Shown: in pieces, positions 1 through 64,000 of the stretch | How the letters are laid out: each line of letters begins with the position of its first letter | How positions within the stretch are numbered: the first letter of the stretch is position 1 | Assembly (NCBI RefSeq): GCF_003429565.1 | Contig: NZ_QUAK01000124.1 | Span: 21,955 to 85,954, forward strand | Direction: 5' to 3' | From: Streptomyces triticagri | GTDB taxonomy: Bacteria; Actinomycetota; Actinomycetes; Streptomycetales; Streptomycetaceae | Length of the DNA: 64,000 nucleotides | Position numbers and translations under genes: made by a program | The notes under the pieces: generated by a model | Told to the model about the DNA's origin: nothing | What the model saw: the letters and a program-made list of their open reading frames with translations, nothing else | Databases searched by the model: none

Positions 1-100
1 CCACCCCGCTGTCCGCACGCGACGACGCGCGCGTGCCGGTGTTGTCGCCCCGCCGTACCGGAACGAATCCCGGGACAGAGACGTTCAGAGGTTGATTTGA

Positions 101-136
101 GGTTCCGCAGCCCTTTGCGGTTCCGCAGCCCTTGGC
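101..136. repeat. 18-bp tandem repeat, two copies
   Basis: Two adjacent 18-bp units, differing at one base, lie in the otherwise featureless first 155 bases, just beyond the 3' end of the DUF4142-like gene on the minus strand. No gene was recognised before position 156, so the left-hand neighbour is outside the window. Confidence 0.85.
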
Positions 137-155
137 GGGACACCTGTCGCAAAGC

Positions 156-935
156 TCAGGAAGGGTCGGGACGGTCGGTGTTGATCACCCGGCCCTCGTC
201 CTCGGGCGATTGGGCGGACGGCTCCGAAGTGAGCTCGGGGGATCCGCTGGGCTCGGCGGGTCCCGCAGCCGGTGGCAGTGATCCGTTCGGCGGCGGCGGT
301 CCCGTCGGGCTCGCCGTGGACTGGCCGGCCGCCTCTCTGGCCATGTCGTCGAAGTCCACTCCGCCGGTGCTCTCCAGCATCGTGATGTGGTCGAGCACCG
401 TCTGGTTGGCGTCCGTGGCCAGCTGCCTGACCAGGGAGTTGCGCGTGGTGTGCCGGACCTCGGCGATCAGTGCGAAGACCTTTCCGTGCGAGTTGCGCAG
501 CAGATTGGCGAACTTCCGCTGGTACGTCTCGCCCTCCGCCTCGGTCAACTCCCGCAGCCAGCCCTGCTGTTCGTCGGACGGCTGATTCGGCAACTGCACA
601 CCGAGCTGGGCGGCGACGGACCGGGTACGCCGGTCGAGGTCAGTGTGCCCGACGATCAGATGGTCACCGGTCGACTTGATCGCCTCCGTCGGCGCGCGTT
701 CGAGGGCCTGCTGCCCGGCCGGTATCTCCCACAGGCCGGCCAGCCTGACTTTGACCAGGAAGTCCCGGTCGGTGGCCGAAAGTGGCCCCCACTGGGTGGC
801 GACGGTCCCGGCGTCCAGGTTCGCCTCGCCGGTGCCCGAGCGGTCCGCGTACGACCAGACGGGGAAGGCGAGTGCGCCCAGTGTCGCCACCAGGGCCGCG
901 ATGATCAGAGCGGTCCCGTTGATGCGCCGCAGCAA
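156..935 (-). CDS. DUF4142-like exported protein
   Basis: A membrane-anchored or secreted protein of about 259 residues. One hydrophobic segment (about residues 6-30, INGTALIIAALVATLGALA) is followed by an all-alpha region typical of DUF4142: it starts LSATDRDFLVKVRLAGLWE and contains long helices around LRNSHGKVFALIAEVRHTTR. The tail is Pro/Ser/Gly-rich and disordered. I chose the TTG start because a strong GGAGG lies 4 nt upstream. A longer in-frame start at 1031 would add 32 non-hydrophobic residues before the signal segment. DUF4142 proteins are ferritin-like helical bundles of unknown function. The family call is from sequence pattern only. Confidence 0.7.
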   Translation of the reverse strand: MLRRINGTALIIAALVATLGALAFPVWSYADRSGTGEANLDAGTVATQWGPLSATDRDFLVKVRLAGLWEIPAGQQALERAPTEAIKSTGDHLIVGHTDLDRRTRSVAAQLGVQLPNQPSDEQQGWLRELTEAEGETYQRKFANLLRNSHGKVFALIAEVRHTTRNSLVRQLATDANQTVLDHITMLESTGGVDFDDMAREAAGQSTASPTGPPPPNGSLPPAAGPAEPSGSPELTSEPSAQSPEDEGRVINTDRPDPS

Positions 936-1091
936 GGTGCCTCCAGAGGTAGAGCCCACGAGTTCGCCGTCACGTGCCCGCCGACACGTGACGGTGCCGA
1001 GGGATACGTACGGGAGGGCCGTACCGTTCAACGGGCGGGCTGGGCAGGGCGGTCGGCCGCTGCTCAGCCCCCGCTGCTCAGTCGCCGCTGC

Positions 1092-1838
1092 TCAGCCCAG
1101 GGGGCCGCGGCGCAGCGCAGGGTGGTCGGCCACCACCGTGCATGACCCGGGGGCGATCTCGGTGTAGCCGGCGTCGCGCACCACGGGGAGCCCCGAAGCC
1201 ACCAGGTCCCGCCAGTCCGCGGCGTCCGGCCTGCGCACCGACAGCGGGAAGCCGGCCTCGCGCCACTGCTCGCGCTCGGCCCCGGTCAGCTCCCACCAGG
1301 CCAGCTGGGCGCCGTGACCGGCCTGCGCCATCGACTTGCCCGCCGACATGTCGACCTCTGGATTCAGCCACAACACAGGGGTACCGGCATCCGGCCGGCC
1401 CGGCGTCTCCGGATCCTCGAGCTCCGTACCGGACACCTGCAGCCGGGCCAGATCCTTCGGCCAACCGTCGAGGGGGACCGGCGGGAACACCCGCACCTCG
1501 GCCGACTTCCCGGTCACGGTGATCCCAGGCAGCGCCTCGGCCCGGCGCCACTCCGCACCGCGCGCCCGGCGCACCACCTTGCGGATCCGGGCGTCCTGCC
1601 AGTCCCGCACAGCCTGTGCCCATTCACCTTCGCCGACCGCCCGCGGGTCGCTCAGGAGCAGCAGTACGGCACGGGCCGCGGTCTCCAGCGCATCGGTACG
1701 CGCGGGCGGCGCCGCACGCTCGATGCGGACCACCAGCGGGAGTACGAACTGCGGGGCCTGGTCCCGGTCCGTGCTCGCGTGCCGGAAGGGACTGTCGGGC
1801 TGTGCGTCGTCGGCCGGGCTGGCGGGATGGCTGGTCAC
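1092..1838 (-). CDS. Peptidyl-tRNA hydrolase, Pth2-like
   Basis: A 248-residue cytoplasmic protein. The C-terminal half carries the Pth2 signature: a Lys/Gln/His patch in AGKSMAQAGHGAQLAWW (about residues 169-185), followed by the conserved turn VVRDAGYTEIAPGSCTVVA near the end. Pth2 enzymes release the peptide from peptidyl-tRNA that drops off the ribosome. The N-terminal 160 residues are a family extension typical of actinobacterial members (helical, beginning with a polar disordered stretch), so the exact substrate is less certain. It lies between the DUF4142 gene and a polysaccharide deacetylase, all on the minus strand with gaps over 100 bp, so co-transcription is not obvious. Confidence 0.75.
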   Translation of the reverse strand: MTSHPASPADDAQPDSPFRHASTDRDQAPQFVLPLVVRIERAAPPARTDALETAARAVLLLLSDPRAVGEGEWAQAVRDWQDARIRKVVRRARGAEWRRAEALPGITVTGKSAEVRVFPPVPLDGWPKDLARLQVSGTELEDPETPGRPDAGTPVLWLNPEVDMSAGKSMAQAGHGAQLAWWELTGAEREQWREAGFPLSVRRPDAADWRDLVASGLPVVRDAGYTEIAPGSCTVVADHPALRRGPLG

Positions 1839-1890
1839 CCGCCCAGTCTGCCAGGCACTGCGGGGCCGGGCTCCGGGGCGGTCGCCCGTT

Positions 1891-1950
1891 CAGGATGGCG
1901 CTGCGGTACACAGGATGGTGCCGGGGTGCACAGGATGGCTCTGCGGTACG
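1891..1950. repeat. 20-bp tandem repeat, three copies
   Basis: Three consecutive units of exactly 20 bp, each beginning CAGGATGG, fill most of the gap between the Pth2-like gene and the deacetylase gene. Units 1 and 3 are almost identical and unit 2 has diverged. Function unknown; see the finding on tandem repeats across the window. Confidence 0.9.
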
Positions 1951-1952
1951 CG

Positions 1953-2825
1953 TCAGCCCGGTTGTCCCGCCGAACCGCCGATCAGCTCCGAGACCCGGGC
2001 GAAACGGTAGCCCTGCTTGCGCAGTTCGGGCACGATCCGGCGGATCGCCCGCTCGGTGACCGGCGCCGCGCTCCGTGTGCAGTGCATGACCACCACCGAA
2101 CCGGGCCGCACTCCGCGCAGCACCTCATCGGCCACCGCATCGGCGTCCTCGGCGAAGGCGTCCCCACTCACCACGTCCCACTGGACGGCGGTGACTCCGG
2201 CGGGCGCGATCGCTTCGAGGGCCGCACGGTCGTAACAGCCGCCCGGGAAGCGGAAGTACGGCACGGTGCTCCTGACCCCGGCCTTGCGGAAGGCGGTGAA
2301 GGCCCGCTCCACGTCCGCACGCATCCGGTCCGCCGACACGGAGGGGAGTCCGTAGCAGTCGTCGGTGTACGCGTGATGGCTGTACGAGTGGTTGGCGACC
2401 TCGAAGAGCGGGTCCGCGCCGATCGCCCGCGCCTGCTTCGGATACTCCTCGGCCCAACGACCGGTCATGAACACGGTCGAGGGCACCTGGAGGCGGCGCA
2501 GCGTGGCGATCAGCTCCGGATTGTCGAAGCGCTCTCCGGCAGCGGCCCGCGGGCCCTGATCCGCCGTCATATCGGCGTCGAAGGTGAGGGCCACGGTCTT
2601 CCCGCCGTCCGGCCGGCCCTTCTTGAACACCGGGGTCAGGCCCTGCGGCCCCGGAGCGAGGGTGGGCGGCCGCTGTTTCGGCGCCGACTGCGGACGGTGC
2701 TCCTGCCCGGCCTGGGGCGTCCGCCGTTCCTCGGGCCGCCCGGCCCCGCCCGTATCGGCGCAGCCGCAGACCAGGGCACCGAGCGCACAGACGGTCACCA
2801 GCTTGCGAAGCGAGGAGAGAATCAC
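1953..2825 (-). CDS. Polysaccharide deacetylase (NodB homology) lipoprotein
   Basis: A 290-residue exported enzyme of carbohydrate-esterase family 4, expected to remove N-acetyl groups from cell-wall or other polysaccharides outside the membrane. The N-terminus is a lipoprotein-type signal ending in VCGC (Cys22). A Pro/Gln-rich linker precedes the NodB domain. Visible motifs are ALTFDAD (metal/base Asp pair), NHSYSHH (metal His residues), FRFPGG (substrate groove) and VVMHC near the end in place of the usual LxH. It is monocistronic-looking, with a tandem repeat just downstream of its stop. Confidence 0.88.
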   Translation of the reverse strand: MILSSLRKLVTVCALGALVCGCADTGGAGRPEERRTPQAGQEHRPQSAPKQRPPTLAPGPQGLTPVFKKGRPDGGKTVALTFDADMTADQGPRAAAGERFDNPELIATLRRLQVPSTVFMTGRWAEEYPKQARAIGADPLFEVANHSYSHHAYTDDCYGLPSVSADRMRADVERAFTAFRKAGVRSTVPYFRFPGGCYDRAALEAIAPAGVTAVQWDVVSGDAFAEDADAVADEVLRGVRPGSVVVMHCTRSAAPVTERAIRRIVPELRKQGYRFARVSELIGGSAGQPG

Positions 2826-2887
2826 TCCGCGAAGATAACCCTACAAACAACGCATCTCGGGCATTTCCAGCATCGATGGCGACGAAG

Positions 2888-3832
2888 TCAGGGCGAGGCG
2901 AGCAACTGCTCGCGACTGGCCGCCACGTCGAAGGTGGCCTTCGGGTACTGCGGATCGAGCGCCGTCAGATGCTCCAGAAGCAGGGTGCTGATCGCCCAGT
3001 TGCGGTACCACTTGCGGTCCGCGGGGACCAGATACCAGGGGGACGTGGGCGTCGAGCAGCGGGCCAGCGCGATCTCGTACGCCTCCTGGTAGGCGGGCCA
3101 GACCGTGCGCTCCGCGATGTCGCCGGGGTTGAACTTCCAGTGCTTGTCCGGGCGGTCCAGGCGCTCCAGGAGACGGGCGCGCTGTTCCTCGTACCCGAGA
3201 TGCAGGAAGCATTTGACCACCGTGACGCCGTCGTCCGCGAGCGACTGCTCGAAGCGGTTGATCGCGCCGTAGCGGCGGCCGAGCACCGGTCGCGTCACCA
3301 GCTCACGCACGCGCGCGATCAGGACGTCCTCGTAGTGCGAACGGTCGAAGATGCCGATCTCGCCGGGCACGGGCAGCGCCTGACGCACCCGCCACAGGAA
3401 CGGATGGCTCAGCTCCGCACGGGTCGGCGCCTTGAACGCCTTGATACGGCAGCCGGACGGGTTGAACAGCCCGATCACATGCTTGACCGTGCCGCCCTTT
3501 CCGCTGGTGTCCATGCCCTGCAGCACGAGCAGCACGCGGCGGCGGTCCCCGGCCGTGCTTGCCGCGTACAGGCGTTCCTGCAGGTCGGCGAGCGGGTCCC
3601 CGAGGCCCGCGGTGGCCGTACGGCCGGCCGCCTTGCCGCCGGTGAAGCCGGGGGTGGCGCGGGTGTCGTACGACGAGAGGTCGACCGGCTCACCGGGCGG
3701 GACCCGCAGGAGATCGCTCAGCGAGGCAGCGGACTTCGCCTCGCCGGGCCCGCGCTCGGCCTTCGCCCTGCCGCCACCCTTGTCCTTGGCCTTGTTCTTC
3801 GCCTCGGCCTTCCGGTCGTGCTTCTCGGACAC
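2888..3832 (-). CDS. ppk2: Polyphosphate kinase 2 family protein
   Basis: A 314-residue cytoplasmic PPK2-family phosphotransferase that moves phosphate between polyphosphate and a nucleoside mono- or diphosphate. After a Lys/Ala-rich disordered N-terminus (residues 1-40), Walker A is GMDTSGKGG (about 106-114), the lid/Walker B segment is IFDRSHYEDVL (about 161-171), and the C-terminal WKFNPGD and WYRN motifs are intact. The N-terminal extension and length fit the single-domain short class (class I or III). Whether it prefers AMP or ADP cannot be read from the sequence with confidence. No co-transcribed partner is evident. Confidence 0.9.
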   Translation of the reverse strand: MSEKHDRKAEAKNKAKDKGGGRAKAERGPGEAKSAASLSDLLRVPPGEPVDLSSYDTRATPGFTGGKAAGRTATAGLGDPLADLQERLYAASTAGDRRRVLLVLQGMDTSGKGGTVKHVIGLFNPSGCRIKAFKAPTRAELSHPFLWRVRQALPVPGEIGIFDRSHYEDVLIARVRELVTRPVLGRRYGAINRFEQSLADDGVTVVKCFLHLGYEEQRARLLERLDRPDKHWKFNPGDIAERTVWPAYQEAYEIALARCSTPTSPWYLVPADRKWYRNWAISTLLLEHLTALDPQYPKATFDVAASREQLLASP

Positions 3833-3916
3833 CGTGCACGCACCCCTTCCATCGCCTGCGTAGAGCCTGCGCCGTGTCGGGGCGCCGCGCTACCCGTGCG
3901 CCAGGACCGGATGCGC

Positions 3917-4716
3917 TCAGACGGCCAGCACCTTGATCCCCGCCTCGGTCAGCCGCGTCACCGTGGCCGGCGCCACCGCGGAGTCCGTCACCAGCACATC
4001 CACCCGGTCGATGCCACAGATACGGGCGAAGGCGCGCGCCCCCATCTTCGACGCGTCCGCCACCACGACCACCCGCCGCGCACGCTCGGCGAACTGCCTG
4101 CTCACACTGGCCTCGTCCTCGTGCAGCGTCATCACCCCGAGGTCCGGATCGACCGCATCCGCGCCGAGCGCCACCACATCCAGCACGACCTCGCCCAGCA
4201 CCCCACGGGTCAGCGGACCCACCAGCTCGTAAGACTGCGGGCGGGCCACCCCACCGGTCGTCACGATCTTGATCTGCGGACGTACCGCCAGCTCGCCGGT
4301 GATGTTCAGCGCATTGGTGACCACCGTGAGCACCGGCGGCTCCCCCGAGGCCGGTACCGCCTGCAGATCACGGCCCGCCCGCACCGCGAGGGCGCGCGCC
4401 ACCTCCGTGGTGTCGTTCCGCCGTTGAGGCCCACCACCTCGCCGTCCCCGATCAGATCCGCCGCGGCCACCGCGATCCGCTGCTTCTGCGCCGCGTTCCG
4501 CGACGACTTGTAGCGCAACGGCAGCTCGTGCGAGACCCCGTGCGCCAGCGCGCCCCCGCGGGTGCGCAACAGCATGCGCCGCTCGGCCAGTTCGTCGAAG
4601 TCCCGCCGGATGGTCGCAGCCGAGACGCCGAGCCGGACCGCGCCGTCCTCGACATCGAGACGGCCCTCCGCGGCCAGGAGTTCGAGCAGATTGCTCCACC
4701 GGTCGTGCTTGGACAT
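3917..4716 (-). pseudogene. DeoR-family transcriptional regulator, single-base frameshift
   Basis: The N-terminal half reads as a DeoR-type winged helix (MSKHDRWSNLLELLAAEGRL, then VSAATIRRDFDELAERRMLLRTRGGA) in one frame. The C-terminal sugar-phosphate-sensing domain (NALNITGELAVRPQIKIVTTGG to the end) continues in the -1 frame. The break is at about 4408-4414, in the conserved NGGTTTTEVA loop, where one base is missing. Restoring it gives a normal 266-residue protein. The start is chosen by GAGGAG 7 nt upstream of ATG. DeoR regulators control sugar or sugar-phosphate catabolism, and no obvious target operon adjoins it. This could be a real pseudogene or an assembly error. Confidence 0.85.
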
Positions 4717-4833
4717 TCGACGGCTCCTCGGCGCTGCGGCTCGACGCCCCGCGCCACAGCGGCAGCGGGGACGTACGGCCCGCAGGCCGCACGCCCCCGC
4801 AAGGTGCCTCAACTTCCCTGTACGCGCCAGTGG

Positions 4834-6210
4834 TTACCGGTGCCAGGGCCCGGTGACCGCGAAAGTGGTCCCCGGGTTGTAGCAGTTCACATACATCGTG
4901 TCCTCGTCGGGCGAGAAGGTGACCCCCGCGAACTCGCCCCACTCCGGCTCCTCGGGCGTACCGACGTTCTGCGCACCGCGAGCCATCGCGTAGACCTCAC
5001 CGCGCCGGGTCAGGCCGAACACGTGCTGGGCGCCCTCACCGTCCTCGCAGACCATCAGGCCGCCGCTCGGCGCCAGACAGATGTTGTCCGGCTCCTCGCC
5101 CGGCAGCTGCACATCGGTGTCCGGACCGAAGACGATCACCAGGGTGAGCCGGCGCCGCTCGGGCTCGTACCGCCAGACCTGGCCGTAGTGGTCACCCGCC
5201 GAGCCCTCCTTGCTGCGGGCGTAACTGGACACGAAGTAGACGGACTTGCCGCCCCAGTAGCAGCCCTCCAGCTTCTGCGCGTGGGTGATCCCCTCCGCTC
5301 CGAAGTCCTGGAAGCGGATCGGGGTCTCGGCGGCCAGCGGATCGGGTACGTCGACCCACTCGATGCCGTCGAAGCAGGCGCCGGTCTCGTCGATCGCCGA
5401 GAGGTCCGGCACTCCCGGCACCCGCATGGCCTGCAGCTTGCCGCCCGCGCGCAGCGAACCGAGGCCGCCGTGCGGCTTGTTGGGCAGGAAGCGGTAGAAG
5501 AGGCCGAAGGGCCGCTCGAAGGCGTCCTCCGTCTCGTAGATGATGCCGCGCCGCGGGTCGACGGCGATCGCCTCGTGCTGGAAGCGGCCCATGTCCTCGA
5601 GCGGGTGGGCGCCGCTGCGGTGCGGATCGACGGGGTCGACCTCGAAGATGAAGCCGTGGTCCTTGGTGTAGCCGTTGGTGCCGGCCTTGTCCTCGGTCTC
5701 CTCGCAGGTCAGCCAGGTGCCCCAAGGGGTCGGTCCGCCCGCGCAGTTGACCGCGGTGCCGGCGATGGCGACCCGCTCTTCGAGGACCTCGCCCCGCCGG
5801 TCGAGGGCCAGGGCGGTACAGCCGCCCAGGCCGTCCGGATCGTAGGTCAGGCCGTCGACGGCCGGGACTCTGATCTTGGCGTCGTTGCGGTTCTCGTGGT
5901 TGCGGACCAGGTTCACGCCGCCGCGCTTGCCGCGGAAGGCTGCCATGCCGTCGTGATTGCTGGGCACCGGGCCCTCGCCGGAGCGCAGTTCGTCGCCCTC
6001 GCGGGAGAGCACCCGGTAGCGGAAACCTTTGGGCAGATCGAGCAGGCCGTCCGGGTCGGGTACGAGCGGACCGTAGCCGCTCTTGCCGTGGGCGGCCGCG
6101 GTGCCTGCGAAGAGTTCGGTGAAAGCGCCGGTGAAAGCGATGCCCGCTCCCAAGGCGCCCGAACGGGCCAGGACTTGACGTCGTGTTGCGGACAGTGGTG
6201 ATTCGGACAT
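4834..6210 (-). CDS. PhoX-family (DUF839) alkaline phosphatase, Tat-exported
   Basis: A 458-residue secreted protein. The Tat signal ATRRQVLARSGALGAG with a hydrophobic stretch precedes the beta-propeller PhoX/DUF839 domain. Characteristic motifs include VPSNHDGMAAF, NHENRND, GTWLTCEETED (acidic metal-ligand cluster), FEVDPVDP and PDNICLAPSGGLMVCEDG. PhoX enzymes are Ca/Fe-dependent phosphatases that release inorganic phosphate outside the cell. DUF839 paralogues of unknown activity share these motifs, so the phosphatase assignment is by family. It is transcribed alone, divergent from the TetR gene at 6392. Confidence 0.82.
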   Translation of the reverse strand: MSESPLSATRRQVLARSGALGAGIAFTGAFTELFAGTAAAHGKSGYGPLVPDPDGLLDLPKGFRYRVLSREGDELRSGEGPVPSNHDGMAAFRGKRGGVNLVRNHENRNDAKIRVPAVDGLTYDPDGLGGCTALALDRRGEVLEERVAIAGTAVNCAGGPTPWGTWLTCEETEDKAGTNGYTKDHGFIFEVDPVDPHRSGAHPLEDMGRFQHEAIAVDPRRGIIYETEDAFERPFGLFYRFLPNKPHGGLGSLRAGGKLQAMRVPGVPDLSAIDETGACFDGIEWVDVPDPLAAETPIRFQDFGAEGITHAQKLEGCYWGGKSVYFVSSYARSKEGSAGDHYGQVWRYEPERRRLTLVIVFGPDTDVQLPGEEPDNICLAPSGGLMVCEDGEGAQHVFGLTRRGEVYAMARGAQNVGTPEEPEWGEFAGVTFSPDEDTMYVNCYNPGTTFAVTGPWHR

Positions 6211-6352
6211 GTGGGCAACTCCCTGCTGGCGGACAGGAATGTGACCCGCCTGTGTGTATCACGCGGTCAGGCCGCAAGGAACCACGCGCGTAGAAACGCG
6301 TGCGCTGTGTCCTGTGCGGGGCGAGTGGCCGAAGGCATGTGTCTGCGAGAAC

Positions 6353-6376
6353 GTATTGAATCGATCGGTCCAATAC
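6353..6376. promoter_or_regulatory. TetR operator and leaderless promoter of the TetR gene
   Basis: A near-perfect 24-bp palindrome with outer arms GTATTG and CAATAC and a self-complementary CGATCG centre. It overlaps a plausible promoter: TTGAAT at 6356-6361, 18-nt spacer, TACGCT at 6380-6385, then ATG at 6392. This would give a leaderless or near-leaderless transcript. A related palindrome precedes the MFS gene at 7034-7057. Confidence 0.8.
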
Positions 6377-6391
6377 GGCTACGCTGCCCGC

Positions 6392-6988
6392 ATGGCACGA
6401 CCGAGAACATTCGACGAGGGGTACGCACTGGATGCGGCCATGCGCCTGTTCTGGGAGAAGGGGTACGAGGCCACTTCGACCCAGGACCTCTGCGAGGTCA
6501 CCGGCCTCGGGCGGAGCAGCATCTACAACACCTTCACCAGCAAGCACGCGCTGTTCCTCAGGTCGCTCGAGCGGTATGTCGACATGGTGACCCGCGACCA
6601 GCATGCCCTCCTCGACGGCGCCGAGCTCTCCGCCGTCGACCGGCTCCGGTCGATGTTCACCTCGGTCATCGACATGGAGGAACGCCATCGCCGCAAGGGG
6701 CGCGGCATCGGCTGTCTGGGTGTCAACAGCAGTACGGAGCTGGCGGGGCGCGACCCCGAGGTCGCTCAACTGCTCGGGCGTGATCTGGAGCGCCGCCTCT
6801 CCGTCATGGGTGAGGTGATTGCGCAGGGGCAGCGTGCCGGGGAGATCTCCCGGGCGCGGAAGCCGGACGAGCTTGCCCGGTTCCTCAACGCGGTGATCGC
6901 GGGCATCCGGGTGTCCGCGCAGAACGGCGCCGATCGCTCGGCGCTCGAAGGCGTGGCCGCCTGTGCGATGGATTCGCTGACGCGGTAA
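6392..6988 (+). CDS. TetR/AcrR-family transcriptional regulator
   Basis: A 198-residue repressor-type regulator. The N-terminal helix-turn-helix covers residues 1-50 (MARPRTFDEGYALDAAMRLF, then LCEVTGLGRSSIYNTFTSKHAL). It is followed by a helical ligand-binding domain with the TetR_C signature GIGCLGVNSSTELAGRD. The ATG is chosen because it begins the conserved MARPR start and sits 7 nt after a TACGCT -10 box; no ribosome binding site precedes it. The palindrome upstream (6353-6376) is echoed before the next gene, an MFS exporter. Autoregulation and control of that exporter are therefore likely. Confidence 0.9.
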   Translation: MARPRTFDEGYALDAAMRLFWEKGYEATSTQDLCEVTGLGRSSIYNTFTSKHALFLRSLERYVDMVTRDQHALLDGAELSAVDRLRSMFTSVIDMEERHRRKGRGIGCLGVNSSTELAGRDPEVAQLLGRDLERRLSVMGEVIAQGQRAGEISRARKPDELARFLNAVIAGIRVSAQNGADRSALEGVAACAMDSLTR

Positions 6989-7033
6989 CCGGCTGCGGGT
7001 GTGGAGCCCGGTGGCCGGCGGACGCATGCCGCA

Positions 7034-7057
7034 GTTTTGAACTGAAGTATCCAAAAC
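7034..7057. promoter_or_regulatory. Second TetR operator, upstream of the MFS exporter
   Basis: A 24-bp inverted repeat with outer arms GTTTTG and CAAAAC. Aligned with the palindrome at 6353-6376 it shares GTnTTGAA on the left and TCCAAnAC on the right with identical 8-nt central spacing. It ends 21 nt before the MFS start codon. This is direct sequence evidence that the TetR protein encoded upstream controls the transporter. Confidence 0.8.
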
Positions 7058-7078
7058 CAACGAGAGGGAGTACCGCAC

Positions 7079-8404
7079 GTGCCACGCGCCGTATATGTCC
7101 TGGCCCTGGGCATCTTCGCCATGGTCACCAGCGAGTTCGTAGTCGCCGGCCTGATGCCGCAGATGGCCGACGGATTGGGTGTGACGATCCCTCAGATCGG
7201 CTATCTGATCACGACGTTCGCCGTCGCCATGGCCGTCGGCGGCCCCTTCCTGACCGTCGCCGTGATGCGGCTGCCTCCCCGGCCCGCACTACTGCTGCTG
7301 TTCGCCGTCTTCCTGGCCGGGAACGTGCTGGCCGCGACGGCCACCGGCTACGGCGTCATGGTGGTGGCGCGCATCGTCACCGGCGTCGCGGCGCAGGCGT
7401 TCTTCGGTGTCGCCATCTCCGTGTGCTCGGCCGTGACGAGGGAAGAGGTCCGCGGCCGGGCCATCGCGGTGGCCATGAACGGCCTGATGCTCGGCACGCT
7501 CCTCGGCCTGCCGATGGCCACCTTCATCGGCGGCCGGCTGGGCTGGCGGGCCGCCTTCTGGGCGATCACCGTGCTCACCGTGATCGTGGCGGCGGTCACC
7601 GCTCTGGCCGTACCGCGTCTGGACCGCCCGGGGGCTGCCGGCGGCACCTTCCGCGACCAGGTCCAGGTCTTCCGCAGGCCCAGGCTGTGGCTGGTGCTGT
7701 CCACCAGCACGCTCATCATCGGCGCGACGTTCGCCGCCTTCAGTTACTTCAACCCGATCCTGACCGGGCTCAGCGGCTTCAGCGAGGGCGCCGTCCCCGG
7801 TCTGCTGATCGTCTACGGAGCCGCCACCGTCATCGGCAACACCGTCGTCGGACGCCTCGCCGATCGCCGGAACCTCGGCGTCCAGGTCGTCGGACTGGCC
7901 CTGAACGCCGCGTTCCTCGCCGCCTTCGCGCTGCTCGCCGACGTCGGGGCGGCCGCGGTGGTGCTCATGATCGGCATCGGTCTGGTCGGCGTGACGATGA
8001 ATCCGGCGATGGCCACCCGGGTCCAGCGCACCGGAAACCCGGGACCGCTGGTGAACACCGTCCACGCGTCCTTCATCACGCTCGGAGTCGTCGTCGGATC
8101 GTCCCTGGGCGGAGTCTTCGTCACGCACTTCGGACTGCGCTCCCCGCTGTGGCTCGGCGCCGGCCTGGCCGTCCTGGGGCTGCTGTCGCTGCTGCCCGAA
8201 CTGGTGTGGCGCCGTGGGGCGTCGGCGTCGAGCGGGGTGGTGGTCACCCGGGCCGCGGTCGTCGTACCCGTATCCGTGGCCGTACTCGAATCAGAGTCCG
8301 TATCCGAACCTGAATCCGAATCCGAATCCGAATCCGAGGAGCGGGTCGGCGAAGCTACTGGCGTTCCGACACCAGCGGGGCGGCGTCGCGGGCCAGGGCG
8401 GTGA
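7079..8404 (+). CDS. MFS transporter, probable drug/metabolite exporter (DHA1-like)
   Basis: A 441-residue inner-membrane transporter with about 12 transmembrane segments. Recognisable elements include SEFVVAGLMP in the first helix, the loop GRAIAVAMNGLMLGTLLGLP and TRVQRTGNPGPLVNT in the second half. This resembles arabinose-efflux/DHA1 exporters. The GTG start follows GAGAGGGAG. The last 45 residues are atypical: a Ser/Glu repeat (ESESVSEPESESESESEE) encoded by a hexanucleotide repeat, extending 50 bp into the 3' end of the oppositely oriented zapE gene. Control by the adjacent TetR protein is inferred from the shared operators. Confidence 0.88.
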   Translation: MPRAVYVLALGIFAMVTSEFVVAGLMPQMADGLGVTIPQIGYLITTFAVAMAVGGPFLTVAVMRLPPRPALLLLFAVFLAGNVLAATATGYGVMVVARIVTGVAAQAFFGVAISVCSAVTREEVRGRAIAVAMNGLMLGTLLGLPMATFIGGRLGWRAAFWAITVLTVIVAAVTALAVPRLDRPGAAGGTFRDQVQVFRRPRLWLVLSTSTLIIGATFAAFSYFNPILTGLSGFSEGAVPGLLIVYGAATVIGNTVVGRLADRRNLGVQVVGLALNAAFLAAFALLADVGAAAVVLMIGIGLVGVTMNPAMATRVQRTGNPGPLVNTVHASFITLGVVVGSSLGGVFVTHFGLRSPLWLGAGLAVLGLLSLLPELVWRRGASASSGVVVTRAAVVVPVSVAVLESESVSEPESESESESEERVGEATGVPTPAGRRRGPGR

Positions 8405-9449
8405 GGCGCGAGATGGCCCGGAAGTACTTCTTCCGGTATCCGCCCTTCAGCATGTCCTCGCTGAACAGCCGGTCGAACGGTACGCCGGAGGCCAGCACCG
8501 GCACCTCGCGGTCGTAGAGCCGGTCGGCGAGGACCACCAGGCGCAGCGCCGTGGACTGGTCGGGCACCGGCTCGGCGCCGGTCAGGCACACCGCGGTGAG
8601 CCCGTCGGTCAGGGCTCCGTACCGGCTGGGGTGCACCTTCGCCAGATGCTCGAGGAGCCGCGGGAAGTCGTCGAGGGACGCGCCTTCGGTGGCGTACGCG
8701 GCCTTGGCGACCTGCTCGTCGGAGTACGGGGCGGGGGCCTCGGGCAGACCGCGGTGCCGGTAGTCCTCGCCGTCGATGCGCAGCGCGCGGAAGTGCGCGG
8801 ACAGGCCCTGGATCTCGCGCAGGAAGTCCGCGGCGGCGAAGCGGCCCTCGCCGAGCTTGCCCGGCAGGGTGTTCGAGGTCGCGGCAAGCGCCACTCCGGC
8901 CTCGACGAGCTTGCCGAGCAGGGTGGAGACCAGCACGGTGTCACCGGGGTCGTCGAGCTCGAACTCGTCGATGCAAAGGAGCCGGTGCTCGCTCAGGGTG
9001 CGTACGGTCTGCTGGAAGCCGAGCGCCCCGACCAGATTGGTCAGCTCCACGAAGGTGCCGAAGGCCTTGTGCTCGGGCGCCGCCGGAGTGGCGTGCCACA
9101 GGGAGGCGAGGAGGTGGGTCTTGCCGACGCCGTACCCGCCGTCGAGGTAGATCCCGCGGGGGCCCTGGGGCGCGGCGGGCTTGCGGCCGAAGAACCGCCG
9201 CTTGGTGCCGACCGCATGCGCCCCGCCGAGCCCGGCGGCGAAGCCGCTCAGCACCCGGACCGCCTCGGCCTGGCTGGGCTGCCGCTCGTCCGGTACGTAC
9301 GTCTCGAAGCGTGCGGTCTGGAAGCGCGGCGGCGGCACCATCTCGGCGACCAGACGATCGGCCGGTACGTGCGGCTCGCGGGCGCACAGGGACTCGGGGG
9401 CCGCGTCGGCTATGTGCGAAGTACCGGCGGCGGGAGCGGAGGTCGACAC
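8355..9449 (-). CDS. zapE: Cell division protein ZapE / AFG1-type ATPase
   Basis: A 364-residue AAA-type ATPase. Walker A is GGYGVGKTHLLASLWH, Walker B LLCIDEFELDD, sensor ATSNTLPGKLGEGRF. The C-terminal signature FDRLFSEDMLKGGYRKKYFR is typical of ZapE/AFG1. In other bacteria ZapE associates with the division ring or membrane-protein quality control. I chose the GTG at 9449, just after GGGGAG; an ATG 39 bp upstream is possible but would overlap the divergent neighbour's start. Gene ends overlap the MFS gene by 50 bp. Confidence 0.9.
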   Translation of the reverse strand: MSTSAPAAGTSHIADAAPESLCAREPHVPADRLVAEMVPPPRFQTARFETYVPDERQPSQAEAVRVLSGFAAGLGGAHAVGTKRRFFGRKPAAPQGPRGIYLDGGYGVGKTHLLASLWHATPAAPEHKAFGTFVELTNLVGALGFQQTVRTLSEHRLLCIDEFELDDPGDTVLVSTLLGKLVEAGVALAATSNTLPGKLGEGRFAAADFLREIQGLSAHFRALRIDGEDYRHRGLPEAPAPYSDEQVAKAAYATEGASLDDFPRLLEHLAKVHPSRYGALTDGLTAVCLTGAEPVPDQSTALRLVVLADRLYDREVPVLASGVPFDRLFSEDMLKGGYRKKYFRAISRLTALARDAAPLVSERQ

Positions 9450-9486
9450 AACTCCCCACCTTAAGGGCCGTGGGAGACTGCGGGAC

Positions 9487-10392
9487 ATGCGCAGCCTCTT
9501 CCCTGTGACCGACGAAACAGCCGACCAGGGCCCCGGGGCCGATCGCCAGTGGACGCTCGACGAGCTGGCCGACCGGTACGCCTATCCGGTGGATCGGGCG
9601 GATTCGGCGACGGAAGCGAAAGGTTCCGCTTCCGCTTCTTCTTCGCCGGCACCGTCGCCCGCTGCTTCGCCCACACCTTCGCCCGCTTCCTCCTCCGCTT
9701 CTCCTTCCGCTGCGCCGGGCCCCGCTCCCCGCCCCTGGCTGCGGGCCAACATGGTCTCCTCCCTGGACGGCGCCGCCCAGCACGACGGCCGCTCGCAGCC
9801 CATCTCCTGCGCCGCGGACATGCGGATCTTCGGCACCCTGCGCGGCCTCGCGGACGTGGTTCTGGTGGGTGCGGAGACGGTCCGGAAGGAGGGGTACCGG
9901 CCCGCCCGCGCGCGGGAGGCCTTCGCGGACCGCCGCAGGGCGGCCGGCCAGACCCCGGCCCCGGCGGTCGCCGTGATCAGTGCGGGTCTCGACCTCGACT
10001 TCTCCGCCCCGCTCTTCACCTCGCCGCTGACCCCGACGCTGATCCTGACCGGCGAGAAGGCGCGCGAGGACCGCAAGAAGGAGGCCGAGCAGGCCGGCGC
10101 CCGGGTGGTCGTCGCCGGCGAGGGCAGGGGAGTGGACCCGGCGCGAGCCGTGGCCGCACTCGCCGGGCTCGGCCTCACCCGGCTGCTCACCGAGGGCGGC
10201 CCGCGGATCCTTGGTCAGTTCATCGCGGCCGGAGTCCTGGACGAGCTCTGCCTGACCCTGTCGCCGATGGTCACCTCGGGGGAGGCGCAGCGGATCGCGG
10301 ACGGTCCCGGGATCGCCGTGCCGAAACGGTTCTCCTTGGCTTCGCTCCTGGAAGAGGAGGGGTTTTTGTTCACCCGTTACCGTCGAACCTGA
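9487..10392 (+). CDS. Pyrimidine-reductase-like protein (RibD C-terminal fold) with Ser/Ala/Pro insert
   Basis: A 301-residue protein whose last 220 residues match the NADPH-dependent RibD C-terminal/dihydrofolate-reductase fold: WLRANMVSSLDGAAQHDGRS, ADVVLVGAETVRKEGY, then LTRLLTEGGPRILGQFIAAG. In actinobacteria such stand-alone homologues are annotated as pyrimidine reductases of riboflavin synthesis, but the true substrate is unproven. Unusually, residues 41-80 are almost pure Ser/Ala/Pro ([17 protein letters not shown]), splitting the N-terminal segment (WTLDELADRYAYP) from the core. The start is the ATG divergent from zapE. No deaminase domain is present. Confidence 0.8.
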   Translation: MRSLFPVTDETADQGPGADRQWTLDELADRYAYPVDRADSATEAKGSASASSSPAPSPAASPTPSPASSSASPSAAPGPAPRPWLRANMVSSLDGAAQHDGRSQPISCAADMRIFGTLRGLADVVLVGAETVRKEGYRPARAREAFADRRRAAGQTPAPAVAVISAGLDLDFSAPLFTSPLTPTLILTGEKAREDRKKEAEQAGARVVVAGEGRGVDPARAVAALAGLGLTRLLTEGGPRILGQFIAAGVLDELCLTLSPMVTSGEAQRIADGPGIAVPKRFSLASLLEEEGFLFTRYRRT

Positions 10393-10521
10393 CAATCAGC
10401 GGAATTGATCGTTCCGTTTGTGTTCCGCTGGGCACACTAGAACCGGCAGACCCCGTGTGACCGCGGGGCAGGATGGTTTCCGCAGGGGCCAGGCGGCCCC
10501 CGAAGGAGAAGGGCGCCCGTC

Positions 10522-10989
10522 GTGTTCACGAGCGTATTGATGATCGAAAAGGCCCTGTCGGCCGTGGACGTGGAGTTCGTCACCACACTGCACGGCGACG
10601 AGCCGGTCTCCTTCGTCGTCCTCATGCAGCCGCGCGGCGACCAGGACCGGCTGCTGCGCGCGGTCGACGACGTGGCACTCGGCGAACTCGAGGACGCCGT
10701 GCACGAGGCGGACGAACCGGAGGGCGACGAGGCCGTAGGCCCCGCCCGCCTCGGCCTCGAGCACTCCCTGAAGGTCCTCCGCGACGCCGGCGGCGAGGCC
10801 GTCGGACAACTGGTCGAGGACCACCCGCTGGACGTACTGACCTCGGTCGCCGAACAGACCCACGCCGACGAGGTCATCGTGCTCACCGCGCCGCACTACG
10901 TGGAGGAGTTCTTCCACCGCGACTGGGCGTCGAGGGCGCGCCACAAGGTCGGCGTCCCCGTGCTCAAGCTCTACGCGCACAGCGAATAG
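10522..10989 (+). CDS. UspA-like conserved protein
   Basis: A 155-residue soluble protein with GTG start behind AGGAG. Fold clues: N-terminal strand/helix, then LVEDHPLDVLTSVAEQTHADEVIVLTAPHYVEEFFHRDWASRARHK, which looks like the C-terminal half of a universal-stress-type alpha/beta fold (a His-X-Trp region and a final strand GVPVLKLYAH). Homologues in streptomycetes are often labelled indole-3-glycerol phosphate synthase, but no TIM-barrel catalytic motif is visible, so I do not support that name. It lies 130 bp upstream of murC on the same strand and may share a transcript. Confidence 0.6.
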   Translation: MFTSVLMIEKALSAVDVEFVTTLHGDEPVSFVVLMQPRGDQDRLLRAVDDVALGELEDAVHEADEPEGDEAVGPARLGLEHSLKVLRDAGGEAVGQLVEDHPLDVLTSVAEQTHADEVIVLTAPHYVEEFFHRDWASRARHKVGVPVLKLYAHSE

Positions 10990-11118
10990 GCTGGGGCCGC
11001 CCCGGGCACCGACCGGGGCACCCGCCGGCCGCACCGGCACCGCTCCCGCGTCGCCGGGTCCGTGCCGCGGCGTGGCGGCCGTACCACCCGTACTCGCCCC
11101 CGTGCCCAGGAGACGCAG

Positions 11119-12513
11119 ATGACCCCCGGCCTTCCCCCCGCCATGGACCGACCGCACTTCATCGGCATCGGCGGAGCGGGCATGTCGGGCATCGCCAAGA
11201 TCCTGGCCCGGCGCGGCGCCGCCGTGGCCGGCAGCGACGCCCGCGACTCCGCGACCGCCGAAGCGCTGCGCGCCCAGGGAGCGACGGTCCACATCGGCCA
11301 CGCCACCGGACACCTGGCCGACGACGCGAGCAGCGTCGTCGTCTCCTCCGCCATCCGGGAGGACAATCCGGAGCTCGCCGCCGCCCGGGAGCGCGGCATC
11401 CCGGTCGTCCACCGCTCGGACGCCCTCGCCTCCCTGATGGACGGTCTGCGCCCGATCGCCGTCGCCGGCACCCACGGCAAGACGACCACCACCTCGATGC
11501 TCGCCGTCGCCCTGTCGACCCTCGGCCTCGAGCCCTCGTACGCCATCGGCGGCGACTTGGACGCCCCCGGCTCCAACGCCGAGCACGGCACCGGCGACAT
11601 CTTCGTGGCCGAGGCGGATGAATCGGACCGCAGCTTCCACAAGTACGCACCCGAGGTCGCCATCGTCCTCAACGTGGAGCTCGACCACCACGCCAACTAC
11701 GCCTCGATGGACGAGATCTACGAATCCTTCGAGACCTTTGCCGGCCGCATCGTGCCCGGCGGCACCCTCATCGTCTCGGCCGACCAGTCCGGCGCGGTCG
11801 AACTGACCCGTCGGCTGCGCGACCAGTCGTCCCTGAAGGTCGTCACCTACGGCGAGTCCGAATCCGCCGACGTACGCGTCCACAAGATCACCCCGCGCGG
11901 CCTGACCAGCGAGGTCACCGTCCTGCTCGACGGCAAGCTGCTCACCTTCGCGGTCTCCGTGCCCGGCCGCCACTACGCCCTCAACGCGGTCGCCGCGCTC
12001 GCCGCCGGCGTCGCCCTCGGCATCCCCGCGCACAATCTGGCCTCCGCCCTCGGCAAGTACACCGGCGTCAAGCGCCGCCTGCAGCTCAAGGGCGAGGCCG
12101 CCGGCGTCCAGGTCATCGACTCCTACGCCCACCACCCGACCGAGATGACCGCGGACCTGGAGGCCATGCGCGCGGCGGCCGGCGACTCGCGACTCCTCGT
12201 CGTCTTCCAGCCGCACCTCTTCTCCCGCACCCAGGAGCTCGGCAAGGAGATGGGCGAGGCCCTCGCCCTCGCCGACGCCTCCGTGGTCCTCGACATCTAT
12301 CCGGCCCGCGAGGACCCGATCCCCGGCATCACCAGCGCCCTGATCACCGACGCGGCCCGCGCCGCCGGCGCCGACGTGGTGGCCGAATCCGCCAAGGACG
12401 CGGTGCCCGAGGTGGTGGCGGGAATGGCGAAGCCCGGCGATCTCGTTCTCACCATGGGCGCGGGCGACGTCACGGACCTCGGTCCGGAGATCCTCGCCCG
12501 CCTGTCCCGCTGA
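11119..12513 (+). CDS. murC: UDP-N-acetylmuramate--L-alanine ligase
   Basis: A 464-residue cytoplasmic Mur ligase adding L-Ala to UDP-MurNAc in peptidoglycan synthesis. N-terminal UDP-binding Rossmann domain has HFIGIGGAGMSGIAKIL (13-29). The ATP-binding P-loop is GTHGKTTTT (118-126), EADESDRSF follows, then LNVELDHHANY. The C-terminal domain carries IDSYAHHPTEMTADL and VVFQPHLFSRT. ATG follows AGGAGAC. It is unusually outside the dcw cluster, as is common for this murC type in streptomycetes, and is followed 30 bp later by msrB. Confidence 0.95.
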   Translation: MTPGLPPAMDRPHFIGIGGAGMSGIAKILARRGAAVAGSDARDSATAEALRAQGATVHIGHATGHLADDASSVVVSSAIREDNPELAAARERGIPVVHRSDALASLMDGLRPIAVAGTHGKTTTTSMLAVALSTLGLEPSYAIGGDLDAPGSNAEHGTGDIFVAEADESDRSFHKYAPEVAIVLNVELDHHANYASMDEIYESFETFAGRIVPGGTLIVSADQSGAVELTRRLRDQSSLKVVTYGESESADVRVHKITPRGLTSEVTVLLDGKLLTFAVSVPGRHYALNAVAALAAGVALGIPAHNLASALGKYTGVKRRLQLKGEAAGVQVIDSYAHHPTEMTADLEAMRAAAGDSRLLVVFQPHLFSRTQELGKEMGEALALADASVVLDIYPAREDPIPGITSALITDAARAAGADVVAESAKDAVPEVVAGMAKPGDLVLTMGAGDVTDLGPEILARLSR

Positions 12514-12543
12514 CCGCTCCACCGCACGCCGAGGAGAACGCAC

Positions 12544-12951
12544 ATGTCGTACGACGTCGAAAAGCCGGACGAGCAGTGGCGCGCCGAACTGTCCCCGGCC
12601 GAGTACGCCGTCCTGCGCCAGGCCGGCACGGAGCCGGCCTTCACCGGCGAGTACACGGACACCAAGACCGAGGGCACCTACGCCTGCCGCGCCTGCGGCG
12701 CCGAACTCTTCACCTCCACCACGAAGTTCGAATCCCACTGCGGCTGGCCGAGCTTCTACGACCCGCGGGACACCGACGCGGTCGAGCTCGTCTCCGACAC
12801 CTCCCACGGCATGGTCCGCACCGAGGTCCGCTGCGCCCGCTGCGGCTCCCACCTGGGCCACGTCTTCGAGGGCGAGGGCTACGACACACCTACGGACCAG
12901 CGCTACTGCATCAACTCGATCTCGCTGACGCTGAGTCCGGCGGAGGGCTGA
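12544..12951 (+). CDS. msrB: Peptide-methionine (R)-S-oxide reductase
   Basis: A 135-residue cytoplasmic MsrB that reduces methionine-R-sulfoxide in proteins. Zinc-binding CRAC (Cys48, Cys51) and CARC (Cys97, Cys100) are both present. The catalytic Cys122 sits in QRYCINSISL, and the GWPSF substrate loop follows Cys66. ATG follows GAGGAGAA. Likely co-transcribed with murC (30-bp gap). A short decayed copy of its C-terminal motif occurs at about 32602-32655. Confidence 0.95.
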   Translation: MSYDVEKPDEQWRAELSPAEYAVLRQAGTEPAFTGEYTDTKTEGTYACRACGAELFTSTTKFESHCGWPSFYDPRDTDAVELVSDTSHGMVRTEVRCARCGSHLGHVFEGEGYDTPTDQRYCINSISLTLSPAEG

Positions 12952-13294
12952 CGACTGGGCGGAGGGCGCCGGCCGGCCCCCCACACAACTGCGTTGAGGG
13001 TGCTGGGCGGTCCCACGTCACTTGGGTCGGCTTTTCGGCGGCACTGGTCCCGGGACCACACCCAGGTCCATGAGTTCGAGTCGGCCGTGCTGGTTGGTGA
13101 ACGGCTTCGCTGGTTTCCAAGAGCGTCCTGCCTCGGGGAATCGAGGGCTTGGGCCGCGTCCGTGTCATGGTCGCCACGATGATGTCGGCGTCATCATCGG
13201 CACCGATCCGCTGGTGCAGCGTCTCGTCCCGTCCCCGCCAGAAGCAGTCCGGCTCGGCCCGGCGAAGCGGCCGGAGCCCGCTGTCGGCGGCCGG
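12952..13294. other. Intergenic region with a possible coding remnant
   Basis: No intact gene. On the minus strand a 48-codon frame between stop codons at 13162-13164 and 13018-13020 ends KPAKPFTNQHGRLELMDLG followed by VVPGPVPPKSRPK. It has a plausible protein-like composition. An adjacent frame further upstream reads RIGADDDADIIVATMTRTR. Together they may be the tail of a decayed gene, but I cannot name the family. Confidence 0.3.
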
Positions 13295-14755
13295 TCACGA
13301 GGTGGATGCCACCGACAGTGGGGGAGCGATGTCCTCGAGGGAGCGGCGTTCGGCCGCTACGGCGAAGACGACGGCGACGAGGCCTGCCGCGACCATCAGT
13401 CCGGCGCCGATGCAGAAGGCGAGAACGGCGTCGGCGACGACTCCGCTGCTGGTGAGGCCGGCGAAGATCAGCGGGCCGGAGATTCCGCCTGCGGCGGTTC
13501 CGATCGCGTAGAAGAAGGCGATCGACATGGCCCTGGTCTCCATCGGGAAGATCTCGCTGACGGTCAGATAGGCGGAGCTGGCTCCGGCGGAGGCGAAGAA
13601 CAGCACGAGGCACCAGCACAGTGTCATGGTGGTGGCGTCGAGGAGCCCGGCACCGAACAACCCGGCGGTGGCGAACAGGAGCAGGCCGGAGAGTATGTAC
13701 GTGCCGGCGATCATGGGCCGTCTCCCCCAGGTGTCGAAGTAGCGCCCGAGCAGAAGTGGGCCCATGAAATTGCCGGCAGCGATGATGGCGAAGTAGTAGC
13801 CGGTTGCGCCCGACGGAACGTCGAAGAACGTGATCAGGATCGTGCCGAAGCCGAACGTGATCGCGTTGTAGAGGAATGCCTGGCCGATGAAGAGCGCGAA
13901 GCCGAGGGTGGCGCGGCGGGGATAGTCGCGGAACACTGTCCGTGCGATCTCGACGAACCTGATGGTGCCGCGCTGGTGAATGGTCATCTCGTCGGTGGCC
14001 TGCGGCAGTTGCCGGGACGTGTCCCGTTCGATCTTCGCCTCCACGTCGTCCACGAGGCGTTCCGCGGCGGCCGCGCGACCGTGGATCAGCATCCAGCGTG
14101 GGCTCTCCGGTACGTGGCGTCGAACCAGGAGAATCACCAGACCCAGCACGACACCCAGCGCGAAGGTGAGTCGCCACCCCAGGTTCTTCGGGAAGACATC
14201 GGTGTTGAGTGCCGGCACGGAGAGCAGGGATCCGCCGACGGCGCCGAGCCAGTAGCTGCCGTTGATGATCAGATCGACGCGTCCGCGGAAGGCGCTGGGG
14301 ATCAGTTCGTCGATCGCAGAGTTGATGGCCGCGTACTCGCCGCCGATGCCGAGACCGGTCAGGAACCGGAAGAGGAAGAACCACCACGCGGTGAACGAGA
14401 CCGCGGTCAGCGCGGTGGCAGCCAGGTACACGGCGAGGGTGACCAGGAAGAGCCTCTTCCGGCCGAACCGGTCGGTGAGCCTGCCGAAGAACAGTGCCCC
14501 CGCGCAGGCGCCCGCCACGTACAGGGCGGCCGCGACCCCGGTCACCTGCGCGTCGGTGATGGCGAGTCCGCTGCCGTCCTCCGCGATACGACCGGCCACG
14601 GCGCCCACGACGGTCACCTCGAGCCCGTCGAGGATCCAGACGGTGCCCAGACCGATCACGATCATCCAGTGCCACCGGGACCACGGCAGCCGGTCCAGGC
14701 GTGCGGGGATCGTGGTGGTGACCGTGTCCACCGGTGTGGTGCTGTTCCTGTTCAT
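13295..14755 (-). CDS. MFS transporter (sugar/aromatic-acid symporter type)
   Basis: A 486-residue membrane transporter with about 12 transmembrane helices. Family hallmarks: WILDGLEVTVVGAVAGRI in helix 1, the loop GRLTDRFGRKRLF after helix 2, RFLTGLGIGGEYAAINSAIDE in helix 4, PESPRWM after helix 6 and a second-half GRYFDTWGRRP. The pattern fits the sugar-porter/AAHS-like group that imports organic acids or sugars by proton symport. Substrate cannot be told. Downstream is gene-free DNA and upstream is a decayed sigma-factor tail on the same strand. Confidence 0.88.
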   Translation of the reverse strand: MNRNSTTPVDTVTTTIPARLDRLPWSRWHWMIVIGLGTVWILDGLEVTVVGAVAGRIAEDGSGLAITDAQVTGVAAALYVAGACAGALFFGRLTDRFGRKRLFLVTLAVYLAATALTAVSFTAWWFFLFRFLTGLGIGGEYAAINSAIDELIPSAFRGRVDLIINGSYWLGAVGGSLLSVPALNTDVFPKNLGWRLTFALGVVLGLVILLVRRHVPESPRWMLIHGRAAAAERLVDDVEAKIERDTSRQLPQATDEMTIHQRGTIRFVEIARTVFRDYPRRATLGFALFIGQAFLYNAITFGFGTILITFFDVPSGATGYYFAIIAAGNFMGPLLLGRYFDTWGRRPMIAGTYILSGLLLFATAGLFGAGLLDATTMTLCWCLVLFFASAGASSAYLTVSEIFPMETRAMSIAFFYAIGTAAGGISGPLIFAGLTSSGVVADAVLAFCIGAGLMVAAGLVAVVFAVAAERRSLEDIAPPLSVASTS

Positions 14756-14806
14756 GGCCCGACTCCTTCAGGCGGCCGCAGGTGGCCGGCGCCGGACGCG
14801 CGGACG

Positions 14807-14990
14807 TCAGACCGCCGCTCGGTCCGTCGGCTCGCCGGCCTCCTCCCGCACCCGGCTGCAGGTGTTCTTGAGGGGGCGGAGAGGTGCATCTGTGAGATGC
14901 CGAGCGCATGGCCGATCGACAGTTGTGGCATGTCCTGGGAGTAGCGAGTAGCGCAGCCTCACCAACACCCGCACCTTGTTCGCCAGGCCC
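14807..14990 (-). pseudogene. Remnant of a SigB/F-type sigma factor, region 4
   Basis: Reading the minus strand and allowing two frame changes, the DNA encodes LGLANKVRVLVRLRYS, then QDMPQLSIGHALGISQMHLS, then LKNTCSRVREEAGEPTDRAA and a stop. This is the classic C-terminus of an actinobacterial stress sigma factor (the DNA-contacting ALGISQMHVSRLL helix-turn-helix and a final Arg/Glu helix). Only about 65 codons survive and no start or regions 2-3 were found. It is adjacent to the broken hemerythrin gene. Confidence 0.75.
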
Positions 14991-15007
14991 AGTGCCTCGG
15001 CATGGCC

Positions 15008-15426
15008 AGGAGCAGTTGCTCCTCCACTCCGACGCTGCGCATGCCACCGCGGTCAGTCCACGCCCCGGACGATATTCGGCTCCCGCCCCTTCCCGTCCCC
15101 TTCACCCTCTCCCTTCGCCCGGACGCAGGTGCGGATACTGCTCCTGTGCCGGCGCTGTGCCCTCGCCCATCCTGTTTCGGGCGGTCGCTCGAGCGTCGTC
15201 GCTGCCTTGGCTTTCCCGGTCACGGCGTGCCATCCCCTTTCCGATGCCGCCCCTCCGGGGCGGTTCGGTCTCGTCCGGCTGCACAACGGCTGTCGGGTCC
15301 CCGCTGCTACCCCGGCCAAACGGAAGGAGCACCGGGCCCTGCGTGTGTGCCGTTCCAAGCCGGGGGTACTCCTGCGGGGCGACCGTCCCGGTCGGACGTC
15401 GCGCACCGACCCGAGAGGAGCGAACC
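15008..15426. other. Gene-free stretch before the hemerythrin gene
   Basis: No supported gene. It begins with a 16-bp palindrome (AGGAGCA-GT-TGCTCCT, 15008-15023) and is C/T-rich afterwards. A ribosome binding site (GAGAGGAG) at its right end serves the hemerythrin frame. Confidence 0.5.
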
Positions 15427-15987
15427 ATGGGACACGGCGGCAATGTCATCGAGGAACTCACCACCGATCACCGCGAGGTCGACGAACTCTTCGACCGGAT
15501 CGAGTCCCTGCCCGCCGGCGACAAGCAACGCCGCGAACTGGCCGACGAGTTGACCATCGAACTGGTGCGGCACTCCGTGGCAGAGGAGATGCACCTGTAC
15601 CCCGCGGTACGCACACACGTGGAGAACGGTGACTCGCTCGCGGACAAGGAGATCTCCGACCACGCCACGGTGGAGCAGCACCTCAAGGACCTCGAAGGCA
15701 CCGAGGCCGACGACCGGGAGTTCGACCACCTCCTGGCGACCCTGAAGCTCGAGGTGAGTGACCACGTACAGGACGAGGAGGCACACCTGTTCCCCATGCT
15801 CGCGATCTCCTGCCCGCCGTAGACGCTCGACGAGCTGGGCGAGAAGATCCGTACCGCGAAGAAGACCGCACCCACCCGACCGCACCCCTCCACACCGTCC
15901 ACACCGCCCGCCAACAAGCTGCTCGCCCCCGGCACCGGCCTCGTCGACCGCGCACGGGACGTCCTCACCGGACGCGGCAGCGGCTGA
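15427..15987 (+). pseudogene. Hemerythrin-domain protein interrupted by an in-frame amber codon
   Basis: The first 131 codons encode a hemerythrin HHE domain with di-iron ligands visible as TTDHREVDELF, LVRHSVAEEMHLYP, DHATVEQHLKDLE and DHVQDEEAHLFP. A TAG then occurs at 15820-15822, but the same frame continues without interruption as TLDELGEKIRTAKKTAPTRP and a Pro/Thr-rich tail ending GRGSG and TGA. Family members have GAG (Glu) before TLDELGEK, so one G-to-T change explains the stop. The truncated 131-residue product still holds the whole four-helix bundle and may function. GAGAGGAG precedes ATG. Confidence 0.85.
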
Positions 15988-16408
15988 CCGCGGCAGGACA
16001 AGCCGACGCTCTCCGAGCGCTGTCTCTCCGGGTGGGATCCGCACGTCCCACGCCGCATCCAGGAACTGCGCAATACCGTGCGCATCGCACGCCGGGACCG
16101 ACCGCGCAACCGCCAAGGCAAGCCTGCGGCACCTCCCACAACGCGAGCGCATCATCCTCTACGGCAGTCGGCCTCCGACTCGGTACCTTGCGGCAGTGCA
16201 GCTCATGCGCGGTGAGCCCTCGAACCCCGCAGTGGATGAGTATGGCGGGCCGCGCCCTGCGGCAAAACGGCCGTCGATCGGGTTGCAAATTCCCGCAAGG
16301 CAAGGGCATTTCCTCGATCCTTGCGCAAGTATGCGCAACAGTCTGGCTGTTGCGGACCGTGGTCGCGCACTCTCGATCCGTCAGCGAACGCGACTTCGAG
16401 GAGCCGTA
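15988..16408. other. Gene-free stretch upstream of the Scr1-type module
   Basis: No intact gene was recognised. A short frame near 16030-16090 (GWDPHVPRRIQELRNTVR) could be a decayed N-terminus but has no recognisable family. The right third is richer in A/T than its surroundings and contains overlapping inverted repeats (16321-16354), probably the control region of the downstream genes. Confidence 0.4.
16321..16354. promoter_or_regulatory. Two overlapping inverted repeats before the Scr1-type module
   Basis: Repeat one is TTGCGCA-AGTA-TGCGCAA (16321-16338). Repeat two is CGCAACAG and CTGTTGCG separated by 5 nt (16334-16354). Both have perfect arms and share the central GCGCAA. They lie 55-88 bp upstream of the first gene of the module. 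An operator for the HTH regulator encoded downstream is the simplest reading. Confidence 0.55.
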
Positions 16409-16654
16409 GTGGCACTTCATCTGCTGTGCAAAGACCCCGAGAGTCCGAACAACGGAAGCCCCACCCTGTACTACGACGACGAGTCGGACACCTTCCTGCT
16501 GCAGTCGTGGCGGATAGGTGAGACCGAGCGCCTGTCTTCCATCACCGTACCGTCGCACGAGACGGTCGTGGAGTTCCCGAAGAGACTCTTCCGCCTCTTC
16601 CCCACTGCCGAAGTCGCCCTGGAAATGGGGGAGAAGAAACCGAACCAGCAGTGA
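16409..16654 (+). CDS. Small conserved protein partnered with an Scr1-type regulator
   Basis: An 81-residue acidic protein, LHLLCKDPESPNNGSPTLYY with DTFLLQSWRIGETERLSSI and VEFPKRLFRLFP. Small proteins of this type commonly sit beside Scr1-family XRE regulators in streptomycetes. Their biochemical role is not known to me. GTG start behind GAGGAG, and 75 bp before the regulator gene on the same strand, so one transcript is likely. No membrane segment or signal. Confidence 0.7.
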   Translation: MALHLLCKDPESPNNGSPTLYYDDESDTFLLQSWRIGETERLSSITVPSHETVVEFPKRLFRLFPTAEVALEMGEKKPNQQ

Positions 16655-16729
16655 CAATACAGCGCATACGGAAGCATCCGGGTGCCGGGGAAGTTGGCCA
16701 GGAGACACAGCGCAAGAGACACTGTCGGC

Positions 16730-17572
16730 ATGTCTCAGTCCTCCAGTCTCAACGCCGCACGGCTCGCTCTCGGGCAGCGCTTACGCGCGGAACGTCGTGA
16801 AACGGGTATCACCGCACGGGAGTTGGCATCTCGATGCGACTGGCACGAATCAAAGGTCAGTCGCATCGAGAACGGCCGCGCCGCGCCCTCGCCCGCCGAC
16901 ATCGCCACCTGGCTCGCGGCCTGCGGCAAGGAGGAGCTGACCGCGGACCTCGTCGCCCTGGTCCAGGGGATAGACAGCATGTACGTGGAATGGCGCCACA
17001 TGGAGAAGGACGGCCTGCGCAGAGCCCAGGACCAGGCCCTCCCGCTGTGGGAACTGACCTCCCGCTTCAAGGCGTACAGCCAGTGCCTCATCCCCGGTCC
17101 GCTCCAGACCGAGGCCTACACCCGCGCCGTCCTCGCAGGACTGCGCAAGCGGCGCGACCTCACGGACGACGTCGAAGAGGCCGTGCAGTCCCGCATGGAG
17201 CGCCAGAAGGTGTTGCGTGACGGGAGCAAGCAGTACGCGATCCTCCTCGAGGAAGCCGTCCTGCACTACCGCCTCGGCGATCGAGCCCTGATGCTCGGCC
17301 AGCTCAGCCGGCTCATCGAAGCCGCCGGCTTCACCAACGTCAGCCTCGGCATCATCCCGCGCACGGCCGACCGCTCCGGCATGTGGCCCGTCGAGGACTT
17401 CTGGATCTTCGACGACCGGCAGGTCAACGTCGAGAATGTGTCCGCGTACATCACGATCAAGCAGAGCGGCGAACTCGCCCAGTATCAGGACGCGTTCAGC
17501 CGCCTGCAGAGCCTCGCCGTCTACGGCCGCGACGCCTTCGCCCTGATCATGACCGCCCTGCCGGACACGTAG
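16730..17572 (+). CDS. Scr1-family helix-turn-helix transcriptional regulator (XRE/DUF5753)
   Basis: A 280-residue regulator. The XRE helix-turn-helix lies at residues 8-65 (LGQRLRAERRETGITARELA, then WHESKVSRIENG). The DUF5753 C-terminal domain has FKAYSQCLIPGPLQTEAYTRAVL, LLEEAVLHYRLGD and SLGIIPRTADRSGMWPVEDF. Such regulators are abundant in Streptomyces, usually paired with small cytosolic proteins, and influence development and antibiotic production. I start at the ATG before SQSSSLN; upstream codons lack a ribosome binding site. Confidence 0.9.
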   Translation: MSQSSSLNAARLALGQRLRAERRETGITARELASRCDWHESKVSRIENGRAAPSPADIATWLAACGKEELTADLVALVQGIDSMYVEWRHMEKDGLRRAQDQALPLWELTSRFKAYSQCLIPGPLQTEAYTRAVLAGLRKRRDLTDDVEEAVQSRMERQKVLRDGSKQYAILLEEAVLHYRLGDRALMLGQLSRLIEAAGFTNVSLGIIPRTADRSGMWPVEDFWIFDDRQVNVENVSAYITIKQSGELAQYQDAFSRLQSLAVYGRDAFALIMTALPDT

Positions 17573-17634
17573 GCCCAACCGGATCGCACACGTACCCCCC
17601 GACCACCGTCACGTCGTTCAGGCAGGAGCGGCAC

Positions 17635-18198
17635 ATGAGACGCCGCACGACCCCTCGCGAGCCCATCATCGAGGCAGTACCCCCGGAACCGGAACGGTTC
17701 TACAGACAGGGGCCGTTCATCCTCGCCCTGTCGGTGGCCGCGCTGCTCGCCGCCACGCTGGCGCTCGGCAGCCTCGCGGAAGGTGGAGACGACCAGACGT
17801 CGGACGCGTCGGACCCGAAGGACGCCGCCGACCGTGCACGGCAGCACGACACCTTCCTGGACCTGATGGCCCAACAGCCCGGAGTGCAGGGCCGTGTGGC
17901 CGCATCGACCGCCGAGACCGGCCGCCGCGTGCAGGTAACCATCGGTGACCCCGAACACCCCGGCAACCTCCTCACCTACGCATGCTGGGGACCCGGCACC
18001 CTCACCATCGACGTCCGACCAGCACTCGAATCCCGGCCCGGCCACGCCGCACAACGCTGCGACGGCAGCGTCGTCCGCGTCCACACGTCAACTCCCACCC
18101 GAGTGACCCTCACACCGACCACCACCACGACCAGCATCTCCTACGCGCTGTCCGCCACCAAGACGGGAGTGGAAGCCGACGCCCGGTCGTCCGGGTGA
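17635..18198 (+). CDS. Single-pass membrane protein of unknown function
   Basis: A 187-residue protein. Residues 24-46 (GPFILALSVAALLAATLALGS) form one transmembrane segment after a basic N-terminus. The rest is a soluble, probably extracellular, domain containing two cysteines (TYACWGPG and AQRCDGS) that could form a disulfide. The tail is Thr-rich. GGCAGGAG precedes ATG. It follows the Scr1-type regulator by 62 bp, suggesting the same transcript. No family recognised. Confidence 0.65.
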   Translation: MRRRTTPREPIIEAVPPEPERFYRQGPFILALSVAALLAATLALGSLAEGGDDQTSDASDPKDAADRARQHDTFLDLMAQQPGVQGRVAASTAETGRRVQVTIGDPEHPGNLLTYACWGPGTLTIDVRPALESRPGHAAQRCDGSVVRVHTSTPTRVTLTPTTTTTSISYALSATKTGVEADARSSG

Positions 18199-18248
18199 CG
18201 ATGGGCGGGGAGACGAGTTCGGCGAGCTCGGGCAGGGGGGCGGGGCGA

Positions 18249-18485
18249 TCACCGAGTTGAGTACGGCAGGAGTGCCATCTCTCGCGCGTTCTTGATCGCG
18301 GTGGCGATCTGTCGTTGCTGCTGGGCCGATACGCGAGTGACCCGGCGGCTGCGGATCTTGCCGCGGTCGGAGATGAACCTGCGAAGCAGATCGGTGTCCT
18401 TGTAGTCGATGTAGGTGATGCCGGCTGCGTCCAGAGGGTTGGGGCGGGACTTCAGCGGCTTACGTGGGTCGTGACGGCGGGCCAT
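18249..18485 (-). CDS. rpsR: 30S ribosomal protein S18, zinc-independent paralogue
   Basis: A 78-residue S18 ([51 protein letters not shown]). It contains no cysteine, whereas the zinc-binding form carries Cys motifs near its N-terminus. It ends the minus-strand operon L33-L31-COG0523-S18 that starts from the Zur-box promoter at 20153-20181. Such Cys-free copies replace zinc-binding ribosomal proteins under zinc limitation, freeing zinc (established for actinobacteria and Bacillus). Confidence 0.93.
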
Positions 18486-18538
18486 CAAGGGCTCCTTCAG
18501 TAATTCTCCGTCGCTGGGGACGGAGGGGGAGTGGCGAG

Positions 18539-19696
18539 CTAGGACGCAGGATCCAGGAGTGAGTCGAACGCCGCAGGCAGTTGTCTCCAGGCCTGCGGGC
18601 CGGCGGCGTACTCCTCGTCCGTGAGCAAGCAGGACTCGAGCAGTCGCTCCAAGCCGTCGCGGTCGAGGCCCGGCGAGGTGAAGACGAGGTGCTGACAGCA
18701 GTCGCCGTGGACGGGATGCCAGTCGAGTGCGGCGGCTGCCCTGCGCATCGGCGGTACCAGCTCCCAGGCCGCATCGGGCAGCGACGCCAGCCACGGGCCG
18801 GCGTACTCCACGCACAGGGCTCCGCCTGCAGCGTCCCAGGCGAGCAGCGACTCCAGACGGTCGGCGAGCCAGAAGCGTCCGCGACTGCGGACCGCAGCGC
18901 AGCACAGATCCTCCAGTGCTCTGTACAGGCGCTCGGGGTGGAACGGGCGTTGGCGACGCCAGACGAGTGTCGAGACACCCGCTTCCTCCGACTCCTGGGG
19001 CAAGAGCGCACAGGCGGGGTGCTGAGCGGCTGCCGCAGTATCCACGTCGAAGCCGGTGGAGAAGGCGAGTTGGACGAGCTGCTCGCAGTCGATGGCGGGC
19101 ACTCGGCTCGCCGTTGGATGGAGCTGCGCTACGAGGGCTCGATCCTCTTCGTCAGCGTCCGGATTGTCGATGAGGGCGAGTACGGGTGCGTACTCGAGCT
19201 GGCGGGCGAAGGTGTCGCCGACTGTGCGCTCGTCCGTCGAGGCTGCGGCGAGGCCCGCCTCGGAGAGGTCGTCACCGTTGGCGAGATACGGCAGTACAAG
19301 AGCTGGATCAACTGCTGTGATCACGTTCGAAAGGCTGACTCCGTCGCCGTGAGCTGTGACGACTTCGGCCATTGCCTTCGGTTCGACCGAATCCCACAAC
19401 TCGACGACGGCGAGCCGGGTGAGTCCGCTGGCGGCCAGGCGTTCGAGCTCGGGGACGAGGTCTTCGCGCAGGGCGCAGCAAGCGCAGTCGTTGACCAACG
19501 GGGCGTTGTCGCGGGACAGTTCGCCGGCGGCGTCACGGATGGTGCGCTGTACGGTGCCGTCCGCGGCGGTGGCCAGATTGTGGTGAAGAGCGACGCTGCC
19601 GGGGACGGAGTGCAGTAGCTGCTCGACGACCTGTGTGCGGGCGTCGGCGTGGAGTCCTGCGACGATGACGACGGGCAGCGGTGGATTGTCCTTCAT
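18539..19696 (-). CDS. COG0523/CobW-family protein with degenerate GTP-binding motif
   Basis: A 385-residue protein in the zinc-limitation operon. COG0523 G3E GTPases are putative metal chaperones. The signature CxCC is present ([12 protein letters not shown], Cys71-73-74), and the C-terminal CobW domain is seen as [13 protein letters not shown] and [15 protein letters not shown]. However, the Walker A site that should read GxxxxGKT is GLHADART here, and the usual ETxG loop is [11 protein letters not shown] hydrolysis by the standard mechanism is therefore doubtful. Its ATG overlaps the L31 stop (ATGA), implying translational coupling. Confidence 0.85.
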
Positions 19697-19950
19697 CAGT
19701 TGGCTCCGCGCCGACGGTATCGGCGCTCGAAGCGCTCGACGCGACCGGCAGTGTCCAGGACTCGGGCCGTTCCCGTGTAGAAGGGGTGGCTCACGTTGGA
19801 GATCTCGACGTCGACGACCGGGTAGGTGTTTCCGTCCTCCCATTCGATGGTCTTGTCGCTCGTCATCGTGGAGCGGGTGAGGAACGCGGAGCCGGCGGCC
19901 TTGTCACGGAAGACGACGGGTGCGTACGCGGGGTGGATTCCAGGCTTCAT
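19696..19950 (-). CDS. rpmE2: 50S ribosomal protein L31 type B, zinc-independent
   Basis: An 84-residue type-B L31: [43 protein letters not shown] and a basic tail. It lacks all cysteines, unlike type-A L31 with a CxxC zinc site. Type-B L31 is a classical Zur-controlled zinc-sparing ribosomal protein. Second gene after L33 in the operon; its stop overlaps the COG0523 start. Confidence 0.95.
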
Positions 19951-19979
19951 GACGGGTCCTTGGGGTGGGGCGGTTCGAG

Positions 19980-20144
19980 TCAGCGTTCTTCGCGGAAGTC
20001 GACGTGTCGGCGGGCGATCGGGTCGTACTTGCGCAGAACCATGCGGTCGGGGTCGTTCCGGCGGTTCTTGCGAGTGACGTAGGTGTAGCCGGTCCCCGCG
20101 GTCGAGCGGAGCTTGATGGTCGGGCGTAGTTCGTTGCGGGCCAT
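19980..20144 (-). CDS. rpmG: 50S ribosomal protein L33, zinc-independent
   Basis: A 54-residue L33: [40 protein letters not shown] and [14 protein letters not shown]. No cysteines, so it is the zinc-free form. First gene of the minus-strand operon. Its ATG is about 9 bp from a TATAGT -10 element (20153-20158), so its transcript is nearly leaderless. Confidence 0.93.
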
Positions 20145-20152
20145 GACGAGGT

Positions 20153-20181
20153 ACTATATGGCAATGGTTTCCATTACCAAA
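20153..20181. promoter_or_regulatory. Zur-like box in the divergent rpmG/rpmB promoter
   Basis: A 21-bp inverted repeat at 20159-20179 with arms TGGCAATGG and CCATTACCA around 3 nt, close to the actinobacterial Zur consensus (TGnnAATGnTTnnCATTnnCA). It lies inside a minus-strand promoter: TTGGTA (20175-20180), 16-nt spacer, TATAGT (20153-20158). It separates the two divergent ribosomal protein operons, so one Zur site could control both. Confidence 0.85.
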
Positions 20182-20212
20182 AAGAGCGCAACCTGGAGAG
20201 GTGGAACACGCT

Positions 20213-20449
20213 GTGTCTGCACACTGCCAACTGACCGGAGCGCAGCCGGGCTTCGGCAAGAACATCTCGCACTCGCACCGCCGGACGTCACGCCGCTTCG
20301 ACCCCAACATCCAGCGCAAGCGGTACTGGCTCCCGAGCGAAGGTCGTCATGTGCGACTGACGCTCAGCGCCAGGGCGATCAAGACCGTTGACAGCATCGG
20401 CATCGAGGCGGCCGTGGCTCGTATCCGTGCACGAGGGGGGAAGGTCTGA
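20213..20449 (+). CDS. rpmB: 50S ribosomal protein L28, zinc-independent
   Basis: A 78-residue L28: [57 protein letters not shown]. Only one cysteine remains of the paired zinc site. GTG at 20213 is chosen since family members begin (M)SAHCQLTG; an alternative GTG lies four codons upstream. Its stop overlaps the S14 start (TGATG). Divergent from L33 with the Zur-like box between. Confidence 0.93.
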
Positions 20450-20754
20450 TGGCGAAGAAGAGCAAGATTGCTCAGAACGAGAAGCGCAAGGTGATCGTCG
20501 AGCGCTACGCGGCGCGGCGGGCCGAGCTGAAGGAGATCATCAGGCGCCCTTCGTCGACGGAGGGTGAGCGAAGGGCCGCCGTCGAGGAGCTGCGCAGGCA
20601 GCCGCGTGACGCCAGTGCGACCCGGGTCCGCAATCGCGACGCCGTGGACGGTCGCCCCCGAGGGCACCTGCGCAAGTTCGGCCTCTCGAGGATTCGCATG
20701 CGTCAGGAGGCGCACGCGGGGCTCCTTCCCGGAGTCACCAAGTCCTCCTGGTGA
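20449..20754 (+). CDS. rpsN: 30S ribosomal protein S14, zinc-independent
   Basis: A 101-residue long-form S14: [66 protein letters not shown]. It has no cysteines, so it is the zinc-free form. Translationally coupled to L28 by a TGATG overlap and followed by a strong terminator. Confidence 0.95.
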
Positions 20755-20773
20755 TCGCTGCAGCCTGAGCGTG

Positions 20774-20812
20774 AAGGGCCGGCCGCCCTCCGGAGTGCGT
20801 GCGGCCGGCCTT
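20774..20812 (+). terminator. Terminator after rpsN
   Basis: A GC-rich stem with left arm AAGGGCCGGCCGC and right arm GCGGCCGGCCTT around a 14-nt loop, 20 bp after the S14 stop. Typical high-GC terminator without a long T tract. Confidence 0.85.
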
Positions 20813-20930
20813 GCGGGCGGTGCCGAACGACAGACGGACATGCGCGTCTGTCGTGGGCACGCAATGCGCGCAGGCTCGTGCAAGACCGAACTGACCCGGC
20901 AGGCGTACGGAGATGAGGAGCCATCAGATC

Positions 20931-21752
20931 ATGGACAAGTACCAGGTGAAGCAGGGAGGAGTGGAAGAGACCGTCCTGATTCCGCTCTACGCCCGAGCCG
21001 TGGAGACTGCCAAGACGGACCCTGCTCTACGCGATCCACGCGCGGTGGAGATGGTCGAAGCCATCGACTACGACTACGCCAAGTTCGACGGTCTGCCCAG
21101 CCTCGGTGGTGCTGTGATGCGTACTGCGTTGTTCGATCACTGGACGAGGGCCTTCCTCGCGGAGCATCCGGACGGCACCGTGATCGAGGTGGGCACAGGC
21201 CTGAACACCCGCTTCGAGCGGACGGACAACGGGCGGGCGCACTGGTACGACCTGGACCTCCCCGACATCATCGAGCTGCGCCGCAGGTTCTTCCACGACA
21301 CCCGGCGCCGGACCATGATCTCGGCATCGGTCACCGATCCGGCGTGGCCCGATCAGGTGGACACCGGCGGCCCGTACCTGATCAGTGCCGAGGCCGTGCT
21401 GGCCTTCCTGTCCGAGGAATCGGTGCGCAGCGTCGTCCAGTTGGTGGCGAACCGCTTCCCGGGAGCCCTGCTGGCCATGGACACCTCGGGAACCGGGATC
21501 GTCGCGGCTCAACAGCAGCACGACGTACTCAGCAAGGTGGACGCTGTCATGAACTGGGCGTGTGACGATCCGTCCGAGGTCGCCGGCTGGCGTCCTGGAG
21601 CCGAGGTGCTCGGCTCGCACACCCTGACGTCGTTGCCGCCCGAGCTCTACGCCGCGCTCCCGGCCGCGTACCGCGCCATTGTCGACGAGCTTGTCCCCCA
21701 GCAGCTGATGCAGGTCGAGCAGTACCGCATGAGTCTGATCCGCCTCCCTTGA
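20931..21752 (+). CDS. Class I SAM-dependent methyltransferase (leucine carboxyl methyltransferase-like)
   Basis: A 273-residue cytoplasmic protein. The SAM-binding loop is VIEVGTGLNTRFERT, followed by HWYDLDLPDIIELRRRFF and YLISAEAVLAFL, the order seen in the PPM1/LCMT-like O-methyltransferase family. Substrate unknown. Start at ATG 20931 (GAGGAG 10 nt upstream) rather than the ATG 18 bp earlier, which has no spaced ribosome binding site. It sits inside the zinc-limitation island but no Zur-like box was noticed before it. Confidence 0.78.
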   Translation: MDKYQVKQGGVEETVLIPLYARAVETAKTDPALRDPRAVEMVEAIDYDYAKFDGLPSLGGAVMRTALFDHWTRAFLAEHPDGTVIEVGTGLNTRFERTDNGRAHWYDLDLPDIIELRRRFFHDTRRRTMISASVTDPAWPDQVDTGGPYLISAEAVLAFLSEESVRSVVQLVANRFPGALLAMDTSGTGIVAAQQQHDVLSKVDAVMNWACDDPSEVAGWRPGAEVLGSHTLTSLPPELYAALPAAYRAIVDELVPQQLMQVEQYRMSLIRLP

Positions 21753-21825
21753 CCGAACCCGCCGTCCTACGCACGCATGTGGCAAGGGCAGCAGCAGAGA
21801 CAGTCCGGGAGCTGAGGTGTGCCTT

Positions 21826-22512
21826 TCAGGCCGGTGGGCGGTCGACGTAGGGGCGCTTCGGCTCCGGGATGCGCTGGAGCGAGTCCACGTTCAGGGCCAC
21901 GGCGGCGCTCGTGGTCCCGAGGGTGCCTGAGGGGTGCCATGTGCCGGTCACCGTCACCCAGGTGTCGGCGGCGGGGGAGTGGATGCCGTGCATCCTGACG
22001 GTGAGGGACTGGGAATCGGCGGCACAGCACGAGACGAGGAGTCGACTCAGGTCCCACGCCCCGTCCGTGCGCGGTGTCACGAATCCTGACAGGACGACGG
22101 TGCGCCCCCGCAGGCTCTGTGCTTCCTCCTGCTGGACGCGGGCGGTGAACTCGGTGAGCGACAGGTGAACGGCCCCGTGCGTCGGCAGCGGGTCGAAGTG
22201 GTCGTAGTCGGCGACGATCTTCGGATTGTTCCGCGCTGCCGTGTACGAGCCGAGGGCGGGCGGCGCCCAGCACAGCAGGGCCAACGCGGGCGGCACCAGG
22301 AGCCAGGCCGTGCGCGGCGGCCCGTGTCCGTCGCCGCGCCCGTCGCGCACCCGACTCAGCGCGGCCGCAAGGATCAGGACCGCACCGGTGACCGCGAGGT
22401 ACGGGCGCAGCGGCTCCTGCACGTAGCGCAGGGCGACGTCGCCGAACAGGGTGATGCGCAGCAGCGCGGCACCGACGAGGAGCAACAGAACGGCGGGTAC
22501 GGGGTGCTTCAC
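21826..22512 (-). CDS. TIGR03943-type putative permease subunit (YcgQ-like)
   Basis: A 228-residue protein with several N-terminal hydrophobic segments (AVLLLLVGAALLRI, LAVTGAVLILAAALS, WLLVPPALALLCWAPPALG) and an extracytoplasmic OB-like domain (FTARVQQEEAQSLRGRTVVL, SGFVTPRTDGAWDLSRLLVS, CCAADSQSL). Partner of the membrane permease encoded just upstream: its GTG start overlaps that gene's stop (GTGA). In Bacillus the homologous pair YcgR/YcgQ is linked to zinc limitation, consistent with its surroundings here. Confidence 0.8.
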   Translation of the reverse strand: MKHPVPAVLLLLVGAALLRITLFGDVALRYVQEPLRPYLAVTGAVLILAAALSRVRDGRGDGHGPPRTAWLLVPPALALLCWAPPALGSYTAARNNPKIVADYDHFDPLPTHGAVHLSLTEFTARVQQEEAQSLRGRTVVLSGFVTPRTDGAWDLSRLLVSCCAADSQSLTVRMHGIHSPAADTWVTVTGTWHPSGTLGTTSAAVALNVDSLQRIPEPKRPYVDRPPA

Positions 22513-23537
22513 AACAGCCACCACCCGGTCACCGCTGCGGAGATGACGGCGACCACGGCGGTGGCAGCCGAGAAGCGCAGGGCGAAGGACTTGCCGAACG
22601 TGCCCGCCTGGAGCGCCATGAGTTTGAGGTCGACCATGGGTCCGACCACCATGAACGCCAGACGTGCGGTGGGGGAGAACCCGGTGAGCGAGGCCGCCAC
22701 GAACGCGTCTGCTTCCGAGCAGACGGCGAGGACGACGGCGAGCAGCGCGAGCACGAGGACGGACAGCCACGGTGAGGTGGACAAGGAGTCCAGGACGGAG
22801 CGGGGGACGAAGACATTGAACGTGGCGGCGGCGAAGGCTCCGAGGACGAGATAGCCGCCGGCATGCAGGAAGTCGTGTTGAAAGCCCTGCCGGAACTCCT
22901 CCCACCGTGAGGCGCCGGGCTGATGGCCGGTGTGGCGCACGGCCGGACGCAGCCACTGGGCCCGCCCGAAGCGGAGCCACAGCCAGCCCATCACGGCAGA
23001 GGTGGCCAGTGAGGCGATGAGCCGGGCCGCCACCATCCGGGGCGATCCGGGAAAGGCGACGGCGGTCGACGTCAGAACGATCGGATTGACCGCAGGCGCC
23101 GAGAGCAGGAAGGCGAACGCGGCCGACGGCGTGACGCCGCGCCGGATGAGGCTGTTGGCCACGGGCACCGAGGCGCACTCACAGCCCGGCAGGGCCACGC
23201 CGGCCACGGAGGCCACCGGCACGGCCAGTGCGGGGCGCCGCGGCAGCAGGCGCTGGAAGACATGGGCCGGGACGAAGGCGGCCACGGCCCCGGAGACCAG
23301 GGTGCCGAGCACCAAGAAGGGCATCGCCTGGACGGTGATGGCGACACAGACGGTCTGCCAGGCCCGTACGTCCGGCCGGGCAAGCCACGCACCGAGTCCC
23401 GTCGCCCAGGCCAGAGCCAGCAGGAGCAGTACGGACAGCGCGCCGACGAGGGGGAGTGACCGCGAGGTGCGCGGCCGGCCGTCGACGGGATCGTCGTGCG
23501 CGAGCGGCGCGGTCGGGACGGTGTCGTCCTGGTGCAC
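22509..23537 (-). CDS. Permease, YraQ/DUF318 (YcgR-like) family
   Basis: A 342-residue membrane protein with 8 or so transmembrane helices. Family motifs: FLVLGTLVSGAVAAFVP, VALPGCECASVPVANSLIRRG (Cys-rich Gly-Cys-Glu-Cys signature), FLLSAPAVNPIVLTSTAVAF, CSEADAFVAASL and MVDLKLMAL. GTG start. Co-transcribed with the TIGR03943 subunit. The upstream 200 bp contain a perfect 17-bp palindrome, three tandem 23-24-bp units and a long inverted repeat. Probable role in metal transport, by context; substrate unproven. Confidence 0.82.
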   Translation of the reverse strand: MHQDDTVPTAPLAHDDPVDGRPRTSRSLPLVGALSVLLLLALAWATGLGAWLARPDVRAWQTVCVAITVQAMPFLVLGTLVSGAVAAFVPAHVFQRLLPRRPALAVPVASVAGVALPGCECASVPVANSLIRRGVTPSAAFAFLLSAPAVNPIVLTSTAVAFPGSPRMVAARLIASLATSAVMGWLWLRFGRAQWLRPAVRHTGHQPGASRWEEFRQGFQHDFLHAGGYLVLGAFAAATFNVFVPRSVLDSLSTSPWLSVLVLALLAVVLAVCSEADAFVAASLTGFSPTARLAFMVVGPMVDLKLMALQAGTFGKSFALRFSAATAVVAVISAAVTGWWLL

Positions 23538-23564
23538 GCCCGCTCCGATCGCTCCGGCCGGTTC

Positions 23565-23581
23565 GACTGAATCCTTCAGTC
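23565..23581. promoter_or_regulatory. Perfect palindrome upstream of the permease operon
   Basis: GACTGAA and TTCAGTC arms around TCC, 28 bp before the permease GTG on the minus strand. It does not match the Zur-like boxes in this window, so it may bind a different repressor. Contiguous with tandem repeats. Confidence 0.6.
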
Positions 23582-23645
23582 CGGCACTGTCTTGTCACTC
23601 AGCCCGGCACTGTCTTTGTCACCCAGTCCGGCACTGTCTTGTCAC
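23576..23645. repeat. 23-24-bp tandem repeat, three copies
   Basis: Three head-to-tail units sharing CCGGCACTGTCTTGTCAC (unit 2 has one extra T). They directly follow the palindrome at 23565 in the divergent promoter region between the permease and oxygenase genes. Confidence 0.9.
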
Positions 23646-23663
23646 CGCGCGGCAGACGGGATA

Positions 23664-23693
23664 CCCGTGTGAGGACACGCGTGCTCACACGGG
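23664..23693. promoter_or_regulatory. 30-bp inverted repeat upstream of the oxygenase gene
   Basis: Arms CCCGTGTGAG and CTCACACGGG surround GACACGCGTG, whose centre CACGCGTG is itself a palindrome. It ends 43 bp before the oxygenase ATG. Could be an operator or a terminator-like hairpin insulating the divergent transcription units. Confidence 0.55.
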
Positions 23694-23736
23694 GTGCCCC
23701 GGGTCTTTCGGCGGTTGCCCTGGCATCGTGAACATC

Positions 23737-24528
23737 ATGGACTCGCACATCAACGGCTCGAGCGCCCGCACTGCATCACCGACCGCAGCTCTGGTTCCCC
23801 CGAGAGTCGATGGTGCCCGCATCGGCAAGGCGCCCGAATTGCTCGCGCAGAGCGGTGCGTTGATCCTCTCCGAGTTCGGAACATCGGCCGATGACCTTGT
23901 GGTGGCCGCCGCTCGCGTACTCGGCAGCCGTCTGCGCGAAGTCTACCCGCTGCGTCTGAGGGCTTCCGAGGGCTCCGGGCCCGTGCATCTGCATGCGGAC
24001 AGCCTGGACTTGGTGGTCGACCGGGCTGGTGTCCTCGAGCGGCGACGTCACCCTGACGAGGACTGTGTTCTCGTCCAGTGCGTGAGGCCGGCCCCTCAGG
24101 GAGGTGATTCCTTTGCCGTCGACGGCTACCGGCTGATCGACGACATCACTGCTGCCGATCCGCTGCTGGGAGAGTTCCTCACCGGTTGCGACGTCGACCT
24201 GTACGGCGGCTGGTCGGGGCTGCGGGGACTTCCTGCTGTGCCCAGAGTTGCCAGACTCGTGGAGTACACGCGGGCTGGTCGGCGCATCGTCCGCAACACC
24301 GACGGCGTCGTGCCGCTGCACAGAGATCCGCGTGCCGCGCACATCCAGGACATGCTCGTCCGGTTCCGTGAGGTGGTCCGCGGCCATGAGCCGCAGCTCC
24401 CGCGCTTTCGCCTGGAGGAAGGAGACATCCTCGTGCTGGACAACTACCGCTCCTGGCACGGCCGCGATGCACACGAAGGTGATCGCGCCGTCCGCATTCT
24501 CACGCTGCGCACCGATGCAGCAGCGTGA
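23737..24528 (+). CDS. TauD/TfdA-like Fe(II)/2-oxoglutarate-dependent dioxygenase
   Basis: A 263-residue cytoplasmic protein. The facial-triad motif HxD is at VHLHADSLDLV (His86, Asp88). The distal His and 2-oxoglutarate-binding Arg are in YRSWHGRDAHEGDRAVRILTLR near the C-terminus (His about 240). Upstream features such as LVLDNYRSWHG fit the TauD/clavaminate-synthase group. It is expected to hydroxylate or oxidise a small molecule; substrate unknown. ATG chosen; an in-frame GTG three codons earlier is possible. Followed by 120 bp without a gene before the convergent zinc ATPase gene. Confidence 0.75.
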   Translation: MDSHINGSSARTASPTAALVPPRVDGARIGKAPELLAQSGALILSEFGTSADDLVVAAARVLGSRLREVYPLRLRASEGSGPVHLHADSLDLVVDRAGVLERRRHPDEDCVLVQCVRPAPQGGDSFAVDGYRLIDDITAADPLLGEFLTGCDVDLYGGWSGLRGLPAVPRVARLVEYTRAGRRIVRNTDGVVPLHRDPRAAHIQDMLVRFREVVRGHEPQLPRFRLEEGDILVLDNYRSWHGRDAHEGDRAVRILTLRTDAAA

Positions 24529-24650
24529 TGTCCGGCTGTTGACCGACTGAGTGTAGAGAGGCCGATCAGACAGCACGTTCCGCTGATCACGGGCCGGCCA
24601 CCCACCTGCACGGCTGGGGTCCTGCCCCTGCTGCGCAGGCTTTTCGTGGG

Positions 24651-25355
24651 TCATGACAGCAGGGCCGGCGCCCCGTCGAGTACTGCGCCGGGTTCGCCTG
24701 CCGCGTCGAGGTGGCCCGCGCGCAGCAGCAGGCAGTGATCTCCGGAGCGGGCGGAGTCGAGGTCGTGGGTGGCCTGGACCACCGTCGTACCGTCTGCGGC
24801 CAAGTCCGCGAGGAGCCGGCTGATGCTCTGCCGCGTCCCGGGATCCAGTCCTGTGCACGGCTCGTCCAGGAGCAGCAGGTCGGACCGCTGCGCCAAGCCC
24901 TGGGCGATGAAGGCGCGTTGACGCTGCCCGCCGGACAGCTCGCCGAGCTGCCGCCCGGCCAGATCTGTGATGCCGAGCCGCTCGAGTGCCTCATCGACGG
25001 TCGAGTGATCGCGTCCGGTGAGCCGCCGCCACAGCCCGCGTTCGCGCCAGCGGGCCATCGCCACGGTCTGCCGCACAGTGAGCGGCAGGGCGTCACTCAC
25101 CGCGCCGCGCTGTGGCACGAATGCCGGTGCGCCGCCGCGGTGGACCACCGTCCCTGCTGTCGGCCTGATCACACCGGCGACGGCGGAGAGCAGCGTGGAC
25201 TTTCCGCTGCCGTTCGCTCCCACCAGCGACGTGACCGCCGACTCGGGTATGTCTGCGGTGACTTGATGCAGGACAGTGCGCCCGTCGTAGCCGGCGCTGA
25301 GGGCGTCGAGGCGGGTGCGGGGTGGCCGGTCGTATGCCGGAGGGAGAGGGCTCAT
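24651..25355 (-). CDS. aztA: Zinc/manganese ABC transporter ATP-binding protein (AztA/ZnuC-like)
   Basis: A 234-residue ABC ATPase. Walker A GANGSGKST, Q-loop FVPQRGAVSDALP, signature LSGGQRQR, Walker B LLLLDEPCTGLDP, H-loop THDL. It powers import through the permease encoded divergently. ATG 25355 is chosen; a TTG at 25379 would put the start inside the Zur-like box. No clear ribosome binding site, so translation may be leaderless. Confidence 0.88.
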   Translation of the reverse strand: MSPLPPAYDRPPRTRLDALSAGYDGRTVLHQVTADIPESAVTSLVGANGSGKSTLLSAVAGVIRPTAGTVVHRGGAPAFVPQRGAVSDALPLTVRQTVAMARWRERGLWRRLTGRDHSTVDEALERLGITDLAGRQLGELSGGQRQRAFIAQGLAQRSDLLLLDEPCTGLDPGTRQSISRLLADLAADGTTVVQATHDLDSARSGDHCLLLRAGHLDAAGEPGAVLDGAPALLS

Positions 25356-25373
25356 GCGGGGTCCAGTCTGTAG

Positions 25374-25388
25374 TGACAATCATTTTCA
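25374..25388. promoter_or_regulatory. Zur-like box in the aztA/aztB divergent promoter
   Basis: TGACAATCATTTTCA, an inverted repeat with one mismatch, matching the core TGAnAATnATTnTCA of actinobacterial Zur sites. A TATAGT -10 element follows at 25390-25395, 9 bp before the aztB ATG, so that transcript is almost leaderless. The same -10 hexamer and layout occur at the rpmG promoter. Confidence 0.85.
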
Positions 25389-25403
25389 GTATAGTCTGCG
25401 GGC

Positions 25404-26300
25404 ATGGAGTGGTTGACCGGTCCCTTCGAGGTGACCTTTGTGCAAAGAGCCCTGATCGGAGGGCTCCTTGTGTCCGCGATCACCGCGCTCGCCGGCACCT
25501 GGGTGGTGCTGCGCGGGATGGCGTTCCTCGGGGACGCGATGTCGCACGGCCTGCTCCCCGGGGTCGCGATCGCCTCGCTGCTCGGTGGGAGCCTCCTGAT
25601 CGGGGCAGCGGCCAGCGCCGTGGTCATGGCGGCCGGCGTCACCGTCCTCGGGCGTACGCCGAGGCTGTCGCAGGACACCGGGATCGGACTGCTCTTCGTC
25701 GGGATGCTCTCGCTGGGCGTGATCATCGTGTCCCGCTCGCAGTCGTTCGCCGTCGACCTGACCGGTTTCCTCTTCGGGGATGTACTGGCCGTCGGCGCCG
25801 ACGATCTGGCCACCCTCGCTGTCGCGCTCGTCCTCGCCGTGGCCGTCGCGGCGCTCGGACATCGGGCGTTCCTCGCCCTGGCCTTCGACGAACGCAAGGC
25901 GCACACCCTCGGACTGCGTCCACGCGTCGCGCACGCGGTCCTGCTCGGACTGCTGACGCTCGCGATCGTCGCGTCCTTCCACGTGGTGGGCACGCTGCTG
26001 GTGCTCGGTCTGCTGATCGCGCCGCCGGCCTCGGCACTGCCTTGGGCACGGAGCGTGCCGGGTGTGATGGCGGGCGCCGCGGTCCTGGGGGCGAGCGCCA
26101 CCTTCTTCGGACTGCTCATCTCCTGGCATCTCGGCACCGCAGCCGGGGCGAGCATCGCGGCCTTCGCCGTCGCTCAGTTCTTCGTCTCGCGGCTGGCCGC
26201 CGGCCTGTTCGGCCGGACCCGTACCGCCGACGAGCCGGGCCCCTCGGCCCCGGACCGCACCACCAGTACCCCCGTACGCATCGGAATGGGAAACTCGTGA
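25404..26300 (+). CDS. aztB: Zinc/manganese ABC transporter permease (AztB/ZnuB-like)
   Basis: A 298-residue ABC-3 family permease with about eight transmembrane helices: FVQRALIGGLLVSAITALAG, GMAFLGDAMSHGLLPGVAI (conserved LGDA.SH.LLPG loop), FDERKAHTLGLRP (coupling region) and LLIAPPASALPWARSV. GTG of the next gene overlaps its stop (GTGA). Operon aztB-aztD-aztC-aztD2. Confidence 0.9.
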   Translation: MEWLTGPFEVTFVQRALIGGLLVSAITALAGTWVVLRGMAFLGDAMSHGLLPGVAIASLLGGSLLIGAAASAVVMAAGVTVLGRTPRLSQDTGIGLLFVGMLSLGVIIVSRSQSFAVDLTGFLFGDVLAVGADDLATLAVALVLAVAVAALGHRAFLALAFDERKAHTLGLRPRVAHAVLLGLLTLAIVASFHVVGTLLVLGLLIAPPASALPWARSVPGVMAGAAVLGASATFFGLLISWHLGTAAGASIAAFAVAQFFVSRLAAGLFGRTRTADEPGPSAPDRTTSTPVRIGMGNS

Positions 26301-27532
26301 TCACCCGCAGCAGCACGGCCCGTCGGCTCCCGGCCGTCGCCGCACTCACCGCCGCCCTGTGCGCGGGATGTGCCTCCGGCGGCGACGAGGAGCAGCAGCC
26401 CGCCAAGTCCTCCGCCTCCGCTCCGCACGGATATGTCGAGGGCGCCGAGGAGTCCGCCGAGCAGCAGTCGCGGCTCGTCCTCGGCGACCCGGCCACCGGC
26501 GAGACCCGCGTCCTCGACCTCATCACCGAGAAGACCCACAGGACACCGACGGTCAAGGGGGTCACCGCCCTCACCACCGACGGCCGGTTCGGTCACTTCC
26601 ACTCCGGGTCCGGCGTCACCGTGCTCGACACCGGTGCCTGGATGGTGGACCACGGCGACCATGTGCACTACTACCGTGCCGACATCCGGCCGGTGGGGCG
26701 CATACCCGCCGACGGCGATGCGGACGTGGCGATACGCAGCGACGCGGCCGTGACGGCGGTGACCACCGAGGACGGTGGTGCGCGACTGCACCGGCGTGCC
26801 GACCTCGAGGACGGCCGGGTCGGCAAGGGACGGGACGCCGGAATCGGCAGGCCCGCGGCGGTGATTCCCTCCGACGAGCACCTCGTCGTCGTGGCGGGCG
26901 ACGACCAGGACGACCGGATCACGGTGCGTACCCGCGCGGGCAAGCAGGTCGCCGCGCCGAAGACCGCCTGTCGCGATCTGCGCGGCGACGCCGTCACCCG
27001 CCGCGGGGTGGTGCTCAGTTGCGCCGACGGGGCCGTGCTCGTACGGGAAGAAGACGGCGACTTCGAAGCCGTGGAGATCCCCTACCCCGAGGACACACCC
27101 GAGGGAGAGCGGGCGGACGGATTCCGGCTGCGGCCCGGCAGCGACACCCTGACCGCGCTCGCCGGCGATGAAGCCGTCTGGGTCCTGGACGTCACCGACC
27201 GCAAGTGGCAGCGCATCGGGACAGGACCCGTCGTCGCCGCCAACACTGCAGGCGAGGGCGCCCCGTTGCTGGCCCTCGGTCCGGACGGCACGCTGCGCGG
27301 CTACGACATCGAGAGCGGCCGGCGCACGGCCGAGACCGAACTCGGCGCCAAGGCGACGGGGACGGGCAAGGGCTCGGGCGCGCCGGACATCGCCGTCGAC
27401 ACGACCCGTGCCTACGTCAGCGACCCGGCCGGAAAGCGCGTCGCCGAGATCGACTACAACGACGGTCTGCGCCTCGCCCGTTCCTTCGACCTGGACATCC
27501 GTCCCGGCCTGATGGTGGAGACCGGCCGATGA
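26297..27532 (+). CDS. aztD: AztD-like zinc metallochaperone lipoprotein (first copy)
   Basis: A 411-residue exported protein. Signal and lipobox ALCAGC end near residue 21. The rest is a beta-propeller of about seven Asp/Gly-rich blades (for example LTTDGRFGHFHSGSGVTVLD). The cluster MVDHGDHVHYY offers several His ligands. AztD proteins hand zinc to the binding protein AztC in the periplasm or outside the membrane. Here the gene sits between aztB and aztC, overlapping both (GTGA and ATGA). Zinc binding here is inferred from family and context. Confidence 0.8.
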   Translation: MITRSSTARRLPAVAALTAALCAGCASGGDEEQQPAKSSASAPHGYVEGAEESAEQQSRLVLGDPATGETRVLDLITEKTHRTPTVKGVTALTTDGRFGHFHSGSGVTVLDTGAWMVDHGDHVHYYRADIRPVGRIPADGDADVAIRSDAAVTAVTTEDGGARLHRRADLEDGRVGKGRDAGIGRPAAVIPSDEHLVVVAGDDQDDRITVRTRAGKQVAAPKTACRDLRGDAVTRRGVVLSCADGAVLVREEDGDFEAVEIPYPEDTPEGERADGFRLRPGSDTLTALAGDEAVWVLDVTDRKWQRIGTGPVVAANTAGEGAPLLALGPDGTLRGYDIESGRRTAETELGAKATGTGKGSGAPDIAVDTTRAYVSDPAGKRVAEIDYNDGLRLARSFDLDIRPGLMVETGR

Positions 27533-28473
27533 GCCGCCGCACCGGGATACGCATGCTGCTGCGCCGCGCCCTGCTGCCCGTACTCGCCGCGCTGCTTGCC
27601 GTCGTTGGGCTGCCCGGTTGCTCCACCGGGCCGGACCGCCCGCACGTCGTGGTCACCACCAACATTCTCGGCGACATCACCCGCCGGATCGTCGGCGACG
27701 AGGCGCGGGTCCAGGTCCTGATGAAACCCAATGCCGACCCGCACTCCTTCGGCCTCTCCGCGACCGAGGCAGCCGCCCTCGAACAGGCGGACCTGGTGGT
27801 GTTCAACGGCCTCGGCCTCGAGGAGAACGTCCTGCGGCACGTCGACAACGCCCGCAAGTCCGGCGTGCCCACCCTCGAAGTCGGCGCCGCCGTCGACCCG
27901 TTGGCGTACGGCGCGGGCCAGGGCGACGCAGGACAGCAGGACCCGCACTTCTGGACCGACCCCGACCGCGTACGCAAGGCCACCGGCCTGATCGCCGACG
28001 AGGTCGCAGCCCATGTCGACGGGGCCGACGAGCCGACCGTACGCAAGAACGCCGAGCGGTACCGGAAGGAACTGGCCGGACTCAGTACCTGGATGACCGA
28101 GACCTTCGACCGCATCCCGCGCGAGCACCGGGCGTTGGTGACCAACCACCACGTCTTCGGCTACCTCGCCGACCGGTTCGGCTTCCGGGTGGTCGGCGCC
28201 GTCATCCCGAGCGGCACCACGCTCGCCTCGCCGAGCTCGTCCGATCTGCGCTCCCTCACCCGCGCCATGGACGAGGCGGGAGTACGGACCATCTTCGCCG
28301 ACTCCTCCCGGCCGAAGAAGCTGGCCGAGGTGCTGCGCAAGGAGATGGGCGGCGACGTACGGGTCGTCGAGCTGTACTCCGAATCCCTGACCGGGAAGGG
28401 CGGGGGAGCGGCCACCTACCTGGCCATGATGCGCGCCAACACCCGTGCCATGGCCGGGGGATTGACCGCCTGA
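27529..28473 (+). CDS. aztC: Zinc ABC transporter substrate-binding lipoprotein (AztC/ZnuA-like)
   Basis: A 314-residue cluster A-I metal-binding protein. Lipobox LPGC (Cys31). Ligands expected from the family are all visible: NADPHSFGL (His72), QQDPHFWTDP (His140), TNHHVFGYLADRFG (His207 or 208) and FADSSRP (Asp258). There is no long His-rich loop, matching the AztC rather than ZnuA subgroup. ATG overlaps the preceding aztD stop. Confidence 0.9.
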   Translation: MSRRTGIRMLLRRALLPVLAALLAVVGLPGCSTGPDRPHVVVTTNILGDITRRIVGDEARVQVLMKPNADPHSFGLSATEAAALEQADLVVFNGLGLEENVLRHVDNARKSGVPTLEVGAAVDPLAYGAGQGDAGQQDPHFWTDPDRVRKATGLIADEVAAHVDGADEPTVRKNAERYRKELAGLSTWMTETFDRIPREHRALVTNHHVFGYLADRFGFRVVGAVIPSGTTLASPSSSDLRSLTRAMDEAGVRTIFADSSRPKKLAEVLRKEMGGDVRVVELYSESLTGKGGGAATYLAMMRANTRAMAGGLTA

Positions 28474-28505
28474 CCCGCCCCTGACCGCCCCGCCCTCGAA
28501 CCCCT

Positions 28506-28525
28506 GCCGGACCCCTGTGTCCGGC
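28506..28525. other. Short hairpin between aztC and aztD2
   Basis: Arms GCCGGAC and GTCCGGC around 6 nt. It may tune expression of the last operon gene (attenuation or mRNA stability) or end the aztBDC transcript. Too short to call a strong terminator. Confidence 0.45.
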
Positions 28526-28566
28526 CTGCTGGAAACCCATCGTCCCCGACCTAAGGAACACCGGAC

Positions 28567-29766
28567 GTGAACATCCCCGTACGCAGCCGCGCCGCACAGG
28601 GCGCCGCGCTCACCCTGGCCCTCGCTCTCGCCCTGACCGCCTGTGGCAACGACGAGGACGCCGGCTCCTCGAAGGCCGCCGACGACAGCAGCCCGAGCAC
28701 CTCCACGCCCCTGAACGAGCCTGTGGTCGCCACCTACGACGGCGGCCTCTACTTCCTCGACGGCAAGACCCTGAAGCTCGCGAAGACCGTGAAGGTCCCA
28801 GGCTTCAACCGGGTCAACCCGGTCGGTGACGACACCCACGTCATGCTCTCCACCGACAGCGGCTTCCGCGTCGTGAACGCCGCCGAACAGACCCTCACCG
28901 ACATCGAGTACAAGGGCGCCAAGCCCGGCCACGTCGTACGGCACGCCGGCAAGACCGTCCTCTTCACCGACGGCACCGGCGAGGTCAACGTCTTCGACCC
29001 CGCGGACCTCGGCTCCGGAGAGAAGCCGAAGGGCCGCGAGCACACCACCGACAAGCCGCACCACGGCGTGGCCATCGAGCTGAAGAACGGCGAACTCCTC
29101 ACCACCATCGGCGACGAGGAGAAGCGCACCGGCGCCCTCGTCCTCGACAAGGACGGCAAGGAGATCGCCCGCAACGAGGACTGCCCCGGCGTGCACGGCG
29201 AAGCCGCTGCCAAGGGCGAGGCCGTGGTCGTCGGCTGCGAGAACGGCGCACTCATGTACAAGGACGGCAAGTTCAAGAAGATCGACGCCCCCGACAAGTA
29301 CGCCCGCATAGGCAACCAGGCGGGCAGCGACGCATCCCCCATCCTGCTCGGCGACTACAAGACCGACCCGGAGGCCGAACTCGAGCGCCCCGAGCGGGTC
29401 TCGCTCATCGACACCCGCACCGGCAAACTGCGCCTGCTCGACCTCGGCACCAGCTACTCCTTCCGCTCGCTGGCCCGCGGCCCGCACGGCGAGGCACTCG
29501 TCCTCGGCACGGACGGCGACATCCACGTCATCGACCCGGAGAAGCGCAAGGTCGTCCGCACCATTCCGGCCATCGGCGATTGGAAGGAGCCGCTCGACTG
29601 GCAGCAGCCCATGCCCGTCCTCTTCGTCCGCGACCACACCGCGTACGTCTCCGAGCCCGGCGCGAAGAAGCTGCACGCCATCGACATCGAATCGGGCAAG
29701 AAGAAGGCCTCGGTGACCCTGCCGAAGACCACGACCGAACTCTCCGGAGTCGTCGCCGGGCACTGA
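28567..29766 (+). CDS. AztD-like zinc metallochaperone lipoprotein (second copy)
   Basis: A 399-residue lipoprotein (lipobox LTAC near residue 23) with a beta-propeller (VATYDGGLYFLDGKTLKLAK, LGTDGDIHVIDPEKRK). His residues lie in KPGHVVRHAGK, KPHHGVAIEL and CPGVHGE. It is a distant homologue of the protein encoded before aztC, with different His clusters and more Lys. GTG behind AAGGA. Last gene of the operon, before a strong terminator. Having two AztD-like proteins flanking one AztC is unusual; they may differ in affinity or partner. Confidence 0.8.
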   Translation: MNIPVRSRAAQGAALTLALALALTACGNDEDAGSSKAADDSSPSTSTPLNEPVVATYDGGLYFLDGKTLKLAKTVKVPGFNRVNPVGDDTHVMLSTDSGFRVVNAAEQTLTDIEYKGAKPGHVVRHAGKTVLFTDGTGEVNVFDPADLGSGEKPKGREHTTDKPHHGVAIELKNGELLTTIGDEEKRTGALVLDKDGKEIARNEDCPGVHGEAAAKGEAVVVGCENGALMYKDGKFKKIDAPDKYARIGNQAGSDASPILLGDYKTDPEAELERPERVSLIDTRTGKLRLLDLGTSYSFRSLARGPHGEALVLGTDGDIHVIDPEKRKVVRTIPAIGDWKEPLDWQQPMPVLFVRDHTAYVSEPGAKKLHAIDIESGKKKASVTLPKTTTELSGVVAGH

Positions 29767-29790
29767 CACGCGAGACACATCGGCCGGCAC

Positions 29791-29828
29791 CCTTGGGTCG
29801 CGACCGCCTCGGCGGACGCGACCCAAGG
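29791..29828 (+). terminator. Terminator of the azt operon
   Basis: A perfect 12-bp inverted repeat, CCTTGGGTCGCG and CGCGACCCAAGG, with a 14-nt loop, 24 bp after the aztD2 stop. Confidence 0.9.
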
Positions 29829-29911
29829 ATGCGTCTGGATCGCGAGGTGGACAATCCAACAGGCATGAATGCTCCAGCAGTCCCAGGCGGTCAACAAAGG
29901 AAGCGAGATCC

Positions 29912-31045
29912 GTGATGGTCGAAGGGCGTCAGCCTCTACGCTCGTTGAGGAACGCACCGCGAAAATTTGACTGGCCGGCGCTTCGTGCAGATCTGAAAGG
30001 TGCTGTGCCGGATGCGACGCTGGCATTAGTGGCAACTGCGGCAATTTTCCTGTGGCTTGTCGTACGCGTAGAAAATGGAACATCTGGGACGACTCAGCTC
30101 ATGCCCATGATGAGTGATTGGGACAACTGGACATACTGGCTCTGTCAGGCGTTCGGTTGGTCAGGCCTGCTGTGGGCCTACATCACCGTCATTCTTGGAC
30201 TGCTGCGTTCCGGCAGGCAGCCCCGCTGGCGGTGGTTCCGCGGGGCGACCGTGGAAAGGCTGCACCGCACGACCAGCTTGACCACGATCGGCCTGATGTT
30301 CATGCACGCCCTCGTGTTCTTCGTGGACAAAGTGCAGGCGAATCGTGAGCAGTACGCAGGTGCCGAACGCTTCTTCAAGACGTTCACGCACATATGGGTG
30401 CCCGGGACCTATCCCTCGGGTACCGGGAGAGTCGCCATCTTTGTCGGACTGATTGCGTTCTACTTGGCAATTCCGCTGGGGCTGGCGTTCTACCTCCGTC
30501 ACCGCACCGGTTCTCGGGTATGGCTGGCGCTCCACCGTTTCATCATCGTGGTCTACGCTCTCAGTGTTTGGCATACCCTGCTGTACGGCACGAATGTTTG
30601 GTACGACGGCAGTTTTCGGGATCTGGTCTGGGCGCTGCAACTACCCATAGCGGGTCTACTGTTGTTTCGTCTGCTGGCCCCTGCGCGTCCGGCGGAGAGA
30701 TTGAGGAGCCGTCGAGCATCCGGATCTGCGCCGGTCTACGCGGTGGGGGCCTGGGTGGCCGGGCGGCTGTCCGTCGTGCTCATCATGGTCGGGCTGCTCG
30801 CCGTCATGATCTCGGGGGTCGACGGAGGGCGGCCGCAGGAAGGCCATGGGTCGCACGAGCTGTGGCCCGAGAGGTGGGTCATCTGGGCGAGCCTCGTGCT
30901 CTTCGTTGTTGCCATCGTCGTCACGGCACGAAGGCAACGGTCCGTGCGGACGCGAGGTACCAAATCGAGCACGCAGGCCGCGAAACCTTCGGCGAACCGC
31001 GGGGAGACCGCCGCCCCCTCCGTCGACGAGGCGGACGGGTCGTGA
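29912..31045 (+). CDS. Ferric-reductase-like transmembrane haem protein
   Basis: A 377-residue membrane protein with about eight transmembrane segments. Helices containing paired His (HRTTSLTTIGLMFMHALVFF and LHRFIIVVYALSVWHTLLYG) match the di-haem arrangement of ferric-reductase-like/MsrQ-type domains. There is no FAD or NADPH domain, so it would pass electrons from a quinol or partner protein. Start GTG or ATG three bases later; AAAGGAAG precedes. The first 700 bases are visibly richer in A/T and in A/T-ending codons than neighbours, suggesting a different origin or relaxed codon use. Confidence 0.78.
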   Translation: MMVEGRQPLRSLRNAPRKFDWPALRADLKGAVPDATLALVATAAIFLWLVVRVENGTSGTTQLMPMMSDWDNWTYWLCQAFGWSGLLWAYITVILGLLRSGRQPRWRWFRGATVERLHRTTSLTTIGLMFMHALVFFVDKVQANREQYAGAERFFKTFTHIWVPGTYPSGTGRVAIFVGLIAFYLAIPLGLAFYLRHRTGSRVWLALHRFIIVVYALSVWHTLLYGTNVWYDGSFRDLVWALQLPIAGLLLFRLLAPARPAERLRSRRASGSAPVYAVGAWVAGRLSVVLIMVGLLAVMISGVDGGRPQEGHGSHELWPERWVIWASLVLFVVAIVVTARRQRSVRTRGTKSSTQAAKPSANRGETAAPSVDEADGS

Positions 31046-31210
31046 ACCGATCAGCGGGGCGATCGCGGCCTCGACCAGTGTGTGGCCGATCGGCCGACGC
31101 CGTGCCGCGGCGAGGTGACGCTCCGTACCAGCTCGATGAGTGCACGGCACGATGCGGCCTCCGGCAGGCATCCGAGTCGGGCCTTGCGCGCACCGGGAGG
31201 CGGCCGGTCG

Positions 31211-31753
31211 TCAGGGGGCGGGTGCGAGCCCTGCCCGGAGGATCCCGAGGTAGTTGTCGATCGCGGTCGGCTGCCGCTCCGCCGGGTGCTCGCTGACGGC
31301 GTGGATCAGTCCGCACAGGAGCTTGAGCAGGTTCTCGCCGGTGAGGGCCGGGGCGGGGCGGATGTCTGAAAGCAGTCCGGAGGTGGCCTCGACCAGCTCT
31401 CCCTTGGCTCGGTGCAGAGACTCGGTCTCGTCGGACCCGGTGATCAGGACGTCGGTGAGGCCCGGTCGCGCCAGAGCGGTCAGCAGTGCCGTGCGGAGGA
31501 AGCCGACGAGTGCCTCGGCGGGATCGGGAGCTCCGCTCGCCGCGGCCGCGGCATCGATGAGCTCGCGGACCGCCTCCTCCAGGACGGACTCGCGCATGGC
31601 CCGCTGCGTGGGAAAGACCCGATAGACCGTCCCCACTCCCACGCCCGCCCTGCGCGCGAGCTCGTTGAGGGTGAGCGCGGTCTCCCCGCCGATGACGGCG
31701 CTGCGTGCCTCGTCGAAGATCCGCTGCCGGTTGCGTGCGGCGTCCGACCTCAT
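31211..31753 (-). CDS. TetR-family transcriptional regulator
   Basis: A 180-residue repressor. N-terminal helix-turn-helix (NRQRIFDEARSAVIGGETAL, then LARRAGVGVGTVYRVFPTQ). Helical ligand domain with SETI-type C-terminal features (LLKLLCGLIHAVSEHP). Second of two adjacent ATG codons is chosen because GGAGG is then 4 nt upstream. Divergent from an alpha/beta hydrolase gene with two similar operators between. Confidence 0.9.
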   Translation of the reverse strand: MRSDAARNRQRIFDEARSAVIGGETALTLNELARRAGVGVGTVYRVFPTQRAMRESVLEEAVRELIDAAAAASGAPDPAEALVGFLRTALLTALARPGLTDVLITGSDETESLHRAKGELVEATSGLLSDIRPAPALTGENLLKLLCGLIHAVSEHPAERQPTAIDNYLGILRAGLAPAP

Positions 31754-31777
31754 CATTCCTCCTCCGCGGACGTATGT

Positions 31778-31823
31778 GGATAACCTATCAGGTCGGTGTT
31801 ACGGTGAAGCGGATAACTAATCC
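31778..31823. promoter_or_regulatory. Paired operators between the TetR and hydrolase genes
   Basis: GGATAACCTATCA (31778-31790) and GGATAACTAATCC (31811-31823) are near-palindromic, share GGATAAC, and lie 33 bp apart (about three helix turns). Their position between divergent genes suits TetR autoregulation plus control of the hydrolase. Confidence 0.75.
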
Positions 31824-31847
31824 ACTTCGCAGCGTCAGGGAGCTCTC

Positions 31848-32594
31848 GTGACCGTCGTATTCATCCATGGAGTACCGGAGACACCGTCCGTGTGGGACGG
31901 CCTCCGGGAGAGGATCGACCGCCCCAACACGGCCCTGCGGCTGCCCGGGTTCGGCAGCCCCCGCCCGGCCCGCCTCGACGGCAAGGAGGCGTACGCCGAC
32001 TGGCTGGCGAACGAACTGCGGGCCCTCAGGGGGCCGTTGGACCTCGTGGGTCACGACTGGGGCGCGCACCTGGTGATGCGGATCGTCTCCGCCTACGACG
32101 TGCCGGTACGCAGCTGGGTGTCCGACGTCGCGCACGGCTGGCACCCCGACTATGCGTGGCACGAGGCCGCCACCCTCTTCCAGAAGACGCCGGAGGGCGA
32201 GGACCTCCTCGCGTCGCTGCGCGACCAGACCCCCGGCAGCCCCGGCTTCGGGGACTTCCTCCGCCCCCGGGGGATGAGCGCCGAACTGGCGACGGAGGTC
32301 GACACCGTCCACGATCAGGAGATGAGCACGGCCATCCTGACGCTCTACCGCTCCGCCTGGCCCAACCTCCACGCCGACTGGGGCAAGGACTTCGACCACC
32401 CCGCTCAAGCGCCGGGTCTCGTCCTGATCCCGACCGGCGATCCCATGGCACAGCCCGCGATGGACCTGGACGTGGCCGGGACAACCGGAGCACAGGCAGT
32501 GGAACTGGACCGTCTCACCCACTACTGGATGCTCCAGGACCCGGACCGGGGCGCCGACGTGCTCAACCGATTCTGGGACTCCCGGCCCGCTTAG
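31848..32594 (+). CDS. Alpha/beta hydrolase (epoxide hydrolase/dehalogenase-like)
   Basis: A 248-residue soluble enzyme. Oxyanion motif IHGVPE near residue 6, nucleophile elbow VGHDWGAH with Asp70 (not Ser) as nucleophile, catalytic His in LDRLTHYWMLQDP. An Asp nucleophile indicates epoxide hydrolase or haloalkane dehalogenase chemistry rather than esterase. GTG start. Likely derepressed by a substrate through the divergent TetR protein. Confidence 0.85.
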   Translation: MTVVFIHGVPETPSVWDGLRERIDRPNTALRLPGFGSPRPARLDGKEAYADWLANELRALRGPLDLVGHDWGAHLVMRIVSAYDVPVRSWVSDVAHGWHPDYAWHEAATLFQKTPEGEDLLASLRDQTPGSPGFGDFLRPRGMSAELATEVDTVHDQEMSTAILTLYRSAWPNLHADWGKDFDHPAQAPGLVLIPTGDPMAQPAMDLDVAGTTGAQAVELDRLTHYWMLQDPDRGADVLNRFWDSRPA

Positions 32595-32601
32595 AGAGCG
32601 G

Positions 32602-32655
32602 GGCGAGGAGCACGCGGCGCCCACGGATCAGCGGTACTGCATCAACTGCGTCGCC
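32602..32655 (+). pseudogene. Remnant resembling the C-terminus of MsrB
   Basis: An 18-codon match (GEEHAAPTDQRYCINCVA) to the diagnostic MsrB segment containing the catalytic Cys; the intact MsrB in this window has EGYDTPTDQRYCINSISL. It has no start and no upstream domain. It directly follows the hydrolase stop. Confidence 0.5.
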
Positions 32656-32681
32656 GACCGCGTGGCCCGCCCTGCGCCGGG

Positions 32682-34247
32682 TCAGCCGGCACCGCCGCTC
32701 CTGGTGCAGCGGTCCGTGAGCTTCTCGCCGGAGGGCCAGGCCACGCGGTGGAAGGAGATCTTCCGGCCCTCCTTCCACTCCGGGTCGAGTTGTACGAGGT
32801 GGATGGCCTTGTTGAAGGCGTTGCCGTCGTTGTCGAGGCAGATCCAGCCGGTGGTTCCGTGCACCTTTTCCACGTTCTTCAGCCGCGGCCAGCCGTTGAA
32901 CACCTCGTCCAAGCCGGGGAGATCGTCCTTGCCGCCCTGGAGCCGGATGTTCTTGATGGCCGTACGTGTGGCGTCGTACGTGGTCATGAGCCGGGAGTCC
33001 TCCAGGTCCGACTCGGCGAGACCGAGTCCGCTGAAGCCCTCCCTGAGGGCGCTCAGTTCCTCCCTGGCGTCTGCGGCCTCGGGAGCCTTCGTCCTGTCCT
33101 TCTCCCAGGCGTCCGGGTGCCCGACGGCGGAGTACTCCACGGTCACTCGGCGCAGCGCCTTGCGCCATTTCCTGAGATCGCGGCTGCTGACGTAGGAGTC
33201 GATGGTGGAGGCGCCCGAGCCGGTGATGATCCGGAATCGGTTCTCGGTGTTCTCACAGCCGTGCGTGCCGAGTTGCAGTACGAGCTGCCGCAGCTGCGGC
33301 GGCCGGCCGGCGAAATAGATGTCGGAGGCGCCGGCCTGACAGATGTTCTGCGCGATGTTCAGGAAATCGTCGTCGAGGCCGGGATCGTCGTCGGAACCGC
33401 CCGACGACCGGTACTGCTCGGACTCCAGGGCCTCCGTGTCGCGCTGCTTGTTGAACGCGTCGCGGAGCGTGGCGACGTAGCTGTCACCGGGACGTGTGTC
33501 CTCCACGAGGAAGGTGCCCTTGTCGCCGGGGAGGCCGGCGAGCACACCGGCCTGGTCCTCATTGGGCGGCACGACCCGGGCGAGGCCCGGCATCGCGAGA
33601 TCCGTCGCGGTGATGGGGCCGCCGACGACCGGGATCCCCAGGTCCTTCGTCAGATGGCTGATGGCGTTCTTGGTGTTCTCCTCACTGACGTCGAAGCCGA
33701 CGACCGCGCGCAGCCTGTGCCGGGAGGCGGTCTCCTCCTCGAGATCGTCCGCCACGGGCCGGTACTGGGTGCTGCCTCGCCCGGCGTTGGCCAGGACCAG
33801 CCGGATCCTCGGTGCCCCCTCCTTGTTCATGCGGAGTTGGGCGAGGTGGGCTCCCTGCACCTCGTGGCGGATCTGACGCTCGACGGCGGCCCGGCGGTTC
33901 TTGTCGGTCTCGTCGGTGGTCATGGGGATGAGGACCGCGATGGTGACATACGGCGTGCTGCCGTCGGTCACCGTGTCGTTCTCCTGCTTGATGGAGGCGG
34001 ACACGTCAGCCAGGTCTCCGAAGACGTAGCCGCCGTCGGACACGCCGACGCACTCGTCCTCCGGGCCACGCTCCCAGATGTCGTCGGCGCAGTGCCGGGT
34101 CACGTACTCGAGCGTTCCCCATCGCTCTCCGCCGAAGAGGAAGTAGCCGATGCCCCCGAGGAAGAGGACTGCGAGGGCTCCGATGACGTAGGTACGGGGG
34201 CGCTGCCACCAAGGTACGTGCGGTGTCGGGGGGACGATGGGGCTCAC
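32682..34247 (-). CDS. Membrane-anchored periplasmic-binding-fold protein
   Basis: A 521-residue protein. Short cytoplasmic N-terminus, one transmembrane helix (YVIGALAVLFLGGIGYFLFGG, about residues 19-40), then a two-lobed branched-chain-amino-acid-receptor-like domain: VTIAVLIPMTTDETDKN, VVGFDVSEENTKNAISHL, GIPVVGGPITATDLAMPGL, FLVEDTRPGDSYVATLRDAF, ADSDLED-type linker and YDATRTAIKNIRLQGG. No ABC permease is nearby, so it looks like a sensor rather than an importer. Its GTG overlaps the stop of the P-loop gene (GTGA), preceded by AGGAAGGA, so the two are translated together. Confidence 0.8.
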   Translation of the reverse strand: MSPIVPPTPHVPWWQRPRTYVIGALAVLFLGGIGYFLFGGERWGTLEYVTRHCADDIWERGPEDECVGVSDGGYVFGDLADVSASIKQENDTVTDGSTPYVTIAVLIPMTTDETDKNRRAAVERQIRHEVQGAHLAQLRMNKEGAPRIRLVLANAGRGSTQYRPVADDLEEETASRHRLRAVVGFDVSEENTKNAISHLTKDLGIPVVGGPITATDLAMPGLARVVPPNEDQAGVLAGLPGDKGTFLVEDTRPGDSYVATLRDAFNKQRDTEALESEQYRSSGGSDDDPGLDDDFLNIAQNICQAGASDIYFAGRPPQLRQLVLQLGTHGCENTENRFRIITGSGASTIDSYVSSRDLRKWRKALRRVTVEYSAVGHPDAWEKDRTKAPEAADAREELSALREGFSGLGLAESDLEDSRLMTTYDATRTAIKNIRLQGGKDDLPGLDEVFNGWPRLKNVEKVHGTTGWICLDNDGNAFNKAIHLVQLDPEWKEGRKISFHRVAWPSGEKLTDRCTRSGGAG

Positions 34248-36271
34248 CAGGGATCCTTCCTGTAGGTCTTGATTCGCTCGCACAGCGACAGGCCCTGCTG
34301 GTCCGTCAGACGTCCACGCAGCTCGCCCAGCTGATCGATGATTTCGCCGCGCAGCTCGGCCGTGGGATCCCCCAGAGGGTCGGACCACAGATGCGCACAG
34401 GGGTCGTCCACGGGGTGCAGCGTGAGCTGGCCGGCGATCAGGAGTCTGGCGATCGGCCACTGTGACCGCGGGAGGACCGCGGTGACCCCGGTGACCCGGC
34501 GGCGGTACTCGCGCATGGCGTCGCCGGGCTGCGAGAGGGCGGGGTGCGGGGCGCGCTGGATCCAGGACAGCGCCGCACACCACTCCTGAGGCCGCGTGCG
34601 TCCCTCGCGTACGCCGCCGAGCAGTTCATCGAGGTAGTGCACGGCGGCCGCCGTGTTCTCCACCCCGCCCAGCGCCATGCGGTGGTACGCGGCATCCCGG
34701 CCGCTCGCCGCGGCGAGCAGCGCGCGGTGGGTGTCCGACCAAGGGCTGGTCTGCGTGCCACCGTCCCAGCCGTTCCGGCAGAGTTCCTGCAACAGCAGCC
34801 GGCGGACCAGAGCGGGCATCACCACGGCAGGACCTCCGTCCACGACCGCATCGCAGCGAAGATCGTCGCGAAGCAGCGCCCTGATGCTGTCGCGTACCGG
34901 TACCTGGCCGCAGAGCGTGCCGGCGGCCAGCGCCTGCGCCGGCACGACGGGCGCCGCCGCGCGGCGCAGATGGTGCGTGCTGAACTGCGCCTGGCCGAAC
35001 AGCGGTGCGCGCACTGCGGCGCCCAGCACGGACAGGTCGTCTCCGGGGGTGAGCATCCGGCGCAGGCGGTCGACCAGCGGCACCTCGCTGCGGAAGCGGG
35101 GCAGCGCCGACAGGACGGCGCCCGCGGCGTACGGATGACCGGAGCTCAGTTCGTGGACGAGCCTGCCGAGCCAGGCCTCGGGGCGGTCCACGCCTGCGGG
35201 CCACGGCAGCTCCCACTGCCGTGCTGCCCTGCTGCAGTGGTCGCGGACTTCGGTCAGGGTCAGTGGCCGCAGTTGAGCCACCACGACATCGACACCGCCC
35301 TGCACCGCCGAGGGCACGAACCGCTCCGCCCTTCCTCCGGCCGGCCCCTGCCAGCACCGCAGATATCCGCCGCTCGGCAGGTCCGACTGCTTGATGAGGT
35401 CCGGGCGGCTGCGTGCGGTGGCCACGACCGTCAGTGGGACTGCCGTCGCCCCAGTCTCCGCGAGACCCGTAGCGAGCAACTCCAGGAAATCCTGGCCGGG
35501 TACGTGGTCGGCATTGTCGAGGAACAGCGCGCAGCACAGCGTGCGGCGGCGGTGGCGCCGGCCGGTGGTGTAGGCGCGGCGCAGGTCGTCCAGGAACGCC
35601 CGCATCAGGACGCGCTCGGCGGCTCTGCGCTCTTCGGCGTGGGCATCCTGGAAGCCGTAGCTGAGGTCCACCAGGAAGTCCTCCGGCGAACCGGGCGCGC
35701 CGATGCCACGCACGATCCTGAGATGCCTCCTTCTGAGGAGTCTCCGCTCGACCGCCCCGGCGATCTCCACCAGGAGCGGCAGTGCCTGCAGCACGGCCGT
35801 GGGCAGTCCGGCCACGGATGCGGCCTTCTCGAGCAGCGGCAGGAAGCGGTCGCGCGCATGCTCCTGGCCGCGGCCCTGGGTCAACGCCCGCTCCATGGCC
35901 TGCAGATCGGCCTCCCGGTCCGACGGGTCGGTCTCCACCGCGAGGGCCAGGCGTGTGACCGCGTACGCAGGGAGCTGGAGCCGCGGGAAGCGGGGAGTCT
36001 CCGAGCGCATGCGGTAGGCGATCCGGGCGAGGACGTCCATCGCACCCGCGACCCCTTGGTCCGGATGCTCGCAGTTGATGCGGGCACAGTGGGTGTTGCC
36101 TGCCGTGGCCTCGAGGTGTGCCAGCAGGCTGCTCTTGCCACTGCCGCGACCGCCGAGCAGCACCAGTGGTTCCTGCGGATGGTGCAGCGCGCGCACATCG
36201 AGAAGCCGGTCGATGAACCACTGCTCCACAAGAAGGTCGCGCCGCGAATTGCCTGCCCATTCCTCCGGCAC
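34244..36271 (-). CDS. P-loop NTPase (STAND/NACHT-like) of unknown function
   Basis: A 675-residue protein. Walker A GGRGSGKSS is close to the N-terminus (residues 40-48). A probable Walker B is LCCALFLDNADHVPG. A VVATARSRPD segment resembles a sensor 1 motif of STAND NTPases. The C-terminal third is helical and Leu/Arg-rich without a named effector or repeat domain. GTG at 36271 is chosen because AGGGGAGGG precedes and an earlier in-frame start would add 73 low-complexity residues. Divergent from the RDD gene with two palindromic boxes in the shared promoter. Confidence 0.75.
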   Translation of the reverse strand: MPEEWAGNSRRDLLVEQWFIDRLLDVRALHHPQEPLVLLGGRGSGKSSLLAHLEATAGNTHCARINCEHPDQGVAGAMDVLARIAYRMRSETPRFPRLQLPAYAVTRLALAVETDPSDREADLQAMERALTQGRGQEHARDRFLPLLEKAASVAGLPTAVLQALPLLVEIAGAVERRLLRRRHLRIVRGIGAPGSPEDFLVDLSYGFQDAHAEERRAAERVLMRAFLDDLRRAYTTGRRHRRRTLCCALFLDNADHVPGQDFLELLATGLAETGATAVPLTVVATARSRPDLIKQSDLPSGGYLRCWQGPAGGRAERFVPSAVQGGVDVVVAQLRPLTLTEVRDHCSRAARQWELPWPAGVDRPEAWLGRLVHELSSGHPYAAGAVLSALPRFRSEVPLVDRLRRMLTPGDDLSVLGAAVRAPLFGQAQFSTHHLRRAAAPVVPAQALAAGTLCGQVPVRDSIRALLRDDLRCDAVVDGGPAVVMPALVRRLLLQELCRNGWDGGTQTSPWSDTHRALLAAASGRDAAYHRMALGGVENTAAAVHYLDELLGGVREGRTRPQEWCAALSWIQRAPHPALSQPGDAMREYRRRVTGVTAVLPRSQWPIARLLIAGQLTLHPVDDPCAHLWSDPLGDPTAELRGEIIDQLGELRGRLTDQQGLSLCERIKTYRKDPW

Positions 36272-36451
36272 TGGCCCTCCCCTCGGTTGGGACGGAGTCG
36301 ACGCCGGGCCTCGGACCCGGCGCGGATATGGCGACTGATTGCTGGGAGCCGTACGCAATTCGACGCAGTGGCCGTCCGGACGCCGGTTCCCCTTTCGTGA
36401 AACGGGTTCTGCTGCATCCAAATCCAACCCGGTGCGCGGCCTGGTGTGTAC

Positions 36452-36465
36452 CTGATGTCTGTCAG
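36452..36465. promoter_or_regulatory. CTGA-type palindromic box A (variant)
   Basis: CTGATGTCTGTCAG: one base off the CTGAC-N4-GTCAG palindrome found again at 36515 and 39406. Followed by GGG as at 39406. Confidence 0.65.
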
Positions 36466-36514
36466 GGCTGCCGGCCGTCGGAAGCCCCACCTGACAGCCG
36501 GCGGAACGCGCACC

Positions 36515-36528
36515 CTGACAGATGTCAG
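36515..36528. promoter_or_regulatory. CTGAC-N4-GTCAG palindromic box B
   Basis: CTGACAGATGTCAG, perfect 5-bp arms (6 bp if CTGACA/TGTCAG), 63 bp downstream of box A and 76 bp before the RDD ATG. Sits between the divergent NTPase and RDD genes. Confidence 0.75.
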
Positions 36529-36603
36529 ATGGCGCTGCTTCGCAGGATTTCTAATCTGGTCGGGGAGTTGCCCGGGAGGTTCGACATTCCGTCAGGAGAC
36601 CGA

Positions 36604-37074
36604 ATGCCCGCCGATGCCGACGAATCGCGCGCACCGTATGCCACGGGTTATCTCGGAGACCGTCCGCTGCATCAACTGGCCTCGCCGTCGCGGCGGTTCG
36701 GCGCCTTTCTGCTCGATGAGGCGATCCTTGCGCCGCTGCCTGTTCTTCTGGTCGTCCTCAATTCGGGCAGCCGGCGCTGGACCACCGCGCTCGTACTGCA
36801 TCTGGTGCTCTGCGCGCTCTATTCACCGGTGAGCACGGCCCGGTGGGGTGGCACGCCCGGGAAGCTGGTCCTCGGCATGCGGGTGGTGCAGGCCGCCGAC
36901 GGGCAACACCTGTCCTACGGTCGGGCCGCGGAGCGATTACTGACCCAGCTGGCCTTCACGTGCACACCGCTGCTCGGAGCCCTCAACTGCTTGTGGTGCT
37001 GCGGAGACCGGAGCAGGTGCCTGCACGATGTCGTCGTCGGCTCGCTGGTGATCCGGGTGCCGTGGACCCGGTGA
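36604..37074 (+). CDS. RDD-family membrane protein
   Basis: A 156-residue protein. The RDD domain is clear: RRFGAFLLDEAIL, a first helix pair, WGGTPGKLVLGMRVV, GRAAERLL, and a C-terminal RSRCLHDVVVGSLVI. RDD proteins are small membrane proteins, often of unknown role, some acting as Na/H antiporters. GGAG precedes the ATG. Its stop lies 5 bp from the 3' end of the convergent kinase gene. Confidence 0.88.
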   Translation: MPADADESRAPYATGYLGDRPLHQLASPSRRFGAFLLDEAILAPLPVLLVVLNSGSRRWTTALVLHLVLCALYSPVSTARWGGTPGKLVLGMRVVQAADGQHLSYGRAAERLLTQLAFTCTPLLGALNCLWCCGDRSRCLHDVVVGSLVIRVPWTR

Positions 37075-37079
37075 ACCGT

Positions 37080-38582
37080 TCACTTCGTGTACTGCGCAAG
37101 GTGCCGCTGCACAGCGGTGACGTACGGGCGGAGACGCTCGGGCACCCCGCGTTCGTTGATGATCGTCTTGTCGCTGCTCCGATAGCCCGCAGCGAGCATC
37201 CCGGTGAGGTCCTTGTGCAGGCCGCTCTGCTTGAAACGCTGATCCAGCCAGCACAGATAGGACGCCATGGCGACGATGGCGTCCGGCGGTGACATGTAGT
37301 CCTTCACGCCGTCCCGATTGCCGTCGGCCGCCCAGGAGTTGAAGACCCACGGGGTCCACATGGCGATGCCGTACTCGTCGTCCTTGGGCCGGGAGGCGTT
37401 CGCGTCGAAGCCGCTCTCCTCCTTCAGCATCGCCGCGAGCAGCGCGGGAGTGACTTCCTTCTCGGTGCATCCGGCGGCTGCGCGGACGATGACGGGGCGC
37501 AGCTTCCTGGGTACGTCGCTGCCGGCCGGGAAGGCATCGGCAGGGCTGCCCGGCGCGGGCGCGGGCGAGCTGTCGGCCTCGTTCGACGGTGCGTCACCGC
37601 TCGGAAGGGCGATCAGCATCGTCGCGAGCACGAGCGTCGCACTCCCGGCAAGCGCCCGGCCCCGCCGCCCCCGGCCGACGCCGCTCAACCTCCGAACCCG
37701 ACGCGCAAGATCGGGAGCGGTGAGCCGGCGACGGCTCGCGTGGTCGGGGCGCAGGCACTCGGCGACGAGGCGGGCCCACTCCTCGTGGATCGCCGGATCG
37801 AGCCGCAGTGCCGTACTGCCGCTCGCGTAGGACCGTACGTTCAGGGACCGGGCGCGCTCGTCGGCGCCGGGGAACGGGTGGACGCCGCCGGTGAGTACCT
37901 GGTGGGCGAGGATGCCGAAGGCCCAGATGTCGGCGGTGGGGCGCAACACGCTGCGCACGCCGGCCTGGTCGGTCCACCATTCCGGCGGTACGTAGTCGAA
38001 GGTGCCGATCGGGGGGCCGTAGGCGTGGGTGCCGTCGAGTTCGGCGGTGAGTCCGAAGTCGGCGAGCCACACACCGCCGGTGTCGGTGAGCAGCACATTG
38101 GACGGCTTGAGGTCGCCGTGCACCCAGCGGCGGGCGTGGATGTCGGCCAGCCCTTCGCTGATGCCGAGCAGGATGGCCCGGGCATCGGCGACCGGCCCGC
38201 CCTCAGTGGCGTCCAGCAGATCGCGCAGGGACCGGTCTGCGCGATCCATCACCAGTGCGGTGGTGCCCTCCAGCGACGGGTGTGCGGTGTCGCGGATGCT
38301 CAGGACCTCACGGGTGCGCACCAGATGCGGGTGATCGGCCTGCAGACTGAAGCGCACCTCCCTGTCCAGGAGGCCGGCCATGGCCTCGCGCTGCCCCGGC
38401 GACATCAGGTCGGTGCGCAGGACCTTCACGGCGGCCCGGGTGCGCTCGGTGATGTGCTCGGCCGCATACACGCATCCCCAACTTCCGTATCCGATCGGCT
38501 CGTCGAGTTCCCACTCGCCGATGCGGTAGCCCGCTGGAAGCACAGCGGGCAGAGGAGCACCCTCATTGGGCGTGTCCGTCAT
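37080..38582 (-). CDS. Transmembrane Ser/Thr kinase with extracellular lytic-transglycosylase-like domain
   Basis: A 500-residue protein. Hanks-type kinase domain: glycine loop GYGSWGCVYA (31-40), Lys53, catalytic HGDLKPSN (Asp157), DFG (175-177), PPEWW in place of APE, and DIWAFGILAHQVLTG. After one transmembrane helix (about 310-328) and a Pro/Ala/Ser linker, residues 370-500 resemble a lysozyme-like SLT domain: VTPALLAAMLKEESGFDANA (putative catalytic Glu389), GIAMWTPWVFNSW and AIVAMASYLCWLDQRF. The fusion suggests a cell-wall-sensing kinase. ATG overlaps the FHA stop (ATGA). Confidence 0.85.
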   Translation of the reverse strand: MTDTPNEGAPLPAVLPAGYRIGEWELDEPIGYGSWGCVYAAEHITERTRAAVKVLRTDLMSPGQREAMAGLLDREVRFSLQADHPHLVRTREVLSIRDTAHPSLEGTTALVMDRADRSLRDLLDATEGGPVADARAILLGISEGLADIHARRWVHGDLKPSNVLLTDTGGVWLADFGLTAELDGTHAYGPPIGTFDYVPPEWWTDQAGVRSVLRPTADIWAFGILAHQVLTGGVHPFPGADERARSLNVRSYASGSTALRLDPAIHEEWARLVAECLRPDHASRRRLTAPDLARRVRRLSGVGRGRRGRALAGSATLVLATMLIALPSGDAPSNEADSSPAPAPGSPADAFPAGSDVPRKLRPVIVRAAAGCTEKEVTPALLAAMLKEESGFDANASRPKDDEYGIAMWTPWVFNSWAADGNRDGVKDYMSPPDAIVAMASYLCWLDQRFKQSGLHKDLTGMLAAGYRSSDKTIINERGVPERLRPYVTAVQRHLAQYTK

Positions 38583-39337
38583 ACGGAACCCCTTCCGTCG
38601 CGCGGAGGAAGCAACGGGAGGTGTTCTTCGCGGACCAGGTCGAAGCGGAGCGCGAAACTGACCAGCTCCGCGCGCTTGTTGCTGGTCGCATTGCCGTCGC
38701 CGAGCCGCAGCTTCTCCATGACCAGGTACTCGATGTGGCGGTTGACGGCCGAGCGCTTGAGGTCGCGACAGGACGCCAGGGGCCGCAGCCGCTCCAGGAC
38801 GTCCACGACGCCGGGGACCGCTCCGGACGACGAGTTGCGCAGGCGCGGCTCGCACAGCGCGAGCAGCACCAGGAAATACTTCGACGTGCGGTCGAGGGCG
38901 AACGGCGTCTGGGTGGGCTCACCACTGAGCCGTGACATCCGATCGCCGTCCAGGTACGCGTGCTCGGGGGCGTACACCTTGAACGTCGCCTCTCCGCCGC
39001 GTGACGGCAGGAGCACACGGGAGAACTCGAAGGGCACCGGCGCCCCGAGCCGGCCTGGCGCCACCTTGATGTACTCGCCCGCACCCTCCATGTTCTCCAC
39101 GGCATAGGTGGAGGAGCTGGAGTAGTTGGACAGACGCCAGTAGTCCTCGGCGGCCGTGATCTGTCCCGCGATACGGGACACTCCCGGGTCGGAGAGCCGC
39201 AGCCGCACCGAGCTCCCTTCACCGCCGCGTCCGAAGTCGGCGCTCTCCCCGGGCCTCAGGCGCAGCTGCCGGGGCCGGCCCGGCGGTGCGTCCGCCGCGC
39301 CCGGGACCTCCGGCAGTTCCACGATGATGGTATGCAC
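38579..39337 (-). CDS. FHA-domain protein with C-terminal winged-helix-like domain
   Basis: A 252-residue soluble protein. FHA phosphothreonine-binding motifs are visible (FGR 35-37, SRIAG about 54-58, LSNYSSSSTY with Asn71). Residues 140-235 form a helical unit (LDRTSKYFLVLLALCEPRLR, CRDLKRSAVNRHIEYLVMEK) like a winged helix. Expected to bind phosphorylated partners of the kinase encoded by the overlapping downstream gene. GTG start behind GGAGGGG. A palindromic box lies 69 bp upstream. Confidence 0.82.
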   Translation of the reverse strand: MHTIIVELPEVPGAADAPPGRPRQLRLRPGESADFGRGGEGSSVRLRLSDPGVSRIAGQITAAEDYWRLSNYSSSSTYAVENMEGAGEYIKVAPGRLGAPVPFEFSRVLLPSRGGEATFKVYAPEHAYLDGDRMSRLSGEPTQTPFALDRTSKYFLVLLALCEPRLRNSSSGAVPGVVDVLERLRPLASCRDLKRSAVNRHIEYLVMEKLRLGDGNATSNKRAELVSFALRFDLVREEHLPLLPPRDGRGSV

Positions 39338-39405
39338 GCGGCACGCCCCTCCCTCGTCACTCCCGTGCGAGTCCGCCGGCCCAACTGTCCGCGGCGCGGC
39401 ACCCC

Positions 39406-39419
39406 CTGACATTCGTCAG
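39406..39419. promoter_or_regulatory. CTGAC-N4-GTCAG palindromic box C
   Basis: CTGACATTCGTCAG upstream of the FHA-kinase operon (minus strand). Flanks CC and GG extend the palindrome to CCCTGAC and GTCAGGG. Same core as boxes A and B. Confidence 0.75.
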
Positions 39420-39588
39420 GGCCCAGTCTCCCTTCCTGATTCCTACCGTGAGAAGCGCCGCGGCCGCCTCGGAATATGCGAACGCGCGGGCACGCGTGGG
39501 GAGTTGGCCGAGTTCCGATGGTCCGGACCGCTCTCTGCGGTCGGTGCGTATGGGAGGCTCCTGCGGCGGACCGTCGAAGGAGTGAGTG

Positions 39589-40863
39589 ATGGGCAAGTCG
39601 CCGACGCCCGCCCTGACACCGGGCGAGCTGCCGCGTCGGCTCGGGACCGCCGATGCCGTGGTGATCGGTCTGGGGTCGATGATCGGCGCCGGAATCTTCG
39701 CCGCGCTCGCCCCGGCCGCCCGGTCGGCAGGCAGCGGTTTGCTGATCGGCCTGGCGCTCGCCGCGGTCGTCGCCCACTGCAACGCCACGTCCTCCGCGCG
39801 GCTCGCCGCCCGCCATCCGGCGTCCGGCGGCACGTACGTCTACGGTCGCGAACGCCTAGGGGAGTTCTGGGGCCATCTCGCGGGCTGGGGCTTCGTGGTG
39901 GGCAAGACGGCGTCCTGCGCGGCGATGGCGCTCACGGTCGGCTCGTACGTCTGGCCGGGGCAGGCCCACGGTGTGGCGGTGGCGGCCGTGGTGGCGGTGA
40001 CGGCGGTCAACTACGCCGGCGTGCAGAAGTCGGCCGTGCTGACCCGGGTGATCGTCGCCGTGGTCCTGGCGGTGCTCGCCGCCGTGGTGGTCGCGGCCTT
40101 CACCTCGTCCAGGGCCGACGCGGCCCGCCTCGCGGTCGGGGACGACACGACCGCCGCGGGCGTGCTTCAGGCGGCCGGCCTGCTGTTCTTCGCCTTCGCC
40201 GGGTACGCGCGCATCGCCACACTCGGCGAAGAAGTCCGCGACCCCGAGCGCACCATTCCGCGGGCGATCCCGCTCGCCCTGGGCATCACCCTGGCCGTCT
40301 ATGCCCTGGTGGCCGTCGCCGTCCTGATGGTGCTCGGTCCCGACGGGCTCGCCGGGGCGACGGCGCCGCTCTCGGACGCGGCACGGGCTGTGGGCGGCGA
40401 ACCGCTCGTGGCCGTCGTGCGCCTCGGTGCCGCCGTGGGCGCGCTCGGCACCCTGCTCGCCCTGGTACTCGGTGTCTCGCGCACCATGTTGGCCATGGCC
40501 CGTGACCGGCATCTGCCGCGGGCCCTGGCCGCCGTGCACCCGCGCTTCCACGTACCGCACCGGGCCGAGGCCCTGATCGGTGCGATGGTGGCCGTGGTCG
40601 CGGCGACGGCGGACGTGCGTGGGGCGATCGGTTTCTCCTCGTTCGGTGTACTCGTCTACTACGCGATCGCCAACGCCGCCGCCTGGACGCTGACCGCGGC
40701 AGAGAATCGGCCCAGCCGCCTGGTCCCTGCCGTGGGTCTGGCCGGTTGTCTCGTACTGGCCGGTGCGCTGCCGTTGACCTCGGTTCTGGCCGGCGCCGCG
40801 GTGCTCGCCCTGGGGGCGGCCGGGTACGGCGTGCGCCGGGTCCGGCGCGGAGCGAGGTCCTGA
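39589..40863 (+). CDS. APC-family amino-acid permease
   Basis: A 424-residue membrane protein with about 12 transmembrane helices. Helix 1 carries the unwound GLGSMIGAGIFAALAP motif; FAFAGYARIATLGEEVRDPERTIPRAI marks helix 6 and the following loop typical of the APC superfamily. Substrate not predictable beyond amino acid or amine. ATG follows GGAGTG. A 16-bp tandem repeat starts 20 bp after its stop. Confidence 0.88.
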   Translation: MGKSPTPALTPGELPRRLGTADAVVIGLGSMIGAGIFAALAPAARSAGSGLLIGLALAAVVAHCNATSSARLAARHPASGGTYVYGRERLGEFWGHLAGWGFVVGKTASCAAMALTVGSYVWPGQAHGVAVAAVVAVTAVNYAGVQKSAVLTRVIVAVVLAVLAAVVVAAFTSSRADAARLAVGDDTTAAGVLQAAGLLFFAFAGYARIATLGEEVRDPERTIPRAIPLALGITLAVYALVAVAVLMVLGPDGLAGATAPLSDAARAVGGEPLVAVVRLGAAVGALGTLLALVLGVSRTMLAMARDRHLPRALAAVHPRFHVPHRAEALIGAMVAVVAATADVRGAIGFSSFGVLVYYAIANAAAWTLTAAENRPSRLVPAVGLAGCLVLAGALPLTSVLAGAAVLALGAAGYGVRRVRRGARS

Positions 40864-40882
40864 TCTTCGACGCGCAGCGATC

Positions 40883-40946
40883 TCGGCCGGACCCGATGTC
40901 GGTCGGACCCGATCTCGACCGGACCCGAACTCGACCGGACCCGACC
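40883..40946. repeat. 16-bp tandem repeat, four copies
   Basis: Four head-to-tail units of the type TCGnCCGGACCCGAnn in the convergent gap between the permease and the DUF6223-like gene. Confidence 0.9.
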
Positions 40947-40975
40947 TCGGCCGCTCCTGCGGCGGACCGCACGAG

Positions 40976-41383
40976 TCACGGCCGGAGCCGAGCGGTGCCG
41001 TCGGGCCGGCCCGGCGACCCCTGAGCGCCCGACGACTCCTCGGACCGCGAGCGGATCAGGGCTCGGCGGCCGAGGAACACGGCGGCGAGGCCCAGGGGTA
41101 CGGCCACGACGGCGCCCACGAGTCCGTTGCCGGTGCCGGGGCCGCCGCTCGACGTGGCCAAGTGCAGCACCGCGAGGAAGGTGCCGGCCACCCCCGCTGT
41201 CATGGCCGCGATCGCGCCGGCGCGCGGGCCGCCGAGGCCGACCCGCCTGCCGCCGCGGGCCCGGGTCGCCCAGCCGAGGGCCAGCCCCAGCAGCCCGACG
41301 CCTAGTGCGAGATTCGCCCCGGTCCGTCCACTGCCGATGACGCCGCCCTCGGCCGCCGCGATGATCGTCCCCTGCACACTCAT
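40976..41383 (-). CDS. DUF6223-like small membrane protein
   Basis: A 135-residue protein with three or four hydrophobic segments (NLALGVGLLGLALGWATRA, AGAIAAMTAGVAGTFLAVLH, LVGAVVAVPLGLAAVFLGRR) and a polar C-terminal tail. The GGVIGSGRTGANLALG start matches a family common in actinobacteria with unknown function. ATG chosen because GGAGGCGAG precedes it. Confidence 0.72.
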   Translation of the reverse strand: MSVQGTIIAAAEGGVIGSGRTGANLALGVGLLGLALGWATRARGGRRVGLGGPRAGAIAAMTAGVAGTFLAVLHLATSSGGPGTGNGLVGAVVAVPLGLAAVFLGRRALIRSRSEESSGAQGSPGRPDGTARLRP

Positions 41384-41550
41384 GACGCTCGCCTCCGTCT
41401 CCGTGGCCGCCGCTGCCCGCGCATCGGGGCAGGCTCCGTACGTGCCGAGCATCGGCGACGGAACCGGCCACGTCGTCCCCCGGACGCGGACACCTGCCGC
41501 TGCCACCTCCGTACGATCCGCCTACCGCGCACGTGGCAGACGGTCCTGCG

Positions 41551-41568
41551 CTACCGCGCCCGCGGTAG
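41551..41568. promoter_or_regulatory. Palindrome upstream of the two-component genes
   Basis: CTACCGCG-CC-CGCGGTAG, perfect, 57 bp before the kinase ATG. The half-site CTACCGCGC also occurs 29 bp upstream (41522). A likely response-regulator binding site. Confidence 0.6.
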
Positions 41569-41625
41569 CCACCCCTCGTCCGCGCGCCGGACTCGCCCGC
41601 CGCCGCGTCCCGCTACGGTGCGGAC

Positions 41626-42765
41626 ATGAGCGAAAGACGGTGGGCCGTCCCCGCCGGGGCGCTCGACGCGGCGACCGCCGTGGGTGTCGCGGTCCTGCTG
41701 GTCGTCACCGGGCTGACCGGCCCGCACCCGGGCGGAGGCGGCGAGCTGCTCGGCGTCGCGCTGCTCGCGGCCGGCGGCCTCGTACTCCTCGTGCGCCGGC
41801 GCGCACCGCGCGCGGTCCTGGCCGTCACGGCGCTGTGCGCGGTGGGGCACCTGGCCGCCGGCTTCGCGGTTCTCGCCGTCTCGTACCTGGTCGCGGTCTA
41901 CGGAGCGGTGCGCGCGGGACACCGCAGGACCACCGTCGTCGCCTCCGTCGGTCTGCTCGCAGCGCTGCACCTCACCGGCCTGATCGTGCACGGCGGGCCC
42001 GCCCGCGAGATCGTGTCCCAGGCCCGCAGCACCCTGGAGATCGCCTGGCTGATCGCCGCGTTCGCCGCCGGGGAAGCCGTACGGCAGGCCGATCGCCGCG
42101 CGGACGAGGCCGAGCGCACCCGGGAGGAGACCGCCCGGCGCCGGGCCGATGAGGAGCGGCTGCGCATCGCACGCGAACTGCATGATTCGCTCACCCACCA
42201 GATCTCGGTCATCAAGCTGCAGTCCGACGTCGCCGTCCACGTCGCCCTGCGGCGCGGCCGACAGGTGCCGGAGGCGCTGCTCGCGATCCAGGAGGCGGGC
42301 CGGGAGGCGAGCCGTGAACTGCGCGCGACGCTCGAGGCCTTGCGGGACGATGACACCACCCCGCCACCCGGCCTCGACGCCGTCCCGGATCTGCTCGAGC
42401 GGTTCCGGGCGACGGGACTCGAGACGGACCTGACCACCGAGGGCGAGCCGTACACCGTGCCGGCTGCGGTCGGACGCACCGCGTACCGCGTCGTTCAGGA
42501 GGCCCTCACCAATGTCGTACGGCACGCGTCCGCGGCCCGGGCCTCGGTGCGCATCGACTACCGTCCGGACGCGCTCACCGTCCGCGTGGACGACGACGGC
42601 GAGGCGGCGCCGCCCGAGCCGTCACACTCCGACCCGACGTCCGGACTCGGACTCCTTGGCATGCGCGAACGGGTCACCGCGCTCGGCGGCCTGCTGCACG
42701 CCGCACCGCGCAGCCACGGAGGTTTCACCGTCCGGGCCGAACTCCCCACGAACGGAGCGCCGTGA
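41626..42765 (+). CDS. Sensor histidine kinase, NarL/DesK type
   Basis: A 379-residue membrane kinase. Several N-terminal transmembrane helices without a large extracellular loop, a coiled-coil (QADRRADEAERTREETARRR), H-box RIARELHDSLTHQIS (His186, HisKA_3 type), N-box YRVVQEALTNVVRHA and G-box GLGLLGMRERV. It phosphorylates the response regulator encoded next, whose start overlaps its stop (GTGA). Signal unknown. Confidence 0.9.
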   Translation: MSERRWAVPAGALDAATAVGVAVLLVVTGLTGPHPGGGGELLGVALLAAGGLVLLVRRRAPRAVLAVTALCAVGHLAAGFAVLAVSYLVAVYGAVRAGHRRTTVVASVGLLAALHLTGLIVHGGPAREIVSQARSTLEIAWLIAAFAAGEAVRQADRRADEAERTREETARRRADEERLRIARELHDSLTHQISVIKLQSDVAVHVALRRGRQVPEALLAIQEAGREASRELRATLEALRDDDTTPPPGLDAVPDLLERFRATGLETDLTTEGEPYTVPAAVGRTAYRVVQEALTNVVRHASAARASVRIDYRPDALTVRVDDDGEAAPPEPSHSDPTSGLGLLGMRERVTALGGLLHAAPRSHGGFTVRAELPTNGAP

Positions 42766-43424
42766 TCCGCGTCCTGCTCGTCGACGACCAGCCGTTGATC
42801 CGCAGCGGTTTCCGCGCGCTGCTCGATCTGGAGGACGACATCGAGGTGGTGGCGGAGGCGGCCGACGGCCGCGACGGCCTGGCGCGCGCGGCGGAGGAGC
42901 TGCCGGATGTCGCGCTGGTCGACATCCGGATGCCGGTGATGGACGGTATCGAAGTGACCCGGCGCATCGCCGCGGACCCGGCCCTCGCGGGCGTACACGT
43001 CGTGATGCTCACCAACTACGGCATGGACGAGTACGTCTACGAGGCGCTGCGGGCCGGAGCGGCAGGCTTCCTCGTCAAGGACATCGTGCCGGAGGACTTC
43101 GTGCATGCCGTACGCGTCGCTGCCCGGGGTGACGCCCTGCTCGCCCCCGCCCTCACCCGCAAGCTCATCGACCGGTACGTCACCCGGCCGCCACGGGCCC
43201 GAGTCGAGAGCGGTATGCGGCAGTTGACCGTACGGGAGCGGGAGGCGGTCGCGCTGGCCGCGCGGGGCCTCTCCAACGAGGAGATCGCCGATCGCCTGAC
43301 CATCAGCACCTCGACCGCCAAGACCCACATCAACCGGGCGATGACCAAGCTGCAGGCCCGCGACCGGGCCCAAGTCGTGGTGCTGGCCTACGAATCAGGT
43401 CTGGTGGTCCCGCGCGACGCGTGA
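42762..43424 (+). CDS. Response regulator, NarL/LuxR type
   Basis: A 220-residue regulator. Receiver domain with acidic pair VDDQ (Asp8-9) and phospho-acceptor Asp54 (ALVDIRMPVMDG). LuxR helix-turn-helix at LTVREREAVALAARGLSNEE followed by IADRLTISTSTAKTHINRAM. Pairs with the upstream kinase by a 4-bp gene overlap. Confidence 0.93.
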   Translation: MIRVLLVDDQPLIRSGFRALLDLEDDIEVVAEAADGRDGLARAAEELPDVALVDIRMPVMDGIEVTRRIAADPALAGVHVVMLTNYGMDEYVYEALRAGAAGFLVKDIVPEDFVHAVRVAARGDALLAPALTRKLIDRYVTRPPRARVESGMRQLTVREREAVALAARGLSNEEIADRLTISTSTAKTHINRAMTKLQARDRAQVVVLAYESGLVVPRDA

Positions 43425-43440
43425 CCCGTGGTGCCGGGTT

Positions 43441-43486
43441 CCGCGGTCACGGCCTCCCGCGGTCACCGCCTCCCGCCGTACGCGCC

Positions 43487-43488
<2 letters not shown>
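43441..43488. repeat. 16-bp tandem repeat between convergent genes
   Basis: Two nearly identical 16-bp units (CCGCGGTCACGGCCTC type) plus a degenerate third, between the response regulator stop and the enolase stop. May also form a bidirectional terminator-like structure. Confidence 0.7.
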
Positions 43489-44894
<1,406 letters not shown>

Positions 44895-44895
44895 A

Positions 44896-44960
44896 TCAGT
44901 TTCGCTGTTCAGTTCTGCTGCTCAGTTCTGCTGCCCAGTTCTGCTGTTCAGTTATCCTGG
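44896..44960. repeat. 13-bp tandem repeat, five copies
   Basis: Five consecutive 13-bp units (TCAGTTCTGCTGC consensus; units 2 and 3 identical) in the divergent promoter region of the enolase and MarR genes. Markedly less G/C-rich than the surroundings. Confidence 0.9.
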
Positions 44961-45033
44961 GCAGTAGCTCGTTCCGGCTGATGGGACGGCGGCCGGTGGG
45001 CGGACTCCTCCGCGGCAGCGGATACAGTGCCGT

Positions 45034-45456
45034 ATGCCCACCCCGGACCCCGCCGCCGTCGCCGCCGAACTGCGTATCGCGATGGGCAGGCTCACCCGGC
45101 GCGTGAAGTACGAGGACCACATCCCGCAGGGCCAGATCGCGGTGCTCGGCGTCCTCGACCGCGACGGTGCCATGACCACCAGCGACCTCGCGGCGGATCA
45201 GCGCGTACGCCCCCAGTCCATGACCCGCGCGGTCGGGCTTCTGATGGAACAGGGCCTGGTCACCCGCCGCGCGCACCCCACCGACGGCCGCAAGTCCCTG
45301 GTGGAGCTGACGCCCGAGGGGCGGGCCGCGCTGGCGGCCGAGCGCGGTCGCAGGGCGGGCTGGCTCGCGCAGGCCATCGAGGCCGAACTCACCGCTGAGG
45401 AACGGAAGATCCTGGCGCGCAGCGCGGCCCTCCTGGAGCGTCTCGCCGCACGCTAG
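45034..45456 (+). CDS. MarR-family transcriptional regulator
   Basis: A 140-residue winged-helix regulator: IPQGQIAVLGVLDRDGAMTT, SDLAADQRVRPQSMTRAVGL, wing RRAHPTDGRKSLVELTPEG. Its last 68 bp overlap the 3' end of the oppositely oriented MFS gene. Probably controls that transporter or itself through the upstream repeats. Confidence 0.92.
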   Translation: MPTPDPAAVAAELRIAMGRLTRRVKYEDHIPQGQIAVLGVLDRDGAMTTSDLAADQRVRPQSMTRAVGLLMEQGLVTRRAHPTDGRKSLVELTPEGRAALAAERGRRAGWLAQAIEAELTAEERKILARSAALLERLAAR

Positions 45457-46621
45457 AGGGCATCCCCCTGGGCGCCACCGCGTGCCGGCCGAGTGCGACG
45501 AGCGTGAGTGCGGCGACGAGGGCGGGGACTCCCCACCATCCGGCCACGCCGTAGGTGCGCGCGCCCAGCCATGAGCCCGCCGTACCGCCCAGATAGGCAC
45601 AGGTCATGAAGGCGGTGTTGAGCCGGCTGCGGGCGTCCGGGCGGAGGGCGTAGACACGGGTCGTGTTGGCGATCATGCCGCACTGCATGGCGACGTCGAG
45701 GAGCAGCGTGCCGGCGATCAGGGCGGCGAAGCCGTGCGCGCCGCCGAGCCCGCCCGCGACCAGGATCCCCGCCGACACGAGGACCGCGAGCAGACAGACG
45801 GTGTTCACCGGGCCCGGACCCTGCCGGTCGACCAGCCGTCCGGCGAGTGGGGCGCACAGCATCGTCGCGCTGCCCACCAGGGCGAGCAGCCCGACCGCCT
45901 GGGCGCCCATTCCGTACGCCGGACCGGTCAGCTGGAACGCGAGGCAGGTCCACACCGCCGAGAAGCCGGCGAAGACCGTGGCCTGGTAGAGACAGGAGCG
46001 GCGCAACTCCGGCTCGGTGCGCAGCAGACGGAGCGGCTCGGCCAGGAGTGCGGGGTAGCGGCTCCGGGACGGTGGAGGCAGTACGGGCACGACCCGGGAC
46101 AGGGCGACGGCGAGCAGCAGCGTCGCGAACGCAGCCACCACGTACGGCACCCGCCACCCCCACCACTCGCCGAGCGAACCGCTGAACGTCCGCACAAGCA
46201 GCATGCCGCCGATGGAGCCACTGGCCAGCGTGCCGAGCACCGCGCCCCGGCGACCCTCGTCGGTCAGGGTCGCGGCGAGCGGGCTGATGAGCGGTGCGGC
46301 CACCGTGGTGAAGCCGGTCACCGCGCTCGCGGCGACCAGGAACGGCAGGTCGGGCGCGCAGCCCGCGGCGAGCAGACTCAGTCCGGCGAGGGTGAGCAGG
46401 GCGACGAGCAGGGACCGGTGGCGCAGCCGGTCGCCGAGCGGGACGAGCAGGAACATCCCGGCCGTGTAGCCGGCCTGGGTGGCGGTGACGGTCAGCGCGG
46501 CCGAGTCGGCGGTGGTGCCGAGACCCGTGGCGATCAGCGGGACGATCGCCTGCGGAAAGTAGAGGTTTCCGACGGCGACCGCGCAGGTCAGGGCGAAGAG
46601 CAGGGTGGTCCGCCGGTTCAC
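45389..46621 (-). CDS. MFS transporter, exporter type
   Basis: A 410-residue membrane protein with about 12 helices: GNLYFPQAIVPLIATGLG, TATQAGYTAGMFLLVPLGDRLRH after helix 2, and PLAGRLVDRQGPG in the second half. Resembles DHA1-type exporters. The C-terminal 25 residues, rich in Arg/Pro/Ser, lie in the antisense overlap with the MarR gene. GTG start. Confidence 0.88.
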   Translation of the reverse strand: MNRRTTLLFALTCAVAVGNLYFPQAIVPLIATGLGTTADSAALTVTATQAGYTAGMFLLVPLGDRLRHRSLLVALLTLAGLSLLAAGCAPDLPFLVAASAVTGFTTVAAPLISPLAATLTDEGRRGAVLGTLASGSIGGMLLVRTFSGSLGEWWGWRVPYVVAAFATLLLAVALSRVVPVLPPPSRSRYPALLAEPLRLLRTEPELRRSCLYQATVFAGFSAVWTCLAFQLTGPAYGMGAQAVGLLALVGSATMLCAPLAGRLVDRQGPGPVNTVCLLAVLVSAGILVAGGLGGAHGFAALIAGTLLLDVAMQCGMIANTTRVYALRPDARSRLNTAFMTCAYLGGTAGSWLGARTYGVAGWWGVPALVAALTLVALGRHAVAPRGMPSSVRRDAPGGPRCAPGSSVPQR

Positions 46622-46684
46622 CGGGCACTCCCTGTGACGAGCGGGCGGCGGGCGCGCGCGTCAATGGCCGTGCGCAGGAACGGA

Positions 46685-46720
46685 GTCGAAGTCGGCGTCA
46701 TGGTCGAAGTCGGCGTCATG
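46685..46720. repeat. Perfect 18-bp tandem repeat, two copies
   Basis: Two identical GTCGAAGTCGGCGTCATG units in the promoter region of the DUF5937-ArsR gene, each ending in ATG. Confidence 0.92.
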
Positions 46721-46775
46721 GCGGTGAGTCCAGTCGATGCGTGCGACCGGGCCAATGGATGTAGCGTGGCGCTCA

Positions 46776-47801
46776 ATGATCGACTTTGTGCTGGGTGTCG
46801 AGGATCTCGCGGACACGCGCTTCGCCATGTCGCCGCTGCACGAGACGGTGCTCAGTCTGCGGGTGCTGCGCGAGCCGGGGCTCTCCGCGATTCATCTGCC
46901 CTGGCGCAGAGCGGTACTCGAGCGGATCACGGCGCGCGACGGCGCCGGAGCACTGGACGCCGAGGAGACCGATCTCCTGAGGGCACTGGTCGCGCGCCGT
47001 CGCACCATCCCCGACTTCCTGACACCGCGCCCCGAGACCTTCGCGCCGTCGTACGACGAGCAGCTGGCCGAGGTCCGCCGCGTGCCGCCCGAGCGGGTCC
47101 GGCGCGACCTGGTCGCCGCGCACGCCCCCGACCCGCTGCCGCCGGTGCTGCAGGATGCGGTCGCCGGTACCGACGAGTCGCTCGCGCGGTTCCGCGACGG
47201 ACTGTGCGACGTGCTGGCGCGTTACTGGAACGTGGCGCTCGCACCGCAGTGGCGGCAGATGCGCCTGGTCCTCGAGGCCGATATGACCTACCGGGCACGG
47301 CAGTTGGCGGTCGGCGGAGCCCGCTCGCTCTTCGCCGACATGCACCCGAATCTGCGCTGGCGGGACGGCGTACTGCAGGTCCGCGGACTGATCGGTCCGG
47401 ACCGGAGCAATCCGTCCCGGGGAGGGCTGCTCCTGCTGCCCTCCGTGTTCGCACACAAGCCGACACCGCCGCTCGACCCGGGGGAGCCGCCCCGCCTGCT
47501 GTATCCGAGCCGCGGCGTCGCCACTCTGTGGACGGCGCCCGAGCCGGTCGACGCGGCCGCGCTCGGCGCCCTGCTCGGCGCTCCCCGGACGCGGCTGCTC
47601 CTGCTGCTCGAGACGCCGCTCGCCACCGTGGAGATCGCCCGCCGGCTCAGGGTGACGCCCAGCGCGGTGTCCCAGCATCTACGGGTCCTGCATGCGACGG
47701 GGCTGGTGACCCGGGCCCGCGACGGGCGTCAGGTGCTCTACCGCCGCAGCGGACTCGGCGACCGGCTGGCGGAGTTCGGGACGGGAACGGGGACCGGGTA
47801 G
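46776..47801 (+). CDS. DUF5937/ArsR-type winged-helix regulator
   Basis: A 341-residue protein. N-terminal DUF5937 region (MIDFVLGVEDLADTRFAMSP, LHETVLSLRVL) and a C-terminal ArsR-type helix-turn-helix (TPLATVEIARRLRVTPSAVS, QHLRVLHATGLV, DGRQVLYRRS). ATG is chosen because it starts the conserved DUF5937 beginning. A TAGCGT -10-like element about 14 bp upstream suggests a nearly leaderless transcript. It may regulate the divergent MFS exporter; no operator evidence. Confidence 0.85.
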   Translation: MIDFVLGVEDLADTRFAMSPLHETVLSLRVLREPGLSAIHLPWRRAVLERITARDGAGALDAEETDLLRALVARRRTIPDFLTPRPETFAPSYDEQLAEVRRVPPERVRRDLVAAHAPDPLPPVLQDAVAGTDESLARFRDGLCDVLARYWNVALAPQWRQMRLVLEADMTYRARQLAVGGARSLFADMHPNLRWRDGVLQVRGLIGPDRSNPSRGGLLLLPSVFAHKPTPPLDPGEPPRLLYPSRGVATLWTAPEPVDAAALGALLGAPRTRLLLLLETPLATVEIARRLRVTPSAVSQHLRVLHATGLVTRARDGRQVLYRRSGLGDRLAEFGTGTGTG

Positions 47802-47837
47802 GTCACCCGGCCCGCAGCAGCCCTGGTGGGACTCGTG

Positions 47838-48782
47838 TCACTCGGCCGCGGCGGGCAGCGTGATCCGCTTCTCGAACCAATGATGGGCGTACGGCTCGTC
47901 GTTGAAGGCCGGCACCTCCCGGAAGCCGGCGGAACGGTAGAGGCCGATCGCGCTCGCCAGCGCCTTGTTGGTGTCCAGGCGCAGGGTGTCGTGTCCGTGC
48001 CGCGCGGCCTCGGATTCGAGCTCGGCGAGGAACCGGCGTGCGAGACCGAGGCCCCGGGCGTCGGGCGCCACCCACATCCGCTTGACCTCGGCCGCCGCAC
48101 CGTGCGGGAGCTTGAGTCCGGCGCAGCCGACGGGGTCGCCGTACAGCCGGGCGACCAGGAACAGTCCCTTCGGCGGGCGGAGTTCGCCCGCGTCGGGCAG
48201 CAGGCTGCGGCCGGGCTCGAAGCCGGTGTCGAAGGCCTCCTGCAGCTCCGCGAAGTAGGACTCCAGGCACCACCGGGCATCGGGGTGGTCCGGGTCGACG
48301 ACGTCCACGGCCACGGTCGCGGCCGTCAGGAGCCGGTCGACCTCCGCCATCGCGGCGACGAGGCGGGCGCGCTGAGCGGAGTTGAGCGGCTGCAGGAGCG
48401 AGCCGGCCAGTTCGTCGCTGCGCGCGTCGAGTACGGAGCGCTCGGCGCGGCCCGCCGAGGTGAGGCGTACCGTGCGCACCCGCCGGTCGCGCGGCTTCGG
48501 CTCGACGACGACCAGGCCGTCGGTCTCCAGGGAGCGGAGCAGCCGGCTGAGGTAGCCCGAGTCGAGGCCGAGACGCTCGCGCAGGCGGCGCACGTCCTGC
48601 GGCCGCCCGCCGATCTCCCAGAGCAGTCGGGCCTCGCCCACGGGGCGGCTCCGGCCCAGGTAGTGGTCGTGCAGGACACCGACGCGCTCGGTGACGGTGC
48701 GGTTGAACCGCCGTACGCGACGTATCTGGTCGGTGGGGGCCGGGTGCTCGGGAGAGGTCTCGTGCTGCGGTGCGCCAGTCAT
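47838..48782 (-). CDS. MarR-GNAT fusion: regulator with acetyltransferase domain
   Basis: A 314-residue bifunctional protein. Residues 1-150: MarR winged helix (RRFNRTVTERVGVLHDHYLG, RLRERLGLDSGYLSRLLRSL, wing EPKPRDRRVRTVRLTSAG). Residues 160-314: GNAT acetyltransferase with acetyl-CoA loop KRMWVAPDARGLGLARRFLA and VLDTNKAL-like SAIGLYRSAGF. A palindrome abuts the start codon, so it is almost certainly autoregulated and leaderless. Confidence 0.9.
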   Translation of the reverse strand: MTGAPQHETSPEHPAPTDQIRRVRRFNRTVTERVGVLHDHYLGRSRPVGEARLLWEIGGRPQDVRRLRERLGLDSGYLSRLLRSLETDGLVVVEPKPRDRRVRTVRLTSAGRAERSVLDARSDELAGSLLQPLNSAQRARLVAAMAEVDRLLTAATVAVDVVDPDHPDARWCLESYFAELQEAFDTGFEPGRSLLPDAGELRPPKGLFLVARLYGDPVGCAGLKLPHGAAAEVKRMWVAPDARGLGLARRFLAELESEAARHGHDTLRLDTNKALASAIGLYRSAGFREVPAFNDEPYAHHWFEKRITLPAAAE

Positions 48783-48803
48783 TCTCTGACCTTAGTCAGA
48801 GAA
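48782..48803. promoter_or_regulatory. MarR-type operator at the MarR-GNAT start codon
   Basis: Perfect arms TTCTCTGAC and GTCAGAGAA with a 4-nt centre, 22 bp in all, touching the start codon. Its core CTGAC-N4-GTCAG equals that of the boxes near the kinase cluster. Confidence 0.82.
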
Positions 48804-48843
48804 CCGATGGGGTGCCATGGGACGGTGCGCCACCGTTCGTCCG

Positions 48844-49401
48844 TCAGGCCCGTCGCAGGATCTCCTCGACGACCTCCGACTTGGCGTCCGCGTAGTTCTG
48901 GACGAACTCCCAACTCCGCCCGGACAGCGCTCGCTTGGTGTCGGCATAGAGCGCGTGGTCCCCGGCATCGGCGCGCAGCCGGTCACGGAACCGGGTCATC
49001 CGGTCCGCCTCCTCGCAACCGCTCGGCAGCACATGCAGATTGACCTGGTCCGCGGCCGCGTGGTGGAGGTACTTACGGAGGACCCGGTGCTCGTACCAGC
49101 CGGGCTCGCGGATGACGAGCTCGTACCCGAGCGGTGCGAGAACGGGTGTGTAAGACGGCTCGTCGGCCGGATCGGGCACGGTGAGCAGCATGTCGATCAC
49201 CGGCTTGGCGGGCAGCTCCGGCACCGATGTCGAGCCGACGTGCTCGACCCGGTGGTCGAGGCCGGACAGTCGACTGCTGATCGCCGCGGCCTCCTGCGCG
49301 AAGAGGTCCGGCCACCGCGGGTCGTACTCCCGGAGCGTGACCGGCCCGTCGAGCCGCGGCGCGGAGCCGACATGGGCGGCCTCGATCTCGTCGGGCGTCA
49401 T
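48844..49401 (-). CDS. GrpB-family protein (nucleotidyltransferase fold)
   Basis: A 185-residue protein: VTLREYDPRWPDLFAQEAAA, HRVEHVGSTSVPELPAKPVI, DMLLTV, LHVLPSGCEEADRMTRFRDR. HVGSTS and the D-L pair fit the minimal nucleotidyltransferase-like fold; substrate unknown. ATG overlaps the stop of the upstream dienelactone-hydrolase-like gene (ATGA). Confidence 0.88.
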   Translation of the reverse strand: MTPDEIEAAHVGSAPRLDGPVTLREYDPRWPDLFAQEAAAISSRLSGLDHRVEHVGSTSVPELPAKPVIDMLLTVPDPADEPSYTPVLAPLGYELVIREPGWYEHRVLRKYLHHAAADQVNLHVLPSGCEEADRMTRFRDRLRADAGDHALYADTKRALSGRSWEFVQNYADAKSEVVEEILRRA

Positions 49402-49997
49402 GGCCGTGCGCCGACGGTCCGGGGGAGCCCGTCCAGAAAGGCGAGCACGCGCGTGGTCACGAGCGCCGCGGCCTCCGGATCGTACGAGGGCAGGCCGGGG
49501 TCGGCGAACAGGTGCCGGTCCACCTCGTACAGGAACAACTCCGCCTCGGGCGCCGCCGCCACCAGGGAGCGAGCCGCCGCCAGATCCCCCTCGCCCGCGA
49601 ACACCGGATCCGACTGCCCGCCATGGATCTGGACCGGCACACCGCCGGGCCACTCGGTGCCGAACTCCGTGTGGGGCAGGCAGGATTCGAGAAGGACCGC
49701 ACCGGCCGCGCCGGGCCTGGTCTGCGCCAGCCGCTGGGCCGGCAGAACGCCGAGCGAGAAGCCGATGAACACGATCCCCGCCGGCAGGGACTCCGCCGCG
49801 GCCACACCGCGAGCGGCCAGCACCTCGAACCCCGTCCGCTCGGCGTACGCCAGTCCCTCGTCGAAGGTGTCGAAGACCCGCCCCTCGTACAGATCCGGTA
49901 CGTGCACCGTGTGCCCGGCGTCGCGCAGCCGGCCGGCGAACTCCCGCACTCCGTCCGTCAGTCCGTACAGATGGTGGAACAGCACTACCTCGGCCAT
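49398..49997 (-). CDS. Dienelactone hydrolase-like alpha/beta hydrolase
   Basis: A 199-residue protein. Nucleophile elbow VFIGFSLGVLPA has Ser81 rather than the Cys of true dienelactone hydrolases. Acid GGQSDPVFA and base EVDRHLFADPG are in the usual order. Likely an esterase of the DLH family. Translationally coupled to the GrpB gene. ATG chosen as conserved MAEVVLFHH start. Confidence 0.85.
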   Translation of the reverse strand: MAEVVLFHHLYGLTDGVREFAGRLRDAGHTVHVPDLYEGRVFDTFDEGLAYAERTGFEVLAARGVAAAESLPAGIVFIGFSLGVLPAQRLAQTRPGAAGAVLLESCLPHTEFGTEWPGGVPVQIHGGQSDPVFAGEGDLAAARSLVAAAPEAELFLYEVDRHLFADPGLPSYDPEAAALVTTRVLAFLDGLPRTVGARP

Positions 49998-50093
49998 GCT
50001 CCAGGCCCTCTCACCTCGGTCTTCCCCAACACCGACCGAGTATGGACCCCGCCACTGACATCGGCGGGGAGCCGCGGAGGTGAGGCAAGGAGC

Positions 50094-50135
50094 CACGCGG
50101 GTGCGCGTCCTCCCCCGACGGCGCACACCCGCGTG
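50094..50135. terminator. GC-rich hairpin upstream of the AraC remnant
   Basis: Arms CACGCGGGTGCGC and GCGCACACCCGCGTG (one bulge) around a 14-nt loop. Possibly a relic terminator. Confidence 0.5.
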
Positions 50136-50158
50136 CGGGTCCCGGGGAGACGCCCCTA

Positions 50159-50409
50159 GTCCATGCCCACCTGGCCCATCTGCTCGAAACCCAGGGTGCC
50201 GCAGGCGAGTTGGAGCCTGAGACGCGGCAGCGTGTGCTGCTGATGCGGATCGTGGACTTCATGCGCCGCAATCTGCACGACCCGGACCTGACCCCCGGCA
50301 CCGTCGCGGCGGCGCACCACATCTCCGTCAGCCTTCCCGCGCCTTCCGCGCCGCGTACGGCACACCGCCGGGCGACTACCGCCGACAGGTACTGCCTCCC
50401 GGTACCTAG
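50159..50409 (+). pseudogene. AraC-family regulator remnant with internal deletion
   Basis: The plus strand encodes AHLLETQGAAGELEPETRQR, VLLMRIVDFMRRNLHDPDLT, PGTVAAAHHISV, the start of an AraC DNA-binding domain. It then jumps (frame changed) to SRAFRAAYGTPPGDYRRQ and a stop at 50407-50409, the end of the same domain. About 45 residues between the two helix-turn-helix motifs are gone, as is the N-terminal sensor domain. Confidence 0.85.
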
Positions 50410-50577
50410 TGCCGTATCCCGGCCCCGTCCTGCTCGGCCCCCTCGCGGCCCGCGGTTCAGCAAGAACACGTCGCCGCACGGGAGTTGATCTGCACCGTGC
50501 GCGGTGACACCGTTGTCGCCCATGCAGGCGGGCCGTGGAACGCCGGCCGGCCGTCCACCCACCCACGGGAGTGACCG

Positions 50578-51723
50578 GTGAAGATCGAACGCGTAGAGAC
50601 CTTCCTGGTCCCGCCGCGCTGGCTGTTCCTGAGGATCGAGACCGACGAGGGCATGGTCGGCTGGGGAGAGCCGGTCGTGGAGGGCCGCGCGCACACCGTG
50701 GCCGCCGCGGTCGACGAGCTGTCCGACCACCTCCTGGGCGCCGACCCGCTGCGCATCGAGGACCACTGGCAGACCCTCAGCAAGGGCGGCTTCTACCGCG
50801 GCGGCCCCGTCCTGTCGAGCGCGGTCGCCGGCATCGACCAGGCCCTGTGGGACATCGCGGGGAAGGCCCGCGGCGTCCCCGTGCACGAGCTGTTCGGCGG
50901 CCCGGTGCGCGAGCGGGTCCGGATGTACGCCTGGATCGGCGGCGACGAGCCCGCCCAGGCCGCGGAACAGGCCGAGGCCCGCCGCCGGCAGGGCTTCACC
51001 GCGGTCAAGATGAACGCCACCGGCGCCCTAGGCGCACTCCCCACCGGCGCCGAACTGGACGCCGCCGTCGAACGGGTGGGCGCGGTCAACGACGCGCTGG
51101 GCGGCCCCGGCGGCACCGCGGTCGACTTCCACGGACGGCTCTCGCCCGCGGCGGCGCGCGCACTCTGCCGCGAACTGGAGCCGCTGCGGCCGATGTTCGT
51201 CGAGGAGCCCGTCGTACCGGAGCTCTCCTTCGAGCTGCCGCGCATCTGCTCGTCCACCACGATTCCGATCGCCACCGGTGAACGGCTGTACTCCCGCTGG
51301 GACTTCCGGGACGTACTGGCATCCGGCATCGCCGTCGCGCAGCCCGATCTCTCGCACGCCGGCGGTCTCTCCGAGTGCCGCCGGATCGCCGCCGCGGCCG
51401 AGACGTACGGAGTCGCCGTGGCGCCGCACTGCCCGCTCGGGCCGATCGCACTCGCCGCCAGCCTGCAGCTCGACCTGGCCACCCCGAACGCCCTGATCCA
51501 GGAGTCGTCCCTCGGCATCCACTACAACGTGGACGGCGATCTCCTCGACTATCTCGTCGACCCGTCGCCGTTCACCCTCCAGGACGGGCACATCGAGCGG
51601 CTCACCGCACCCGGCCTCGGCGTCACCGTCGACGAGGCCGCCGTGCGCCGGGCCGCCGAGCGCGGCCATCGCTGGCGCAATCCGGTCTGGCGCGGCCCGG
51701 ACGGCGCACTGCGCGAGTGGTGA
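50578..51723 (+). CDS. dgoD: Galactonate-dehydratase-like enolase-superfamily enzyme
   Basis: A 381-residue mandelate-racemase-subgroup dehydratase. GWGEPVVEGRAHTVAAAV, DHWQTLSKGGFYRGGPVLSS, LWDIAGKARGVPVHELFGG and AWIGGD are typical of DgoD. Catalytic or metal residues: Lys in AVKMNATG, AVDFHGRL, FVEEPVVPE, ATGERLYSRWDF and VAPHCPLGP. It would dehydrate D-galactonate or a related aldonate to the 2-keto-3-deoxy acid. GTG start. No kinase or aldolase neighbour is present; the catabolic ABC operon at 56-61 kb is on the same strand. Confidence 0.88.
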   Translation: MKIERVETFLVPPRWLFLRIETDEGMVGWGEPVVEGRAHTVAAAVDELSDHLLGADPLRIEDHWQTLSKGGFYRGGPVLSSAVAGIDQALWDIAGKARGVPVHELFGGPVRERVRMYAWIGGDEPAQAAEQAEARRRQGFTAVKMNATGALGALPTGAELDAAVERVGAVNDALGGPGGTAVDFHGRLSPAAARALCRELEPLRPMFVEEPVVPELSFELPRICSSTTIPIATGERLYSRWDFRDVLASGIAVAQPDLSHAGGLSECRRIAAAAETYGVAVAPHCPLGPIALAASLQLDLATPNALIQESSLGIHYNVDGDLLDYLVDPSPFTLQDGHIERLTAPGLGVTVDEAAVRRAAERGHRWRNPVWRGPDGALREW

Positions 51724-51822
51724 GCCGACCGGCACCACACCCCCGAACCCCCCTGCCCGACGCGGGAACCGGCCCGGGCAGCACCACGAACCGCGACTCC
51801 GGAGAGCGAGGCGAGTTCCGCC

Positions 51823-53970
51823 ATGTCACCCACCGCCGCTGTGAGAAGGGTCAGGCTGTGCCTGGCGGGTACGGCTCTTCTGGGTGTGCTCGTCGGCACC
51901 CTGGCGACCCCGGCGGGAAGTCAGGAGCGGGGCGGGCTGCGAGTGACATCCGTGTCCTCGCGGCCCGATGTGGTCTCCGGCGGTGACGCGCTGATACGGG
52001 TCGACGTCCCCGGCTCCGTGCCGGCCGACAAGGTCGGGATACGGGTCGACGGCCGCGATGTGACGGACAGTTTCGAGCGGACCGCCGGCGGCTCGCTCAT
52101 GGGCGTCGTGCGAGACCTGGACGAGGGCAGGAACAGGCTCATCGCCACCGCCCGCGGAGCGGCGAGCGGACGGCTGACCCTGGTGAACCACCCCGTCTCG
52201 GGCCCGGTGTTCGCCGGCCCGCACGAGCAGCCGTACGTCTGCGACACCGAGGAGTTCAAGACCGTCACCGGCGCCACGCTCGGCCGGCCGCTCGACGAGG
52301 ACTGCTCGGTCCGGACGCGTATCGACTACATGTACCGCACCACGGCGGGCGAGTTCGCCGCCCTGCCGGACGGGGACGAACGCCCCGCCGACCTCGCGAC
52401 CACCACGACCAGCGCGGGCGAGGACGTGCCGTACATCGTCCGTGTGGAGACCGGCACCATCAACCGCGCCGTCTACGAGACGGCCGTGCTGCACGACCCG
52501 GAGTCCGGCGACCCCGCACCCGTGACGCGCGGCCCTGGCTGGAACGGACGCCTCGTCTACGGCTTCGGCGGCGGCTGCGCGGGCGGCTGGTACATCCAGG
52601 GCCGCAGCACCGACGGCGTCCTGAAGGACGACTACCTCGGCAAGGGCTACGCGGTCGCCTCGTCCTCGCTCAATGTCTTCGGCAACAACTGCAACGACCT
52701 GCTCGCCGCCGAGACCATGGCCATGGTCAAGGAACGCTTCGTGGAGTCGTACGGCGGACCGGACTTCACGATCGGCGTCGGCTGCTCCGGCGGCTCGTAC
52801 CAGAACCACCAGATCGCCGACAACTACCCGGGCCTGCTGGACGGCATCATCTCCGGCTGCAGCTTCCCCGACGTCGGCTTCGGGACCGTGCAGACGATCA
52901 GTGACGCGCGGCTGCTCGACCACTACTTCGAGGAGACCGCGCCCGGCACCTTCACCAAGGAGCAGCAGCGGGCGGTCTCCGGCTTCGGGAAGTGGGAGAG
53001 CATCGCCAACCTCGGCGACGGCGGCGGCCGCATCGACCCCACGGTGTTCTGCCCGGAGCAACTGCCCGCGGGCCTGCGCTATCACCCCGAGAGCAACCCC
53101 GACGGCGCCCGCTGCGACGTCTACAGCCACACCGTGAACGCGTACGGCAAGGACCCGAGGACCGGCAAGGCCCGCCGGCCGCTGGACAACACGGGCATCC
53201 AGTACGGGCTGCAGGCACTCAACGACAAGGCCATCGACGTCGACCAGTTCATCGACCTCAACCGGCGCATCGGCGGCTTCGACGACGACGCGAAACCCGC
53301 CGCGGACCGCACGGTCGCCGATCCGAAGGCGGTACGTGCCGCCTACCGCACCGGGCGCATGCTCAACGGCGGTGCGGGCCTCGCCGAGGTGCCGATCATC
53401 GACTACCGCGACTACACGGACGACGCCGCCGCCGGCGACATCCATATGCGCTTCCACTCCTTCTCCACCCGAGCCCGCCTGGACAAGGCCAACGGCACCC
53501 ACGCCAACCAGGTCATGATCACGCGGGACGGCAAGGGCTTCACCACCGCCGGGATGATCGCCGACATGGACAGCTGGCTGACCGGGATCAAGGGCGACCC
53601 GGGCAAGGGCGCCCCCATCGACAAGATCGTCCGGAACAAGCCTGCCGGGCTCGACGACGCCTGCTGGACCCGCGAGGAGGAACCGAAGAAGATCACCGAG
53701 CCGCAGGTGGCGGGCATCGGCACCACCGAGTGCAACACCCTCTACCCGGTGTGGACCTCACCCCGGATGGTCGCGGGAGCCGATGTGGCGAACGACATCG
53801 TGGTGTGCCAGAAGCGTCCGGTGCGCCGGTCGGACTACGAAGTCCCGGTCACCGGCAGCCAGTTCACGTCCCTGAAGAAGATCTTCCGCGGCGGAGTCTG
53901 CGACTGGTCCCGACGGGGAGTGGGCCAGCAGGGCCTCGCCGGCACCTGGCAGTCCTTCGGGTCCCGCTGA
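51823..53970 (+). CDS. Secreted DUF6351 protein (alpha/beta hydrolase-like)
   Basis: A 715-residue exported protein. Signal peptide residues 1-33 (VRLCLAGTALLGVLVGTLATPAGSQ). An N-terminal beta-rich domain (VSGGDALIRVDVPGSVPADK) precedes a large hydrolase-like domain with GNGRLVYGFGGGCAGGWY-type loop (WNGRLVYGFGGGCAGG), the nucleophile elbow VGCSGGSYQNHQIADNYPG (Ser near 322) and paired cysteines. DUF6351 members resemble tannase/PHB-depolymerase folds but substrate is unknown. Monocistronic. Confidence 0.8.
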   Translation: MSPTAAVRRVRLCLAGTALLGVLVGTLATPAGSQERGGLRVTSVSSRPDVVSGGDALIRVDVPGSVPADKVGIRVDGRDVTDSFERTAGGSLMGVVRDLDEGRNRLIATARGAASGRLTLVNHPVSGPVFAGPHEQPYVCDTEEFKTVTGATLGRPLDEDCSVRTRIDYMYRTTAGEFAALPDGDERPADLATTTTSAGEDVPYIVRVETGTINRAVYETAVLHDPESGDPAPVTRGPGWNGRLVYGFGGGCAGGWYIQGRSTDGVLKDDYLGKGYAVASSSLNVFGNNCNDLLAAETMAMVKERFVESYGGPDFTIGVGCSGGSYQNHQIADNYPGLLDGIISGCSFPDVGFGTVQTISDARLLDHYFEETAPGTFTKEQQRAVSGFGKWESIANLGDGGGRIDPTVFCPEQLPAGLRYHPESNPDGARCDVYSHTVNAYGKDPRTGKARRPLDNTGIQYGLQALNDKAIDVDQFIDLNRRIGGFDDDAKPAADRTVADPKAVRAAYRTGRMLNGGAGLAEVPIIDYRDYTDDAAAGDIHMRFHSFSTRARLDKANGTHANQVMITRDGKGFTTAGMIADMDSWLTGIKGDPGKGAPIDKIVRNKPAGLDDACWTREEEPKKITEPQVAGIGTTECNTLYPVWTSPRMVAGADVANDIVVCQKRPVRRSDYEVPVTGSQFTSLKKIFRGGVCDWSRRGVGQQGLAGTWQSFGSR

Positions 53971-54083
53971 CGAGGGCCGACGAGAAAGGTGCGGGTGGCC
54001 GTACAACCATCCTGGGGCCCGAGTCGTCCACTGGGGCGAACGGGGTTGGAGATGTACACAGCTTGACGACCGAAGGACATCGC

Positions 54084-55628
54084 GTGAAACAGCACCCTGA
54101 AGGTGTCGACGAACAGCGTGCAGGCCACGGCGCCCGGCACGCCCGCGCAGGCCTCGGCCGGCGTGCGGCGGCCCCGCTCGCGGCGGCGGTCCTGGTGGCC
54201 GGCGGCCTCACCGTCTGGTCGTTCGCACCGGACGAGGCGAGCGCGGCCGAGGGCAAGGCGGCCAAGGCGGACGACTTCAACGGCGACGGCTTCGCCGACC
54301 TGGTCTCCGGCGCACCCGGCGGCACGGTCTCCTCGAAGGCCGGCGCGGGCTATGTGGCCGTGACGTACGGCTCGGCCGACGGCATCGACCCGGGGAACAA
54401 GACCGTGCTGAGCCGCTCGACCAGCGGCGTGCCCGGCAGCGCCGCGGCGAAGGAGCGCTTCGGCGAGACCCTCGCCAAGGGCGACCTGGACGGCGACGGC
54501 TACAGCGACCTGGTGGTCGGCACCGCCGACGGGGGCGCGGGCGCCGTGGTCCTGTGGGGCTCGGCCGACGGCCTCACCGGCGGCACCGCCCTGCCCGGTT
54601 TCGAACGCGCCCCGCAGGTGGGCGACTTCGACGCCGACGGCAAGGCCGACCTGGCGCTCTTCGGCGCCGCGGACGTCGAGGGCGACGACCCGGTGAAGCA
54701 GTCGGCGAACCTCTGGAAGGGACCGATCTCGCGGGACGGCAAGCCCGCCGAGAAGCTCGACTTCCTCGACCCGTCCGAATGGTGGGGCTACGACGACGAC
54801 GGCGCGGCCTGCGCCGAGAACGACTCGTGCATCGACGGCCCGGACTCCATCAGCGGACCCGTACTGCCCAAGGCCGTCGGCGACGTCAACGGCGACAAGC
54901 ACGATGACATCGCTGTCTGGACGTACGACGGCGACGGCGTCTGGGGCAACCACGTGCTGCTCGGCGGCGCCAAGGGCTTCATCAACTCGCCCGCCCTCGA
55001 GGACTTCGCCGCGAGCAGCGACGAGAGCTCGGTGGACATCGGTGACATCGATGCCGACGGCTTCGAGGACGTGGTCCTCGGCAGCGGCAAGGGCGGTGGC
55101 AAGGTCACCGTGGTGCACGGCTCCGCCGACGGCCCGGACGCCGACCGCACCCAGACCTTCGACCAGACCCTCGAGGGCTTCTACGGCGCGCAGGAGGACG
55201 GCGACCGGGTCGGCTCCTGCATCGCCGTGGAGGACGTGACGGGCGACGGAAACGCGGACGTCGCCGTCGGCATCGCCGGCGAGGACTTCAGCGGACTCAC
55301 CGACGCGGGCTCGGTCGCGCTGCTGCACGGCAGCGCGGACGGTGTGGTCGGCGAGGGCAGCAAGGTCGTGCACCAGAACACGGCCGGTGTGCCCGGAGTC
55401 GCCGAGAAGGGCGACAAGTTCGGCGAGGCCTGCGAGCTCCTGGACGTCAACGGCGACGGCCACCGCGACCTGGCCGCGGCCGCCGTCGCGGAGAACGAGT
55501 CGGCGGGTGCGGTGTGGGCCCTGCGCGGCTCCGCGGACGGCCTGACCACGGACGACGCGACCTCCTTCGCCCCGGTCGACCTCGACGCCCCGGTCACGAA
55601 GGCCGAGTTCGGCCGCTTCCTGCGCTGA
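54084..55628 (+). CDS. Secreted FG-GAP/VCBS-repeat protein
   Basis: A 514-residue exported or membrane-attached protein. A hydrophobic segment (PLAAAVLVAGGLTVWSF) ends near residue 45. Seven calcium-binding repeats DxNxDGxxD follow (DFNGDGFADL, DLDGDGYSDL, DFDADGKADL, DVNGDKHDDI, DIDADGFEDV, DVTGDGNADV, DVNGDGHRDL), giving an integrin-like beta-propeller. Likely an extracellular binding protein. GTG behind GAAGGA. Two strong hairpins follow. Confidence 0.88.
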   Translation: MKQHPEGVDEQRAGHGARHARAGLGRRAAAPLAAAVLVAGGLTVWSFAPDEASAAEGKAAKADDFNGDGFADLVSGAPGGTVSSKAGAGYVAVTYGSADGIDPGNKTVLSRSTSGVPGSAAAKERFGETLAKGDLDGDGYSDLVVGTADGGAGAVVLWGSADGLTGGTALPGFERAPQVGDFDADGKADLALFGAADVEGDDPVKQSANLWKGPISRDGKPAEKLDFLDPSEWWGYDDDGAACAENDSCIDGPDSISGPVLPKAVGDVNGDKHDDIAVWTYDGDGVWGNHVLLGGAKGFINSPALEDFAASSDESSVDIGDIDADGFEDVVLGSGKGGGKVTVVHGSADGPDADRTQTFDQTLEGFYGAQEDGDRVGSCIAVEDVTGDGNADVAVGIAGEDFSGLTDAGSVALLHGSADGVVGEGSKVVHQNTAGVPGVAEKGDKFGEACELLDVNGDGHRDLAAAAVAENESAGAVWALRGSADGLTTDDATSFAPVDLDAPVTKAEFGRFLR

Positions 55629-55658
55629 ACCCCGGCCGCCACCGGCACCGAGCACCGC

Positions 55659-55687
55659 CTCCGCGGCCCCGATCGAGGGCCGCGGAG
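55659..55687 (+). terminator. Terminator hairpin 1 after the FG-GAP gene
   Basis: Perfect 11-bp arms CTCCGCGGCCC and GGGCCGCGGAG, 7-nt loop. Confidence 0.85.
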
Positions 55688-55690
55688 CCC

Positions 55691-55729
55691 GGCCTGCCGG
55701 CCGTGTCCCACAGCCACGGCCGGCAGGCC
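55691..55729 (+). terminator. Terminator hairpin 2 after the FG-GAP gene
   Basis: Perfect 15-bp arms GGCCTGCCGGCCGTG and CACGGCCGGCAGGCC, 9-nt loop. Tandem with hairpin 1, isolating the downstream FadR operon. Confidence 0.85.
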
Positions 55730-55757
55730 GCCGCGCAGCGGCCTGTACGCTGCCGGA

Positions 55758-56540
55758 ATGCGCCCGCTCACCTCATCGCCGCAGTCGAGCTCCGCCGTCG
55801 GACCAGGTCAGCGCGGTCTGCTCACCGAGCGCATCGCGCGCGAGCTCGAGCACGACATCCGGTCGGGCGCCATCGAGGTCGGCACCAAGCTCCCCTCCGA
55901 GCGCGAACTGTCCGCCCAGTTCGGCGCAAGCCGGAACGTCGTACGGGAGGTGTTGCGCCGGCTCGAGGCGCAGCATCTGATCGAGGTCGCCCCCGGCCGC
56001 GGCTCGTTCGTCCGGGAACAGACCTCGGGACAGGCCCGCGGGTACGACGCGCTCTACCGGGCCGGACGGCCCACCGTGCGCCAACTCATCGAGGCACGGC
56101 TGCCGTTGGAGATCGAGACGGTGCGCCTGGCCACCGCACGGGCGACCGACGAGGACATCGCGGTGATGCGGGCGGCGCGCGACGCCCTGGAGTCGGCGAC
56201 CGACGTCGTGGTCAAGGCGCGGGCCGACATGGACTTCCACGACGCCATCGCGGTGGCGAGCGGGAATCCGGTGCTGCGGATCATGCTCTCGTCGATCAGC
56301 GGGATGATGTTCGAGATGATGCTGCGCTCGAACTCGGACCCCAGCATCGGCGAAGAGGGCGTGCCGCACCACCCCGAGATCTTCGAGGCGATCGAGGCCC
56401 GTGACGTGGAGCTGGCCTGCGAGCGGATGCGCGAGCACCTGATGCTCGGCCTGCGCACATACGGTCCCGACCTCGATGTGCAGGTCGATGTGATGGCCCG
56501 CAACCACATCGAGACCCTCCTGGGCGAGAACCCCGCATAG
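55758..56540 (+). CDS. FadR-type GntR transcriptional regulator
   Basis: A 260-residue regulator. GntR winged helix (IRSGAIEVGTKLPSERELSA, QFGASRNVVREVLRRLEAQH) and FCD ligand domain (ARLPLEIETVRLATARATDE, DMDFHDAIAVASGNPVL, HPEIFEAIEARDVELA). Probably senses a sugar acid or its breakdown product and binds the palindrome at 56618-56636 before the transporter operon. Confidence 0.92.
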   Translation: MRPLTSSPQSSSAVGPGQRGLLTERIARELEHDIRSGAIEVGTKLPSERELSAQFGASRNVVREVLRRLEAQHLIEVAPGRGSFVREQTSGQARGYDALYRAGRPTVRQLIEARLPLEIETVRLATARATDEDIAVMRAARDALESATDVVVKARADMDFHDAIAVASGNPVLRIMLSSISGMMFEMMLRSNSDPSIGEEGVPHHPEIFEAIEARDVELACERMREHLMLGLRTYGPDLDVQVDVMARNHIETLLGENPA

Positions 56541-56617
56541 CTGATCGCCGTCCCGCTCCTCGGCCGGTCAACGGGGCTGGTGGGCCAGGACATCCAGTGT
56601 TAACGTCCCTCCTGGTT

Positions 56618-56636
56618 CAACTGGTCCTACCAGTTG
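56618..56636. promoter_or_regulatory. GntR/FadR-type operator
   Basis: CAACTGGTCCTACCAGTTG, a perfect 19-bp palindrome whose core TGGT-N3-ACCA is the FadR-family signature, 41 bp before the binding-protein ATG. Confidence 0.85.
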
Positions 56637-56676
56637 GACCAATGTGAACCGCCAGCACACAGAGACGAGGCCACGG

Positions 56677-57994
56677 ATGTCCACGAGCAGCCAGCTCCTC
56701 AGCCGGCGCGCCTTCGGGCGGCTGACCGCGGGAGCCGCGGCCGCCGTCGGCACGGGGGCGCTCGGCGCGTGTTCGGCACGGGGCGGCACCCCGTCGTCCG
56801 GCACGCCCCTGCGGATCATGGCCATCAACCACGTGTGGTCCCAGGCGATCCGGCGCCGGATCGAGGAGTTCGAGGAGCGCATCGGCCGCCGCGTCGCGAT
56901 GACCCTGCTCACCGCCGACCAGCTGGCCAGTAGCTACAACGTCAAGCTCAACGCCTCCGGCACCGACGTCGACGTGATGATGGTCCGCGCCCTGCAGGAG
57001 CAGCTCCTGTTCGCCCACAACGGCTGGCTCGCCGACCTCAGCGACCGCGTCCGGACCGACCGCCGGTTCGACTGGGCGGACTTCCAGAAGGCGCCGCGCG
57101 AGGCGTCGGTCACCGCCGGCCGGGTGCTCAGCGTGCCCGTCGTCACCGAACGCCCTGTCCTCTACTACCGCAAGGACCTCGTCGAGGACCTCGGCGGACC
57201 GCCGCGCACCCTGGAAGCACTGCGGGAATCGGCGCTCGAACTGCGCGGACGCCACAAGGGCCTGTACGGATTCGTCGGCCGCGGCCAGCGCAGCGGCGCC
57301 GTGTCCCAGTGGTCGAGCTTCCTCTACTCGTACGGCGGCGACTTCGTCGTGGACGGCCGGTCCGGGATCGGCAGCCGAGGCGCTCGCCGCGTACCAGTAC
57401 TACGGCGGCCTGCTGGCACGCACCGGACCGCCCGGCGCCACCAATATGAGCCTGGAACAGGCGATGCCGATCTTCGCCCAGGGCAAGGCCGGGTTCTACG
57501 TGGACGCCGACGCCGTATACAGCAGCTTCCTCGACCCGAAGGTGTCGACGGTGCAGAAGACCATCGGCTTCGCGCCGTTCCCCGCCGGGCCGGCCGGGGC
57601 CAGGCCGCACAACATCCCCTCCTGGAGCCTCGGCATCAACACCTTCTCCCGACTCCGCGACGACGCCTGGGAATTCATCCGCTGGGCGGCCGGGCCGGAG
57701 ATGTCCACCGAGCTCCAGTCCGCCGGCATCCCCGGCGCCCGTACCTCCGTGTGGGCCGACCCGAAGACGCTCGAGTCCTTTCCGCGCGATCTCGCGGACG
57801 CCATGCGCATCAACGCCGAGCGCGGCCTCGGCCACGACCGGCCGCAGGTCCTGCAGGTCGGCCGCGCCCGGGACATCGTGGGCCGGCCGCTGGTGGCCGG
57901 GATCCTCGGCGAGCAGGTGGGGCCCGTCGCCCGTGACGCGGACGCCGAGTTCGCCGAGTTCCTGGTCCGCGACAACCGCCACAAGGAGTCCTGA
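56677..57994 (+). pseudogene. Sugar ABC transporter binding lipoprotein, 2-bp frameshift
   Basis: The N-terminal 230 codons encode a Tat-lipoprotein signal (LSRRAFGRLTAGAAAAVGTG, lipobox LGAC) and the first lobe of a family-1 solute-binding protein (FLYSYGGDFVVDGRSGIGS). At about 57373 the frame is lost by deletion of two bases. The second lobe continues in another frame: AEALAAYQYYGGLLARTGPP, then MSLEQAMPIFAQGKAGFYVD to NRHKES. Restoring the bases gives a normal 439-residue protein. The importer would be non-functional if the mutation is real. A GTG at 56644 is an alternative start. Confidence 0.85.
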
Positions 57995-58959
57995 TGCCGA
58001 CCACCGAGGCAGCTCCGGCCGCCCGTACCGTCGCGGACCCCGCCGGTGACATACCGGCCGGCGCGCGACGCCGGCGCACCTTCGAGCAGTCCAACCGCCG
58101 CCTGAAGTGGGCGATGCTGGCCCCCGCACTGCTCTTCGTGGGCCTGATGATCGTCTTCCCGCTGGTCTTCACCGCAGACCTCAGCCTCACCGACGCCTTC
58201 GGCGCGGTGAACGCCGGCAAGGAACACATCGGCCTGCGCAACTTCGCCGACGCCCTCGGCGACAGCCGCCGCTTCTGGCCCGCGGTCGAACGCACCGTCG
58301 TCTTCACCGTCGGCGCCGTGATCCTGGAAACCGTCCTCGGACTCGCCCTGGCCATGCTGATGCGCAAGCCGTTCCGCGGCATGCGCTGGGTGCGCACCGT
58401 CCTGATCATTCCGCTGCTGACCACACCGGTCGCGATCGGCATTCTGTGGCTGCTGATCCTCGACCCGACGAACGGCATCGCGAACCACCTGCTCACCGGA
58501 ATCGGCCTGCCCCCGCAGGAGTTCCTGGGCTCGGTGAGCCAGTCCCTGCCCACGCTCATGCTCATCGACGTATGGCAGTGGACACCGATGATGACGCTGC
58601 TGCTGCTCGCCGGCCTCACCACACTGCCCGAGGAGCCCGAGGAGGCCGCCCTGATGGACGGCGCGAGCGCCTGGCAGCGCTTCCGGTACGTGATCATGCC
58701 GATGCTCGGACCCACACTCGCCACGGCCCTGGTGCTGCGCGCCGTGGACGCCCTGAAGACCTTCGACATCCTCTACGCGACCAAGGGCCCGGGCGGCGGC
58801 TCGGACTTCGAGGTGGAAACCCTCAACGTCTACGCCTACGGGCTCACCTTCGACTACCAGGAGTACGGACTCGCCGCGGCCGTCCTGGTCCTGTTCACCC
58901 TCTTCATCGTCGGCGTCGTGGTCCTGCTGCGCCGCCGGGGCGGAAGGAAGAACGCATGA
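57994..58959 (+). CDS. Sugar ABC transporter permease (MalF-like)
   Basis: A 321-residue membrane protein with six helices, KWAMLAPALLFVGLMIVFPL first. The EAA loop is EEPEEAALMDGASAWQRFRYVIMPMLGP. Start overlaps the binding-protein stop (TGATG); its stop overlaps the next permease start. Confidence 0.9.
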   Translation: MPTTEAAPAARTVADPAGDIPAGARRRRTFEQSNRRLKWAMLAPALLFVGLMIVFPLVFTADLSLTDAFGAVNAGKEHIGLRNFADALGDSRRFWPAVERTVVFTVGAVILETVLGLALAMLMRKPFRGMRWVRTVLIIPLLTTPVAIGILWLLILDPTNGIANHLLTGIGLPPQEFLGSVSQSLPTLMLIDVWQWTPMMTLLLLAGLTTLPEEPEEAALMDGASAWQRFRYVIMPMLGPTLATALVLRAVDALKTFDILYATKGPGGGSDFEVETLNVYAYGLTFDYQEYGLAAAVLVLFTLFIVGVVVLLRRRGGRKNA

Positions 58960-59831
58960 GCGCCCCCGTCACCACCGCCCCCTCCGCACCTGCATCGGCC
59001 GCCCGTGCAACCGCCGTCCGCAGGCGCAGGACCCGCTCGCTGCTGCGCGGCACCGCCATCACCGTCGTGGCGCTCGTCTTCGCGCTGCCGCTCGTGTGGA
59101 TGGTCGCCGCCGCCTTCAAGACGAACGTCCAGGTCACCGACCCGTCCGTGGGGCTCTGGTTCCGTCCCACCCTGGACAACTTCCGGGCCGTGATCGAGGC
59201 TGGGCAGATCGTCCGCTCGATGGGCAACTCCCTGCTCGTGGGCGTGATCTCGACGCTGCTCTCCGCCGTCATCGCGGTACCGGCCGCCTGGGCCGTGGGC
59301 CGCTTCGGCATGCACCGTACGGGTTCGATCGTCCTCGTCGCGCGGATCGTCCCGGCGATCTCGCTCCTCGTGCCCTGGTACTACCTGTTCGCGCAGATGG
59401 GCCTCGTCGGCTCGTACACCGTGCTCGTCCTCAGCCATATGTTCGTGTCCGTGCCGCTGATCCTGTGGATCATGATCGGCTTCTTCGCGGGCCTGCCCGT
59501 GGAGCTCGAAGAGGCCGCCCGCACCGACGGATTGAGCGCCTTCGGAGCCTTCTGGCGCATCTCACTGCCGCTCGCCGCACCAGGCACCGCGACCGCATCG
59601 CTCCTCGCCTTCGTTTTTAGTTGGAACAACTTCATGTTCGCCCTGGTCTTCGCCGACGAGAGCACCCAGACCGTGCCCGTCACGCTCTTCAACTTCATCT
59701 CGTACGCCAGCACCGACTGGGGCGGTCTGATGGCCGCCACCACGCTCATCACCGTCCCCGTGGTCCTCGCCGCCGTCATCGGCCAGAAGTACCTGGTGGC
59801 CGGGCTGACTTCGGGAGCCTCCAAGGGCTGA
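58956..59831 (+). CDS. Sugar ABC transporter permease (MalG-like)
   Basis: A 291-residue membrane protein, six helices. EAA loop [20 protein letters not shown] followed by SLPLAAPG; ends [14 protein letters not shown]-like ([16 protein letters not shown]), the family-typical C-terminus. No ATPase gene in the operon, so a shared MsiK-type ATPase is expected, as is usual for streptomycete sugar importers. Confidence 0.9.
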
Positions 59832-59878
59832 GCGCCCCGCCGGACCGACCCCCTCAGCAGAACGGAAAGAAGCAGCAC

Positions 59879-61093
59879 ATGAAGATCGTCGACGCGAAGG
59901 TCGTCGTCACCAGCCCCGGCCGCAACTTCGTCACCCTGAAGATCACCACCGACGAGGGGCTCACCGGCCTGGGCGACGCCACCCTGAACGGCCGCGAACT
60001 CGCCGTCGTCAGCTACCTCGAGGACCACATCGCGCCGCTGCTCGTCGGCCTCGACCCGCACCGCATCGAGGACACCTGGCAATCCCTGTACCGAGGGGCC
60101 TACTGGCGCCGCGGACCCGTCACGATGGCCGCCGTCGCGGCCGTGGACGTGGCCCTGTGGGACATCAAGGCGAAGGCCGCCGGGCTCCCGCTCTACCAGC
60201 TGCTCGGCGGGGCCAGCCGGGACCGGGTCGGCACCTACGGCCATGCGAACGGCCGTGACATCCCCGAGCTCCTGGACTCCGTGCGGGCCAGGCTCGCCGA
60301 GGGCTACCCCGCCGTCCGCGTCCAGTCCGGCATCCCCGGCCTGAAGGCCGTCTACGGGGTCTCCGACACCGACGCCGGCGGAGCGCCCGTACTCCACCAG
60401 CAGGCGCGCCCGCTGGTCGAGGACTGGGACACCGACGCCTATCTCCGCCACATGCCGGCCGTCCTTGATGCGGTACGCGCGGAGTTCGGGCCCGAGCTGC
60501 CGCTGCTGCACGACGCCCACCACCGGCTGACCCCGCTGCAGGCGGCCCGCCTGGGCAAGGACCTCGAGCCATACCGGCTGTTCTGGCTGGAGGACTGCAC
60601 TCCGGCCGAGAACCAGGAGGCGCTGCGGCTGGTGCGGCGGCACACGACCACGCCGCTGGCCGTCGGCGAGGTCTTCAACACCGTCTTCGACTACCAGACC
60701 CTGATCACCGAGCAGTTGATCGACTACGTGCGCTCGGCCGTCACCCACTTCGGCGGGGTCACGCCGCTGCGCAAGCTCTTCGACTTCGCGGCCCAGTACC
60801 AGATCAAGAGCGCGGTGCACGGGCCCGAGGACATCTCCCCGGTCGGCATGGCGGCCGCGGTCCACCTCGACCTCGCCGTGCACAACTTCGGCATCCAGGA
60901 GTACTCGGGCCACACTCCGCTCACCGAGGAGGTGTTCCGGCATGCGTACACCTTCACCGACGGCCATCTGCACCCCGGCGAGGCACCGGGGATCGGCGTC
61001 GAACTCGACGAGGAGCTGGCCGCCGCGCACCCGTACGAGCAGGCCTATCTGCCGGTGAACCGGCTGAAGGACGGGTCCGTCCACGACTGGTGA
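59879..61093 (+). CDS. manD: Mannonate/gluconate dehydratase-like enolase-superfamily enzyme
   Basis: A 404-residue enzyme of the D-mannonate dehydratase (RspA-like) group: [117 protein letters not shown] and VHNFGIQEY. It would dehydrate a hexonate to 2-keto-3-deoxygluconate. Last gene of the FadR-ABC operon. Confidence 0.88.
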
Positions 61094-61112
61094 TCGCTGC
61101 GCCGGCCCCGCT

Positions 61113-61880
61113 TCACCCCGCGCTCAGCTCCGTGGTCCGGTGCGAGCCGGGTGCGAGGTCGTGGCGGACGAAGTACTCGGTCGACAGGAAGGCGGCGCGT
61201 TCCGGCTCCGGCATCGCGGCGAGGATGCCGGGGGCGGCGCCGCGGGCCACCTCGGACCGGTGGGCGAGGATCGCCGCGTACTTGGTGTCCAGCCAGGGGG
61301 CGACGTCCACGGCCGCGCCGATCCAGTCGTCGGGTACGGCGTGCAGCGTTCGCCCGGCCGCCCGCGGCACCTTGTTCCCCAACTGCCGTACGAACGACTG
61401 CGGATGGGTGGCCGCGTACACGGCGTCCGGTCGCCATGGCGCGCCGGCCTGCGGGTACAGGCCGGCGAGTCCGGCCGCTTGGGCGGCGAGCAGGCAGATC
61501 CGGTGGGTGTGTACGTGGTCGGGGTGGCCGGTGAGGCCGCCGAGCGCGTCGTGGGTGACCACGATGCTCGGGTGGAACTCCCGGATGTGGGCGACGAGTG
61601 CGCCCACCGCCTCGTCCAGCGGGGCCTCGCACAGGCGGGGACGGCCGGGCGCGGACTCGGGGACGCGGGCGTCGGCGTAGCCCAGCAGGCGGGGTTGTCC
61701 GGCGCCCAGGATGCTGACGGCGTCCGCCAGTTCGGCGGCGCGTGGGGTGCCTTCGGACCAGGTCGCCGTCAGCACCGAGGTGCGGGCGCCGGCCGCGGCG
61801 TGTCCGGCGAGGACACCGCCGGCGGAGAGGGACTCGTCGTCCGGGTGGGCGAAGACTGCGAGCAGGCTCGGCAGGGTCAC
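61113..61880 (-). CDS. PIG-L family N-acetylglucosaminyl deacetylase
   Basis: A 255-residue cytoplasmic zinc deacetylase. Metal motif AHPDDESLSAGG (11-22) and GHPDHVHTHRICLLAA. The group includes mycothiol-biosynthesis MshB and related deacetylases; here substrate is unknown. GTG chosen with AGGAGG 9 nt upstream. Its 3' end is 20 bp from the convergent mannonate dehydratase-like gene. Confidence 0.88.
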   Translation of the reverse strand: MTLPSLLAVFAHPDDESLSAGGVLAGHAAAGARTSVLTATWSEGTPRAAELADAVSILGAGQPRLLGYADARVPESAPGRPRLCEAPLDEAVGALVAHIREFHPSIVVTHDALGGLTGHPDHVHTHRICLLAAQAAGLAGLYPQAGAPWRPDAVYAATHPQSFVRQLGNKVPRAAGRTLHAVPDDWIGAAVDVAPWLDTKYAAILAHRSEVARGAAPGILAAMPEPERAAFLSTEYFVRHDLAPGSHRTTELSAG

Positions 61881-62028
61881 GTTTTTCGGCCTCCTGAGGG
61901 GGCGGGTTCCGGGTTGTGGGTGGTCCTTGGGACGTCTGTCGGCCAGGGCGTGCGGAACGGCGGACAGCGGGTGCACCGAACCAGCAGAGTAGGCAGCCGT
62001 ACAGGCCGTGATCAGTGGAGGTCGCACC

Positions 62029-62520
62029 ATGACGGAGAAGGCCGCAGGAGACAAGCCGGCGCCGCGGAGCCTGGCGGAGCGGCTGCGGGACACCCGCAAG
62101 CGGCTCGAGGAGGACGTGGACGCCTGGGTGGCATCGGCCGGCGCCGAAGCGGCGGGGCCGTATCTCGTGCCCCTGTCGTTCCACTGGGACGGCACCGAGC
62201 TGCTCTTCGCGACACCCACCACCAGCCCGACCGCGCGGAACCTGCTGGCCTCGGGCCGCGCCCGGGTGGCGATCGGACCGACCCGGGACGTGGTCATGGT
62301 GGACGGCTCGGTGCGCGCCGTGTCCGAGGACGAGCTCGACGAGGCGACGGGCGACGAGTTCGCCGCGCGTACGAGCTTCGAGCCGCGCCGGCTCCGGCAG
62401 TCCCATCACTACTTCTGGGTCAGGCCGGAGCGGATCCAGGCCTGGCGGGAGGCGAACGAGCTGGCGGGGCGCGAGTTGATGCGGGACGGGGAGTGGCTGT
62501 CTCCGGACGGGAGCGCGTAG
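62029..62520 (+). CDS. PPOX-fold (pyridoxamine 5'-phosphate oxidase-like) protein
   Basis: A 163-residue flavin- or F420-binding split-barrel protein: PYLVPLSFHWDGTELLFATP, TTSPTARNLLASGRARVAIG and HHYFWVRPERIQAWR. Likely an FMN or F420 oxidoreductase. ATG follows GTGGAGG. Alone on the plus strand. Confidence 0.82.
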   Translation: MTEKAAGDKPAPRSLAERLRDTRKRLEEDVDAWVASAGAEAAGPYLVPLSFHWDGTELLFATPTTSPTARNLLASGRARVAIGPTRDVVMVDGSVRAVSEDELDEATGDEFAARTSFEPRRLRQSHHYFWVRPERIQAWREANELAGRELMRDGEWLSPDGSA

Positions 62521-62607
62521 CCGGGCCACGCGCTCGTGCGGGCATGTGCGGCCCGAGGCCATCCGCTCGTGTGGGCTTGCGTGGCCCGAGGCCATCCGCT
62601 CGTACGG
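62521..62607. repeat. 33-bp tandem repeat, about 2.5 copies
   Basis: Units beginning GGCCCGAGGCCATCCGCTCG (62550 and 62583), preceded by a shorter diverged copy. Lies just after the PPOX gene stop. Confidence 0.85.
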
Positions 62608-62673
62608 CCGATCCGGCGCAACCTGTGGTCATGCGCACGCCGTTCCGCCGGCCAGGCTGATCATCATGTTCTG

Positions 62674-64000
62674 ATGCGGCAGATGACCTCACCTGCCACC
62701 AAGTCCGTGGGCGCGTTCGGCGCCCTTGCCGGAGTGCTCCTGATCGCCGCGGCCGGCCAGTGTGCCGACGACCGCGCGACCGATGCGGAGGGCCGGTCGC
62801 GGACCGCGCCGCTCGCCACGGTGTCCACCGCGGGTGCCGAGGACGTCACATCGCCCGGGGCCGGCTGCGGCGGCGCGGGTCCGGGAGGTCTCTGTCTGAC
62901 CGGTAGTACGGTGCCGAAGCGTTGGCAGGCCCCGGTCGGTGACGGCCGCGGCGTCGTGGGGCGGCCCGCCGGCTCGGACGGTCTGCTCCAGGTCAGCGCG
63001 GGCCGCGACGACCACCGGATCGTCGACGTCGATGTCTTCTTCGGCGTGGGGCACGCGCGCGGGGTGGACGGTCGGCTCGCGTCGAACGGGCGTGTCTGGC
63101 GCAGCACCGTGCCGCTCGGCGCGGGCCGGCAGTACGCGCTGCGGGTCACCACGGAGGACGGCTCCGGTCGCACCGCTCGGGGCTCGCTGGCCTTCCGCAC
63201 GGCCGCACCGGCGCGTGGCAGCGCCCGTCTGACGCCCCGTTTCGGGCCGGGACCCGGCTCTTACGGTGTCGGCCAGCCGATCGTCGCGGAGTTGAGCCGT
63301 CCGGTGCCGGCCGACGACCGTGCCGCGCGTGCTGCCGTCGAGCGCGGGCTGCGGGTCGATGCGCGGCCCCGCGTCGAGGGCGCCTGGCACTGGGTCGACT
63401 CGCGCACGCTGCACTATCGTCCACGCACCTATTGGCCGGCACATTCCCGGATCACCGTACGCAGTGCTCTGGAGGGCACCCGTATCGCGGACGGTGTCTA
63501 CGGGGGACCCGCCGAACCGCTGACTCTGACCATCGGCGCGCGCGTGGAGGCCGTCACGGATGCGGCCACGCACACCATGACGGTGCTCCGGGACGGTGAG
63601 CCGGTCCGGGAGATCCCGGTGACGACCGGCAAGGCCGGGTTCCGTACCCGGGGCGGCATCAAGGTGGTGCTCGGCAAGGAGTCTGCCGTGCGGATGCGCG
63701 GCGAGTCCATCGGCATCGCGCGTGGCAGCGGCGACTACTTCGATCTGCCGGTGCGCTATGCGACCCGGGTCACCTGGAGCGGCGAGTACGTGCACGCGGC
63801 GCCCTGGTCCGCCGGCTCGCACGGCGTCGCGAACGTGAGCCACGGCTGCGTCGGGATGAGTACCGCGGACGCCGCCTGGTTCTTCGACGCCGTACGGGAG
63901 GGCGACATCGTGGAGGTCGTGAACAGCGGAGGCGAGCGGATGACGCCCTTCGACAACGGTTACGGCGACTGGAACGTGTCCTGGAGGAGTTGGCGCAAGG
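62674..64000 (+). CDS. L,D-transpeptidase with Ig-like domains (3' end outside window)
   Basis: At least 442 residues, still open at the window edge. A signal with lipobox-like AAGQC (about residue 29) is followed by two beta-sandwich domains and the YkuD catalytic domain: TVLRDGEPVREIPVTTGKAG, then SHGCVGMS with Cys392 nucleophile. Such lipoproteins form 3-3 cross-links in peptidoglycan outside the membrane. Start is the ATG at 62674 (another ATG three codons later); no strong ribosome binding site. Confidence 0.9.
   Translation, partial: MRQMTSPATKSVGAFGALAGVLLIAAAGQCADDRATDAEGRSRTAPLATVSTAGAEDVTSPGAGCGGAGPGGLCLTGSTVPKRWQAPVGDGRGVVGRPAGSDGLLQVSAGRDDHRIVDVDVFFGVGHARGVDGRLASNGRVWRSTVPLGAGRQYALRVTTEDGSGRTARGSLAFRTAAPARGSARLTPRFGPGPGSYGVGQPIVAELSRPVPADDRAARAAVERGLRVDARPRVEGAWHWVDSRTLHYRPRTYWPAHSRITVRSALEGTRIADGVYGGPAEPLTLTIGARVEAVTDAATHTMTVLRDGEPVREIPVTTGKAGFRTRGGIKVVLGKESAVRMRGESIGIARGSGDYFDLPVRYATRVTWSGEYVHAAPWSAGSHGVANVSHGCVGMSTADAAWFFDAVREGDIVEVVNSGGERMTPFDNGYGDWNVSWRSWRK

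What the first reader, a model, noticed from the sequence alone, without database searches (positions are those of the whole stretch)
36452..39419. Shared palindrome CTGAC-N4-GTCAG in both promoters of the kinase/NTPase cluster
Two copies lie between the divergent NTPase and RDD genes (36452 variant, 36515 perfect) and one before the FHA-kinase operon (39406). All are 14 bp with the same arms; two are followed by GG(G). This ties all five genes to one regulator though none is encoded inside the cluster.
Basis: seen in the sequence. Interest (0 to 1): 0.68.

Follow-up and report, generated by a model that had tools for sequence, protein, structure and literature searches.

The report
Operator of a kinase-linked FHA activator
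The palindrome looks like the binding site of a gene-switching protein that is encoded in this same Streptomyces cluster beside its partner protein kinase, and in related bacteria the same kind of site sits in front of many genes for small secreted proteins.

Summary
The sites are real: CTGAC-N4-GTCAG is perfect at 36515 and 39406, with one mismatch at 36452. Their number in the window is not unusual; their promoter setting is. In 80 loci from genomes holding a close orthologue of the window's FHA protein, a -10-like TANNNT lies 23-25 nt after the palindrome in 65 of 161 orientations, and at most once at any other offset from 0 to 59. That centres the core near -43.5, a class II activator position (inferred). 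Of the genome's 13 perfect palindromes only the two in this cluster have it. Over 392 genomes the extended motif is present in 37 of 47 with a close FHA orthologue and 11 of 345 without. Within the FHA family it follows the putative recognition helix. Best reading: the regulator is encoded in the cluster. It is the FHA protein (38579-39337), whose C-terminal domain models like a LuxR/NarL helix-turn-helix; the neighbouring membrane kinase probably controls it. The 39406 promoter points to the amino-acid permease (39586-40863), not to FHA-kinase. In relatives the downstream genes mostly encode secreted proteins by a crude rule (56 of 61 called genes). All of this is inferred from sequence.

The parts
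36452..36465 (-). operator variant (1 mismatch), read on - strand CTGACAGACATCAG, facing the NTPase-SBP operon
36422..36427 (-). weak -10-like TTGGAT, 24 nt after the 36452 operator
   Evidence: does not match TANNNT
36515..36528 (+). perfect operator CTGACAGATGTCAG facing the RDD gene
36552..36557 (+). -10-like TAATCT, 23 nt after the operator
39406..39419 (+). perfect operator CTGACATTCGTCAG; promoter polarity towards the permease, lies between divergent FHA and permease genes
39444..39449 (+). -10-like TACCGT, 24 nt after the operator
38579..39337 (-). FHA protein, proposed DNA-binding regulator: N-terminal FHA fold, C-terminal HTH-like domain
38582..38923 (-). C-terminal HTH-like domain with putative recognition helix SAVNRHIEYL
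37080..38582 (-). Ser/Thr kinase with a C-terminal SLT (lytic-transglycosylase-like) domain, overlaps the FHA gene end; proposed controller of FHA (membrane span between the domains seen by eye)
36604..37074 (+). RDD-family membrane protein, predicted target
34244..36271 (-). AAA NTPase, predicted target (start chosen at GTG 36271 by eye)
32682..34247 (-). putative substrate-binding-protein-like protein, overlaps the NTPase gene end (class by eye; no convincing Pfam match)
39586..40863 (+). APC-type amino-acid permease, predicted target of the 39406 promoter

Best explanation
The palindrome is the operator of the FHA protein encoded in the cluster. A dimer of the FHA protein binds CTGAC-N4-GTCAG through its C-terminal LuxR/NarL-like HTH domain. 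Bound just upstream of a poor -35 and about 24 bp before the -10, it activates transcription as a class II activator. In the window it would activate RDD (36515), the amino-acid permease (39406, + strand) and, more weakly, the NTPase-SBP operon (36452). The kinase in the FHA operon, which carries an SLT domain that should lie outside the membrane, probably senses a cell-wall or envelope signal and switches the FHA protein through phospho-threonine. In relatives the regulon is mainly small secreted proteins. In six loci, two of them S. albus subspecies, the site sits over the FHA gene's own core promoter, which suggests autorepression there. Shown by computation: the motif, the spacing to the -10, co-occurrence with FHA, covariation with the helix, and the secreted character of most downstream genes. 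Inferred: DNA binding by FHA, activation, dimerisation, control by the kinase, and the signal.
For: -10 spacing: TANNNT at offsets 23/24/25 in 11/52/2 of 161 orientations, 0-1 at any other offset from 0 to 59; by site, 62 of 81. Controls: 0 of 21 CCTGACN4GTCAGG sites from genomes without a close orthologue; 0 of the 11 other own-genome copies. Co-occurrence: motif in 37 of 47 clade-A genomes, 104 sites, against 11 of 345 others, 11 sites, Fisher p = 7.6e-33. Leaving out the ten genomes in which the motif was found: 28 of 37 (arithmetic). Linkage: 22 of 104 sites lie within 10 kb of the FHA gene, 0.22 expected. Helix covariation: palindrome in 34 of 57 loci with the NYH/NRH helix, 21 of them with TANNNT at 22-25, against 2 of 41 loci of all other helix classes, 0 with it. 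FHA relatives at about 40% identity that keep NYH (L206, L207, L209, L211, L212) have 6 sites in their loci, 1 to 10 kb from FHA, all with TANNNT at 22-23. C-terminal model: the nine top VIA rows are all LuxR/NarL HTH domains (DegU Z 7.9, rmsd 2.3, 68 aligned; TraR 7.4; VraR; NarL; LiaR), next row 5.3. N-terminus: FHA fold, best Foldseek E 8.3e-5. Targets: 56 of 61 called downstream genes have a signal-peptide-like N-terminus by a crude rule that also of 771 background genes; targets were tried with every in-frame upstream start, background genes with one start, which favours the targets.
Against: No sequence family match: Pfam gives no GerE/LuxR hit for any of 89 C-terminal domains, Foldseek alone has no significant match, and profile comparison with a NarL-type regulator of the window gave E 0.069. 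VIA Z below 8 can be only a common arrangement. Ten of 47 clade-A genomes lack the exact 16-bp motif, 18 of 38 clade-A named loci have no palindrome in the DNA held, and 23 of 57 loci with the NYH/NRH helix have none. Of the 11 genomes with the motif but no clade-A FHA, 5 were examined and one (G162, L108) has the full motif plus -10. The own genome's one exact extended motif (C136) lacks the -10. The window's helix is NRH, not NYH, and its sites are the less regular ones. 19 of 81 examined sites lack the -10. Whether clade-A genomes form one branch of the species tree was not tested. In six loci the -10 follows at 8 nt, before FHA itself, so that site type does not fit activation. In L165, L171 and the window the site beside FHA faces away from FHA.
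Confidence: 0.72

Rival explanations
1. The palindrome is the operator of a different, unlinked transcription factor that is co-inherited with the FHA-kinase locus; FHA acts elsewhere.
For: C-terminal domain has no sequence match to a known DNA-binding family; G162 has a full site without a clade-A FHA. I did not search for other co-inherited regulators.
Against: Motif tracks the putative recognition helix of FHA across the family, including remote relatives; sites are physically linked to FHA; five FHA loci without a kinase directly downstream keep the site.
Confidence: 0.15
2. The palindrome plus TANNNT is the promoter of an alternative sigma factor, with the palindrome as its -35 element.
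For: Fixed spacing to the -10.
Against: The element is a symmetric palindrome centred near -43.5, upstream of the usual -35 place, which here reads about GGaCC; the -10 is an ordinary TAnnnT. I noticed no sigma gene recurring beside the sites by eye (one gene in L052 looks ECF-like), but did not search for one.
Confidence: 0.06
3. The palindromes are transcription-terminator or RNA hairpins.
For: In L017 (the same locus as L046 and L165) the site lies inside an 18-bp perfect stem (by eye); some sites lie near gene ends.
Against: A -10 at a fixed downstream offset in 62 of 81 sites is not expected of terminators; in the window the arms extend only 5-7 bp (by eye).
Confidence: 0.03
4. The window's three sites are remnants or chance copies, although the operator is real in relatives.
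For: Window count is not unusual; flanks and the 36452 arm are degenerate; helix is NRH.
Against: The two perfect copies are the only 2 of 13 in the genome with the diagnostic -10, and both lie in the FHA gene's cluster.
Confidence: 0.08

Closest known systems
EmbR-PknH of Mycobacterium tuberculosis (passages of PMC9239209 and PMC6213207 seen)
   Same: A phosphothreonine-reading FHA domain joined to a DNA-binding domain in one protein, with the gene in one operon with a Ser/Thr kinase gene; link to the cell envelope.
   Different: EmbR has an N-terminal OmpR-like winged helix, a BTAD domain and a C-terminal FHA. Here FHA is N-terminal, the DNA-binding-like domain is C-terminal and LuxR/NarL-like, and the kinase tail is SLT-like. 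PMC9239209 did not detect EmbR phosphorylation in vivo.
FHA+LuxR regulators of Rhodococcus and Nocardia (passages of PMC3466318 seen; PMC11784345, abstract, outline and passages seen, also lists FHA among N-terminal domains of LuxR regulators)
   Same: FHA domain plus LuxR-type HTH.
   Different: The 2012 census traces the fusion to the ancestor of Rhodococcus and Nocardia, by a LuxR_C_like domain match. The C-terminal domain here has no GerE/LuxR Pfam match. No operator or kinase partner is given for them in the passages seen.
LuxR/TraR/NarL-type class II activators (recalled)
   Same: Dimeric HTH proteins on dyad sites centred near -42 that activate a promoter with a weak -35; the C-terminal model resembles them.
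   Different: Sensor domain is FHA, not autoinducer-binding or receiver.

Membership tests
EmbR family | N-terminal OmpR-like winged-helix DNA-binding domain | tested here: not met
   N-terminal part is an FHA fold; the helical DNA-binding-like domain is C-terminal
EmbR family | FHA domain in the same protein | tested here: met
   Foldseek best hit 3po8, an FHA domain, E 8.3e-5, and FhaA 3oun E 9.3e-5; no Pfam match
EmbR family | gene beside a Ser/Thr kinase gene | tested here: met
   window; kinase directly downstream in 41 of 52 loci with C-terminal-domain identity of 59% or more, a tblastn count that may miss some
EmbR family | BTAD domain | not tested
   none was sought; no Pfam match in the FHA protein
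EmbR family | phosphorylation by the kinase | not testable with these tools
   needs biochemistry
FHA+LuxR regulators | C-terminal domain matched by the LuxR/GerE family model | tested here: not met
   no GerE among the 17 families listed for 89 members at E up to 1; one member each had weak GntR (0.087) and FUR (0.3) matches
FHA+LuxR regulators | LuxR/NarL HTH fold | tested here: inconclusive
   nine top VIA rows are this fold, Z 6.4-7.9; Foldseek not significant; hhalign E 0.069 in matching register
class II activator sites | dyad centred near -42 with a -10 at fixed spacing | tested here: met
   offsets 23-25 in 65 of 161 orientations; start sites inferred, not mapped
class II activator sites | activation by the bound protein | not testable with these tools
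   needs reporter or in vitro transcription

The most novel reading that the evidence does not exclude
An undescribed family of kinase-controlled transcription activators, with an FHA domain fused to a highly diverged LuxR/NarL-like HTH, runs a secretome regulon in many Streptomyces. Its operator can be read from sequence (CCTGACAnnTGTCAGG, then 22-24 nt, then TAnnnT), its signal enters through a kinase with a muramidase-like outer domain, and the same operator logic serves remote FHA relatives, in two of whose loci a site lies before a carrier-protein-like gene.
Probability: 0.6. Interest if true: 0.75.

Novelty: new variant of a known kind. Interest (0 to 1): 0.62.

Why it matters
Streptomyces carry many Ser/Thr kinases, and I know (recalled) of few direct links from one of them to defined promoters. 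Here the sequence suggests a complete route: an outer SLT-like sensor, a kinase, an FHA transcription factor, a defined operator, and a regulon of small secreted proteins (SH3, NlpC/P60, I36-like and beta-lactamase-like ones, and many without a family). It gives a testable operator and a way to assign function to secreted orphan proteins.

Tried and rejected
Raw window count as evidence: not significant, dropped. Hairpin reading: an 18-bp stem was seen in one locus only (L017/L046/L165, by eye). 48786 as part of the set: rejected; its arms extend as TTCTCTGAC/GTCAGAGAA at the start of a MarR-GNAT gene and it has no -10 at the offset, so it looks like that MarR protein's own operator. 7760 and 35244 (1 mismatch): not pursued; 35244 lies inside the NTPase gene. 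Other own-genome copies near acyl-CoA synthetase, NDH-2, mscL and TetR genes (names by eye): no diagnostic -10, not counted as targets. Conservation of the site directly before FHA: not general; it holds for the window and 8 of 38 named clade-A loci (L154-L157, L161, L162, L165, L171). One search listed only gene starts 30-145 bp from a site, so its distances are not evidence of spacing. Foldseek alone on the C-terminal domain: no significant match. Profile searches of PDB sequences: only weak hits, best a TEF DNA-binding domain at E 0.53 and 0.076. NCBIfam: none for FHA. Pfam on 20 proteins, the window permease and 19 predicted targets: 15 without a match at E 0.01. Literature: the motif strings gave 0 papers; combinations of FHA, kinase, regulator, EmbR, transglycosylase, I36 and Streptomyces and the two half-sites with Streptomyces and palindrome (184 papers, 15 listed, none of those opened) showed no paper on this operator or protein in what I saw, mostly listings; only open-licence PMC text was searched. 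The signal-peptide test is a crude home-made rule that over-calls. The clade-A cut (285 bits or more against 258 or less) was set after seeing the gap. One search pools two collections with some overlap (L046 and L165 are one locus).
Full report
Observation. A fourth perfect copy at 48786 belongs to a MarR-GNAT gene with different, longer arms. By count alone the window is not unusual: 6 matches at up to one mismatch, shuffle mean 3.26, 10 of 100 shuffles reaching 6. The genome holds 13 perfect copies in 7.47 Mb, against 3 for the backward control.

Genes. From left to right: a putative substrate-binding-like protein (32682-34247, -, class by eye), an AAA NTPase (34244-36271, -; Pfam AAA_22 E 5e-7), an RDD membrane protein (36604-37074, +), a Ser/Thr kinase with a C-terminal SLT domain (37080-38582, -; Pkinase E 8e-35, SLT 3e-5), an FHA protein (38579-39337, -; no Pfam match) and, divergently, an amino-acid permease (39586-40863, +; AA_permease_2 E 5e-41).

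Conservation. FHA relatives were found in 39 of 100 related genomes and in 64 named loci. In the nearest orthologous clusters with enough flank, a perfect palindrome lies within a few kb of FHA-kinase in 7 of 7 (L044, L046, L047, L049-L052), mostly with CC/GG flanks; two more, L045 and L048, are cut by a contig end near FHA and have none. Of the 24 more distant loci L053-L076, two have a perfect copy: L059, about 3 kb from FHA, and L063, the own-genome FHA paralogue, just upstream of it. Over 38 named clade-A loci it occurs 26 times in 20 loci, the mean over all 60 arm permutations being 1.57; the extended form CCTGACA-N2-TGTCAGG occurs 11 times, the mean over all 420 permutations being 0.033. 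One other permuted arm, ATCGC, also scored high (22 hits in 12 loci) and is unexplained.

Co-occurrence. Over 392 genomes of the genus, CCTGACANNTGTCAGG is present in 48. FHA hits in the same genomes fall into a close group (clade A, 47 genomes, 285 bits or more) and the rest (258 bits or less). The motif is in 37 of 47 of clade A (104 sites) and 11 of 345 of the others (one site each), Fisher p = 7.6e-33. Without the ten genomes in which I found the motif it is 28 of 37. Relatedness of the genomes was not corrected for. Linkage is a separate argument: 22 of 104 sites lie within 10 kb of the clade-A FHA gene, 0.22 expected.

Promoter grammar. I fetched 80 site loci from clade-A genomes, holding 81 of the 104 sites. 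Without choosing an orientation, TANNNT occurs at offset 23, 24 or 25 after the 14-bp core in 11, 52 and 2 of 161 orientations and at most once at any other offset from 0 to 59; after removing near-duplicates it is 7, 20 and 2 of 104. By site it is 62 of 81. Of 21 CCTGACN4GTCAGG sites from genomes without clade-A FHA, none has it; of 5 loci examined among the 11 exceptions with the extended motif, one has it. Taking the -10 to start at -12, the core is centred near -43.5, as for class II activators (inference). Among 31 distinct promoters with the -10 at offset 24, positions not fixed by selection are also conserved: C at -2, G/A at 15, C at 17 and CC before the -10.

The window's promoters. 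36515 has TAATCT at offset 23 on the + strand, facing RDD with a leader of about 40 nt. 39406 has TACCGT at offset 24 on the + strand, facing the permease; on the FHA side there is no TANNNT at offsets 0-39. 36452 on the - strand has TTGGAT at offset 24, facing the NTPase. None of the other 11 perfect copies in the genome has TANNNT at 23-25. In six named loci (L154-L157, L161, L162), two of them S. albus subspecies, the site before FHA has TAGGAT at offset 8, so it covers the FHA core promoter; in L165 and L171 it faces away from FHA, as in the window.

Regulon in relatives. For 61 orientations with the -10 and a called downstream gene, 56 genes begin with a signal-peptide-like stretch; the same crude rule of 771 background genes. 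The targets were tried with all in-frame upstream starts, the background genes with one, and some of the 56 are doubtful by eye. Of 19 representatives only four had a Pfam match at E 0.01: SH3_3, NLPC_P60, and Inhibitor_I36 and Beta-lactamase2 below their cut-offs.

The regulator. The FHA protein models as an N-terminal FHA fold followed by a helical domain. That domain alone (89-sequence alignment, pLDDT 79) has no significant Foldseek hit, but the nine best VIA rows are all LuxR/NarL HTH domains (Z 6.4-7.9), then a gap to 5.3. The tool warns that Z under 8 may be a common arrangement. Alignment to a NarL-type regulator of the window places the helices in the same register but is not significant (E 0.069). 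The functional argument is stronger: across 98 loci, helix class NYH or NRH has the palindrome in 34 of 57 (21 with TANNNT at 22-25), other classes in 2 of 41 (none with it). Five remote relatives (about 40% identity) with NYH carry six sites, 1 to 10 kb from FHA, all with TANNNT at 22-23. In L173, L177, L180, L188 and L205 the site persists beside FHA with no kinase directly downstream.

The kinase. It lies directly downstream of FHA in 41 of 52 loci with a C-terminal domain identity of 59% or more. Its SLT domain, which should lie outside the membrane, suggests a peptidoglycan-related signal. That it controls the FHA protein is inferred from operon structure and from EmbR-PknH, not shown; for EmbR itself phosphorylation was not detected in vivo (PMC9239209, passages).

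Relation to known systems. It works like EmbR-PknH in logic but fails the EmbR domain order. It resembles the FHA+LuxR fusions reported from Rhodococcus and Nocardia (PMC3466318, passages) but is not matched by the GerE/LuxR model. I found no paper on this operator or protein in the searches, of which I saw mostly listings. I file it as a new variant of a known kind.

Results against. Ten clade-A genomes lack the exact motif; 18 of 38 named clade-A loci have no palindrome in the DNA held; 19 of 81 sites lack the -10; G162 (L108) has motif and -10 without a clade-A FHA, beside a gene family also found near FHA in two relatives (L047, L049), perhaps a lost or missed FHA; the own genome's one exact extended motif (C136) lacks the -10; the window's helix is NRH and its sites are the less regular ones; the own-genome FHA paralogue (helix QWN) has a palindrome just upstream without the -10, unexplained.

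Noticed in passing
window 48786-48799: Perfect CTGACCTTAGTCAG inside a 22-bp palindrome TTCTCTGACCTTAGTCAGAGAA at the start of a MarR-GNAT fusion gene (47838-48782, -); probably its own operator, unrelated to the cluster.
   Followed up: partly
L063:4188-4201 (own genome contig C40): The own-genome FHA paralogue, with a different putative recognition helix (QWN), has a perfect palindrome just upstream of its start but no -10 at the diagnostic offset.
   Followed up: partly
L206, L207, L209, L211, L212: Remote FHA relatives with the NYH helix have six CTGAC-N4-GTCAG sites in their loci, each extended to GTAC on one side and with a -10 at 22-23; in L211 and L212 one site lies about 95 bp before a carrier-protein-like gene.
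   Followed up: partly
L108 (genome G162): Full motif plus -10 in a genome without a clade-A FHA, next to a gene family (VSVEFNH...) that also lies near FHA-kinase in L047 and L049.
   Followed up: no
38 named clade-A loci (L152-L188, L214): The palindrome ATCGC-N4-GCGAT occurs 22 times in 12 loci, far above most other permuted arms; source unknown.
   Followed up: no
L154-L157, L161, L162 at 9938-9940: The operator covers the FHA gene's core promoter (TAGGAT 8 nt after it), suggesting autorepression.
   Followed up: partly
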